A stretch of DNA of 64,000 nt, from positions 1 to 64,000 of the forward strand of contig JACGCK010000210.1 in assembly GCA_014925825.1 (NCBI GenBank). Reading direction: 5' to 3'. Below are positions 1 to 64,000 of the stretch, piece after piece; the stretch's first letter is position 1; the number at the start of each line of letters is the position of its first letter. The translations under genes were made by a program, and so were the position numbers. Source of the DNA: Pholiota molesta. Its lineage: Eukaryota; Basidiomycota; Agaricomycetes; Agaricales; Strophariaceae. The notes under the pieces were generated by a model. It saw nothing but the letters and a program-made list of their open reading frames with translations. It did not search any database and was not told the origin of the DNA.

Positions 1-1679
1 CGGTGCGTGGACTGCCTTGCTGGACCTATTATATCGCCAAATCGGCCTCCTAATACATTATCGGTTTTTCACTGATCCGTGTATTATTTGTAGGGATTCA
101 TGGTCGGTTCGGTTCTCAATATGTATCTGACGCCTCGCCTTGGCTTTGGAAGGGTAATTTTAAAAAACTAACTCGTATTCTAGTCCAACACTCTGACTTC
201 ATATATTATAGACGCTAATTTTTGGTTCTGTCCTTCAACTGGCTGCCTACTGTATACAATGTAGCGCTCCTCCATATCCTGTTTTTGTACTAGGCTATGT
301 TATCAGTGGCATGGGAATATCTCTCCAGGTAGGTGTTTTTAGCCACTGTGCTGAGATCTTAACACAAGCCCGAATATAGGACGCCCAAGCCAATGGCTTT
401 GTCGCAAGCTTGAAATATAATGCTATTTCAAAGATGGGCTATGTACACTCAGCTTACGGTATGTACTCTATTTCACTATGTATTGTATTTCTTTCGTTAT
501 CTAACTGCTAATCTTGTGCATTATACTTGGCGATATCAGGCTTTGGGCTGCTTATAGCACCTTTCGTCTCGACACAATTCGCTCAACAGCCTCGCTGGTC
601 GTTCCATTTCCTCGTCTCCCTCGGGATGAGCCTCATAAATGTTACGTCCCAATTCGCCATGTTTAGATTCAAGTCATTGGACGGTGAGCGAAATTACACT
701 ACCGAAGTATATTGTACGATTTACAGGATCCTCTGATTATTTGTAGCATGTCTTGAAGAAGGCGGCGAGCCTCCAGTGGCCAAAGCACCCGCTGAACACG
801 CCAACAGTCTCTTCAGTCAGGTCATGCGAAACTGGAGGATTCATGCTATTGCAGCATTTCTGATCGTGTATCTCGGAGTCGGTGTGACGCTATCAGGTAA
901 GTGGCGTAACGGGCGCTTATTCTATTCGAGCGTACAGCCAATACGGATTTACAAATTTACTGCTAGGATGGATCGTGACTTACATTATCAACGTGCGTGG
1001 AGGAGGGCCATCTGCAGGATATATATCCGCTGGTCGTTCTGGTGGTGGGTCTTGAGCGCTTTCCTGGGCTTGAAAAGGCAATTAATGATAGTGTTGCTTA
1101 GGCGTTATGTTTGGGCGAACTGCGCTCCTTTGGGCTAACAAAAAGGTAAGTCGCCTACTGGTGTAGTGGAGAGCACTGATATTCATGTTGCACAAGATCG
1201 GCGAACGAAGAGCAATATTCTTATACTCTCTAATTTGCATCGGGTAAGAAATCTCCACCAAATCCAATCACCTCGTAATTATACTCATTCACACCTTCCC
1301 AGTCTCGAAATAGTCATATGGCGCGTCCCCTCGCTCATAGGAAACGCTGTAGCGGTTTGCATCGCCGGCATATTCCTAGGGCCCATGTATCCCATGGCCG
1401 TCAACCAGGCCACACGCATCCTCCCTGCGCACGTCCTCACCGGCGCGATCGGCTGGATCGCCGGGTTTGGGCAGACGGGGAGCGCGCTCGCGCCCTTCAT
1501 CACTGGCGCGCTTGCGTCCCGCGTGGGTTTGCAGGTTATGCCTCCCTTGTGAGTGTATTTGCTGTGGTTCAGAGTTGGGAGGCTGACTTCGACCTTGTAG
1601 TGTAATGGGTTTGACGGTGTTGATGATGATTGTATGGGCGCTGGTACCGAATACGCCTTACAAATCTTCTGCTTCATGA
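1..1679 (+). CDS. MFS transporter, fucose permease/Bsc6-like (copy 1, 5' end outside window)
   Basis: A multi-exon gene for a 12-span major facilitator carrier of the fungal fucose-permease/Bsc6 type. The solute is unknown; a plasma-membrane sugar or small-molecule role is inferred from the family. Exons read by eye are 1-2, 94-153, 212-328, 380-458, 540-683, 747-896, 967-1044, 1102-1145, 1197-1243, 1303-1548 and 1601-1679, and all keep frame. They encode typical family pieces such as GFMVGSVLNMYLTPRLGFG, SGMGISLQDAQANGF, GFGLLIAPFVSTQFAQ, GGVMFGRTALLWANKK and IAGFGQTGSALAPFITGAL. No stop breaks the spliced frame, so the visible part looks functional. The first ~116 residues lie before base 1, as judged from the complete inverted copy at 49330-51428. 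The 10-bp length difference between copies falls inside the first intron. Confidence 0.85.
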
Positions 1680-1790
1680 ATTGCCATTTTGTGAGGTTCC
1701 TGATGATGAAGGAAGATCGATTTTGTAGGCTGCAGTCTGTAACTACTGAAAGTGGTACCGATTATACCAACCTATTTCTCTCACGTTTAA
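1..1790 (+). repeat. Arm 1 of an inverted segmental duplication (partner 49190-51020)
   Basis: Base 1 corresponds to base 51020 of the other strand. The two sequences then run in parallel through the whole MFS gene and about 110 bp of its 3' flank before diverging near 1790-1800. They differ by scattered substitutions and small indels, both in introns and at the last codons. The arm certainly extends left of the window, because copy 1 is cut within the gene. Confidence 0.9.
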
Positions 1791-2077
1791 GAGGCCATTT
1801 AATAGCTTCTCGATCATGTTACTTATATAGAGAGCTCGTCATTGGCGCCCTGTATTATCATATTTGTTCTTTTTCGTTGTTCAAAGTCCTCCTTACTTTC
1901 AAGGGTAGTTTGAATCATGGAAAAGCAAGCAAGGTTTCTCGAACTCTTTTTTGATAAGTTGAAGAAATATAACCTTAAATTTACGAAGCTTGCTTATTGG
2001 CAATTCTGAACCTAAAAGGCAATGTAGATAAATTCAAAATTTCTGCGAACCTAACAAAGATACATGATGGAGGCTAC
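1680..2077. other. Intergenic, convergent 3' ends
   Basis: The first ~110 bp are still MFS-duplication sequence. The rest is AT-rich spacer between the 3' ends of the MFS gene (+) and the macro-domain gene (-). I see no further gene. Confidence 0.6.
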
Positions 2078-2850
2078 TTAATCAATTTCGCGGTGGGTAC
2101 TACGGCAAGCCTGAGCAATAGCAATTGCGCTTTTCCATTCCAGAGAGCTCCACTTCTCTGCGTTTTCAGAGGCATCGATATAATCTCTGACGGCCAACGC
2201 CATTTGCTGCGCACATCGCTCTGCAGAGACGCCTCCTACACCCGTCGCCAATCCCGTCATTAGGACTTTACGAATTTTCGTGCCCTCCCCGGAGGCATCC
2301 ACTGCCCGGTTATGGTGCTCCAGCGCAAGCAACAATGACCATACGCAATTGTACACGACTTCTCGATTCCATGTGACCGACTCGGGAATGCGCATCGTGG
2401 GGCACAGGGCGATGAAAGCACAGCCGTGCGAGTTGCCCTCGCACACGGAGCCTTTGAGTGGGATGAGGGTGCATGTAGCAGGGGGTGCGTAGCCCTTCCA
2501 CTGCTTATAGAGAGCGGCTTGGGCAACCCGGGTTGGCGCGTCTACATCGTCGGGGGAAAGCGCTTCAGCTAGGAAATAGTCAAATCTAATCAACGATGAT
2601 CGACTCGATGATTAGTTCAGCTTGTCTTTGAGAGATATGTTACTCACCCGCCATCCAGACGGCCATACGAGTTGGCTGGTGATACGATGCAGTCAAATTG
2701 GTTGTGCGGCGGGGTCAGGTCGGACAGGAAAGATTGGATCATCGAGAACTTGTCTCGATATGCTTCGGGGATGTGCTGGGCGATGGCACTCTGCCATTCC
2801 TCTATGAGCTTTGGTGAAAGATCCAAGAGGATGAACTGAAGACCGTCCAT
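2078..2850 (-). CDS. Macro-domain protein
   Basis: Two exons (2850-2648 and 2585-2078) separated by a 62-nt GTGAGT...TTAG intron encode about 236 residues. The first exon carries the macro-domain nucleotide-loop signature (DCIVSPANSYGRLDGG), and the frame runs across the splice into FDYFLAEAL. The second exon contains the late macro motif VLMTGLATGVGGVS, which in the family forms the loop contacting the ADP-ribose phosphates. Macro domains bind or hydrolyse ADP-ribose derivatives; which of these applies here cannot be told. The protein is a single-domain type common in fungi, probably cytosolic. It is divergent to the HCNGP-like gene, with a shared ~350-bp promoter region. The start is the first ATG in frame, and the coding length divides evenly by three after splicing. 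Confidence 0.8.
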
Positions 2851-3201
2851 GGATGAAGTTCAGGACCTGGGAAGCTCAGGATCTAGTGATAGTACTTCTG
2901 GGACACAAAGTCTATTGAAAAAGAAGTGCTCAATATTTATTCTAGACGATGAATAAAAGTAATCAATCACTAGCACTACACTTACGATGTATGAGTACTT
3001 GAGTACTTGAGTAGAGGTCGAGCATACGAATTGCCATATGTCCGTCGGTGAAAGAGGGCGACTGCATCAAGTGATGCCATCAGTTGTGGGCGATGAGATA
3101 AAAATAATAATGATTATAAAATGTCTAACATAGCTAAGCCTATTTTGGTTGTCGGAGTTTGCACACCTCTTGCCTCCTCCCTTCATTCAAGTTCAGTCAA
3201 A
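2851..3201. promoter_or_regulatory. Bidirectional intergenic promoter region
   Basis: A 350-bp spacer separates two divergently transcribed start codons. It is AT-rich and contains a short direct repeat, GAGTACTT repeated around 2993-3014. No clear TATA box was identified, so promoter assignment rests on position only. Confidence 0.4.
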
Positions 3202-4460
3202 ATGAATGGTAAATCCGTTTCAGTTTCTCGTAGAATCTATCTAAAGCACTCGTAGGACTCGTCGCATACGATAATGACTCTCCTAGTGACAACGAAGCCG
3301 GACCATCGACGTCTAACGGCGGCCAAAACTACACGAATGTGAGATAATTCGTCGCCATCCTCCTGCGATTGTTTCCATCTTTCTGGCTTTTATTCCGCGT
3401 CGGATAGGACAAATCAACGAAGCCAAGCGCTAAAGCCTCTTCTGAAGGTATGGTTTGGGTGCATTTCTGTTCCTCGAATGCTCATGTTTCTCGCAAGGAC
3501 GGCGCATACCTAAATCGCAAGTCATCATCAAAAGGCCGACCATCAGCCATAAAACCCATAGTCTACGTGCACATGTCTCAGACGACCTGACAGAACACGC
3601 GCGCCCAGAAGTTGCCAGCTCTTCCCGAGATGGTTCTGTGGACGTGTCTCGTCCCAGTCCATCGGAAGAACCTCAGGATGAGCTTCATCGGATCCGAAGT
3701 CTGCTACAACCTCCACCTATCCCAGATGTCCCAGATTGGGGTATTCCTGCAGAATCCTCGGAACCCTGTGACCCTGTGCTGCGGGTACGTCGTGTGTTCA
3801 TCCTGACATCGCTGCCACCTCATAGCTCTGCTTGCCGCAGACGAAACTGGCGCAATTCTCTGCGCTCAAAAACGACCCTGTGAACCCCAAACACTTCAAC
3901 GACTCTCTCATGTCTAATCGGTCCTTTCGAAACCCACATCTATATACCAAGCTTGTCGAGTTCGTGGATGTGGATGAACGCGCGACGAATTTTCCCAAGG
4001 ATATTTGGGATCCGAACGATGTCAAGCCTGATTGGTTTGCGCATCAAATTGGTATGTTGGATCCTCTTTCTTTCGACGATATCACATTCATGCCATCTTC
4101 ATCTGTCCCTTTCGCTTGCTTCTGTCCTTTCTCGGACCAAACCCTCTTGCACTGCTTTATTTTATTCTCGTCTCTGCGCTATTTCTCTTGGCCCACACTC
4201 TTCTTTCTGCACGGGCGCACCTCTTCCACTCTCCGGGCTGCAACTCGTGGGTCCGACAATTCAAAGCGGACGCGCAGAAAGAGCAATCCGAGAGACAATC
4301 TGCTTCCCAGACTCCCGGGAAACGCAGTCATATCAACTTCTCGTCTGCGAAAGACAAAGAGAGTGTGTCGAAAAGGGGCCGATTCCAACCTTACGGCTCG
4401 TCTGCGTTGGGAAAGGATCTGGGCTCGGGCGCTCGACCGAAAACGCGATGGGGGCCATGA
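3202..4460 (+). CDS. HCNGP-like (SAP30-binding protein family) protein
   Basis: Six exons (3202-3208, 3256-3338, 3408-3447, 3522-3784, 3841-4051, 4267-4460) total 798 nt and give 265 residues. The protein opens [11 protein letters not shown], as this family usually does. It continues with VIIKRP, the core [18 protein letters not shown], then [20 protein letters not shown] and [20 protein letters not shown], and ends in a basic tail TRWGP. This order is diagnostic of the HCNGP family, nuclear proteins linked in other eukaryotes to transcriptional regulation and splicing. The first exon has only seven coding bases. The last intron (4052-4266, 215 nt) is long for this window, but the frame is continuous across it (HQI to ADAQKEQ). 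Confidence 0.88.
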
Positions 4461-4924
4461 TGTCCTGTTCTTTCTATCTTATCTACCTTTCTCTTCAATG
4501 TAACAGGGATTTTGTGATAATGACGCGCAGCTTCTGACATCAGCGAAATAAGGCGGATGCAAGCAAGACATTTAATTAATTGTTGAGCTCCGTTGTAAAA
4601 GAAGACGCCCGAGGGGTTGTGAAAAGTTTATTTTCACAACCCCTCGGGCGTCTTCTTTTAAATTGCGGATTATTCAATTTTCCTGGTCTTCTTCGAAATC
4701 GCTCGAGGTAAACGTACCTTGCATTCAGAATAGCAGATGGGCTGGCGGGATAACAAGCGATCATATCCGCACTCATGTGGGCGGCTCGTTCCTTGGACCA
4801 AACTGACAATAACTCCACCTGCTATAAACCCCTCTCTCCTCTCCGTCCTTTCTTAACCTCATACCACCACCATCTCGCCCAATTTCGCCTTACACCAGCT
4901 TCAATCCCAACACCTAACAATAAC
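4461..4924. other. Intergenic region with hairpin and pyrimidine-rich promoter
   Basis: This is the spacer between the HCNGP-like gene and the next + strand gene. It holds the perfect hairpin at 4597-4659. A CT-rich stretch at about 4826-4860 just ahead of the 4925 start is typical of fungal transcription start regions. Confidence 0.5.
4597..4659. repeat. Perfect 29-bp inverted repeat with 5-nt loop
   Basis: Bases 4597-4625 are the exact reverse complement of 4631-4659, leaving the loop GTTTA. There is no mismatch in 29 pairs. The position is between two genes of the same strand, about 140 bp after the HCNGP stop codon and 265 bp before the next start. It could be a fold-back remnant, a 3'UTR structure of the upstream gene or a small-RNA precursor; nothing seen separates these. 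Confidence 0.9.
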
Positions 4925-7174
4925 ATGTCGGCGCTCATCCCGACGAGCTCTATCCTCAAACTCGCCTTGGCCGGGGGTCTCCTCGCTTTCCGCCCAGGCG
5001 ACAGAGGCCCTATGGGCAAGGAGCAGAAGGCGGGCGTCGCCCTCCTCGCCGGTGCTGCTGGGTTCGCCGTCGCGCCTACGATTTACCAGCTCGCCCACGG
5101 CCTCCGTGGGCCTGCGACGGTGCCCGCCAAGGTGGATCTTGTCCACCTCAGGCCCGCCCGCCCGAAGGCTACCGGCACCCGCCGCCCTGCGGGTGAGCCC
5201 ACGAAGACGAAGACCTGGGGCCCGGAGGCGGGTGCGGGCGGGAAGCCCAGGAACGCGGTGTTTGCGATCGCGGTGTGCGTGTTGGTTGCTGGCGGCGGAG
5301 CTGCCATGGTCCTCGGTCAGAGATCCGCTGCCTCGGCTGCGGGCGAGGATGGCGAGGAGCTCGACGATGTGGAAGATGTCCCCGCTGGTGGCGAGGACGC
5401 GGCGAGCGGTTCGGGTTAGTCGAGAGCTTGTTTGATGTGTCCTGAACTTACTCATCTTCCAACGCAGGTGGCGACTCTTCTGCTCCTGGCGATGGCGAGG
5501 ACGCGGCGAGCGGTTCGGGTTAGTCGAGAGCATTTTTGATATGTCTGAAACTTGCTCATCTTCCAACGCAGGCGGCGACTCTTCTGCTCCTGGCGATGCT
5601 CCAGATGATCCCTCTGGCGTCGGCGATGAGTCGGGTTAGTTTTCCTTGAATCATCGTTGGTACTTCGCTTAACTCGCCTTCAGATACAGTATCCAACGAC
5701 GCACATGCTTGCAATGGCGATGTGGGAGGTTCGCCTCCCCCTCCCCTCCTCCTTCGGAGACAGCCTCTGGCTCAGATGACGGCAACAAGGGCTGCGGTGT
5801 CTATGGCCTTGATTGGAAGGCTCTCTTCATCGCCCTGGCCGTAGTCGCCGCGTTCAAGAAGTACAAGGCGCTGCGTGCAATGAACGTGGACAAAGAAGAT
5901 CTCGCCCGAAACAGTATCCGCCCGCCCAAGTTACTTCCAAAGTACAAGAATATTCATCGGCGTATCTTCGTGATGGTGCCAACGCCGGTCTCCTCGCCAC
6001 CGCCTCCTGCGCTGCCTTCGCGTCTACGAAGCATTCAGCGATTTCGTCTCAGTTTGTGGATCTCGCTACGGTCGTGGACGACAAGGAGAAGCAACTCGCG
6101 CTTATCTACGACATCGCGATGCCCAGAATCTCTGCTTTCCCAGGACAGGTTGGGATGTGCGCCGGCGAATGTGTGCCCAGCGTCAAGGCCGCCGAGATGC
6201 CTTGGGAATGGGATGACGACCGGGAAAACCAGCCTCCTGTTGCGCTTCGCTTTGCCCTTTCTCCCGAAGAAGCACTGGATCAAATCATCGCGGCGGGCTC
6301 TGGGTCGCCTGTGGAGGAAGAGCCTGCAAAGTCTGCTTGGGGTATCGTCACTGGGACCAGATGGGGCTTTCGTCAAGCGCACTTTGGTCGTCGTTTTGGT
6401 TGCGGTTGTCGCCTATCTTTTCCTTACTATCGACCGCTTGAACGCCGCTATCGAAGACATCGATGAAGTAAATCGCCAAGTAAGTTTTCTCTTGCCTTTC
6501 TGAATCGATGTTTATCTGACCTTCTCCTATGATAGCAGGCCGTGAAAATGGAACAAGCCCCTTGCGACATCGAGGAAGAAGAAATCTATTACGACGCACC
6601 TTCTGAATCCACGGACGCGGACACTGAAATTGACACACCTGCGGACATTGCCTCCAACGCATCCATCACCGGAGAAGAAGTCGCGGACGAAGAGCTCACA
6701 GTCGAGGAGCCTGAGCAGACCATCCTCGCCGACATCGTTGCTGAAGTCAACGTCCGGAAGCGTTCCGTGTCGTCTCCTGCTATTTTCACCGGCCCCATCG
6801 AGGAAGTTGCACTCATTGAATTTATTTCGGTGCGTTCTTTTGGCTTTTTTTGAAACGTTGATTGCTGATTCAAACTCCTGTTGCAGCCCTCTAAGACTTT
6901 CCCTGACCACATGCCGGATATTGCGCCTGCTCCTCCTGCGGTTGAAGACCCTGCTTCAGCCTCAATTGCTCCTCCTGACATTGAGATCGCTCCTCCTACC
7001 CCAACCGTTCAGGAGCCCAAGGAGGTATTTCAGGAGACCCAAGAGGTCTTTGCCATCCCCGTTGTAGGCGAAGAACGGCCTCGTCGTCGCGTCCGCGGCG
7101 GACGTCGCAGCCATACTCGTACTGGGCACGGACGTGGAAATGGCCAAGCGGGTGGATCCTCTACGTTTATCTAA
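4925..7174 (+). CDS. Unrecognised multi-span membrane protein with tandemly duplicated exon
   Basis: I recognise no family. The ATG at 4925 follows a CT-rich leader. Exon 1 (4925-5414) encodes a hydrophobic N-terminus, a second hydrophobic segment (AVFAIAVCVLVAGGGAAMVLG) and an acidic tail. Exons 5468-5518 and 5572-5634 repeat the Gly/Asp/Ser/Ala-rich end of exon 1. A long exon from 5684 to ~6480 adds hydrophobic segments ALFIALAVVAAF and TLVVVLVAVVAYLFLTI. Exons from 6540 to 6830 and from 6887 to 7174 add an acidic, Pro-rich region and a basic Arg/Gly C-terminus. Within 5684-6480 the coding signal changes frame three times, near 5740, 5920 and 6375, each at a C or G run. Either the gene is decaying or the assembly has single-base errors. 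Codon use and splice sites elsewhere look healthy. Confidence 0.6.
5415..5571 (+). repeat. 104-bp tandem exon+intron duplication inside the membrane-protein gene
   Basis: Introns 5415-5467 and 5519-5571 are both 53 nt, begin GTTAGTCGAGAG and are nearly identical. The 51-nt exon between them (5468-5518) repeats the end of exon 1. The unit therefore has a 104-bp period, and because the exon is phase-symmetrical each extra copy adds 17 residues without a frameshift. The next exon (5572-5634) starts with the same GGDSSAPGD coding sequence and then diverges. Confidence 0.85.
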
Positions 7175-7310
7175 AGGACGAACAGCGACTCTTCTTCATC
7201 TTGTGTTTCTATCGGCTCTCAAGACGCGACGAATCTCGATTTTTGACTACTGTGGCCGGATGTTTGCTTGCGAATTTTGCCGCCCTCGAATGACCTCAAT
7301 TACGGGTACA
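7175..7310. other. Probable 3'UTR of the membrane-protein gene
   Basis: This sequence follows the stop codon and leads into the four-hairpin structure. No separate gene is visible. Confidence 0.4.
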
Positions 7311-7520
7311 GGAGTGTCGATTGACTGACGAGTTTATCGATGCTCCTCCACTTCCGGTGGGGATATTATCTGACGAGATAATGTCCCTACCACACCATGC
7401 TCCCATTGCGAGGCTAGGGCGCTGACGAGCGTCCTTGCCTTGTTGTGGGAGCATGGTGTTCGGTTGTGCTATTGAAGGCGGCAGCGCTGACGAGTGCACG
7501 CCGCTTTCATTAGCACACCG
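7311..7520 (+). promoter_or_regulatory. Four consecutive stem-loops with identical C(TGACGA)G hexaloop
   Basis: Four hairpins follow each other almost without spacer. Hairpin 1 is 7311-7346 (15 paired positions: 11 Watson-Crick, 3 G-U, 1 U-U). Hairpin 2 is 7356-7391 (15 pairs: 13 Watson-Crick, 2 G-U). Hairpin 3 is 7392-7459 (31 positions: 25 Watson-Crick, 4 G-U, 2 U-U). Hairpin 4 is 7461-7520 (about 25 pairs with one bulge and a small internal loop). Every one ends in the hexaloop TGACGA closed by a C-G pair (loops at 7326-7331, 7371-7376, 7423-7428 and 7488-7493). The G-U pairs work only if the + strand is transcribed, so an RNA element in the 3'UTR of the 4925-7174 gene is the natural reading. 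I know no described RNA family with this pattern. Confidence 0.8.
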
Positions 7521-8354
7521 AGGAAGAGGTCTTACCCTCAACGGTCATTCGTATATGGCGCACTCCCACCTCCCGCATCCGCACATCTCTTGGTCGTATA
7601 TTCCACAAATCGGTTCAAACGCCTCCGAGCCACGCTTGTCTACTCCTGTCCCTTGCTGTCTGCCTTAAATCAATTGTCTGGAAGAATTTGCTCTTTTCTT
7701 GCGAAACGCAAAGTTACACTCGCCCTCATCTCTGGCTTTTTATTCTGAAATCATATATCCATATTTTCTAGATCACCATTTCTTTTCTCTCAATATTTTC
7801 ATCATCGTTTCGTCTGCCTTTTTTTCCTGCCAGTGCCTCGTTTGATCTCCATTGTCCTGTCCTCGTCTTTATCATCTACTGTTTACCCGCCGTTTCTGTC
7901 AATGTATTACCGCCTCATGTAGCTTCTGGTCTGCGGTCGATGACTTCCATCATCAAAATTTTGATTCACTATCTATTCTTCATGGCCATTTTGTATCTAC
8001 CGCATCATGTAGTGTCTTCGGTCAGCGGTGTTTTATATCCTGAATTTATACATCATTTCTCTTATGGTGTCGGAGCTGAGCGCTGAGCGCTCGCTGAATT
8101 TTACTACTTATGAATGTCAGAATATTTAAGGTTAAATATTGGGCAAGTCGGAATAAAAATAATAATAAACTCGCTTGAGCTTGAGCACGAGTTCTTGCAC
8201 TGGAGTACACGTGAGAGTACGCAAAAAAATTTCCTTAGGATAATCGATTGGACTTCAGCTTCAAGCTTCAACGTTCAACTCGAAGCCCATTCTACTTAGG
8301 GCGTCCCCCACTTACTACCCCCCACCTCTGCCCAGCTTCATAGAGACCTGAAAT
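7521..8354. other. Intergenic, start of tandem duplication unit 1
   Basis: No gene is visible. From about 7712 the sequence is duplicated at 11951 onward and forms the upstream region of F-box gene A1. It is pyrimidine-rich, with several TTTTCT runs. Confidence 0.6.
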
Positions 8355-9716
8355 ATGGCCCATCTTTCTCATACACTGTCCCTTGATGAGTATACACTCA
8401 TCATCAGTGAAATCGACACATGGGACCAAAAATCCCGATCTAGCGTTTTAAAGGTTTTGGCTCTAACATGTCGTTTCTTCGTTCCACTCTGTCAAAAACG
8501 ATTATTTTCCCGCATCAAATATTCACCGTATAAAGTGGACACATTCCTGGACATCCTGTGCACTTCTCCGTATCTTGCAGATTATATCGGGCATCTTGAC
8601 TTTCGCAGTTATACCGACACGGGCGATAACACAATCCGATTCCTCGACAAACTCAACAATTTACTATCCTTGTCCATTAAGACGTTTGGAGATGATTGGA
8701 AAGCCCTCGATCCCCAGTTATCCGATGCCCTTCTACGTCTCATATCATCTCCCAATCTTCGCTCTCTCCAACTTGACGGTCTTCGAAAATTTCCCGTACA
8801 GAGCCTTCTGAAATTGGGAAATTCCGGATACCTTGAAACCCTAGATATCCGTGAACTAGGAATAGATCTAGGCGATATTCTTACTGTGTCGACAACCCTC
8901 GATGCATCAAATTCATCCTCGACCATTATACAACTATCGAAACTCAAAGTGTTTACGGGCAGCGCCTCCGCTGTGAATGTTCTCATGGGTGGATCAAGCT
9001 CCCCTTGTCGTAATCCTCCGGTCTTCGATTTTAGTCGGATGCGAGAACTTTGTACAGAATGGTGCCATGGTGATGATGTGGTTGTAGGCAAGCTACTGAT
9101 AGGCTGCGCGCCATTTCTTGAAGATCTGAAATGTACATGTGAGTATCTATCGACTGTAATTTTGGTTTGAAGAAAACTTATTTTTGGGCGCATAGTCCGA
9201 TATGTGGGGTCAACTGTAGAAAACTTCAGCGGCCTGGCAGAAGCCATTTTGAAAGGACCATCTCAAACACTCCGAAGGCTGAGGTTCGATACCGGCGAGG
9301 TTCCAGTCATAACTTACAGGGACCCTTTCTATGGAATTGTCGCTGAACTGGGACAGCTTGCAGGCCAGACGAAAGGTCTCGAAAGCATCGAGATGGAGTT
9401 CTTTATCCGCCTCGACTTGAAGGACGATCCCTACGGTCCCGACAGGCTGTTCCAGGCTATCTTGCACAAATGCACGCCCCTCGATGATCTTTTGGCTGAT
9501 CGAATTGCATTCCCTAAGCTGCGCTGTCTTTCGGTTCGCTTCGCCACACATCTGTACGATGGTACAAACGTTGTTGTCTATGATCCCGTCTTATGGCCGC
9601 AGCTCAGTGATGCCGCTCGTACGATCAAGCGGGACGTTTTTAAAAATGTGAAAGCTATTTCAACAATTAACTTTTCTTTCGATTTGGTCGGTTCATACAA
9701 TTTGCATGATCATTGA
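8355..9716 (+). CDS. F-box-like/LRR-like protein A1
   Basis: Two exons (8355-9138 and 9196-9716), split by a 57-nt intron, give 434 residues. The N-terminus (SLDEYTLIISEID, then VLALTCRFFVPLCQKRLFSRI) has the layout of the degenerate F-box of large Agaricomycete F-box families: a hydrophobic helix, then LxLxCRxFxPLCQxxLFSRI. It is followed by leucine-rich segments such as LRSLQLDGLRKFPVQSLLKL. Such proteins usually recruit targets to SCF ubiquitin ligases; the target is unknown. The protein is almost identical to A2 (12563-13924), with only about ten residue differences seen, and is a distant paralog of B1/B2. Confidence 0.75.
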
Positions 9717-10215
9717 TACTGTAATAATTTAGTCATTCACTGTTCTTGCCTTACTATCTTCCGAAGTTTTGAATGTCGGATTCGGAATATCGAATACTTT
9801 GGTGTGATTTCCTGTCCAAGGACTCCAAGCGCACATGTTGGTACAACAGAAACACTAGATTACTGACAACAGCGATTCCACAATTTGCTTCCAGCCATTA
9901 CAGATCTAAAACATAGACCATCTTTTTCGTCCAATTGTTTTTGATGAAATACACTCATCGTCCCCTTGCAGACTTGGATATCGGTTCGTATAGCATCGAA
10001 CCCCAAGAATTAAGTTGTTCAAGCGCTTTTGTGCCATAGGACGAGACGATTCCCGTCCAGGTATTATAAACTCACACTGCTGCTTTGCTGCTGCCGGCCG
10101 ATTGTCGTTGGGGGCTTGTTGGAGGCTATATGCACGTGAGGATACAACTTGATTGATTCCAGTGCTGGGCGTCTATACATAACTTGCTACCGACCACATC
10201 ATGCAAATCTGAAAC
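9717..10215. other. Spacer between A1 and B1 with fossil F-box 5' end
   Basis: The spacer has no intact gene. It contains a relic of another F-box gene start (9911-9961) and the promoter of B1. Confidence 0.6.
9911..9961 (+). pseudogene. Relic of the first codons of an F-box paralog (unit 1)
   Basis: The segment ending GATGAAATACACTCATCGTC aligns with the start region of the F-box genes, which read ATGGCCCAT...GATGAATATACACTCATC. The initiator is ATA here but ATG in the second unit (14118). The reading frame is lost immediately downstream. Confidence 0.6.
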
Positions 10216-11612
10216 ATGGCCCATATTTCTTGCCCATTCTCCCTCGATGAATATACACTCATCGTCAATGAAACCGACGCATTACCCTGGCGATCCCGCT
10301 GCCACGCTTTGAAGGCTTTGTGCTTAGCTCATAGTTCCTTCGTCCCACTCTGCCAAAAACGCTTGTATTCACGCATCGTATATTCGTCGAAGAAGGTGGA
10401 CGCATTCCTAGACATCCTGTGCGATTCTCCTCATCTTGCTGGCTATGTCCGACATCTGGAATACTATGAATTCGTCGACGATTCACGCCTCCCAGTCCCA
10501 ATCCCGCAGGGCAATGGCAATGCAGTCAAGTTTCTCGACGCGCTCCTCAATTTGCGTTCTTTGGCGATGATGGATGCGGAGTCGCCTCCAGGATACGATT
10601 GGAAAGCTCTGGACCCGCAGTTATCCCGTGCGCTTCTGCGTATCGTACTCTCTCCCGAACTGCGGTCTCTTCAACTGCATGGGCTGCGAAACTTCCCTAT
10701 ACGGGGCCTAGTGGGGCTGAGGTGTTCCGCGAACCTCACCACGCTTTCTGTGGGCGCCTTGGGGGTAGATCTGGAAACTCTGGATGTCTACTTCGATGGT
10801 TCCGGTTCCGGGTGTACCGGTGCACGGCTGGTGAAGTTCACTGCTGAGAAGGGCAGTGCCTCCGCGGTGCCAGTGCTCATGGGTGGAATCGCCGCTTCTT
10901 CTGGCAATCGCCCGGTCTTCGACCTGAACGGGCTGTCCATCGTTTCTACTGAATGGGGTGGAGGCCGTCTTTCGGACATGGGTCGTGTCTTGGTGGAGTC
11001 CGTGTCTCATGTTCAAGACTTATCCTGCGTATGTGAGTAGCCTTCGGTCTCCGTTTGAATATCAAATCATTTCTATCAAATCCTTACATGATATAATATA
11101 CAGTGTCGAGAGATTCATTTGCAACTTTCTACGGTTTGGCGGTGTCCATTCTGAAAGGACCATTCAAGACTATCCGCAAGCTCAGGTTCCGTACCCGAGC
11201 CATCGCAGAAAATGAGGGAGATCCTTTCTACGGCAGCATCACGGAACTGCGACAGCTTGCGGGTCGGATGCCATCTCTCGACACTCTCGATATGTGCTTC
11301 CACATCTACACTAGGGATGTTGTTGACGCTCCGTGGAACCTCCCCAAGGCAATTGAGGACGCGCTCTTCCCGGCCTTCGATTATCTGCTTGCTGATGGGA
11401 GTGCCTTCCCGAAGCTGCGCTCGGTTTCCATCTGCTTCATGCTCTTGATTCTAGATGATTATTCTGTTGTTACTGGTGTTGTGGATCGGTTCAGGGCTTT
11501 CAATCGGTCGATAAAGGACAGAGTTTTGGAGCAGTTGGATGCCGCGTTGACGTTTGACTTTATTTTTGACATGTGTGTGCAGCCATCATTCTTAGATGCA
11601 AACGATGTATAA
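10216..11612 (+). CDS. F-box-like/LRR-like protein B1
   Basis: Exons 10216-11032 and 11104-11612 give 441 residues, with the intron in the same position and phase as in A1. The protein has the same F-box-like start (FSLDEYTLIVNETD, then LCLAHSSFVPLCQKRLYSRI) and the same downstream leucine-rich layout. It is a clear paralog of A1 but much more diverged from it than from B2. Residues at the extreme C-terminus differ from B2 through several clustered changes. Confidence 0.75.
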
Positions 11613-12562
11613 AGTATGTATGCATTATTGCCTAGTAATTGGATGATCGCAGTGTCTCGTCGCTCTCACTGAACGGGATCCAACAATTTGAGATTGAGAT
11701 TTCGTGAAGCAATAGGGGCTCATTGCTGGAAGGGGACCAAGAAGGTGTCTTGATCAAAACTCCATTTAGCTGGGAACACTTAAGCGCCCAGGAGAAAGAT
11801 CTTATCTGGGAAACGAAGGAGAATTCGGGGTCGACGAGTTGAACATGGAATCAGTGACCCTAGTGACCATACCGATACCCTCCGCACACATGTAAAAAAT
11901 GCGCAGCCATGCTACTTGTCAGATAGGTTCAGAAGAATGGAATGCCAAAGAGTTACACTCGCCCTCATCTCTGGCTTTCTATTTTAAAATCATATATCCA
12001 TATTTTCTAGATCAACATTTCTTTTCTCTCGATATTGTCATCATCTTTTCGTCTGCCTTTTCTCCTGCCAGTGCCTCGTTTGATCTCCATTTTCCTGTCC
12101 TCGTCCTTATCATCCAGAATTTACCCGCCGTCTCTGTCAATGTATTACCGCCTCATGTAGCTTTTGGTCTGCGGTCGATGACTTCCATCATCAAAATTTG
12201 ATTCACTATCTATTTATTCATGGCCATTTTGTATCTACCGCATCATGTAGTGTCTTTGGTCAGCGGTGTTTTATATCTTGAATTTATACATCATTTCTCT
12301 TATGGTGTTGGAGCTGAGCGCTGAGCGCTGAATGTCACTATCGGAATATTTAACGTTGAATATTGGGAAAGTCGGAATAAAAATAATAATAAATATGGAG
12401 GCCAGCCGGCTGCAGCACTGCTGGCAGCCAACTCGCTTGAGCTTGAGCACGGGTTCTTGCACTTGAGTACATCGTGAGAGTACCAACTCGAAGCCCGTTC
12501 TACTTAGGGCGTCCCCCACTTACTACCCCCCACCTCTGCCCAGCTTCATAGAGACCTTAAAG
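11613..12562. other. Spacer between B1 and A2 (junction of duplication units)
   Basis: No gene is seen. It holds the 3' flank of unit 1 and, from about 11951, the upstream region of A2. The latter includes a short insertion near 12395-12430 (rich in GCCAGC/GCTGGC) that is absent before A1. Confidence 0.6.
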
Positions 12563-13924
12563 ATGGCCCATCTTTCTCATACACTGTCCCTTGATGAGTA
12601 TACACTCATCATCAGTGAAATCGACACATGGGACCAAAAATCCCGATCTAGCGTTTTAAAGGTTTTGGCTCTAACATGTCGTTTCTTCGTTCCACTCTGT
12701 CAAAAACGATTATTTTCCCGCATCAAATATTCACCGTATAAAGTGGACACATTCCTGGACATCCTGTGCACTTCTCCGTATCTTGCAGATTATATCGGAC
12801 ATCTTGACTATCGCAGTTATACCGACACGGGCGATAACACAATCCGATTCCTCGATAAACTCAACAATTTACTATCCTTGTCCATTAAGACGTTTGGAGA
12901 TGATTGGAAAGCCCTCGATCCCCAGTTATCCAATGCCCTTCTACGTCTCATATCATCTCCCAATCTTCGCTCTCTCCAACTTGACGGTCTCCGAAAATTT
13001 CCCGTACAGAGCCTTCTGAAGTTGGGAAATTCCGCATACCTTGAAACCCTAGATATCCGTGAACTAGGAATAGATCTAGGCGATATTCTTACTGTGTCGA
13101 CAACCCTCGATGCATCAAATTCATCCTCGACCATTATACAACTATCGAAACTCAAAGTGTTTACGGGCAGCGCCTCCGCTGTGAACGTTCTCATGGGTGG
13201 AACGAGCTCCCCTTGTCGTAATCCTGCAGTCTTCGATTTTAGTCGGATGCGAGAGCTTTGTACAGAATGGTGCCATGGTGATGATGTGGTAGTAGGCAAG
13301 CTACTGATAGACTGTGCGCCATTTCTTGAAGATCTGAAATGTACATGTGAGTACCTATTGACTGTAATTTTGGTTTGAAGAAATCTTATTTTTGGGCGCA
13401 TAGTCCGATATGTGGGGTCAACTGTAGAAAACTTCAGCGGCCTGGCAGAAGCCATTTTGAAAGGACCATCTCAAACACTCCGAAGGCTGAGGTTCGATAC
13501 CGGCGAGGTTCCAGTCATAACTTACAGGGACCCTTTCTATGGAATTGTCGCTGAACTGGGACAGCTTGCAGGCCAGACGAAAGCTCTCGAAAGCATCGAG
13601 ATGGAGTTCTTCATCCGCCTCGACTTGAAGGACGATCCCTACGGTCCCGACAGGCTGTTCCAGGCTATCTTGCACAAATGCACGCCCCTCGATGATCTTT
13701 TGGCTGATCGAATTGCATTCCCTAAGCTGCGCTGTCTTTCGATTCGCTTCGCCACACATCTGTACGATGGTACAAACGTTGTTGTCTATGATCCCGTCTT
13801 ATGGCCGCAGCTCAGTGATGCCGCTCGTACGATCAAGCGGGACGTTTTCATAAATGTGAAAGCTATTTCAACAATTAACTTTTCTTTCAATTTGGTCGGT
13901 TCATACAATTTGCATGATCATTGA
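12563..13924 (+). CDS. F-box-like/LRR-like protein A2
   Basis: Exons 12563-13346 and 13404-13924 sit exactly 4208 bp from their A1 counterparts, and the product has the same 434-residue length. Substitutions versus A1 include GHLDY for GHLDF, LSNALL for LSDALL and TKALES for TKGLES. The frame is intact, so both copies could be active. The role is inferred as for A1. Confidence 0.75.
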
Positions 13925-14575
13925 TACTGTAATAATTTAGTCATTCACTGTTCTTGCCTTACTATCTTCCGATGTTTTGAATGTCGGATTCGAAATATCG
14001 AATACTTTGATGTGATTTCCTGTCCAAGGACTCCAAGCGCACATGTTGGTACAATAGAAATAGATTACTGACAACAGCGATTCCACAATTTGCTTCCAGC
14101 CATTACAGATCTCAAACATGGACCATCTTTTTCGTCCAATTGTTTTTGATGAAATACACTCATCGTCCCCTTTGAACCTGTCGTAAGAGTAATCCACTTA
14201 TACTCTGTGCACGACCATTAGAAGATCACATCAATGGATTGTCGCTGTCTAACTATCATATCATAAAAGTATATTTACTATGCCAGGTGGTTGTGCGCGA
14301 GTCGCAGACTGTAAGTATTTGAAAATCCGATAACTATAGGAGGGAAAGCCAACGAGTGCAGACTTTGATCATGATATCGGTTCGTATACTACATCGAACC
14401 CCAAGAATTAAGATAAGATGTTTAAGCGCTTTCCAAGTATTGTAAACTCACACTGCTGCAGGCCGATTTCGTTGAGGGCTTGTTGGAGGTTATATGCACG
14501 TGAGGATACAACTTGATTGATTCCAGTGCTGGGCGTCTATCGCTTGCTACCGACCACATCATGCAAATCTGAAAC
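13925..14575. other. Spacer between A2 and B2
   Basis: It carries the second relic of an F-box start (14118-14165) and about 0.2 kb (roughly 14170-14380) that is missing from the equivalent place in unit 1. No intact gene is visible. Confidence 0.6.
14118..14165 (+). pseudogene. Relic of the first codons of an F-box paralog (unit 2)
   Basis: The ATG at 14118 and the following ~48 bases resemble the 5' coding end of the B-type F-box genes. The frame then meets an early TGA, so it is a fragment. Confidence 0.6.
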
Positions 14576-15984
14576 ATGGCCCATATTTCTTGCCCATTTT
14601 CCCTCGATGAATATACACTCATCGTCAATGAAACCGACGCATTACCATGGCGATCCCGCTGCCACGCTTTGAAGGCTTTGTGCTTAGCTCATAGTTTCTT
14701 CGTCCCACTCTGCCAAAAACGCTTGTATTCGCGCATCGTATATTCGTCGAGGAAGGTGGACGCATTCCTAGACATCCTGTGCGATTCTCCTCATCTTGCT
14801 GGCTATGTCCGACATCTGGAATACTATGAATTCGTCGACGATTCACGCCTCCCAGTCCCAATCCCGCAGGGCAATGGCAATGCAGTCAAGTTTCTCGACG
14901 CGCTCCTCAATTTGCGTTCGTTGGCGATGGTGGATGCGGAGTCGCCTCCAGGATACGATTGGAAAGCTCTGGACCCGCAGATATCCCGTGCGCTTCTGCG
15001 TATCGTGCTGTCTCCCGAACTGCGGTCTCTTCAACTGCATGGACTGCGGAACTTTCCTGTACGGGGACTGGCGGGGCTGAGGTGTTCCGCGAACCTCACC
15101 AAGCTTTCTGTTGGTGCCTTGGGGGTAGATCTGGAAACTCTGGATGTCCACTTCGATGGTTCCGATTCCGGCTGTACCCGTGCACGGCTGGTGAATCTCA
15201 CTGCTGAGGAGGGCAGTGCCTCCGCGGTGCGAGTGCTCATGGGTGGAACCGGCGCTTCTTCTGGCCATCGCCCGGTCTTCGACTTGAACGGGCTGTCCAT
15301 CGTTTCTACTGAATGGGGTGGGGGCCGTCTTTCGGACATGGGTCGTGTCTTGGTGGAGTCCGTGTCTCATGTTCAAGACTTGTCCTGCGTATGTGAGTAG
15401 CTTTTCAGTCTCCGTTTGAACATCAAATTTCTATCAAATCATTTCTATCGAATTCTTACATGATATAATATACAGTGTCGAGAGATTCGTTTGCCACTTT
15501 CTATGGTTTGGCGGCGTCCATTCTGAAAGGACCATTCAAGACCATCCGCAAGCTCAGGTTCCGTACCCGAGCCATCGCAGAAAATGAGGAAGATCCTTTC
15601 TACGGCAGCATCACGGAACTGCGACAGCTTGCAGGCCAGATGCCATCTCTCGACACTCTCGATATGTGCTTCCATATCTACACTAGGGATGTTGTTGACG
15701 CTCCGTGGAACCTCCCACATGCCATTGAGGATGCGCTCTTCCCGGCCTTCGATTATCTGCTTGCTGATGGGAGTGCCTTCCCGAAGCTGCGCTCGGTTTC
15801 CATTTGCTTCATGCTCTTGATTCTAGGTGATCCTCCTGTGGATGAGGAGGTTGAGGATCGGTTCAGGGCTTTCAATCAGTCGATCAAGGACAGAGCTCTC
15901 GAGCGTTTGGATGCTGTGTCGATGTTCAACTTTTCTTTTGACATGTGTATGCAACCGTCAATATTGAGTGCAGACGATGCATAA
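14576..15984 (+). CDS. F-box-like/LRR-like protein B2
   Basis: Exons 14576-15392 and 15476-15984 have exactly the lengths of B1 (817 and 509 nt) and encode 441 residues; the intron is a little longer than in B1. Most differences from B1 cluster around residues 195-235 and in the last 45 residues, for example VDEEVEDRF in B2 where B1 has VTGVVDRF. That clustering could reflect relaxed or diversifying selection in the variable C-terminal part. Confidence 0.75.
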
Positions 15985-16866
15985 AAGTACTTGTGTATTA
16001 TCACCCAGTAATTGCATGTGATCGCAGTATATCGTCGCTCTCACTGAGTGGGATCCACCATTTAAAGTTAAAGCGACAGACGTCTTGACAAATGCCATAG
16101 CTGATTCAGTGTAACCTTGATCGCTGATATGCCTGTGAGGGGATTGCGGAAACGACCGACCCTAGTAGAAACCTATCTCGGAAGTGATGGACACTGGGCA
16201 GACCACCGAATTTTCCAGCGAAAAGCTGAGAAATAGGGGCTCATTGCTGGAAGGGGAACAAGAAGGTAGATCCTCTCGCGTAGTTAACGCATTCCCGGGC
16301 GTCTTGATCAAAACTCCATTTAGCTGGGAACACTTTAAGCGCCCAGGAGAAAGATCTTATCTGGGAAACGAAGGAGAATTCGGGATCGACGAGTTGAACA
16401 TGGGCTCAGTGAGGCTCAGTGGTTCTAGTGATCATACATACCCCCCGCACACATGTAAATGCGCAGCCATGCTGCTTGTCAGATAGGTTCAGAATGGAAT
16501 GCCAAAGGTAAGTATATATATTTTTACGGCTTACCTAGGCTCAGACAGCTATATTTACGTTGATCTGAGGTGGTCCTAAATAGAAATGAATTGCTGCGAG
16601 TTCTTGGCAAGTTCTTGGTCATATTCATGTTGCAGCGAGGCTGAGCGAGTACATCATGTTCTGACAGCTACTCATGACAATTTGATCTCACGCTGTCTGT
16701 TGGCTATGATCTACTCAGGTAACTCAGCGATGTGTTGGTGGTGGGGGCTGGTGGGGGGTGACTCTATAAATTCGAATACGGGAGACTAGACTCGGGAGGT
16801 TCGCTGTGTGGTTAAGTTATCCAGGAGTTATCCCAAAGTTTTGCCAAAAGTTATACGAAAGCCAAA
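15985..16866. other. Intergenic between B2 and the Gypsy element
   Basis: The first ~520 bp are the 3' flank of duplication unit 2. The remainder is unique spacer ending in the CCAAA target duplication at 16862-16866. No gene is seen. Before the Gypsy insertion this spacer led directly into the bHLH gene. Confidence 0.6.
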
Positions 16867-17146
16867 TGTGACGGATCGCTAGCGACCTCACAGCACGACT
16901 CTTTATCTTATCTTATCTTATTGACTTAGAACTTTTTATTTGTTTCTTTCGTTTTGTTTACACTCCCCACTCTCTCCATATTCCGAAAAACCTTATGTTT
17001 AAAAACTATCTAGTTATGACGTATTAGACATCCGTAGAGTATTTAAGGCCGACTTGGTGTACGTAGATAGTCGGCCTGGAATTCAGCTCTTCAACTGTCT
17101 TTTGGGTTCTCGTGTGGCAAGACTCGTGGGAACACGCCTTGTCACA
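16867..17146 (+). repeat. Gypsy 5' LTR (280 bp)
   Basis: It runs from TGTGACGG to TTGTCACA, with 6-bp inverted ends TGTGAC/GTCACA. A single difference from the 3' LTR was seen: G at the twelfth base, which is A in the 3' LTR, inside a CpG. Confidence 0.95.
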
Positions 17147-17322
17147 TATTTTTGACAAGAGAGAATCGGTTCGATACTCTACGGGAACACCCCGAGCTTA
17201 CTTATCTAACTTCGTCGACGACGTCGAGCCTTGGATAACCCCGGTCTGATCAACCAGGACTTCCAGGTGAGTAGTCAATTAATTAAAAACCCTAACTTTA
17301 TTTTAGCTTTTGCTGTGCTGTG
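17147..17322 (+). other. Gypsy leader with probable short intron
   Basis: This is the untranslated stretch between the 5' LTR and gag. A GTGAGT...TTTTAG segment at 17267-17306 looks like a 40-nt spliced leader intron ending 16 bases before the ATG. I could not assign a tRNA primer-binding site. Confidence 0.45.
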
Positions 17323-20300
17323 ATGGCAGTGAGACGAGGGCGCTCGCAGTCTAAGCAGCCAATTACCCCTAGTGTTGAGGGGTTGGGACCGATCGAGGAA
17401 GTCGGCGGTGCCCAGTCGAAGGACAGTGTTGTCCATCCCGGTGCGGCCACACCCGCGGCAGGCGGCGTCGTGGGCACCAACTCGATAACAGCCGCCCAGG
17501 GAGGCGCGCGTGATGATGTGATGGGTGACGACCCTCACAGTTCTGAAAATAGCCGTGGTGCGTCTGAGAACGACCGTCGGTTGGAGGAGCCGCAGCCTGG
17601 AGGGCGGGCCCCGTTGAGTAATAGCGCTGATCAAAGCCAAGGTCAGGTAGTACGTACTGAGGAATTTGTTAAGGCCATGGAGGCCGTCGCGGAAAGTAAA
17701 CAGCAGGTGGGAATGTTATTACCACTTATGAATCAAATATTGGTTAGATTAGAAGCTCTCGAGGGAAAGAGAAACACACCTGAGAGAGAGGACAGTCCAG
17801 ATGAGACTGTGTTCCATGATCTTGTGGACACAGACAGTGAGTCTGAGAATATGGGTAAGATTTCCTCGAAGGGGAAAACGATCGATCCCGCCGAATGGGG
17901 CAATGTTGGAATCTCTGAGCATGAATTGAACACCGAGGCCAGAGGGTTCGATTTGCTGAGTTAACGCGGGAAAACGAGAGGCTTGAACACTCCGTGAGAG
18001 ATCAGCCGCCGCATCAGACGCCCAAGACAAGGGGGACCGAAGAGCGCGCGGACAGGTTTAATATCCATGAAGAACGTATGAGTAAATTGTTCAAGGAATG
18101 GCAAAAGGAAAAGGAAAAAGCGGATCAGTTTAATAAGCGCCGGGATGAGCAGATTTCACATACCGAGCGCATTTCCGATAGTCCTATGTCTAAGGAATTT
18201 GAGAAATTTATATTGCAAGGAACTTCGACGCCTAAGAATGCGCCGCGAACTTCGGGTACATTATTACCGAGCGCGCAATTGACGCCGGATAGCATGGTAG
18301 GGCGCTTGTTAAATGGCAGAGTTGGGAGGAATTTATTAGAGGAAATAGGTGCTAAGCAGGCTCCTCAGGGAAGAGAGGCCCATTTCTCTAGCAACCTTTA
18401 CAACCCTCCTGAACAGCCCACGGCTTTGGCACCCAGCCGTTTCCGTGCGATCATGCCGACGACGCCGACAGTTTATCATGGCGATGCAGATGCGATCAAA
18501 TATACGACGTATGTCATGCAGTGTAGGCGCTTCTGTATCGAAGCTTGTTTGCCGCCAGAGGAACAAGTTATTCGGTGCGGGGATTACTTGCAAGGTAAAG
18601 CTGCGAAATATTTTACGACTATGGTTATGCTTAGCGAGACGTTGTTCGCCTTGGAGGACTTTTTCAAAGGTCTCTACGACTACTGTTTCCCGCCGGATTA
18701 CCGGTTGAAGCAACGTCGGAGACTGGACAATTTGACTCAGGGCTCGATGACGGTCAAGGCTTTTGCAGCCGAGGTCAGCTTATTATTCAGGGTTATTGGT
18801 ACTTCCAATGAACAGCAACGAGTTGATAAATTATGGAATGGTCTGAGAACAGAACTACAGACTGCTCTTTGGAAGGAAGGTTTAGATTTCAAGGAGGCTT
18901 CTTGGGACGAAGTCGTGGCTGTCGCGACGCGGCACGAAATGGCCGATATGATGGAGAGAAATCGTAAGGAATATAGCGATAAATCTCGCGATCATAAGGA
19001 CACTTCGCGTAGCAAAGGTACTTCGAACCGTGATAATAACAAGTCATCTGAGAGATCTTCTGATGGGACCAGGAATGGGTTCAAGGGTAATAAATATCAG
19101 AAAGATGGTAATACTGGTAGGAATGGTCACCATTCTTCTTACAGCAAATCCGGAGATGGTCAGAATAAATCTCATGGGAATAATAGTGATATTAAGAGTA
19201 CTACATCGAAGTCTACTAACGACTCTGCGGAAATCCGGTGCTACGGTTGTGGTAAGACTGGACACATTGGACGTAACTGTCCTGATAGGCAGTCGGTTAA
19301 GTCCCCGGGTGCTAAGAAAGGACCACCAGGCGCTCGCGCGTTCAATGTAGATTTGATTACCGAAACCGAGGAGCAGCTAGCTTCCGTCACCGGGCCGGAG
19401 TCCACGACCGAGCAGCCTGGCGAAGCCGCGACGTACTACATGTCTGTTGAGAGTTCTATGGCTGGTGCGGTGTTTGACGAGGCTACTGAAGCGGTGAGTT
19501 GGGATAGTGGTGTATGCGCGATGGATGTGGGAGATGCTGTACGCATTTTGGCGGATGATGACAGGTCGGGGGATCAAACCCGGCTGGGATCACCTCTGTG
19601 CGATGTTATTCAGCGCTCCTTGAACCTCGCGCGACCTTTTCCTGGCGATCCAGTAACTGAGGGTATGGAGTCTGAACGATTCCTTGTTTATGAAACGGAT
19701 AATGGGAGCCATTTGGCTATATTGGATAATGTTACATTGGCTGATGAGTTGTTACCGCGTTCAGCGGCTGAGCGAGACGATTTCTTGGTTGGACGTTGGT
19801 ATGCCATTAAATGTGCACAAAGGAATAAACTGGGGGTTACTTTGCAGCCACGCTGGTTTAAGCGTAGGCGTCAGTGGGATTACTATGCGATGAACGCAGC
19901 CTGGAGGCTTGAGTGTGGCAGGCCCTTCTCTGAATACTTGGCTTGGTCCAAGAGGGATAAGCAGGCTTTGGAATTAAGATATATAGTGTTCCGATTGCCA
20001 GATAGTGAAGTGTATGTAGTCAGGGATCGGTATTTGAGTGTTAGCTTCGAGATTTCAGCGCGTTTGGTACAGGATTCACGATTTGATATTGCTGTATGGT
20101 TCAGACGGCAATTGCGTAGGTGGCTCATTGTAGTCCATGATCCTGATTTCGACTACACCGGATTATGGCGTCTTTTCGGTTACGAAAATCCGGAGGGCGA
20201 GTCTGAGGAAGACGAAGATCAGGTTCCAGACTTGTTAGATTATTCGGATTCAAGCGATGACGAGTTTGAAGACTCTGATTCAGATGAATGGGATGAATTC

Positions 20301-21026
20301 GATATATTCAGTAGCTATGATAACAGTGATGTTCAGGAACATAAAGTAGTAGAAATGGGAGATTGGTCCATCTTTGAAGACTATAATAAATGGGATCTAC
20401 CTGCTTCGGCTGGAATGGCAGTTGCGCAAACTGATAATGATACTTTGCCTTCGGTAATGAGGACTGCAGCAGTAACTAAGGATCCATCGCGCGTTGTGCC
20501 TAATTATATTACTGTAGTGGTTCATGTTAATGGAGAACCTGCACGGGCGCTTATTGATACGGGGTCTTTGTGCGACTTTATGTCGTCGTCGTTTGCAGAT
20601 CAATTAAAGGTTAAGAAGGAAGAGTTAGCTACTCCCCTTACTGTGCAATTGGCAGCATTAGGATCTAGGACCAAGGTGAATTACAGAGCTACAGTGGATT
20701 TCAAGTACCAGGGTATTAACGAAAGTCGCTCATTTGATATTATGAATTTACCGAACCATGACCTCATATTAGGAACGCTGTTCTTATATCAGCATAGAGT
20801 TATGGTTGGATTTAATGATACATGAGTTGTCATCGGGAGTAATACGGCCTTGCCGATCAAGGGATCAACAGTGCGTACCCTTGCTTCGAGATCAGCGGTG
20901 CTTCGTGAGCTTAATCTTGAGGAAGCGCGTCAATACCTTAAGAGTTTAGCTGAGCCGTTGTGTAAAACAGCCACGGAAACAGAATTGCCTCCGTTAAGGG
21001 CGATCAATCATTGAATTGATTTGATC
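17323..21026 (+). CDS. Gypsy gag and aspartic protease (start of gag-pol)
   Basis: Translation from the ATG at 17323 gives a Ser/Gly-rich N-terminus and the start of a coiled coil. A -1 frame change near 17945, beside a G run, joins it to the long frame ending at 20825. That frame holds the retrotransposon gag domain (about 18460-18960), a CCHC zinc knuckle (CYGCGKTGHIGRNC, about 19240), an acidic spacer, and an aspartic protease with the catalytic DTGS motif (about 20555) and late LILGT motif. In-frame TGA codons at 20823 and 21012 interrupt an otherwise continuous frame; both can be explained by CGA-to-TGA change. The frame continues to the insertion point at 21027-21031. Confidence 0.85.
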
Positions 21027-21031
21027 GACGA

Positions 21032-21456
21032 TGTGATGCCTAGGGTCTGCATCAGAGCGCTCGAGGGGACTTCGGAGAGGGTAGAAGACGAGGGATGAGA
21101 TATGGATGTAACCCTATCCTAGGGAAGCAGTATATGGGTGCTCAGCCCGAACCAAGTGCGCTGTAAGGCAGCCGCCTATGCCGACATGTTACCCTTGACG
21201 GGGGTCAGGTAACCCATGACTGGGGCCGTGTTACCCAGGGCGGGGGTCCTATCACCCAGGTCAGGGAGCGAGACAGCTGGTCATGGCTAGCAGGGTTGTA
21301 GATCCTCTACGAAGGTGTTGTGGTTCAGGTCAAAGGTTATATCATAAGGAGAGAGGCTGCATGGTGGCAACCTCAACTACAGGACATGTGACTATCATGT
21401 GACTACCATGTGATCTACAGTCCTCTGTACAAGTACCTAAGTATCCAGTCGTCACA
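21032..21456 (-). repeat. LTR of the non-autonomous element (left)
   Basis: It is 425 bp, TGTGATGCC to GTCGTCACA, and identical by eye to 26878-27302. Confidence 0.93.
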
Positions 21457-22239
21457 GTGCCCCCCACTTGTCCAGAGGGCATGTACTCTAATGGAAAAAA
21501 GCATAAAACATATAGGTAAAAATAGAAAGAAAAATGAATCACAATGGCCCCCCAAATTAGGCCAAAAGAATATAAAGTAAAAATTTTGGGAAAAATAAGC
21601 AAGAAAATAAAATAAGAGAAAAAGGAAAAAATTTGGTTCCCAAATTCTCTAACCTTCCAAGGTAGATCTACAAGAGATCAAAGAGGGAATAGAGGATGGC
21701 TTCCTAACTCTAGATAGGAGAGTCAACCAATCCTAAGGCATCCTTCAAGAGCTAGAGCAAAGCTCTAGACTAGCTCTACAGATCTAGAAGTATCTGAGAG
21801 GATACAAAGGATAGCTTCCCTGCTCCATATAGGAGAGTCAGCCACTCCAGCATCCTAGAGGAGCTAGGGGCATAGCCATAAGGTAGCTCCTCCAAGGGAT
21901 CATAGCCTGATCCCAGACATAGGGATAGATAGGGTAATAGGAGGAGGCTAGGCCTCCTCAGGACCCATGGTCCTACCCCCTACCCCTGCCCCCCACTTCT
22001 TTCGGTGTGCAGGCCAGACAGCGGGCATAGGATGAGGCATGTCTAGGAATGGGCAGCTAAAGAAGTACGGAGGAAGAAAAAGAGGAAAAGAAAATCCAGG
22101 GCCACAGAGTGGAAAGAAAAAGGAAAGGACAGAGTAGACTCTGGCAGGTGGAAAGAAAAGCAAAAAAAAGGGATAAGAATGGAAAGAAAAAGGGCCCACT
22201 GGTCAGGATATGCTAAATGAGCTCAGCAGGAGGGAAGGA

Positions 22240-22690
22240 AAGCCTAGCACGTTCGAAACTTCGTCGTTTTGCGCGTATAAGGGCTTGAAAGATGCGTCTT
22301 CGCAATCGTAACAGAGCCAAAAAATTTGCGTGGAAAACGGAGCAGCCGTTCCGGAGATATAGGCCAATCCTCATTGAAGGGTAGGAAGAGGAGGAAAGGG
22401 GATGGTAAATTCGAATGTGCATCGTTTCATGCGAGTAAGGGCTTGAAAGTTGCGTCTTCGCAAACGTTACAAGTTACAAAAAACCGCATGAGAATCGAAA
22501 GCATCGTTCCGGAGATACGGGCCAATCTTTCCTGAAGGGTAGGAAGAGGAGGAAAGGGGATGGTAAATTCGAATGTGCATCGTTTCATGCGAGTAAGGGC
22601 TTGAAGGTTGCGTCTTCGCAAACATTACAAGTTACAAAAAACCGCATGAGAATCGAAAGCATCGTTCCGGAGATACGGGCCAATCTTCCT
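22240..22690. repeat. Tandem repeat, period about 158 bp
   Basis: GATGGTAAATTCGAATGTGC recurs at 22401 and 22559, and a diverged first unit precedes them. Each unit contains a purine-rich block, GGTAGGAAGAGGAGGAAA. Confidence 0.8.
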
Positions 22691-24039
22691 GATGATGAAG
22701 TTGGAAGGAATGATGAGGAGTGGATGATGTCCCAGAATATTCCACTGAATAGATCGTCATGTTCTTGAGCTCGATAGAACCGGAGAGTCGAGGTGAATAC
22801 AAATCCGAAGCCTCCAGGAGGGACCTGCCATGGTTGCCAAGAGCGAACTTAGTCTCAGATCAGAGCACTGAAATGAGACATATGGTCCAGTTCACTCAAA
22901 TTTCGTTTGTTTGGCCTGCGCAGGGGCTTATTCGACGCGGCCTGCGTAGCCTAACACGCCGCAAAAATTTGCTAAGGGATCGGATGTCTGGTTCTTGAGA
23001 AACGGCCAAATCTTCGCTCTAGTGATAGAGATGGAGGGAAAGGAGGAAGATGGGCCCCCCAGAGTGTTCCACTGGTCAAAACAGGGTGAGCTGGGTGTCG
23101 TTAGAACCGGACAAAGAAGGAAAAGTCGAATCCCGAAGCAGAATAGGGCTAGAGGCGATGGAAGCCAAAAGAGAACGAAATTTCGGACCAGAGGTCCAAA
23201 ATAGACAAAAGTGCACTCCTCATCGAGAATTCCAAAGATTCGCTCGAGCAGGGGCTTGAAAAATGCGCCCTGCGCGGCCCAGCACAGCGCAAAAAGCCGC
23301 GAAGCAACCGCAGGTCCGGTTCTTGAGTTATAGTCCAATATGCATTGAAGGTACTGATCAAGGGGGAGGAAGAGGTAATGGGCCCCCCAGAATGATCTAC
23401 TGCATAGAATTGGACGTTCTTGCACTCGTTAAAACCGGGCGAGCAAGGCGAGCTCGAATCCAAAAGGATATTGCGAGTCCATGAGCTGGTTGCTGAGATC
23501 GAGCGAAATTTCTGGACAGAGCTCCGAAATGGGCCAAGGAATTTTACTTGTCCAAATAGCCATCGTTCTCCACATTCAAGGGCTCAAAAAAAGCGGCTTG
23601 AGGAGTAGAAACAAACACAAAAATAACCGACAGGTTCTGAAGAGCTGATCTGGATATATTGCCCAATCTCTGCCCAAGGTAGAAAGTATGGGACAGGGAG
23701 AAGGAGATCAGGCATCTCGGAACATTCTACTGTATAGAATTCGACGTTCTTGAGCTCGTTAGAACCGTATGAATGAGTCGAGCTCGAATCCAAAAAGAGC
23801 TAACGAATTGAAGCAGTAGTTGTTGAGATCCGGAATGAAGTGACTCTAGAGAGCCCAAATGACTGAAAGGGCAGAAGTCGGTTGAATGTCGCTCGTTCTC
23901 GTCGCGCAGGGCATCGTTAGATGCGTATAAGCGAGCTCTTGAGGCCTCAAAAAACCGCGGGTCAATCTGAGCAGTTTTCACAGAGATATGAGACAATCTC
24001 TGGTCATAGGATGATCAAGAGAGAGCCAGTGTAGATGGC

Positions 24040-25990
24040 AAAGTCCCAGGATGATCTACTGCTCGGAATCTAATGATCTTGGCTCATTAAAACGGGACGG
24101 ATGAGTAGATCTCGAATCCAAATCCGTTTATGAGTAGACTCCGCGGTTGATGAGAATGAATTGATGTCTCATCAGGAGGCTGAGATGACTGTAAAGTCAT
24201 AGCTCGGGCGATACACAACGGTTTGGAACGTTCAAGGGCGCTTTCGAACGAGGCGAACAAGGGCTTTCCAGCGCAAAAAACCGCGTAATGATAGACTAAG
24301 CGGTTGAGGAGATATGGCCCAACTCTGCTCAGAACAGGAGCAATGGAGGAGCATGAGGACATGCCAGTATTTCGGAAGGTTCTCCTGTTGGAATGGGATG
24401 ATCTTGGGCTCGATAGAACCGGACGGATGAAGCGAGCTCGAATCCGAAGAGATCACCCAGATACGGGCAGTTGTTGATGAGAACGAATTTGGTTTCACAT
24501 CAGGAGACCAAAATGTCTCAAAGGCCATACCTCGCTTGGAAATCGCTTGCTAGACACGCGCAGGGCCTCGTTGGAAACGCCTTGACAAGCGCGACGGAGC
24601 GCAAAAACCCGCGCGACAATCCGTGGACTGGTTGAGGAGAAGCGGATGAATCTCTGTCCTCAGAGTAGGAACAGCAGGGGAGGAGGACATCGAAGATTTG
24701 GAGACATCGTCCGCTCGGAATTCGATGATCTTGAGCTCGCCAGAACTCGACGGATGAGCTGAGCTCGAATCCGAAGAGACCTTGAGTATCCGAGGTCTGG
24801 AAGGCGAGAACGAATGGATTTCGTCTCAAGACATCGAAATGTCTCATTTGTGTCTCATCATCCGCTTCTCACTCAAAAGTGGAACATTTGGGGCGATTAA
24901 AGGCGCATTTGATATCGATTTAACAAGCTCCACAAGCAGCAAAAAAATGCTTGATAATCCATGGAACAACTGAGGAGAAACAGATGAATCTCTGTTCTTA
25001 GACCAGGAACAGAGGAGCATGAGGACATGCAGAGATTTCGGAAGCTTCTGTGCTCGGAATTCAACGATCTTGGGCTCAAAGAACCGGGCGAATGAGACGA
25101 GCTCGAATTCAAAGAGATCATAATTGTCCGAGGTCAGGAAGGCGAGAACGAATTGATTTCTCTCAAGACATTGAAATGTCTCATCATCCGCTTCTCACTC
25201 AAAAGTGGAGAATCTGAGGTGATTGAAGGCGCATTCGATATCGATTTGATAAGGCCCACAAGCAGCAAAAAACCGCTTGGCGATCCATGGAACGGTTGAG
25301 GAGAAACAGATGCATCTCTGTTCTTAGACCAGAAACAGAGGAGCATGAGAACATGCAGAGATTTCGGAGACTTCCTGGGCTCGGAATCCAACGATCTTGG
25401 TTTTGAAAGAACCAAACGGATGAGACGAGCTCGAATCCGAAAAGATCTTGATGGTCCGAGGGTTGGAAGGCGAGAACAATCGATTTCATCTCAGGACATC
25501 GAAATGTCTCAGCATCTGTTTCTCACTCAAGAGTGGAATGTTTGGGGTGATTAAAAGCGTATTCGATATTGTCTTGACAAGCTCCACAAGCTGCAAAAAA
25601 CCGCTTGGCGATCCATGGAACGGTTGAGGAGAAACAGATGAATCTCTGTTCTTAGACCAGGAACAGAGGAGCATGAGGACATGCAGAGATTTCGAAACTT
25701 CCTGTGCTCGGAATCCAACGATCTTGGGCTTGAAAGAGCCGGACGGATGAGACGAGCTCGAATCCGAAGAGATCTGGATGGTCCGATGTTTGGAAAGCGA
25801 GAACGAATCGATTTCGTCTCAGGACATCGAAATGTCTCATCATCTGTTTCTCACCCAAAATGGGTCGTTTGGGGCCTTCAAGGGCGCGTTTGATATCGCT
25901 TCGACGAGGGCTACAAGTCGCAAAAATCCGCTTGTCGATCCATGGAGTGGTTTGGGAGATATGGGGCCATCAATCCAACCAGTATCATCA
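24040..25990. repeat. Degenerate tandem repeat, period about 330 bp
   Basis: The blocks GATGAGACGAGCTCGAATCC, AGGCGAGAACGAATTGATTT-like, GACATCGAAATGTCTCATCA and AACAGAGGAGCATGAGGACA recur roughly every 330 bp between 24050 and 25990. There are about six diverged copies, and earlier sequence (22700-24000) shows more distant relatives. Confidence 0.75.
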
Positions 25991-26129
25991 TCTTCCCTCC
26001 AAATCATCATAAGTCCAATTCCAGAGGAACTCCTTGGCTGAAGAGCATTCCTAGGACCAGGGGGAAGGTGGAAAGGGGTGAAGGGCATAGCAAAAAGGTG
26101 AAGGGAGAGCATAAAAGGGTTTTGGGCCC

Positions 26130-26829
26130 AATGCAAGTAGGGACATATCCAAGCCAGCTGGCAGGAGAGTCAACCCAACCTGGATCAGAGAGGAACCTCA
26201 GACATGAGTAGGGACCATCACAGACAGTCAACCCAGATCCAAGGGGAGAAGGGAGGATGTAGAATCCAACCCAAGTAGGGACTACTCCATGCCAGCTAGC
26301 AGGAGAGTCAACCCAACCTGGATCAGAGAGGAACCTCAGACATGAGTAGGGACCATCACAGACAGTCAACCCAACCCAGATCCAAGGGGAGAAGGGAGGA
26401 TGTAGAATCCAACCCAAGTAGGGACTACTCCATGCCAGCTAGCAGGAGAGTCAACCCAACCTGGATCAGAGAGGAACCTCAGACATGAGTAGGGACCATC
26501 ACAGACAGTCAACCCAACCCAGATCCAAGGGGAGAAGGGAGGATGTAGAATCCAACCCAAGTAGGGACTACTCCATGCCAGCTAGCAGGAGAGTCAACCC
26601 AACCTGGATCAGAGAGGAACCTCAGACATGAGTAGGGACCATCACAGACAGTCAACCCAACCCAGATCCAAGGGGAGAAGGGAGGATGTAGAATCCAACC
26701 CAAGTAGGGACTACTCCATGCCAGCTAGCAGGAGAGTCAACCCAACCTGGATCAGAGAGGAACCTCAGACATGAGTAGGGACCATCACAGACAGTCAACC
26801 CAACCCAGATCCAAGGGGAGAAGGGAGGA
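26130..26829. repeat. 143-bp tandem repeat array, nearly five copies
   Basis: The unit containing CCATGCCAGCTAGCAGGAGA and GGACCATCACAGACAGTCAA repeats with a 143-bp period. The central copies are practically identical and the first is slightly diverged. Confidence 0.92.
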
Positions 26830-26877
26830 ATCCCAGGTCAGAGACCCTCTAGGTGAAGTCCGCGGTGCCCCCACCAT

Positions 26878-27302
26878 TGTGATGCCTAGGGTCTGCATCA
26901 GAGCGCTCGAGGGGACTTCGGAGAGGGTAGAAGACGAGGGATGAGATATGGATGTAACCCTATCCTAGGGAAGCAGTATATGGGTGCTCAGCCCGAACCA
27001 AGTGCGCTGTAAGGCAGCCGCCTATGCCGACATGTTACCCTTGACGGGGGTCAGGTAACCCATGACTGGGGCCGTGTTACCCAGGGCGGGGGTCCTATCA
27101 CCCAGGTCAGGGAGCGAGACAGCTGGTCATGGCTAGCAGGGTTGTAGATCCTCTACGAAGGTGTTGTGGTTCAGGTCAAAGGTTATATCATAAGGAGAGA
27201 GGCTGCATGGTGGCAACCTCAACTACAGGACATGTGACTATCATGTGACTACCATGTGATCTACAGTCCTCTGTACAAGTACCTAAGTATCCAGTCGTCA
27301 CA
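26878..27302 (-). repeat. LTR of the non-autonomous element (right)
   Basis: It is 425 bp and identical by eye to 21032-21456. Confidence 0.93.
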
Positions 27303-27941
27303 GACGAAGAGAAGGTTTATCCTTGGCGACCGGCTAGGTGTCCTGAAGCATTTATGGATCAATGGATTGAGAAGCGAAGGGCATACATTAATACAGGTAG
27401 ATGGAAAGTAACGAGCAGTAGGAATTCGGTGCCAATGATGTATATTCCCAAACCAAGTAAAAATGGGGAACCACCGAAGCTTCGCACTGTAATAGATCTG
27501 AGAGCGCGTAATGCGAACACTAAGAAGATGGCTAGTCCTTTGCCAGAAATCGAAGGTATCATGCGACGCGTGTCTTTGAAACCTTATCGGACGCTTCTGG
27601 ATATGAAAGACGCATACGAACAGACGCGCGTGGAACCTCGAGATGTGTGGAAAACAGTGTTTGCGACCCCAAATGGTAACATGGTTAGTAATGTACTCCA
27701 GATTGGTGACATTAATGCGCCGGCGACGCATCAGAGTTCCATGAATCATATCTTCTCGGAACATATAGGAAGATTTATGGACGTGTACTTGGACGACATT
27801 GTGATTTATTCGGACACTCTTAAGGAACACATTGAGCACGTAAAAATTGTATTGGATATATTGAAGAAGGAAAAGTTCTATTTGTCTGAAGGTAAACTTG
27901 AATTTATTGCCAACCGTGTTAAGATCCTTGGCCGAATCGTG
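27303..27941 (+). CDS. Gypsy pol, reverse transcriptase segment
   Basis: The frame resumes at the target duplication (DEEKVYPWRPARCPEAF). It contains the RT core with RTVIDLRARN, LLDMKDAYEQTRV (first catalytic Asp) and the active-site motif VYLDDIVIYSD. It ends at LGRIV, where the next insertion begins. The segment is uninterrupted by stops. It belongs to the same polyprotein as 17323-21026 and 32204-33834. Confidence 0.9.
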
Positions 27942-28599
27942 GCACCTGTAGCTGCTAATATTATACATGAAATCTGGGTAGTTACCCAAAGGTGAGCATT
28001 TATCCCTGGTGGTAGTTACCCAGAGGGGTCTTCAGAGCACGGGATTGGCTAGTTCTTGTAGGGGGGCCGGGAGGGTGGATCAGTGGCTTATGATGGAGCG
28101 GGTGATGGTATTTAATGCCGTGCATGCCGTGGGGGGTGGCGGGATGGGTCCCGACGGTCAGGGCACCGTGGATGGGGGCGGGCGCTGGGCGGGCGCTGGG
28201 GGCGCAGCCTAACATATGTAAACAATGCAGGATTTGATGCTCGGGGGGCCGCGCTCGCTGTAGGGCGGCATCGGGGGCGTTTTCGAGCGGGAAAAAAAGG
28301 CGGTATGTATATAAATAATGTACGGACCTAATGGACCTGTTTCCCCGCGTCGGGGAGGGCGGGAAGGGGTGGATTCAGCAGGGGCTTATGGATGACGCTC
28401 TATATTTAGCGGGCAATATCTAATTTTAGATTTATTAGCGCGGGCGCCTGCTCGCGTTTTCCGTCGCTTTTCCTCATTTTCCTTGCATTTTACATGATAT
28501 ATGATATCGATTTAATTAAAAGATGCTACTACAACACCAAATATACTAAATTTAAGGATAATAGACGGAAAGGCAGAGATAGGACGAGCAAACGCTCGC

Positions 28600-29260
28600 C
28601 CTCGCTTCGTAGTCGCGGTCCGCGCCATCCTCACCGTCGGTCGTCCGCCCTGCTCGTTGCTCGCCGTCCTTGCGCTGGGTCCGTCGTCCGTGGTCCGTCA
28701 CGCTCGCTGCTCGTCGCCTTGACCGTCGTTCGCGCTCGCTAGCCGTCCGCCGTGCTCGCTGGCCGCCGTTCGTGCTCGCTGCCCGTTTGTGGTGCTCGCT
28801 GGCCGCCGTTCATGCTGGCTGCCCGTTCATAGGGCTTGCTGGCCATCCGGTGTGCTGGCCGCCCGTTCGTGGTGCTCGCTAGCGGTCCGCGGTGCTCGCT
28901 AGCCGCCGTTCGTGCTGGCCGGCCGTCCGTGGAGCTCGCTAGCCGCCCTTTGTGCACGCTGGCCGTCGTGCTGGCTGGTCGTCCGCCGTCCTGGCTGGCC
29001 GCCGTCCGCGCTGACTGGTCGTGCGTCGCCCTCGTCGTCGTCCACCACGCTCGCCGCAGCGGTCGTCGTCGTTCATGCCGTCCGTTGTCCCTTATCCGTC
29101 ATGGCCGTCCGTTATCCGTCATGGCCGTCCGTTATCCGTCATGGCTGTCCGTTATCCGTCAAGGCCGTCCCTTATCCGTCAAGGCCGCCGGCCGTCATCC
29201 GCCCCGCTGTTAGCCCACCGTCCGTCGCACTCGCCAGCCATCGTGCTCGCCGGTGGCATG
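28600..29260. repeat. GC-rich minisatellite, left half of fold-back element
   Basis: Irregular repeats of CGTGCTCGCTGGCCGCCGTT-like and CCGTTATCCGTCATGGC units. The complement of the first type reappears at 30990-31300. Long open frames over this region are by-products of base composition. Confidence 0.8.
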
Positions 29261-29529
29261 GCCTGGCGGCTGCAGGCGCGAGGCGGGCCTGTACCCACCC
29301 GCATCTCCCTTCCGCCCGTCCGCCACCTAGCATGCATTCGGCGCCTCTCCCGTACACCTGCCCTCGCTCGCCGTCCGTCGTGGTTGCGCTGCTCGTCGAC
29401 CGCGGTGCTGCCCGTCATTCGTTGCGCTGCCCGTCGTTCGTTACGTGCGCTGCTCGTGTCCCCTGCCCGCTATCGGTGGTTGTCGCCGTCCTCGAGCGCA
29501 GTATGTCCGTGATACCGAGTGAAACCGCC

Positions 29530-29800
29530 GGCCTACATCCCTCGTTGGAGGGGAGAGGCGCATGGCGAGCAGAAGGTGGCAGCGAGAGCGGCCCACATCC
29601 CTCGTTGGAGGGGAGGGGTACGCGGTTGTTCGAGGCGACGGCGAGCAGTGGTGTCCAGAGGCGGCCCACATCCCTCGTTGGAGGGGAGGGCACACGGCGG
29701 GGGGTAGGCGGGGGCGCTGGAAGGCGACGGCGTTGCGTGTGCGTCAGCCCGCAGTAGGTGGTCCAGAGCCGGCCCACATCCCTCGTTGGAGGGGAGGGGC
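29530..29800 (+). repeat. Array of the CATCCCTCGTTGGAGGGG motif, four direct copies
   Basis: The motif occurs near 29537, 29598, 29670 and 29779. It is self-complementary (CCCTC...GAGGG around GTTG) and is followed each time by a GAGGGGCACACGGCG-like tail. Spacing is 60-110 bp. Confidence 0.85.
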
Positions 29801-30679
29801 ACACGGCGACCGCACGGAGGCAGCGAGAGCAAGGCGGTGGCGGGGAGAAGGCGGTGGCGAGGGGTGATGGTGGTGGTTGAAGAGCAAGATCAACCATTCA
29901 ACATGGTTGATCGCTACGCTCGGCGATTTCCGCGATGGACCCGATTGGCTGGAGACCCCGGCCCGGCACTTTCCAACTTCGTGCTCGTCGTTCACGGTGT
30001 CTCGGACGACCTCAATTCGAAGTCCATTGATAAAAATTAGTACCTAGTTATTATATAGTATCAATTTAAAAATGTTCTAACGTTCTCCGGTCTCAAAAAA
30101 CCACAATAATGACATGAGTCACTTTGAGGCAAGATGCGATTAAGAAATCTAACAGATAATTGACCGCTTTCCAGTGAAATGCATGGATGGGTGCAAAAAA
30201 TATATTTCTCATTAAGAAAACTGTTCTAAAATGTTATGTACACTATACATTACTTATTAGCAAAATTTATAGTCAAGTAGCTAATGAGCATCTGTCCCAA
30301 AAAAATCATCTTCATTGGAAGAGTTTGAGTGGGGATCCGTGAATCACCACGCAGGTATCGGAACAGTAGAAAATAATGCACCAAGGTCATATTTTCCACC
30401 CATTTTTTATTTAGGGTAGTACTACTGACTAGCTACTAATAAACATGTTAAATTCGCGATATCAAGGCCTACGGACATCGTAAACGACGTCCTCGACGAT
30501 GGTGAAAGCACCGGCATTGTGTTGCCGGCGCTTTCAAGCTCCGCTTAAATTTGAAATCAACCAACATTTGGTTGATATTCGTACTAGCACTCATCCATCC
30601 ACCACCTCCCTCGTCACATCGCCGCCCACTACCCACCCACCTCGTCCAATACCTACCCTCTGGACCACCACCCACCGCC

Positions 30680-30970
30680 GTGTGCTCCTCCCCTCCAACG
30701 AGGGATGTGAGCCGGCTCCTGGCTCGCCGATGACGATGACGCCCGCCGTGTGCCCCTCCCCTCCAACGAGGGATGTGGGCCGGCTATGTTCTTTGATACC
30801 GAGCGACGCCGCGGACTCGCGATCACCGCCCCCCGCACACAGACAACCGCCCCCGATCTGCTTTCCCCCGCCGCGTGCCTCTCCCCTCAAACGAGGGATG
30901 TAGGCTGGTTGTCCCGGTCTATACCAAGCAACACCACGGATGCGCCGGCGCACCCCCTCCAACGAGGGTT
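30680..30970 (-). repeat. Same motif array in inverted orientation, four copies
   Basis: CCCTCCAACGAGGGATGTG-type copies occur near 30692, 30752, 30885 and 30957. They mirror the left array across the AT-rich centre of the fold-back element. Confidence 0.85.
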
Positions 30971-32203
30971 GACAGCCAGCAACGACGACACAACGGAGGG
31001 TTAGCGAGGACGATGGACGGCCAACGGAGGGCCAGCGAGGACGACGGAGGGCCAACGGAGGGCCAGCGATGACGACGGAGGGCCAACGGAGGGCCAGCGA
31101 GCACGAACGGCGACCGCGAGCACACGGCAGCCAGCGGGCACGATGAGCTGCCAGCGAGCACGACGGACGGCAACGGCTACCAGCGGAGATGACGCCCGGT
31201 AAGGCCGGCAGCTAGCGAGGAGAACACGACTAGCGACGCCGACGGCCAGCGAGCAACAGCGGCCAACGAGGGGGACGCCTTGCGAGCCCGACGACGGCCA
31301 CGGACCACGACACCTCGCGGTCACGACGCCCAGCGAGGATGGTGGTTGGAGAGGACCCCACGAGACGACGTGGACCGGGCAGGCGCATGCGACAGGCGCC
31401 GAATGCATGCGACAGGCGGACTGGCGGAAGGGAGACGCGGGTGGGTGCAGACGAGAGGTGGGCGGGTGCAAGCGCGAGGCGAGCGGGTGCAGGCGACAGG
31501 CAGGTGCAGGCGCGAGGGAGAGGCACCCGTTGTCCTTCGCCTGTGCCATGCGCTATCCATATCGCCGGCTCTCCGTCTCTTCGATTAGCTTAGTATATTA
31601 TTTAGTAGAATTTTTAATCAATTATACTATAGAAAAAGGTCTAAAACGAAGGAAAAGTGAGAAAAGCAGGCCAGTAGACGCCCAGAAAATATAGCCGAGG
31701 ATATATAATTAGATACCGCATGCGCGGTTGTCTAAATTTAGGACGTCATCCATAAGTTCCCCGCTGAATCCATCCCATCCCGCCCTCCCCGACGCGGGGA
31801 AACAGGTCCATTAGGTCCGTACATTATTTATATACATACCGCTTTTTTTCCCGCTCGAAAACGCCCCCGACGCCGCCCTACAGCGAGCGCGGCCCCCCGA
31901 GCATCAAATCCTGCATTGTTTACATATGTTAGGCTGCGCCCCCAGCACCCGCCCAGCGCCCGCCCCCATCCATGGCGCCCTGACCGTCGGGACCCATCCC
32001 GCCACCCCCAACGGCATGCACGGCATTAAATACCATCACCCGCTCCATCATAAGCCACTGATCCACCCTCCCGGCCCCCCTACAAGAACTAGCCAATCCC
32101 GTGCTCTGAAGACCCCTCTGGGTAACTACCACCAGGGATAAATGCTCACCTCTGGGTAACTACCCAGATTGATATAGAAATATAGCGCTCATGGCTGATC
32201 GTG

Positions 32204-33834
32204 GACGACGACGGCATTCAGATGGATCCCCACAAGGTTGACAAGTTGATTAACTGGAAAGTGCCTACCAACCGCGATCTGCTGCGAGGTTTCCTTGGTG
32301 CGGCCGGATATTTGGCAGATGACATCAATCGCGTACGGATTCCGATGGGCGTTCTTCATACGCTTACGAGCGACGCGGTACCTTTCCGTTGGGATTTTAC
32401 GCATCAACGAGCGTTTGATCAAATTAAGGCATCAGCGAGTTCTTGTAAGGATCATCATAGGAGGCCAATTGATCATAGGAGGGGGGCTCCTCCGATTAAC
32501 TTAATTACAGATGGTTGTATTACTGGGATTGCTGGTGTGATTAGCCAGGGTGAAGACTGGAAAACAGCACCTGTAGCGGCATTTTACTCAGCGAAATTAA
32601 GTCCGGCACAACAGAATTATCCTGTTCATGAGATAGAGATGCTGGCTGGCTTGGAGACTATGATGAGATACAGGGATATATTATTAGGCGTCCATTTTAG
32701 GTGGTATACTGATCACAAAGGTTTGGTGACTATATTACAGCACCGCGATGTCTCTGGACGGAGGGCGCGCTGGCTGAAAAATATCAGTTTATTTGATTTC
32801 GAAGTAATTTATGTCCCGGGTACTGAGAATATCTTGAGTGATGCGCTATCGCGTATTTATTCTAATGATGCGCCGGGAACTGTGCGTGCGCCGTCAGAAT
32901 ATACAGAATATGACGATACAGTAGAATCCATGGAGTTGGCGTGCAACGTGGTAGCGGCGCCTGTGTTCGTTGGCTTGGAGGCTTGTGCAATGTCAGCTAC
33001 GAACTTTGTAGGTCGTAAATCTAAGAAAGCGCGTGAGCGCGAAGGCGCTGAAACTGGGCGCGCCAAAACTTTGGACGAGTTCGCTGCTCGCGTTAGGGAT
33101 TCGTTTACTTTAAAAGGCCCGGCGCCACCGGCGCCTAACGAGCGCTTGGTAATTCGCATCCCAGTGCGCATGCCGGTGGCGCAGAAAACTCCTGTGGCAA
33201 GTACTTCTGGGAGTAAGGACGCGGTTGACGCACCAGTTGAGGTTCCTGATGAAGAGGAGGATGAGGGTGCGGCTGCGCCGACTCTGGATTTGAATGGAGA
33301 GTTAGATAATATTAACATGAAGTCAGTAATCACAGGTCATTATCATGAAGACCCGCTGTTTAAGTCTGTGGTTGAGAGACCGTCAGCGCATAAGAATTTT
33401 GTTTATGACGATAAAGACGAGCTGTTGTACTTGTCCCAGGACGGCAAGAAGCTCCTGTGTATTCCTAATGTGTTCACTGGAGGGCGCGCCGTTCGCGAGA
33501 TCGTTATCTCCGAAGCCCATACTTTGTTGGCTCATTTAGGGTTTCGTAAGACATACGATTATCTTAGGGAGTTCGTCTGGTGGAAAACAATGAGTAGTGA
33601 TATTGAGAAGTTTTGTGAGACCTGTGTTACTTGTAGGCGTAGTAAATCTGGTAATCATAAGCCCTATGGGCTGTTGAATCCTTTGGAGGTTCAGAGTCGT
33701 CCTTGGGAAGCTATTGGCATTGATTTCGTAGGTCCTTTTCCAGAATCTCGAAATAGGGATGGTACTTTTGATTCCATTACGACTATTATTGACTTGTTTA
33801 TGAGTATGGTACACTTGGTGCCTAGTAGGACTAA
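32204..33834 (+). CDS. Gypsy pol, RNase H and integrase N-terminal segment
   Basis: The frame carries the end of the RT connection (WKVPTNRDLLRGFLGAAGYLADDI) and RNase H, with acidic residues in NLITDGC, YPVHEIEML and WYTDHKGL and the motif ENILSDALSRIYSNDAPGT. A variable linker follows, then the integrase HHCC zinc-binding domain (HTLLAHLGFRKTYDYL...CETCVTC) and the start of the catalytic core (GIDFVGPFPES). It stops at the Copia insertion within the core. Confidence 0.9.
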
Positions 33835-34230
33835 TAAAGTTACGAGCGCAGGTGAGTAACTCAGACGGACACGATGGAGTGTAACGGCTGTATTTCACCT
33901 AAAGTTACGAGCGCAGGTGAGTAACTACGGTGAATATTAGTCTAGGTTATTTAAGCATAGGAAACATGAATACTGACCTCAGACGGACACGATGGAGTGT
34001 AACGGCTGAGGTGCAGGGAAAATTGCACAGTGCGATATGCGCGCGCGCGGGAAGTTCCGCGCGCGGTGGCGTGCTACTGGCTAGTAGGTAGAAAATGGCA
34101 CGCAAGTGAGCGGCCCGGAATGCTGGGTCTAAGTAAGTAGATAAGGAATGGAGGGCGCGAAGATAGAGAAAGAAAGTAAAAGAAATAAAAGAAATATGTA
34201 TAGTGAGAGACATGCCGGTTTACACCAACA
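33835..34230 (-). repeat. Copia 3' LTR (396 bp)
   Basis: It differs from 41122-41517 at six positions by eye, all transitions inside CpG. A short module (AAAGTTACGAGCGCAGGTGA) is repeated within the LTR. Confidence 0.93.
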
Positions 34231-34255
34231 CTCCCCTAAGCTGGATGACTCTCTC

Positions 34256-35608
34256 TTAGTCAACTAGGCGAAGCGCGTGTACTTGATTTTCCGTTGCGAC
34301 TCGTGGTAGAGGTTTCGTGAGGATGTCGGCGAGGTTCTCAGCCGATGGAACGTGAATGACGCGGACGTCGCCTTCACTCACGCGCTCGCGGATATAATGG
34401 TATCGGATATGGATGTGTTTTGCTTTCTTGTGGCCCTTCTTGCTTTCCGTGAGTGCGATGGAGCCCGTATTATCGTTGTAGAGGACAGCTGGCGCCTCCT
34501 GCTCTAAGCCGGCTTCTCGCATGAATGAGTACATCCACACTGCCTGTTGGCACGCGCGGCTCATCGCCATATACTCCGCTTCCGTGGTTGATAGAGCGAC
34601 GGTTTCCTGTCGTTTCGAGCTCCAAGACACTGGCCCTCCCGCCATCATAAAGATATAGGCACCCGTAGATCGTCCTGTGTCGAGTAAATCTCCGGCGTAA
34701 TCCGCGTCGACGTAGCCGATTGGCTTGAGACTGTCTTGAGATCCTCGGTGGTACGTGAGCTTGTAATGAAGTGTTGCTTTGATATATGCAAGTACGTGCA
34801 TCAGCGCCTTCCAATGCGCCGGACCTGGATTTATTTGGAAACGAGCGAGTAGGTTGACGGCGAAGGATAAATCTGGTCGTGTCGTGACTTGAGCCCACAT
34901 TATGCTCCCCAAAACTTCACGGTAAGGTTTGTCGGTCATGAATGCCTTTTGCTCGTCGGTAATGGCGCAGTCGTCTAGGGTGAGTTCGATGCCGGATGGG
35001 AGCGGTGTGTGTTTCGGATTACAATCTGCCATTCCAAAACGTTTGAGGATCCTCTCGAAGTATGGGCATTGCGATAGCGTGATAGCGCCCGTCTTCGCGT
35101 CTCTCTGCATACTCATCCCGAGTATGAATCTTCCCTTGCTTTCCTCCTCCACTCTCTTAATCTCGTACGCTCCTTCTAGCTCCCCTATCGCCTTCATCTC
35201 TTCCTCTTTCGTTGTCGAGCCTCCGATTACGTCGTCCGTATACGTGACATTCAAAGTGTATTTTCCGTTGATAACGCGGTGTCGCACGCATGGGTCCGCA
35301 AGTGACTGGTAATATCCTAGTGCGTCGTAGGTGCCGGACAGCTCGTTCTCCCAATCGTGCGCGCCTGCCATCATGCCGTATACGGTTTTGTGAGCCCGGT
35401 AAACCAAACCCTCCTCCCCTGGCGTGACGAAACCGGGTGCTTGAGTGGTGTACACTTCAAACTTGTTGACGCTGTTGAGATACGCGGCGACGAAATCGAT
35501 CTGCCAGAGGTGTAGGCCGAGGTGAGCGATTATTGCGATGCACATCCGCATTGATTCCAGATGCGCGACTGACGCGTAGGTCTGATCAAAGTCCACGCCC
35601 GGAATCTG
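34256..35608 (-). pseudogene. Copia RT C-terminal part and RNase H
   Basis: The frame reads from IPGVDFDQTYASV through IDFVAAYLNS, the TDD catalytic motif (NVTYTDDVIGGS), GSIMWAQVTTRPDLSFAVNLL, GYVDADYAGD and the RNase H end ADILTKPLPR. The sequence is uninterrupted here. It is called a pseudogene because its 5' part is separated by the insertion at 35609-37704 and carries defects. Confidence 0.88.
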
Positions 35609-36002
35609 CATCACGAAAAACGATAATATCTCTGGAGAAATGTAGGTATCTCTAAAAGACACCTAGAGACACCTAGAGCACTGAAAGACCTCAGAGACAG
35701 AAAGATCTCTAGAGTTACGTTACCATTGAGGTGATTTACCCAGGTGTCTCTGGATGTCTCTGGGAGTCCTTAGGGAGTCTTTAGGGAGTCTTTGCAAACT
35801 CTTTGGAAGTTCCCAAAAGTATTCTTGGTTTCTTTCAGATTAGGTCTTTCTACCCTTGTCTTTGGTGCTTTGCTTAGACAACAATTGAATATGATAGTAG
35901 AATAGATTGTATTATTCTGTATAAGCTATAATACTCATGTTACTCTATGCACTATCTAATCTACATGACTTATCCATTGTTATATGCCACCACCATCATG
36001 TG

Positions 36003-36300
36003 CATCTGCCGCCCTCATGCTCCGCCACCCATGCACGTCCACCACCCGTGCACGTCCACCACCCATGCACGTCCACCGCCTGTGTGTGTCCACCGCCCGT
36101 GCACGCCCACCGCCCGTGCACGCCCACCGCCTTCTTGCTCCACTGCCCACGCATGTCCACCGCCCTCGCGCTCCATCGCCCGCACACGTCCACCGCCCTC
36201 GTGTGCCGCCGCCCTCACGCGCCCGCCCATCGTGTGCCTCCCCTGTTGTCTACCCTTGCGCTCCGCCATCCTCATGCTTTGCCGCCCTTGTGCTGGGCCG
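36003..36300. repeat. Minisatellite of CACGTCCACCACCCGTG-like units
   Basis: About 15 diverged units of roughly 18 bp lie end to end. ORFs across it are low-complexity by-products. Confidence 0.85.
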
Positions 36301-36439
36301 CATCATCGCGCTCCGCCGTTGTCATGCGCCTCCACTGTTTGCCCGTCCATCGGGCGCCACCGTTGTCGCCATCATCATGAGTGCCCTTGTGCGCATGCGC
36401 CGCCGTTGTCACGAGCCCCTGTCATGTGCCACCCTGTCG

Positions 36440-36790
36440 ATTTCCGGCCGTTGAAGGGGAGGGGCGCACGGCGAGAGGGAGGAGGAGGATGAGAGCGGCG
36501 GTGTGGGCGGTGACGTGGCATGCGCCGCCGACATCGCATTGCCAGCCCACAACCCTTGTTGGAGGGGAGGAGCACGCGGCAAGAGGGAGAGCGGCAGTGT
36601 GGGCGGTGTGGGTGGTGACATGGTGCATTGCCAGCCCACAACTCTTGTTGGAGGGGAGGGGCATGCGGCGAGAGGGAGGGGGAGGAGAGCAGTGGTGTGG
36701 GCGGTGGTGACCAAGCGGTGACGTGGCGCATTGCCGGCCACATCCCTCGTTGAAGGGGAGGGGCACGCGGCGAGAGGGAGGCGGCAGTGG
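36440..36790 (+). repeat. Motif array related to that of the fold-back element, four copies
   Basis: Copies of C(A/T)CGTTG(A/G)AGGGGAGGGG-type sequence, each followed by CACGCGGCGAGAGGGAG, occur near 36447, 36553, 36650 and 36748 with a period close to 100 bp. The last copy, CATCCCTCGTTGAAGGGG, is almost the motif of the fold-back element. Confidence 0.8.
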
Positions 36791-37310
36791 GGGGAGGAGA
36801 GCGGCGGCAAGAGGAGAGGCCCAGGGGGGAATGGCGAACTGGCGGATGTGATGGCACAGGTGGTGGTGCTGGCGCTAGCGTGTGCCACCCCGTAGTTCGG
36901 TTGTTGTGGGCGATGTGCGCGGTGACCTATCGGTGGTGACGTGGCGCGTGTCCCAGCGCTGACTCCGCCTGCAATGCATGGTAAGTTGACTGGAAGGATG
37001 AGGAGGCGACTTACCTCGTGCCTCTCCTGATGTGGACATCCACGTCGACGTCCCCCACGTCGTCATCACCAATCCCCGTCGCCGTCCACGTCATCGTCAT
37101 TCGCGTTGTCGTTCACGTCATTATGGGCGTTGTGGCTGGCGGTGGTGTCCGTGGTGTCATCCTGGAAACGAGTTGGTGGCGAGGGGGCGAGTTGAGGCTG
37201 GTGGTGGTAGTGGTAGAAGCGAAGAAAGGGAAAGACTTGGAAATTGTTCTAAGTCCCGCGCGCCATGCCATTAACAACATAGGGTACATTTTGTTATTAA
37301 ATGTTTAACA

Positions 37311-37397
37311 GACCTGTGGCTTAGTTGGTAACACGCCTTGTTGATGGTATATTACACGTGATGTCACTCGTTCGAATCTCGTTCAGTGCACTATTTT
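37311..37397 (+). ncRNA. tRNA-like / Pol III SINE-like segment
   Basis: TGGCTTAGTTGG (37317-37328) fits the Pol III A box and GTTCGAATC (37370-37378) fits the B box, about 50 bp apart. A T run follows at 37394. The D-arm and T-arm loops are tRNA-like, but the acceptor and T stems do not pair well, so this is not a working tRNA. A tRNA-derived SINE head or decayed tRNA is likelier. Confidence 0.45.
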
Positions 37398-37704
37398 TCC
37401 AAGGTCGCGTCAGGGGGCGTGAGAATTGCCTGGCAAGCTGAAAGTACTTTCGGTGTAATTTTCCCACTTCCTACGCTTTCTAAGCTTTGGGAAATGTTTG
37501 TACATTGGAAAGTAAGGGCTAAAGGGATTACTGATCTCTGAGCAACTAGGTATGGACCTCAGAACTCATTTGCATAGAAAGTAAAACTAAAGGCACTCTG
37601 AGAGCATGCTAGGCTGCTTTGGAGTGCTTTGGCATGCTCTGGCGTCTCTGGCATATACCTGGCTTACCTGGCTTGGCTCTAGCGCAAAGGCGTTTTTCGT
37701 GATG

Positions 37705-37880
37705 TGGTTGAAACCTTGCGCGACTAGACGGGCCTTCCGACGGGCGATCTCACCCTCTACGTCATATTTGAACCCGAAGATCCACTTTAATCCTATCACC
37801 TTCCGCCCGATCGGTCGTTCGACCTTGCTAAAAACCCCCCGTTTCCGCATTACTTCCATTTCGGCCTCCATTGGGGGTAA
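37705..37880 (-). pseudogene. Copia RT N-terminal part
   Basis: The frame encodes MEAEMEVMRKRGVFSKV...GLKWIFGFKYDVEGEIARRKARLVAQGFN, the usual start of Copia RT. A TAA at 37881-37883 separates it from the integrase part upstream. Confidence 0.85.
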
Positions 37881-39025
37881 TTAGAGATCAGCATGTTGCA
37901 TGGCGTCCTCGTAAGAGCGCGGCAGGTACGTCTCTTTGTCCGCGTTGACGAGAAGCGCTAGGTATTCATCCAGGTCGGCCTGAAACGTAGCCATGTGCGC
38001 CTGTTGAAATTCGACCGCGTCCAAGTCCAGATCGTACCCAGGCTGGGTGATAGCCTCTGGATATGCGAGTTTTGCGGTTGGTCGTGGATCGTTCGCCCAA
38101 TCATCTCCACGATCCCTCGCTTCCGCCTCTCTCGTCGACGATTCTGCCGAATCGAGCGCCGCGGCTGTGGGCCGACTTACTCGTGCAGAGCGGCGGGGTA
38201 GAGGGGGTAAGACAGGTGCCGGATTAGCCACGTTGAAAAGTTGTACGTTCGGCGGCCTCGGATTTGCTGGGGCTGTGGGTGTGGAGTGAAGGACGTCGGT
38301 TGGGCGGTGGCGAGGAGCGACGGGTTGTGGTTCATGGACAGCGCGTCCTGCGGGTGCCTGTTCAGGTACGTGGTCATTGGGCGCTTGCACGTTCTCGACG
38401 CCTGCGTGGTTGTCGAGATGTTGGGCGCCAGGCACATGATCCTCCTCAAATCCAAACACTGGTTCATCTCGGAGTTGCTCTTGGTCGAACAACGTGTGGT
38501 GTCCTGTTCCCTCTTCGAAAACCACGTTGCGCGCCTTGACGACGATACCAGTGTGGCGGTCAAGTAGCTTATAGGCGTCGCGTCCATAGTATCCGATTAG
38601 GGTGTATTTGATGGACGCCGAATCGAGTTTTGACGGGTTGATTTCTTTAGGCACCTTGGCATATGCGGCGGATCCAATGGGTCGTAGGTGGGAGACGTCC
38701 TGTCGTTTTCCGAACCATTTCTCCGCCGGGATTTGGCCTGGGTGGCGACGCGACGGCATGAGGTTGAGAGTGTAAATTACCGCTGCCAATATATCCGCCC
38801 AGTAGGAAGGGGCAAGTCCAGAGTCACATCGGACACTCCGCACCCCTTCGATTACCGTCCGGTTCGTGCGTTCGGGTACTCCATTGGCTGAGTGTGCGTA
38901 TGGTGCTGGCGTCTCAACAATAATTCCATGGTCCTTGCAATATTTGGTTAGAGCGTGGGTAAGGAATTCTTTTGCCATATCGAGGCGAAGGCGTTTGTGT
39001 ATGCAGTTCCGCCTCGACCTTATAT
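37881..39025 (-). pseudogene. Copia integrase C-terminal part
   Basis: The frame contains the second half of the integrase core (RLRLDMAKEFLTHAL, then YAHSANGVPERTNRTV with the catalytic Glu region) and a Pro-rich linker. A shift of one base near 39000-39025, in a CATACACAAA microrepeat, separates it from the core start encoded at 38990-41042. Confidence 0.85.
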
Positions 39026-41042
39026 TGTGTGAGTGCCTGGAGTACCGCGTCGCCGGATTTCTCGCCCAAGAAATATTCCTTCCGGAACGATGACCCTCCA
39101 TCGGTGAAAATCATCACGTATCGAGCTCCTCCACTCGATTGGACACGAGCAGGTCCCCACAGATCTACGTGAACTCGCTCGAGGACTTCCTTTTCAGGTA
39201 CGACACGCTCGTCATATGGTCTCGAGGTTTGCTTGCCGTAGATGCAGTCCTTGCACATCCCTAGATTTTCCTTCCCATCAACGATCTGAAGGCCATCCAC
39301 CAGGTTTTTGCTCGCCATCTCCTTGATTGTACGCTTCCCGAAATGGCAAAAGCGTCGATGCCATTGGTCGATGGACGTGGGTTTCTCGTGTGATTTTGCT
39401 GGCATAGCGGTGTGGCCCGGGGTAGCATTCGTGGTGCGTACTTCGTTAAACACGTACATTCCTTTCTCCTTGTTGACTGATAGGAAATGCTCTCCGCTAG
39501 GGTTCATCATTTTGCAGGCTCCCTTTCCAAACACGACTTCGAAACCAGCATCGTCGAATCGGCTGATGGATATGAGATTTGCGGCGAAATCGGGTGTATG
39601 TAGGCAGTTTGTCAGGGTTAAACTTGTCTGTAGATTCCCTGATTTGTACCACTTGATCACCGTGCCCTTTCCATGGATTTTGAAGCGTGCACCCCGGCTT
39701 GCTGCTTGGCCCTCCTGGTGCTCACTGAATGGTTCGTACGAGGAGAAATCGGATTTATTGACGAAGCAGTGGTTGCTAGCGCCGGAGTCTGCGTACGTCA
39801 AGGTATCTAGAGTGTCCGTATTTCCAATACTCATAGCTACCGTACCCCCATCCCGATCTGGTTTCTCCGGTATAGCAGTGACAGTGTATTCCGACTTTTG
39901 AGTCTTGTTCATCATGGATTCATATTCATGGACTGGACCCATGGGCACAATCGAGCGCATGATCGATTGGATGACTAGGGTGCTTTCGTCGATCAGCTCT
40001 GGCATTTCGTCCTCTGTGTCGACAGTCTCAGTCTTGACAGTTTCTTCAGGCTCCTCCGATCCATCGACGACCGCTGCTAGCGCGTATGCTGTCTCCACGG
40101 TGGCTGCATTTGCGACGGGTGGTGTGGAGGAGTTTGCAGCAGCTTTTGCCGCGGATCCGGTAGCGCCGCCTCTCTGCCCGAAACCAGGGGGAAATTGTCC
40201 TTCCTTTCCTCCACCCTTCCAGTAGCACTCCTCGATCGTGTGTCCTTTGCGCCCACAGATTGGATTGACGCAAACCTTCTTTTGGTAATTGGCCGATTTT
40301 GTGGAAGCCTTGAGCGTGATCGCTGATGTTCCAGGGGCCGATACATGACCAGTACGATTGACTCGGCTCCAGTGCTGCTCGAGGCGGATAATGGTGTCAA
40401 TCGACGATGGGGATGTGTGGAGGGTGGAGATGATGTTGTCCCATGACGGCGGCAGTGACGCGAGGATGATCTCTCGGAAATCGGCATCGTCTATCTTAGC
40501 GCCCACGGCGTTGGCTCGCTTGTGTTTGGTGTGAAGATCGGCTAGATGCGTGAGGAAATCTTCTCCATCGTTCAATCGAGCGCTTCTGAGTTCACGTTGC
40601 GCGTAGACTCTCGCGAGGTCGGTGGATGTCTTGTACCTGTCCTCCAGCAATTTCCAGGCCTCCGCTGCTGATCCGTCGGTTTTTAGACCTAGACCGGTTG
40701 GATTTTTGACGTTCTGGCGGATGGCAATGTGGCACCACGCGTCTCTCGTGTCCCATTCTTCCCATGTCGGGCTTTGGATGTCCAGGGTGTCTCCGTGGTT
40801 GTGGTTGTTGCCGCTGTAGTAGCGGCGGCGGCGGCGGCTGGTGTCGCAGGCGTGGGAGATGTGGTGGTTGGGGATGTCCCGGATATGGTAGGTTGAGAGA
40901 TGGTACCGTCGAGATAGCCTCGAGCGCCGCGGAGTCGACACGCCATGAGGATATTGTCCCTCCACTCGAGGTAGTTTGTCCCATCAAATTTCTTGTCATC
41001 TGGGAGTAGTGGCAGGGATAATCCGCTGCCTTTTGTGGTCAT
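39000..41042 (-). pseudogene. Copia gag, protease and integrase N-terminal part
   Basis: It begins MTTKGSGLSLPLL with the FDGTNYLEWRDNI gag motif, then shifts frame near 40790. It continues with the gag helix region (EAWKLLEDRYKT), a CX2-type knuckle remnant (CVNPICGRKGHTIEEC), the protease motif ADSGASNH, the GAG-pre-integrase motif (WHRRFCHFGKRTI) and the integrase core start (VHVDLWGPA). There are two frame changes in total. Confidence 0.87.
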
Positions 41043-41121
41043 TTTGTGTAGGGTCGCTGAGCCTAGCGATTGTCAGTGTCCGGGTATTCTGATTTAAAAA
41101 TTTTGCGCGGGGCCCATAACC

Positions 41122-41517
41122 TAAAGTTACGAGCGCAGGTGAGTAACTCAGACGGACACGATGGAGTGTAACGGCTGTATTTCACCTAAAGTTACGAGCG
41201 CAGGTGAGTAACTACGGTGAATATTAGTCTAGGTTATTTAAGCATAGGAAACATGAATACTGACCTCAGACGGACATGATGGAGTGTAACGGCTGAGGTG
41301 CAGGGAAAATTGCACAGTGCGATATGCACGCACACGGGAAGTTCCGCGCGCGGTGGCGTGCTACTGGCTAGTAGGTAGAAAATGGCACGCGAGTGAGCGG
41401 CCCGGAATGCTGGGTCTAAGTAAGTAGATAAGGAATGGAGGGCGCAAAGATAGAGAAAGAAAGTAAAAGAAATAAAAGAAATATGTATAGTGAGAGACAT
41501 GCCGGTTTACACCAACA
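41122..41517 (-). repeat. Copia 5' LTR (396 bp)
   Basis: It is the partner of 33835-34230, same length, with six CpG-type differences seen. Confidence 0.93.
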
Positions 41518-42651
41518 ACTAATTATACTGCTAAGCAGGTTGCAGAGTTGGTTTTTGCTGAGGTCTATAAACACCATGGTTTGCCTAGGATTATAGTCAG
41601 TGATAGGGATCCCTTGTTTACGAGTCACTTCTGGCAGGAGCTGCATAAGCTGATTGGTACTAAATTAAATATGTCGAGCGCTTTCCATCCCGAGTCTGAT
41701 GGCGCGACGGAGCGCGCTAATAAGACAATTGGGCAAATGTTACGAGTCAGTATTAGTCCAGATCAGAAAGATTGGGTTTTGAAGTTGCCTGCTATTGAGT
41801 TTGCGATTAATTCCGCGCGTTCGGAGAGTACGGGCTATGCGCCGTTTTTCTTGAATTATGGGTGTTTGCCACGATCGTTTATTTGGGACGCAGATAAGCC
41901 TGACGGCTTTCCGGGCGTGCGCGCATTCGCTAAAAAGATGCGTTCTGCGGTTATGCGTGCTCATGATTGTATCATTGCTGCACGCGTTAAGTCAGTTCGG
42001 AATGCGAACCGTAAGCGTATTAAGGCGCCGTTCGTGGTGAATGATTTCGTTTATATTTCTACTAAGAATATTTCTCTGCCTAAGGGAATGAGTCGTAAAC
42101 TGTCTCCTAAGTTTATTGGGCCATATCAAATTACGGAGGACTTTGGGAATCATTCTTTCAGGGTGAAATTGCCGGTTACTTTGACCAGGAGGGGTGTTCA
42201 TGATGTGTTCCATGCTTCGCTTTTGAGGATTCATGTGCCTAACGATGATCAATTGTTTCCTGGGCGCTTGGATACACAGATCTTTGACCTTGAAGATCTG
42301 GAGGGCGAGTGGATGGTTGAGAAAATTCTAGAACATAAAAAAGGAGGTAAAAGTGCTATGTTTAAGGTGTTATTTAAGACAGGCGACACTAGCTGGCTAC
42401 CTTATGATCAGCTGAGTCATCTGATCGCTTTAGAGCAATATTTGGAAGCTATGGGCGTCAGCGGAATAGACGCGCTCGTTGCTCCACCGACGGTGGACGA
42501 AAATTTTACGGCTGGAACGTCGATGGTTATTTTTGGTACTGAGCCCTCGGAAAACTATATAAAGGCTCAGGAAGGCGACGAGGCATCCCTCATCTTCATC
42601 CCAAACCACCATCATCGTCCTTATGAGCTCTTCCACCCCCACCAAGAGTAA
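41518..42651 (+). CDS. Gypsy pol, integrase C-terminal segment and chromodomain-like end
   Basis: The integrase core resumes (IIVSDRDPLFTSHFWQELHKL with the second Asp; FHPESDGATERANKTI with the Glu). The GPY-type domain follows (KFIGPYQI, HDVFHASLLR). A chromodomain-like module comes next (EWMVEKILEHKKGG...YDQLSHLIALEQYLEAM), which in chromoviruses directs integration to marked chromatin. The frame overlaps the start of the following ORF by 29 bases. Confidence 0.9.
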   Translation, partial: TNYTAKQVAELVFAEVYKHHGLPRIIVSDRDPLFTSHFWQELHKLIGTKLNMSSAFHPESDGATERANKTIGQMLRVSISPDQKDWVLKLPAIEFAINSARSESTGYAPFFLNYGCLPRSFIWDADKPDGFPGVRAFAKKMRSAVMRAHDCIIAARVKSVRNANRKRIKAPFVVNDFVYISTKNISLPKGMSRKLSPKFIGPYQITEDFGNHSFRVKLPVTLTRRGVHDVFHASLLRIHVPNDDQLFPGRLDTQIFDLEDLEGEWMVEKILEHKKGGKSAMFKVLFKTGDTSWLPYDQLSHLIALEQYLEAMGVSGIDALVAPPTVDENFTAGTSMVIFGTEPSENYIKAQEGDEASLIFIPNHHHRPYELFHPHQE

Positions 42652-43830
42652 GCGCGCGTCCAAAGCCGCCCAATCTGCCACCGCTTCCACTTCCACTCCA
42701 TCTCTCAACACATCCAATAACACTCCTTCTTCCTCTAAATCCATTGACAACGCTACCTCCAACCACACTTCCCGCCTCAACGACACCGACATCGCTCCTC
42801 CCGTTCCTTCTTCCGACTATATTCATTATTCTCCTACTTCTCCTGCTTCCTATTCTCCTGCCCCCCTGCTTATTCTTCCCTAAGTTCCCTTTCCAAAGTT
42901 CCCAACGTTTCTTCCAATCCCGAGCCTTCGAACATCGCTTCTACCTCTGCCAATACTCTCAGCCAGCTTCCATACACCGGTGCCGAGATGATCATGACGC
43001 CACAAGAAGCTTCGTCCAGCGCTTCTGTGATCGTAGGCCCGGCCCCGCAATCCGCGAACAATCCTGATGCTTCGGCAATCAACCATCAGTATCAGCATCA
43101 CGATCGCCAGCTCGACTTAGGCGCTCCAGGTACAGGGTCCGGTGACGTCGTTATGGTTGACCCTCCCGCGCCTACGCCTGTTCACACCCCCGCTCCGATG
43201 TACGCTGCCCAGTCCGTTCCCCAGACGCCTCAGGCTCCGGCTCTTGGGAATAACAACGCCGGCTTCTTCGCTCCTGCCCCCGCGGCCGCAGCACTGCCCG
43301 TACCCAACATCAACGCCTTGCAGACCGTTCCGGCGCTCAATAACCCGGTGCCTGGATTTTCGAAGCTCTTCTTCGGGGCTAATGGTGATTTCCTTCTCGC
43401 CTACCCGGACGGTCAAGTTCTCGAGGTTCCTGCGGCGTTACTCAAGGCGGTGCTCCGGTACGCATCCGAGCTTAACAATACCCGGGGCCATCCAGAGCGA
43501 CGTGTACGACTTGTCGAACCGTTCGGGTATCGCTATGTCGCACATGCGCTCAACGGAGATCCCCTTCAGCCGGCCAAGTTACCCATGATCCATTCCGACG
43601 GCTCGATTACTTACACTGGCGCGTACCCTCTACACGTGAACTATCCTCACCCGGAGCGTGTCAGGCAGGCGATGCAGCTCATAGACCTCTTTGGCGAGGA
43701 CGTCGACGCTGGATTGATCAATACCATTATTATGCGCGCGGCGGCTGAGAGCTTGGGAATTGGCAAGAAGCGCCGTGTTCCTGGGTCCGGGAGCGTTTCG
43801 TCTGCTATCAAGAAGCAGCGTAACTTTTGA
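42623..43830 (+). CDS. Extra ORF between Gypsy pol and the 3' LTR, unknown function
   Basis: The ATG at 42623 lies inside the end of pol in another frame. A Ser/Thr/Pro-rich N-terminus changes frame once at a run of six C (42861-42866) and then continues open to 43830. The total is about 400 residues. The second half is not low-complexity (SKLFFGANGDFLLAYPDG, GYRYVAHALNGDPLQPAK, NTIIMRAAAESLGIGKKRR) and ends in a basic, possibly nuclear-targeting tail. The position is where env lies in errantiviruses, but there is no signal peptide or membrane segment, so it is not env-like. I do not recognise it. Confidence 0.7.
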
Positions 43831-43896
43831 ACAAACTTCTTTTATTCAACGTTCTCTTCGTACGTATCTGATATTACACATCAGATGGAGGGCGTA

Positions 43897-44176
43897 TGTG
43901 ACGGATCACTAGCGACCTCACAGCACGACTCTTTATCTTATCTTATCTTATTGACTTAGAACTTTTTATTTGTTTCTTTCGTTTTGTTTACACTCCCCAC
44001 TCTCTCCATATTCCGAAAAACCTTATGTTTAAAAACTATCTAGTTATGACGTATTAGACATCCGTAGAGTATTTAAGGCCGACTTGGTGTACGTAGATAG
44101 TCGGCCTGGAATTCAGCTCTTCAACTGTCTTTTGGGTTCTCGTGTGGCAAGACTCGTGGGAACACGCCTTGTCACA
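43897..44176 (+). repeat. Gypsy 3' LTR (280 bp)
   Basis: It is the partner of 16867-17146. The preceding bases GATGGAGGGCGTA are the likely polypurine tract. TSD CCAAA follows directly. Confidence 0.95.
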
Positions 44177-44357
44177 CCAAACGAAAGGCCAACGAAAGGC
44201 AATGGGCTCGAGCGTCGACGACGGAGATGCGGACCGAGACTGCACGTGACTGAAAATTGAATGTGCCTGAGCCGGTGATTGTGGTTCTCTTCCTCCATCC
44301 ACCTCACATCGCGGCCTGATCCTCCTTCTCTCCTCCGTCCACCATATACCCTGCTGG

Positions 44358-47300
44358 ATGACGCCCCAGGAGGCCCACAGCTCGCCCATGTTCTCTCCTT
44401 ATCTCAACATGAACGCTCACGGCAACACAAACCCGGATTCACCGACCAGCGCGAGCTCTCCAGGCGGCCCAACACCCCAGAGCCCAAACTCGCAACTAAC
44501 GATGAACTTGCTCAATAATCTGCTGCAAATGCAGGGCCTCGAGAACAATATCGTCTCGCAACAACTATCGGCGTCGGGTCAGGCGTCGATGCAGACGTCT
44601 TCATCTAGCGCGCAGCCCCAATCCCCAGATGGAGCACCCTCGTCGCCCAATTCATTCCCTCCACACCTCATGATAGAACAGCAGATCAAACTATCGCAAC
44701 TCCAACAGCTGCAACAGCTGCAGAATCAGATTTTCCAGCAGCAGGTTGGTATTTTACGTTTTGTGTGCGCATGGCCAGACTCATTGATCAATTGTTGCGC
44801 GGTCGCTTCTCGCTTTAGATCGCGCTTATTAGCGGCCAATCACCATCTAATCTGCCTTCGTCGCCGCTGTTCGATATGTTTCGACAGCCTCCAGGAAGTG
44901 GAGGCGGAGCGCCCGGAGACCAGCAGATGTACACGGGCTTGCCGACTCCCGGTATGTTTTTCTCCCGATGTTTCTTTTGCTTCCGTTCCCAGATTTCCCC
45001 TTTCTTTGAAATTCCTTCTTGCATCTTTCTTCTTCACATGATATGCGCACAACGTTCGTCGGGATGATGTCTCGCTTAGGCGCTGGAGATGAGCCAGGCA
45101 CGGCGGACCAATCTCATCAGAACATACACTTCTGGTTTATGCACGCGATTTCTCCCGGGTGCCGTTCGCGTTCCTCTTTTTGCTTTCACCATAGTCTTCC
45201 ATCGTGCTTTTATTTCTCGCAAGGCATGCATTGGTGCATGTAGCTATCCCGTAGGCGCATTATGCCCTCCTTTGTGAGCCTACAGTTTAGCCCTTCTGCT
45301 ATCTACATTGCGGCGACATGAAGGCTAGCTGCGTTTGCATCGAAGCCGACAGTGGTAGCCTCATGGCGCGGATACTCCTCGGAGCCGGATGACAAGACTC
45401 ATTTTCGTGTCTCCTTCATACTCGTCCTCGTATCCCTTTCATCTTTCTCCTCTTCGTCATCATCATCGTTTTCTCGGAAATACTGTACACACTGCCGTCA
45501 TCTTTAGCTTAGACACATGGGCATGCTCTCTGCCTTCGTCGCTAGAGCAAAGTGAGGCGCGGCGGCCTTATCTACGCCTCTACAGCCTTGTCTCCTTCTG
45601 TTGGCATATACCTCTTCCACTGGCCTATTTTTATTAAACAGCCTTGCTTTTCCCTTCCCACATTCCCTAATCTTCCCTTACTTCTTTTACATTATTCATA
45701 GTGCGTTGCAAGATAGGGGCTTTACTAAGTCATTCATTATTCTTTAGGACCTTCTGGCGAAATCAGACCCCAGCAGCCAGCAGAATTTGTCTCGCCATCT
45801 GCTCTATCCAATTACATGGAACCGCTGCCGCAGTCGTTTGTTCCTCCGTCCGCATACCATTCCCATTCCGCCCGAAGTGACCAGCAGGAGAGCACGCATT
45901 CTCCAAATCCCAATATTCCCTCGAGCCACCACCCGTCGTCGCACAGTCGACAGGGTTCGACGTCTGGGTCGCGCGGTATTGACATCCAACGCCAGCTGAT
46001 GGCGCTCTCGCAAACTGGAAACGCGCAGTCTCAACACCAGCACGTATCCTACCATCAACATCCCCCCTCGCCTTCGACGTTCCAACAGCAGCAGCAGCAT
46101 CAGCAGCATCACCCCGCGTCGCCGATGCACCCCCCAGTGTCGCCTATGGACCATAACCTGTCCCCGAATCCGTTTGGAGTGAATATGCATCAGCAGCACC
46201 ATACCCCTCAGCAGAACCCATCCCAGGGATTCCAAGCGCGCGGCGCGCCGCACGGCCACGGCCTGCTGCACGGCTCCTCCGGGATGAACCCGAGCCTCGC
46301 GCACTCCGCGCCGGAGCACATCGCGTTCAACATCTACCACGGGCCCGAGGGCGGCGCCCCCGCCGCGCACATCCCGGGCCTCATGCTCGGCCCCGCCGGG
46401 GGTGGCGCGGCGCACCACCAGCGGCGGCTGAGCCTGAGCGAGAGCCCGCGCTACGGCGCGCATGGGCAGCACCAGATGCACCATGCGATGGCGATCCTGG
46501 ACCAGGACATCTCGCCGCTCACGAGCCCATGGCTCGGCGCGCACCCGACGACGACGGCGCCCGCGTCGGGCGGCGCGACGGCACAGCGCCACCGCGCAGG
46601 CACGAACGCGGGGAGCAAGCGGCTGGCGTCGTCCAGTGGCGACGAGGGCGGCTCGGCGAGGAAGAAGCAGAGCCCTGCGATCCGGCCGACGCTGGGCATG
46701 AGCATCGCGCGCTTGGTGGGGCGGGAGAGCGGGTCGACGTCGCCGCTGGGCGGCGGCGGGGAGAAGGGCGCGACTGCGGGCAGGGCGGCGGGCGCTGAAA
46801 GGGGCGAGCCGCCGCTGTCGGCGTCGTCGCGCTCGGGCTCTGGGTCTGCGTCGCCTGATCTGAGTGGGAATGCCGCCGCCGCCGCCGCTGGCGCCGGGTA
46901 CAAGAACGCCGCGGCGGGGTCGCAGTCTGCGACGTCTACGCCCGCGGCGGGCGCCACCGTGGTCGACGGGTCGGGCCGGGGCGCGAGCCGGCGGCCGTAC
47001 AGGGGCTCGAAGAGCACGAACTCGACGCCGCTGCTGCGCTCGACGCCGGCGTCGGCGATGGGGGTGGGCCGCACGCGGTCGAAGAGCCGCGTCGGTGCGT
47101 TTGCGTCGCCGATGGTCGGCGGCGGCGGCGCGGGGGCGCCGGGCGGGGAGGGCGTGCATGATAGTCCGTCGCCGGTGGACCTGAACGTGGAGGGCGAGCC
47201 TGGCGTGGACCGCTCGATGCCGCCGCCGCCGCTGCCCCCGTCCGTGGCCTCTGCGCACGCGGCGGTGGGTAGTAGTAATGCGAATGGCGGTGGTGATGCG

Positions 47301-48890
47301 CGGGGCGCGCGGGATGAGGACGGCGGCGGCGGCGGCGGGATGCAGATGGAGGTCGACATGGGCATGGGCATGGGCGGCATGATGGGCATGTCCGGGATGG
47401 GCCCGATGGGGGGCATGGGCATGCACTTTGGCGAGATGGGGATGGGCGGGATGAATAACATGAATGGCATGAACGGGATGAACGCGAACGCGATGGGCGG
47501 CATGGGCGCGGAGATGGACTCGATCATGGGCATGGGCGGGATGAACATGGACATGGGCATGGGCATGAACGGCATGGGCATGGACGGGATGGGCATGTCG
47601 ACGTTTGGCGGCGGGATGGTGGGGATGATGGACATGGGCGGGATGGACTTCGGCGCGCAGCAGGGCCAGCAGCAGCAGCAGCAGCAAGACCGGTCTCAGC
47701 AACAGGGCCAGCAACAGCAACACCACCAGCAATCGGGCGAGCACGCGCTGTTGGCGCGGCCGGCCAGCCCGGCGTGTGGCCAGCGACAAGGGCAGGGCCA
47801 GCAGCTTTTGGTCCCTGTGACGCCGGCGAGCATCATGAACCTCGGGCGGTTGGGGATCACGACTGCCTCGAGCGGAAGTACGCGCTTGGGATCGACCGCC
47901 GCTGCGTCGAATGGTCCTGCGTCAGGATCCGCAAGTTCCACTGGTGCCGCTATGAGCGCAGCGCCGAGCAACAAAAAGAGCAAGAAAACGGAAGGCGCGC
48001 AGACGAAGGGCGCGACGCCGGGCTCGAGCGTTATCGCCACGCGGAATGTACGGTCGTCAACGCGCAAGGCGGCGAATGTGCCAAGCCCGAGCTTGAAGCC
48101 GTTATTGCCTGGTTAGTGTCTCATTTTGATTTTGATTTTGATTGCATCCTTCCTGTCTCGTTCTTCATCCTCGTGGCTAATGCATGCACCGTCTTTTCTT
48201 AGCAGGTGGTATGACACCCAACATGGACCCTACCCTACCCTCGCCGAGCATCCTCTCCTCGACACCGAACACCCCACACACGCTGCCAACGATGCCAGGC
48301 GGGTCATCGGCGCCTGGGCAGCAGCCCATGCACGTGCGGAAGACGTCGCACAAGGCCGCGGAGCAGAAACGACGCGACTCGCTGAAGACGACCTTCGACG
48401 ACCTGCGCAAGCTCCTCCCGCCGATCGCGCTGCCCAACGACGCTGACGCGGACCCGAACGCGATCACGTCGCCGTTGTTCCACCCCACCGCGCCGCTCCT
48501 GCCTGGCGCGCTCCCGCCGCGCGGGCCCCCCAAGGCCGGCGGCGAGGGCCCGAATAAGGGCGTCAGCAAGCTGCAGCTGCTGATCTGTGGGAATGAGTAC
48601 ATCCGGCTGCTGAAAGGGCGCGTGGACCGGCGGGATGATGAGATTGCGAAGCTGCGGAAGGAGCTTGGGAGGCTGAGGATAGTGGTGGAGGAGAAAGGGG
48701 GGATGTGTCTGGGACGGCGGGGTGGGATGGAGAGGAGGGTGAGAGGGAGGTTTTGGATCTGGAGAAAGATTTGGATGCGGTCGAAAAAGGTGCGCTGAAT
48801 GCGCGCTCGATGGAGAGGGAAATGGGCGGGAAAGATGGTGGAGCAGCGGACGATGTGATGGATGAGGGTGACGATGAGGGCGATGACTGA
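44358..48890 (+). CDS. Large bHLH transcription factor
   Basis: Exons 44358-44744, 44819-44951, 45748-48111 and 48206 onward keep frame and give about 1160 residues. Gln-rich and Ser/Pro-rich N-terminal regions are followed by poly-Gln, poly-His and a long Met/Gly-rich tract (about 47340-47650). A bHLH domain sits near the C-terminus: SHKAAEQKRRDSL has the His-Glu-Arg pattern of E-box (CACGTG) binders, then helix 1 (FDDLRKLLPPI), a long loop and helix 2 (KGVSKLQLLICGNEYIRLL). After that, the ORF as sequenced ends at 48798. A neighbouring frame, joined at a run of six G (48694-48699), encodes an acidic, more plausible tail ending at 48890. Intron 2 (44952-45747, 796 nt) is exceptionally long. 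The Gypsy LTR ends only about 180 bp upstream of the ATG. Confidence 0.82.
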
Positions 48891-49329
48891 CGTTGATAGG
48901 TCCGAGATTGCGGTCTTCTGGGTGACATCTATCATGTATCCATCTGTAATTCGTTCATTTGTTTTTTCTTTCTTTTTCTTTTCTTTTCAGTTTATCTCGC
49001 CTTATTACTATTCTAGCAAAACAATCATACTACCTCCCGTGTTATACCATTTCCTACTAAATTATACTCTTCATTCAACATCTTTTCAACTTGTAAATCT
49101 TGCATACATGCCGCATAAAAAATAGCTTTATTATGAAGCAATTTGACGAGACCTTTTCCCTTTGTCCCATCTCTCCTCACCTTAAATGAACTGATGCCTC
49201 ATAAACGTGAGAGAAACAAGTTGGTCACCGGTATCGGTATCACAATCGCTCTGCGATGTTCAGTAGTTACAGACTGCAGCCTACAAAATCGATCTTCCTT
49301 CATCATCAGGAACCTCACAAAATGGCAAT
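48891..49329. other. Intergenic, convergent 3' ends
   Basis: A T-rich spacer lies between the bHLH gene (+) and MFS copy 2 (-). From about 49190 it is part of the inverted duplication. No gene is seen. Confidence 0.6.
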
Positions 49330-51020
49330 TCATGAAGCCGAAGGCGTGTAAGGCGTATTCGGTACCAGCGCCCATACAATCATCATCAACACCGTCAAAC
49401 CCATTACACTACAAGATCGAAGTCAGCCCCCAACTCCGAACCACAGCGAATGCACTCACAAGGGAGGCATAACCTGCAAACCCACGCGGGACGCAAGCGC
49501 GCCGGTGATGAAGGGCGCGAGCGCGCTCCCCGTCTGCCCAAACCCGGCGATCCAGCCAATCGCGCCGGTGAGGACGTGCGCAGGGAGGATGCGCTTGGCC
49601 TGGTTGACGGCCATGGGATACATGGGCCCTAGGAATATGCCGGCGATGCAAACCGCTACAGCGTTTCCTATGAGCGAGGGGACGCGCCATACGACTATTT
49701 CGAGACTGGGAAGGTGTGAATGAGTATAATTACGAGGTGATTGGATTTGGTGGAGATTTCTTACCCGATGCAAATTAGAGAGTATAAGAATATTGCTCTT
49801 CTTTCGCCGATCTTGTGCAACATGAATATCAGTGCTCTCCACTACACCGGTAGGCGACTTACCTTTTTGTTAGCCCAAAGGAGCGCAGTTCGCCCAACCA
49901 TAACGCCTAAGCAACACTATCATTAATCGCCCTTTCATTCAAGCCCAGGAAAGCGCTTGAGACCCACCACCAGAAAGACCAGCGGATATATACCCAGCAG
50001 ATGGGCCTCCTCCACGCACGTTGATAATGTAAGTCACGATCCATCCTAGCAGTAAATTTGTAAATCCGTATTGCCTGTACGGTCGAATGGAATAAGCGCC
50101 CGTTACGGCACATACCTGATAGCGTCACACCGACTCCGAGATACACGATCAGAAATGCTGCAATAGCATGAATCCTCCAGTTTCGCATGACCTGACTGAA
50201 GAGACTGTTGGCGTGTTCAGCGGGTGCTTTGGCCACTGGAGGCTCGCCGCCTTCTTCAAGACATGCTACAAATAATCGGGGGATCCTGTAAATCGTGCAG
50301 GATACGTCGTGTTGTAGTCTCGCTCACCGTCCAGTGACTTGAACCTAAACATGGCGAATTGGGACGTCACATTTATGAGGCTCATCCCGAGGGAGACGAG
50401 GAAATGGAACGACCAGTGACGCTGTTGAGCGAATTGTGTCGAGACGAAAGGTGCTATAAGCAGCCCAAAGCCTGATATAGCGAGGTATAATTCACAAGAT
50501 TAGCAGTTAGATAATGTAAAGGAAGACAGTTCATAGGACATCGAGTACATACCATACGCTGAGTGCACATAACCCATCTTTGAAACAGCATTATATTTCA
50601 AGCTTGCGACGAAGCCGTTGGCTTGTGCGTCCTAAATTCGGGCTTGTGTCAAGATCTCATCTCAGTGGCTAAAAACACCTACCTGGAGAGATATTCCCAT
50701 GCCACTGATAACGTAGCCTAGTACAAAAACAGGGTATGGAGGAGCGCTACATTGTATACAGTAGGCAGCCAGTTGAAGGACAGAACCAAAGATTAACGTC
50801 TATAACATGTGAAGTCAGAGTGTTGAGATAAAATACGAGTTAGTTTTTTAAAATTACCTTTCCAAAGCCAAGGCGAGGCGTCAGATACATATTGAGAACT
50901 GAACCGACCATGAATCCCTACAAATCATACACGGATCAGTGAAAAGCCGATAACGTATTAGGAGGCCGATTTGGCGATATAATAGGTCCAGCACAGTCCA
51001 GCAAGGCAGTCCACGCACCG
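49190..51020 (-). repeat. Arm 2 of the inverted segmental duplication
   Basis: This is the reverse-complement partner of 1-1790. Compared with arm 1 it has a 10-bp tandem duplication in the first shared intron and substitutions near the stop codon (PYTPSAS against PYKSSAS). Confidence 0.9.
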
Positions 51021-51428
51021 TACATGCGAACAGGAATATCAACGAAAGGGTAATAAATTTGAGCTGCAAACCATATCATCAGCTTGCTTTCAAAGGAAAG
51101 ACGTTCAAAACTCAAGAAGACGTACATTATACACTGTCTGTATCCTCGGCAACAAAGCGCCAGTGGACCCATCGTTCCATCCACCGAGCGTCAAAGTCAG
51201 GCAAAGGGCCGCAAACTGTAACCTCGACCTAGATTTCTGCCTTGGGGTTCGTGTGTCCACAGACTCCATACTCGCCTCGCTCGGATCCTCAACGGCGGAT
51301 TTTTCGAGTACATGGGCATGGATTTCTGAGCCAGTTCCTGAGTCTACCTTGTCGCTGGTGGGCGTAGGTTGGCCAGCATGGGATTTGGCGGTGGGTGGGT
51401 TCATATCTTTCTCTATCTTGTCTTGCAT
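49330..51428 (-). CDS. MFS transporter, fucose permease/Bsc6-like (copy 2, complete)
   Basis: Twelve exons give about 463 residues. Exon 1 (51428-51126) encodes a hydrophilic, charged N-terminus and the first membrane span with the family motif LTLGGWNDGSTGALLPRIQ. Exon 2 (51063-51019) adds the 15 residues LKFITLSLIFLFACT. The rest matches copy 1 exon by exon. All introns are short with GT-AG ends and the spliced frame is open, so the gene looks functional. The substrate is unknown. Together with copy 1 it forms an inverted pair about 47 kb apart, with the bHLH, F-box and macro genes between them. Confidence 0.87.
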
Positions 51429-52145
51429 CTTTGCTCCAGTATTTTGAATTAACGAGAGGTTGGGGACCTGAGAAAGTTAGTTGAACTTATAACGGGCTAG
51501 TAGCACGCGAAAGAATGAGTTTTTCCGAGGAAAGTCCGGAAGGGGTAAGAAGCAAGTCAGAAGACATAGAACGGTAAAACAATACCAGGAACATCCATCG
51601 TACGATGTCAGGGTACGTAGACTTTGAGCAAACCCAACTTGTACAGGTCCCTAGATAAGTGTAAGCAACATCTTGACGGTACTGGAATTTGATGCGCACT
51701 GAGCGTTGAGGCTGGCATGCGCGTGGAAAGTACCAAACTAAGCCGTCACCTATTTTTACCAAGTCCGGAAGCAAAATAGAACAGCATACTCACTGATACT
51801 AGCTGATATCCATGGTCATTGCATCTCCATGTATGTATTAAATGTATTTACATAAAATTGTTTATCAAACTCCAAGCATGCGACACGCTGTGGGTGAAGC
51901 GGTCAAATCTGTTGCATATAAATATTTCAGTCCTCCATTTCATCTTGAGGATCGTCTTAATTATTGACAGATTGTTACCTTATCCAAATCCGACTGAACA
52001 TACATTGCAAGCAAGGTAACTAGACTCAACGCCAGTCTACATGGGTAGAATATTACGTCCATATACATACATAGGTTTGGCAAAAGTGATGGTCCATAGG
52101 TTACAAAGATTTTGCGTATGGGTTGAGACGGTAAGGTAATGATTC
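51429..52145. other. Intergenic upstream of MFS copy 2
   Basis: It contains the MFS promoter and the 3' flank of the NACHT gene. No supported gene is visible on either strand. Confidence 0.55.
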
Positions 52146-54587
52146 TCAATTTAACAATCGCCAACCAAACCCCGGTAGGAAAATTAAACGCCGACACCCA
52201 TTAGATCCACATATGTACTCAGGGCCGTTAGGATCGTGGCTACGGTATATGTACGCTGCTTTTCCGCTTGAATTGTCAGATAGTTCGTCGTCCTCATCAG
52301 TACCAAGCAAGCAGTTGCACGAGAGACCGCATGTTGATCCCGGGGAAATATCTTGCTGACTGCCATACATCCATTGCAGTTTCCAGTAGTGGCTCTTGGT
52401 GGTTGTCAAGGACTTGAATGTCTTGACTGCGCTGTCAAAGTTGCGCCAGGGATCGTACTTTGCATATCCTACAGAAAACATATTGAGGATGTGATCATAT
52501 GCTGAACGCCAGTCATCGATATCCTAACATAATGCAGTATCAGTCTGTGGATTGCGATGCATGTTGTGTTGCCGCACCAGATTGTATACCAAATATTTCA
52601 GAATCCCAGTGTAATCACTGATTCCATCGTACGTTTCAATACAAATACCCCGGTCGTAGGCTGTAAAATTGAAGTCCATAAATGCGGTACGAAGTCGGTT
52701 TGATGCTTTGATAGGCGTCTCGTCGTTGTCACCATAGTAAAGCAGGTCCCGAATCATACTCAACCGTAGCCGTTCATGCTCTTGCATTGAGATTGCTTCC
52801 AACGTGAGGGTCGACGAAAGCGGGCCCGATGTTGGAGGCGGTTTCTCGAGCAGCAAACAAAGTAGCTTTGTCCTGTAAACGTCGCTGTCGATGTAATAGT
52901 TCTCAGCGCGGCTTTTGTCGAGCAGGAAATCGGGAAGTGATGCATGGAGGAATTTTACTACTTCGCCTTCGCTATATTCACCATCTTCTTGGTCCCCTTG
53001 ATCACCCTCGCACTTAAACATGGGGCACGGCCCTGCCCAGTGCTCGCCACATTCAATGACAGCAAGCAGGTCGGCCAAGTAGACTTTGAGCTCTCCAGGT
53101 GCTAGCTGAAATGCATATTCAAAGGAGGCAACGTCCGACCGTCTCGCAAATAGAGCCAAGGCCAAAATATCGAGCACCATGTCAAGATCCTCGACCTGCG
53201 AGAATATATGCCGATAAAGCGCATCCAGATGCGCGAATGGATTCTGGGACGATGCCTCTCGCAAGCGGATATCGTGGACGAATTCAAGTTGACGCGTCGG
53301 AATTTTACGGGGTGAAGATATATAGCTGATAACGACGGATGCAAAAATAAATTGGCCGGATGACTTGGCTACGATCTCGTCGACGACGGACAGTGGAGGC
53401 CAGTTGGGAGGAATTAGGTCTTTGTACAGATGAGTATCTTTGATATCCTCGAACCTGTCGTTGAGGAAACGCAAGATGTCGTTGGATGTTTGCTCCACGT
53501 CTGAATTGTCGAGGGGGAGAGTGAAAAGAAGATCAGAAACTGATTTCTGAACAAATGCTGCCTCTATTTGAGGTTCTCGACGGCTGGCAACCAGAAATAC
53601 AACGGGAATGTTTCTGCGACAAGACACATCGCCGAGTACCTTTACCAAGTTTGCTTGATGCACCTGGTTGCTGCATTCGTCGAGGCCGTCAATGAATACC
53701 ACAAAAAGACGCTGCAATTCTCTCGGAAGGCGAAGGAGGGGTAGGACGATGAGGTGGTGGAGCTGGGATTTAAGCGATTGGTCGAAGATCAGTGGATTGC
53801 GTTCGACAGTCAGGAGGATGTGCTCGGCGGTTTCTGGGATAGCTTGGATGAGCTGATAGGCCAGCGTGGCCACCAAAGGCGCGATCGTATTCCGAGTGTG
53901 GTCCCCTCGAAAGAAGAAGAAGCTGGCGAGTGCAATGGCTGTAAGGGCGCATTTCTCTGCGATAGACTGCATGATCGCCGATTTTCCGGCGCCTGCAGCA
54001 CCGTTCAGCCACAATAACCATTTATCGCGAGCGGCTGATTGGGTGATCCAGTCGCAGATCCTCTTCAGGATTTCTTTGCGAGTCTCTGGGTGACAGCGAG
54101 GAGGGTCGACACGCTGGGCAGAGTTGTAGAAGGCAGAGGTAGCGACACGCTTTTGCAGGAGCTTGAATGCGTCTTCAGCTATATACAGGCAGCATATTCG
54201 TCAAGAGAAATTTCGACATGTTAATATGTAGCAATAATGTACCTCCGCTGGGTTTGACATTGTTCAAAGTCTCCGCTATTATAAATTGTCCCCCAAAAAC
54301 TTCTGTATTGTCGCCGAACATACTAGCCATGGGCGCGTTGTCGTTCAATGGAACTGACTATGTTGGTCTCATGTTAACTACTTCTATCGGCAGAAACAAT
54401 TTTTGTATGGACTCACGCTGCGACTGGCCGTACCCGTTCTGTCCATGTTTCTCCTTGGAGTCAATTTCTTCCTATCGGCGATCGTTCTTATGATACCAAC
54501 ATTTGCTTCTGAGTTTCCTGATAGATTCATCGTCTTCTTGGCTTTACCGGCCTTTTCTTTCGGGTTTTTAGTCGATGAAGAGCTCAT
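52146..54587 (-). CDS. NACHT-domain STAND ATPase
   Basis: Four exons (54587-54417, 54357-54243, 54178-52578, 52523-52146) total 2265 nt and give 754 residues. After a Lys-rich N-terminus comes a segment (GDNTEVFGGQFIIAETLNNV) typical of the region before NACHT in Agaricomycete proteins, then PRCHPETRKEILKRICDWI. The NACHT domain has the P-loop GAAGAGKS and the Walker B motif LFVVFIDGLDEC, followed by the winged-helix-like region. No WD40, ankyrin or TPR repeats follow, so this is a short, repeat-less member. The last exon ends in a basic hydrophobic tail. Such proteins are signal-transducing NTPases, in fungi often linked to self/non-self recognition; no partner gene is adjacent. The 54-nt last intron is inferred because the frame meets a stop inside it. 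Confidence 0.8.
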
Positions 54588-55342
54588 ATAGATCCTTCGA
54601 CAGAGTCAGTGGTGGACGAAAGAATGGGAAGGAGGGAGAGAGAAGCTATAAACATATGCCGCCCAGCAGCATTTATGAATCAGTGCTGTGCCATCGTGCT
54701 GTGCACCAGTGCTCAAGCGCTCACCTATAAGTACACTGAATCAGCACTGAATACAAGTACATACGTCTTACACTGGACTGACCGAATTAACTAGGCGTGG
54801 TTGATGTCCTAGCTATTAAGTAGTTCCCAAGAGATATCGAAATCAACAGATATTTGTAAGTTTTACCCAAGTTATCTCACCGTGTTGTCACCGTGTGAAC
54901 TAGGGCCGCTATTGTGACACTTGCCGCCTACTTTCCTCCCGTCCTCCAAGTCAACTCCAAGTCCTCTTCCACATTCCTCTTTTTTAACGGACAACAACCA
55001 TACCAGTGCTGAAGTACTCGAAGCTGAAGCGACCCTCCTCACTTCAGATTTCCTACGCATCGCCCTCCGCTGCTCAGCCCTCCACTGGCCATGGCGCGCT
55101 AACCAGAGCGCGTTTCTCAGCCCATGCCTTAGAGCATCTACTGTACTGATACGACCATGGGCTTTTGTCACGCATCACAGACCCATTTGAGCCGAGCACT
55201 TTTGCTGATTTGTCACGCTCACAAATGATATTGAGCACTTTTTTCCAGGAAAAAAAAAAGGGGCTATTTTTCCGTCACAGCATGTAGAAAAGGGATACAG
55301 ACTGTGTATATGTCATTTGTGTACTACAATTAGTATACATAG
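54588..55342. other. Intergenic
   Basis: This spacer separates the NACHT gene from the transposon gene. It contains a poly-A run near 55251 and GAGCACTTTT motifs at about 55195 and 55233 that recur beyond the other side of the transposon gene (about 59011). No gene is seen. Confidence 0.5.
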
Positions 55343-58336
55343 TTAAACAGCCTTAGAATCATGGGTAAATTCATAGTTGGAAGCCAAATAGAGCATGTTA
55401 CGGAATTTCTTTCGTCGCCCACGCCCTAAGCCCTGATCAACAATCGATGTGGTATCAAGTACGACATCATTGACAGACTCGACGAGTGTTTCTTCAGCTT
55501 CCGCCGCTGAGACAAGCCCATACTCACCGACAATGAATTCCTGTTCAATGTCGTCCATCGGAAGAGCTCCATGGAGAGCATCTTCCACTGCCTCCAGAGG
55601 TACAGCAGAATCATCGCTGGGCACGTCAAGCTCGGAAACCTCAACATCTTCCAATTGAGCTTCTTCGTCTGTTAGGACAGGCGGCGAATTGCGCACGCGC
55701 GTAAGTTCGGCAAAAAAATCAGGATCAGTGATGGGTAGATCACGTAGCATTTGTCGAGCAGTGGGGCTTGTCAAACTTTCATATGACAGGTTTGCATCAT
55801 GGACGCCAACACGACACATCTCCCAGGCCTGAAAAAAAGATGAATGTCAGTTAGAAAATGGATAGTGAAAGTTGAATAAAGACGCATCAAGCAATAGCAC
55901 CTTTTTTACAACTTTTTTATGATCTTGCTGGAATTTTTCCACCTGCGCGAGTAGATCGTCTGAGCGACCAGCCAAGGGCACGCCGTAAAAACTTCCTAAC
56001 AAACTCTTCAGATGCACGGAAAAAGGTACCATCTTTTGACGGCGTCGTAAATATCTGCGGCGCTGAGTGCTGGAGGAGGCCTATCATTATCCCACGTATG
56101 GTTGGTAGTGTAAGTGCAACTGCTGCCTTTCGAAGGTCTTTCAAGGTCGTTAAGATTGTCGTTGTAATCTCAGGATAGTGGATCTAGAGTAATAAGTTAT
56201 AACCCTCCTAATGCATGAATAAAGAGATGAACACGTACCAAAATGCCCACACGTGTCGTTAACCCTCCAGGAGAATACCCTGCCTCAACCCTTTCCAGAG
56301 TCCTTGCTGACCATGTTGGCCACTCGCCCGTTGTATCGATCCATTTTCGAATTGTTTGAGGATGCAAGCCCTTGAATACCACCGGGTCGAGCTTCTTCAA
56401 CTCACGGCAAATCTCTGTTGGGCTCATCTTTGGGAGGCATCGGGTAGCGGCCCTCTCGATATGAGTCCAGAGCAGCGGGCTCATCCAGTTGGTTTGAACT
56501 GCTTCTTTATAAATGGTCGTTCGTGGGCGGCCAACCTTGCCGCGCTGCTGACGTTGTTTTTCATGCAGTGATCGTTTCGGACGTGATGCCTCTGCAATGT
56601 TTAAAGTGGACGTCGGAGGTTGGCAAAGCAGCAGAGATGGGGGAAGGGTACGCGGAGCCTTGAGAAGTTTTCCAGTATGATCACGGCGTCCTTTTTCAAT
56701 GTCTTCTTCTTTGTCTCGCTGACGTTTTTGAGCTTGTCGTTCCGTAGCCTTTTCTGTCTGCTTAACCTTCTTTCGTTCTTCAATTTCTTTATCCCTCGCT
56801 CCCCAGACTGCCATTGTGGACTGGTGTTCAGCATCCATGCGCGCCCGATCTGCTCTAATCGCTTCTTGAGACGTTGTCGGTTTGAACCACTGGGTAAGGT
56901 CGGCTGATTTTTTCGTTGCTCGTGACCCTTGAGCGACAGGTGCCGGCTTAACTTTCTTTACTGTGGGCGATACTGGCATAGCTTCAGATGACAAGTGGAA
57001 GGGCTGATCCATAGGGGAGTTGGCTAGTGCTGATTCCGGAACAACGTTTACTTGTTCCTGCAACAGCCTGACATTGGCGCGCTTTGTGATGGAAAGTCAA
57101 TTATCTAACTCTTGGATAGCAAATGGCGACGTACATGTTGGGTATCTAGCTGTACAACTCGCACGAACATTTCTATTCGTGATTGATCTATTGCTGCTGC
57201 TGATGTAGGTTGAATAAGCGGCGAACCTGGTTGGAACCTGGCAAAACTGCATGGCGGATCGCGTCAATCGAAAGAACTCCACAACTGAACCCATCAGCTT
57301 GGTGAGTAATTGGCAAAGCTTCGCGTTTAAAAACCGCAGAAATATGGGATTCAATCCACCAAGCGACGGCATCAATGACCCCTTTAGCCTCCCCAGTGGC
57401 AGCCCCTTTCAACGAATCTCCGTATTTGATTGTGAGGTTTGCAGTGTCAACGAGGAGGGCCACCCAGTGATTCCCGTTGACATTTGCCACACCAGCAACA
57501 ACCGTTCGATGCCTTGATGCGAGCTCTTCTCCTAAACCCCATACATCTCTTCGTGTCCCATCCTTTCCATAAGGTGTGCTTTTGTGTGCTCGATACATTT
57601 GGTGCAAGATGTCGAAGGTGTACGGAGAAAGGAGTTCGCAATCGAAGATGCCAGCATGTTTCAGGTCCAATCGGAGGAGTTCAAGCTGTTGGTGAATATG
57701 GGTGCAGTGAAACCATTGGTGCGAGAGGTAATGAGCAAGGTAGTGAATTTCTTCATCATCTGCGCCAAATGCAACGGTCTTTCCTCCCCATGGCAATTGA
57801 AGGAATGCAACATCTGCAGCGTCGCAAAGTCGACGTGTTTCCGGAGTTTTCCATGTGCGTTGGGCCCTTCTGAGAAAAATCTCCGCAGAAAGCCAAGGGC
57901 GTTTGATGGCGTGTTGTAAATGAGCAACCTCAGCCCAGTATGTGATGATCCACGGTGGAAAGGTTGCTTTGTTGACAATGTTGCCAGTGGCGAGGTGGGC
58001 GTATCGAACAGAAGCCCAGGTTAAGTGCTCAGTGGATGCCAGGATATCCGATAGAAGTCCTGCAGGAGGAATAGGGAGGGCTTCAATAGTGTTGACAACA
58101 TCTGTGCAATCCGGTTGGGCCGCGCTTCCAAAGTCGGCTGCTGTGAGGAGGTAATTCCCGTTGAAAGAAGTTTGCGCATTTGGAAACTGTGCAGGAAGAG
58201 GATACCGAAGGAGCGCTGAGACAGAAAGCGATGGACTGGGCAGGAGCTGGGCACGAAGGCCAGCTGGGATTGCCTCTGGTTCTGTGGCCATGGTGGAGGG
58301 TATCAAAAATTTCACTTGCATTGGTCGGTCTCTCAT
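55343..58336 (-). pseudogene. Ulp1-type protease / transposase gene, DDE core deleted
   Basis: The ATG at 58336 opens a 382-codon frame ending in a C48 (Ulp1/SENP) protease domain: NGNHWVALLVD (His), KYGDSL (Asp) and HQADGFSCGV (Gln and Cys). A one-base frame change near 57215 allows it to run on, through an intron at about 57135-57078, into a coiled-coil, Lys/Arg-rich region and an HTH-like region (GRPRTTIYKEAVQTNW, TIRKWIDTTGEWP). A further exon (56180-55950) reads FVRKFLRRALGWSLRRSTRAGGKIPA, as in DDE transposases of Agaricomycetes. The catalytic DDE core that should follow is missing. The last exon (AWEMCRVGVHDANLSYESLTS to 55343) matches the usual acidic C-terminus of the same proteins. 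The gene is therefore an internally deleted, probably inactive copy. Confidence 0.6.
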
Positions 58337-60825
58337 TTAATTGGGCACGCGAATCAGAAACGGACCACGGTTGGTTCTTGGAGGCGGAAGTGATTATATT
58401 TGTAATAAATCCCTATTATTTATAAGGCAGTTGCGAGCTCGGAGCGGATGCTACTGTCAAGGTTGAAGGCGTCGTTCCGGGTGTGAAACGTTCGCCATCA
58501 ACAAGGAGCCCTCAGTCCTACAAGCTGGACAGGAGCCCAAGCATCAGCCCATGGATACGCAAGGCTCGAGTCTTGGAAAAGACAATATTGCTAGATTAGA
58601 CAGTGTTACTTAGCTGGTGAGTGAAAGGGATTTAGGTTATTGCGCACCTAGCAACCTGATCAACCCATGTTGAACGTGTGCCACCCAACATTTTCCAAAG
58701 ACCATCCAACCATGCCCTACATTTGAAAGAATCCGATATTGAACATAGCGGAAGTTGTGATTGAAGCAAGAAGGGTGCGGAAGATAAGTTGAAGACAGCG
58801 CGAAACGAAATTGATCGATATTTGTCACGTGCATGTTTCCACGATGGTGATCAACAAAGACATAACATATAATACGATGCATTCTGATAGAACAAGGATG
58901 TGTTGGAAAGAAAACAAAGTAAAGACTACATAGAGCAAGTAAAAGTTACTATAAGTATATAATATGGAACAAGAGCAATCCACCTTATTTAATTGATGTT
59001 TAGAGGCATTGAGCACTTTATAACTCATGTCACGCTATAGATCATATTTTGAGCCCAAGAGCACTTGGCCAAAAAGTGTCACATTTATGCCGGTTGAGCG
59101 ATTGGTCGTATCAGTACAGTAATTCCTGTTTCGAATCTCACTGCTTCTCAACTATAGGCGTGAGCGACCTTCGGCGTGTCACTGACCTCAGGATAATACG
59201 AGCCCCACTAGCCCTCTACATCCTCTTCCTGAACCATCTGCCCTCTTTGGCCGTTCCAGATCAGTCCAAAGTCGACCACCTTCACGCGGTATCCTTGTTG
59301 AACACGAAATATTACTGTACGTCGTCTGGCTTGCCGAGTTGTGCGCTGCAATGCGCTTATTAACTCTTTATGTGGTTTTTGGTGGTGGCCTGACAGCCTG
59401 TTGTCTTCTGTCACGCAATGGAGGTATGATTTGGGCGCGAGCTCAGAAAAGTATTTTGTCGGCTGCGAACTTCGAAGAGAAGGAATTCTGTATGTACAGC
59501 CGTTCTAAATCTATTTTCGGCCATGAGGGTCATTCTCTCACTGCCTCCGTCGGAGTCCGCCATCGAGAAGCACACGAACGGTTCCGAACGGCTGGGTGCA
59601 TCTGTTCATCCTCGCTGATCTCGCCGACGCGGACGGAAATGGGTTAAATTACGGTTAACGGTAAAATGTAAGGAGTGAGAACGCATTTTTCGACAGTCAA
59701 CTTATCGATCTCCATTTGCACAGAGAACTTTGACCACTGCAAGTCCTTGGCAAATTCCCTTGCACCTGAAGTAGTGCAGGAGGCTCAGCAATACTCGTGG
59801 GCAGGCCGTGCAGTGCGATGTCAGTACTGTTCAGGTATCGATGCGCCGTATTCGTCGCGGGCAAGCCTAACCTTGCAACGCACGTTAATCACGCGTGCGC
59901 GGAGTTCGCCACTACGTTCTTTCGTAGCCGCTGTCAGTTCTTGTCAGATGTGGGGGTACATATGTGGACGAATTTTTGGGGGGGCATATGTACCACCGTC
60001 TTTCCCCGTAGCCGCTGACTTTAGCCGCTGACACCCTGTTTCTGTACACAGTTTATACGAATGGACTCGCTTCAAATTTTCAGTCGGAACTGCTCAACAC
60101 CGACACTGTTAGCGCTGAACGTTGCGCAGTCTACACTCTACAGTCCATTTCAAGGCGACTGAAACCCACCGGTACTCACGGATCTACCCTTCTAGGTGCA
60201 AATGTGCGCATTGAAGCAGAGATTGCCTGTGTAATGTGGCACATCTCTGCGAACTCCCTCCTGTCTTCTGCTGCCACCGATACTGATGCACCGGGCTTCA
60301 GCGGGCAGCATTCTTGACCGACTCTTCGCCCTGCAGAAAGCGTTGCTAAGCCACGCCGGGTATGAACGGAGCTCCTAAACGGTGTACCAATAACAAATAA
60401 GGGTATGAATGTTCTGTCAAGGTTCTACTTACCTTAGTCCAGCCTGAGATTAACATGAGAATCGAGATATATCCATGAAGTTTTCAGGAATACAGTCACT
60501 TGATAAATTCGATTCGAGTGTTAATGTTGGAACTGGGAATAATGGTAAGCGCTGAGATCCTTGCTACTCTTTTCTCTTGGGTAGAGTTAACACGTCTCAC
60601 TTCTGCTTGGAATCTTGGTGCGACGATTAGATTATATCTTTGGAGGAGTGGGAGGCACAAAAGACATGAAGCGGCACGCGAGACGGGAGGTTGAGTGTTG
60701 CTTAGAGAATCAGAAAGAACAGCTGTAGGCTGTTAAATTGACTGTCTAAACTAATACAAAGTTATATTAAGCTAAAAAGTATGATAATATCTAAGTCATT
60801 GAACGAAACAAGCAAGTAGTACATA
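58337..60825. other. Gene-poor stretch
   Basis: About 2.5 kb without a gene I can support. It contains a GGTACATATG...CATATGTACC inverted repeat at about 59955-59990 and AT-rich spacer. Only short open frames without recognisable features or splice continuity are present. It may include the flank of the Ulp1 transposon. Confidence 0.5.
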
Positions 60826-61195
60826 TTGAAAGGGGTTGGAATAAGGGGGCGCAGTAATAGAAATGTAAGCCAAAATATAAGCATTGAGTGGAGGGCGATG
60901 AGGAGTCCATGCGGCTGAGTACGAAGAGCCCCGGCAACGCTGAACAGAGTCAAAGATTTATGAGATACAAGTAAATAAAAGGAAGAATGGAGCGGATGAA
61001 TGAAACAATACGTAGTCCATTTTGAAAACAGTTGGAATAAGGGGGCGCAGTAATAGAAATATAAGCTAAAATATAAGCATTGAGTGGAGGGCGATGAGGA
61101 GTCCATGCGGCTGAGTACGTAGTATACTACGAAGAGCCCCGGCGACGCTGCGCAGAGTCAAAGATTTATCACTTACAAGTAAATAAGAGGGAAAA
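60826..61195. repeat. Tandem duplication, period about 197 bp (two copies)
   Basis: ATAAGGGGGCGCAGTAATAG begins at 60841 and again at 61038, followed each time by AGCATTGAGTGGAGGGCGAT and GAGCCCCGGC. The second copy carries an extra 12 bp forming the palindrome CGTAGTATACTACG. Confidence 0.85.
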
Positions 61196-61690
61196 TATGC
61201 TAAAAATAAATAGATGGAGTGTGGCCTTGATAGAAATCAGATGCAAAGATATGAAAAAAAATTACAGCGCGAGGGCGCGAGGTGATCGCAAAGGATCACA
61301 GTCGGTGGATGCTACACTTAGTCTTGCCAGTGGACTCGACTTGGCAGGAATCTTACCTACGAATATTACTAACAGTTAGACACATGCCCTATGAACCTTA
61401 CACGATTCAAAAATTGAACGTACGGTGGATGTCATCCTCCAACTTAACGCCTCCTGGATTTAATTGCCCCAACGCTACACCGAGGCTTACGTCGACTACA
61501 ATCAGCGCGGAAATCGGTTAGATCGTACCAGAGTGGCAGTAGCGTCATAATATTGAGTCAGAGTCATATCGATTGACAACACAGTCACGCGGATGACGGA
61601 GACTCCTCCTATTAGCAAGCCTTATACCAAATTGGTATAGAGTCAAGAAAAAGCCACTGTAATGGGCACTGGAGTCGGAGACCTGGGCCC
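61196..61690. other. Upstream region of the Old Yellow Enzyme gene
   Basis: No gene is seen. A perfect 13-base palindrome TACCAAATTGGTA at about 61625-61637 lies about 60 bp before the TATA box and is a candidate operator for a dimeric regulator. Confidence 0.4.
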
Positions 61691-61698
61691 TATATAAA
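61691..61698 (+). promoter_or_regulatory. TATA box of the Old Yellow Enzyme gene
   Basis: TATATAAA lies about 75 bp before the 5'UTR intron and about 210 bp before the start codon. A CT/CA-rich stretch follows, as expected for the transcription start. Confidence 0.6.
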
Positions 61699-61768
61699 GA
61701 GGGAGTGTTAGACCAATTCCCCTTCATTTTAAATTCCAACAACAAGAACAACTTCACAACCACATCAG

Positions 61769-61891
61769 GTATGTATTAAGTGCCTTCATTCATGAATCAC
61801 GATCCCTAATATTTTGTACTCATTGATTTCTATCTGCACTGCACGACGCGCCCCGCCATCTACTTTCGAAACTTACACTGCTATTCTCCAG
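61769..61891 (+). other. Probable 5'UTR intron
   Basis: GTATGT at 61769 and CTCCAG ending at 61891 bracket a 123-nt intron that ends 10 bases before the ATG. It is inferred from consensus only. Confidence 0.5.
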
Positions 61892-61901
61892 CTAAAACGA
61901 A

Positions 61902-63478
<1,577 letters not shown>

Positions 63479-64000
63479 TCTCTCTAGCTTGAGCTTCTTC
63501 CGTATGCACTAGCATTTAAATAATCTAGCATGTAACGCGCACAAATGTCGTCTGTGTTATCTGATATAATTCCTCGATTTAGCCTCTACACGCCTGACCG
63601 GTTCCGAGCTAGTATTTAAATAACTGGTTGATCCTGATAGACTGATTGTTGAGTGATCTTCATTGGAGATCTGAAAAACACGAAAGTGGTAGCTGATTAG
63701 CCAAATATATACAAGGTACTAAGAATACACTGTACAGGGTGCCCAGACCGGCCTCGGTGATTTACTGGCACGATAGTTGATACATACTTACTACTGAATG
63801 GTTGATGCTTTGAATACTGATAGAGGCCGCGAGGGCCAAGTCATCGCTGCTAGAATGTCAGCAAGTAAAAGGAAACATAAACATACGATGCATACTATTG
63901 CGATGTTGACTTTCCTGGCACTGGAGTAACCAAATGTCCTGTTGTATTGCCTTACTTTTATACAGCCATTAATTATTGGCCACCTAGCCACCAAAAAATC
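63479..64000. other. 3' flank, no gene seen
   Basis: AT-rich sequence after the Old Yellow Enzyme stop. No coding signal is convincing up to the window end. Confidence 0.5.

Follow-up and report, generated by a model that had tools for sequence, protein, structure and literature searches.

A hairpin array with a constant UGACGA loop follows two diverged genes of Pholiota molesta: a candidate cis-acting mRNA element

We analysed a 64-kb stretch of DNA from Pholiota molesta (the window) and found four neighbouring hairpins, different in their stems and alike in a C-UGACGA-G loop, downstream of a membrane-protein-like gene. We interpret this cluster as a cis-acting 3'UTR element, a multivalent docking array that would be read through its loop by an RNA-binding protein, and we place the probability of this interpretation at about 0.6. 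The structure, the strand on which it forms, the constancy of the loop, its recurrence at a second locus and its position shortly after a stop codon are all read from the sequence. The interpretation supposes three further points: that the region belongs to the mature transcript, that a protein reads it, and that this reading affects the localisation, stability or translation of the message. The features discussed are listed in Table 1.

Table 1. Features of the hairpin cluster, the gene before it and the second hairpin locus. Coordinates are those of the window unless a contig is given.
Feature	Position	Strand	Details
Upstream gene BJ912DRAFT_934575 (hypothetical protein, 631 aa)	4926-7174	+	Several introns; from reading frames, own-genome match and public record
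Coding end with basic tail AIPVVGEERPRRRVRGGRRSHTRTGHGRGNGQAGGSSTFI	7055-7174	+	Stop codon 7172-7174
5' flank of possible basal stem	7203-7308	+	Can pair with 7533-7635, long and interrupted; weak evidence
Hairpin 1	7310-7347	+	16 pairs, one U.U; CTGACGAG at 7325-7332
Closing stem CTTCC/GGAAG, 5' side	7351-7355	+	Partner 7522-7526; mean pairing probability 0.90; identical in the C168 copy
Hairpin 2	7356-7391	+	16 pairs; CTGACGAG at 7370-7377
Hairpin 3 (longest)	7392-7459	+	30 pairs, two U.U; CTGACGAG at 7422-7429
Hairpin 4	7460-7521	+	26 pairs, one bulged U, one U.U, one 1x2 internal loop; CTGACGAG at 7487-7494
Closing stem CTTCC/GGAAG, 3' side	7522-7526	+	Encloses hairpins 2-4
3' flank of possible basal stem	7533-7635	+	Pairs with 7203-7308; weak evidence
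Second locus	C48:26383-26504, copy C501	Sense strand of preceding gene	Found by loop spacing alone

A sequence-only reading of the window had proposed four neighbouring hairpins with unlike stems and one loop, and all four loops lie where it placed them, each capping a hairpin on the + strand. Its extents for hairpins 2 and 3 are also correct, while for hairpin 3 the count is 30 pairs with two U.U oppositions in place of 31 pairs, and hairpin 4 ends at 7521 and not at 7520. A fifth copy of CTGACGAG in the window, at 62083 on the - strand, is far from the cluster. Hairpins 2-4 abut without a free base and are enclosed by the CTTCC/GGAAG stem, so that they are predicted to be the arms of a four-way junction, with hairpin 1 just outside it. 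The energy model draws a U-A pair inside the hexaloop, which is included in the pair counts of Table 1; the loop of the cluster may be either a UGACGA hexaloop or a U-[GACG]-A tetraloop.

Folding had been suggested as a check, and its outcome favours the proposed structure. On the + strand, 7290-7540 folds at -160.3 kcal/mol (z -15.8), and on the - strand at -125.8 kcal/mol (z -10.4); on neither strand was the value equalled in 200 shuffles. The mean pairing probability per helix is 0.88-1.00 for hairpins 1-4 in a 451-nt context. Among 1278 segments of 150 nt taken from both strands of the 64 kb, the lowest folding z belongs to 7301-7450 on the + strand. The flanks outside the closing stem can also be paired with one another. 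As duplexes they beat shuffles at the hairpin loci (z -3.6, -3.0, -2.8 and -2.6), and as joined-flank folds they hardly do so (z -2.1, -1.5, -1.6 and -1.0); for the flanks in the window, 0 of 300 shuffles gave as good a duplex and 8 of 300 as good a joined fold. A long basal stem around the cluster is thus a possibility for which there is weak evidence, and it is not firm.

The same arrangement is found elsewhere in the genome. We searched the 65.6-Mb genome of P. molesta, in which the window lies on contig C125, for two copies of CTGACGAG 36-66 nt apart. There are 11 such places, compared with 1 for the reversed pattern. Two hairpin loci, each present in two copies, account for eight of them: the window locus on C125 and C168, and the second locus on C48 and C501. 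At the remaining three places (two on C81 and one on C179) the loops cap no stems, the best stem score among 14 sites being 2. The second locus contains three adjacent hairpins, unlike those of the window in their stems and again with UGACGA as the loop, two of them with CTGACGAG and one with TTGACGAG, and the heads of its two copies fold with z of -11.3 and -11.8. A pattern of three TGACGA copies with any closing pair and a spacing of 38-68 occurs at 41 places genome-wide (6 when reversed), and six of the 41 fall in the two hairpin loci. We examined 24 of the 35 others, 18 of which were also run through the covariance model described below, and found no long stem on UGACGA: the best score among 136 TGACGA sites was 3, compared with up to 22.5 in the hairpin loci. 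Several of the places outside the hairpin loci resemble acidic coding repeats or tandem repeats. A looser pair pattern, counted by position only, has 58 places genome-wide. DNA searches with each 3' region recover only its own two copies, besides a self-complementary match of hairpin 3, so the loop is common to both loci and the stems are not.

The strand that pairs can be deduced from mismatched oppositions in the arms. The cluster fold includes 11 G-U pairs, in keeping with the minimum of nine counted earlier, and the earlier view that these pairings hold only in a + strand transcript is borne out by a bias of G.U over A.C. In a strand-symmetric alignment of the arms, the ratio of G.T to A.C oppositions is 11:1 in C125, 12:2 in C168, 13:1 in C48 and 11:2 in C501 (P under a 1:1 expectation 0.003, 0.006, 0.0009 and 0.011, respectively, copies of one locus not being independent). 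The C125 and C48 arms taken together have 24 G.U and 2 A.C. A cause at the DNA level would produce G.T and A.C equally, and the excess of G.T therefore indicates pairing in the + strand RNA, which at both loci has the same sense as the preceding gene. Strand bias is also one of the observations that make it most improbable that the hairpins are functionless, as mutational palindromes left by template switching or as products of chance. Such events may occur in this region, since the sequence nearby includes a perfect 30-bp palindrome (4596-4660). A DNA process would, however, be strand-symmetric. Seven hairpins, distributed over two loci, carry one and the same loop; furthermore, a fourfold 8-mer within 251 nt was seen in 0 of 5000 dinucleotide shuffles, the largest number being three.

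We also surveyed single hairpins. The census comprised 143 CTGACGAG sites flanked on either side by two G/C letters and passing an end-letter filter, of which 100 were listed; 78 of these were kept by hand and 22 repeats or near-repeats were dropped, 10 of them being re-scored. Hairpin 3 of the window scored 9.5 among the 78, the next site 5.5 (8 of 13 positions pair), and the re-scored near-repeats 3.5 at most. We dropped the idea of UGACGA as a general hairpin of the genome on the basis of these 78 + 10 of 143 G/C-flanked sites, and single hairpins may exist at other sites. The arms, with 16 to 30 pairs and small loops, could in principle be substrates of an RNase III or Dicer-type enzyme whose cuts would destabilise the message, process it or yield small RNAs, and the loop would then be a fixed-distance mark, as it is for yeast Rnt1. 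We regard this as unlikely. Outside the hairpin loci, no long stems with UGACGA were seen at the genomic sites that we sampled, which is a poor fit to a general processing signal. The loop recognised by Rnt1 is of the AGNN type, to which UGACGA does not belong, and to our knowledge Dicer needs no constant loop.

A covariance model, which had been recommended as a further check, was built from hairpins 1-3. It recovers the held-out hairpins moderately, with E 0.048 for hairpin 4 and E 0.001 to 0.45 for those of the second locus, but ranks an unrelated hairpin (L010 740-775, - strand, E 0.026) above hairpin 4. The L010 hairpin is a single one with a C-UGAAGA-G loop. In the 153 viral IMG/VR stretches among the matches listed there is no TGACGA-capped stem scoring at least 8, and one of 7.0 is present in L092. 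When the prokaryotic stretches are included (153 + 118, 271 in all, among the matches listed), a stem of this score is found only in L308, the acidobacterial contig QHXD01000377.1. This contig has two neighbouring TGACGA-capped hairpins on the - strand with near-identical stems (TCGTCA at 4498 and 4456 in + strand coordinates), and the pair is a repeat of another kind.

Comparison of the copies shows how the hairpins vary. Over 2571-8169, a stretch that takes in the neighbouring HCNGP-like gene, C168 aligns with C125 at about 90%; the two are probably haplotypes, or else a duplicate. They differ by 8 substitutions in the 217 nt of the hairpins (3.7%), by 12 in the 135 nt before them (8.9%) and by 11 in the 194 nt after them (5.7%). 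Six pairs are changed: one change is compensatory (C-G to U-A at 7395/7456 in hairpin 3), three are one-sided and still pair, and two pairs are broken, both in the outer part of hairpin 4 in the C168 copy. Between C48 and C501 three pairs are changed, of which two are kept and one is broken in C501, so that 6 of the 9 changed pairs at both loci still pair. The loop is intact in 14 of 14 hairpins (both loci, all copies), which is weak evidence of constraint because there are few changes between copies. C48 and C501 say little about constraint, since divergence in their hairpins (1.9%) is no lower than in the coding region (1.3%) or downstream of the hairpins (1.5%). Orthologs lacking both the loop and compensatory stem changes had been named as evidence against the element. 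When the P. molesta copies, which are closely related and offer few changes from which to judge covariation, are compared with one another, the loops are kept and one compensatory change is present, and three pairs are broken. The broader proposal, a putative RNA element with a constant loop and variable stems after a membrane-protein-like gene, agrees with the second locus, the G.U bias, the intact loops and changes that are mostly compatible with pairing.

The hairpins lie 135 nt past the stop codon in the window and 104 nt past it at the second locus. The sequence-only reading had placed them correctly downstream of the gene and had put the spacing in the window at 137 nt. An element that folds as a compact unit could also be a non-coding RNA gene in its own right, unconnected with the upstream mRNA; we find this very unlikely in view of the sense-strand orientation and the short distance past the stop codon, which are common to both loci. 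In the exon-joined model (650 aa, compared with 631 aa in the public one), the protein of the window gene has hydrophobic segments, an acidic middle and an Arg-rich C-terminus. At the threshold used it has five hydrophobic peaks and the second-locus protein two, both from exon-joined models, which give each protein an acidic region and a basic end. The window gene appears to be fast-evolving and membrane-protein-like. Relatives of its product, among 8000 candidates scored per search, are restricted to fungal hypothetical proteins of P. conissans. Two of these, the orthologs BDN70DRAFT_719398 and BDN70DRAFT_95698, share about 37% identity with the window protein and retain the IPV.G.ER end, the basic stretch after it and GGRR. 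No Pfam family is present in the window protein up to E 0.1, the solved structures contain no match to its family, and a P. conissans protein used as query revealed no further paralog in the P. molesta genome. The second-locus protein has no relatives among the 8000 candidates sharing most words with it; as only such candidates were scored, low-complexity words may have crowded out its relatives. For the window family against the second gene, hhalign gave a probability of 83 (E 9e-6, one comparison); phmmer reached 6.8e-6, a value affected by strong bias in composition, and BLASTP 0.34. The part that matches is of biased composition, and a proline run that aids the match is present in the exon-joined model and in P. 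conissans but absent from the NCBI model P0001. The two hairpin genes are likely to be distant relatives, a relationship that is weakly supported.

Several other features were noted around the hairpin gene. The neighbouring HCNGP-like gene is marked by Pfam PF07818 in the ORF 3832-4503. The palindrome at 4596-4660, which has a 5-nt loop, is located between this gene and the hairpin gene; its segment ranks second-lowest in folding z, and a similar stretch is present in the C168 copy. Downstream of the hairpin gene, 8182-16829 is a tandem duplication with a unit of about 4.2-4.4 kb and the ORF pairs 8355/12563, 9204/13412, 10216/14576 and 11103/15475. The ORFs 8355, 9204, 10216 and 11103 contain no Pfam family up to E 0.1, and C168 has one unit of the duplication in the stretch examined. 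The sequence TCATGTAG is found downstream of both hairpin loci, at 7915 and 8005 in the window and at 5278 in L043, and is extended to TCATGTAGCTTC at 7915 and at L043 5278. Further copies at 12153 and 12243 are inside the duplicated stretch. This is possibly a polyadenylation-region motif.

We compared the cluster with known RNA elements. The earlier view that it belongs to no described family is consistent with a search of the whole 64-kb window on both strands against Rfam 15, which gave 0 matches at the gathering score. Open-access literature on UGACGA, CUGACGAG or stem-loops with the same loop, considered at listing level, contained nothing pointing to this element. Iron-responsive elements (IREs) are clustered in the transferrin receptor 3'UTR, and they resemble the present array in having one six-letter loop on hairpins, several per 3'UTR (a position that the present hairpins would share), and a protein that reads the loop. 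The array differs in its UGACGA loop and in longer arms that abut in a junction. An IRE requires a cross-loop pair with AGU at the apex, together with a C bulge five pairs below the loop (PMC8466369). An IRE was rejected because the loops are UGACGA in 14 of 14 cases, with neither the cross-loop pair nor the AGU apex, and because hairpins 1-4 have no bulged C five pairs below the loop. The packaging signals of satellite tobacco necrosis virus are also read through the loop, are indifferent to stem sequence, occur several times per RNA and involve a basic protein extension (PMC3593212). Constant loop, variable stems and multiple copies per RNA are shared with the present array; the viral loop is ACAA, however, and no virus or capsid gene was recognised here. 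A viral origin of the array finds no support in the protein relatives scored, the Pfam search or the IMG/VR stretches among the matches listed. The bicoid 3'UTR carries a structured localisation element, large and multi-armed, whose arms have no one common loop. The present cluster is likewise a large multi-arm structure past a coding part and differs in its single common loop. The hammerhead ribozyme has the core CUGANGA and was rejected since CUGACGA is in terminal loops here and the window has no Rfam match. A mimic of the anticodon loop was dropped because its register misfits the stems.

The loop itself can be compared with phage boxB. The P22 boxB loop GACAA is a GNRA-like pentaloop whose looped-out C contacts an Arg and a His of the N peptide, and the accompanying survey of GNRA-like loops counts hexaloops among its matches (PMC12550061). 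The GN(N)RA letters recur in the present loop: by letters only, GACGA can be written GA(C)GA, like P22 boxB, which makes the basic tails of the two gene products candidate readers. A basic-peptide reader would be analogous. The differences from phage boxB are an extra U, arrays in place of single hairpins, and a fungal gene. As a special case of protein docking, the Arg-rich tail might bind the loops of its own 3'UTR, for autoregulation or membrane anchoring. We consider this unlikely. It is in line with the basic tails at the ends of both hairpin genes, with the conservation of the tail motif in two P. conissans proteins of only about 37% identity, and with the GACGA within the loop. The case is weakened by the small number of loci, two, by tails that are unlike in sequence between them, and by the fact that basic tails are common. 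The extra 5' U before GACGA also misfits the pentaloop variants, none with an insertion there being detected in the survey (PMC12550061). A stronger form, which is unlikely and which we offer as a speculation by analogy, is a family of fast-evolving fungal membrane proteins whose messages carry a multi-armed UGACGA-hairpin head bound by the protein's own arginine-rich tail, so that each mRNA would be held at, or packed together with, the protein that it encodes. This would be a eukaryotic, cellular counterpart of the N peptide-boxB pair, arranged in arrays.

A constant six-letter loop on variable stems could also be read by RNA, through pairing with a trans-acting RNA that carries UCGUCA. We hold this to be quite unlikely. 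The loop is not self-complementary, which makes pairing between identical loops improbable, and kissing between them was dropped. Docking of an RNA-binding protein on the 3'UTR is the simplest account of the array. At both loci the loop stays constant on stems that vary and that pair in a single RNA strand; this implies that the loop is what is read and that the stem presents it, and several loop copies on one head suggest avidity. The stems would serve as rigid spacers whose own sequence hardly matters, and UGACGA would be the part that is read, displayed four times here and three times at the second locus. An RNA-binding protein would dock with high avidity on arms radiating from the junction and, once docked, would control where the message is located, how long it lasts or how much it is used.

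As far as we know, the cis-acting signals documented on mRNAs of this group of organisms are few. The recurrence of the array after a second, similarly built gene suggests that an undescribed signal is read on these messages. The hairpin, with loop mutants and stem swaps, provides a short and defined bait for pulling down its reader. If confirmed, the array would constitute an undescribed RNA recognition code in a mushroom, in which one loop is carried on many stems after two diverged genes.
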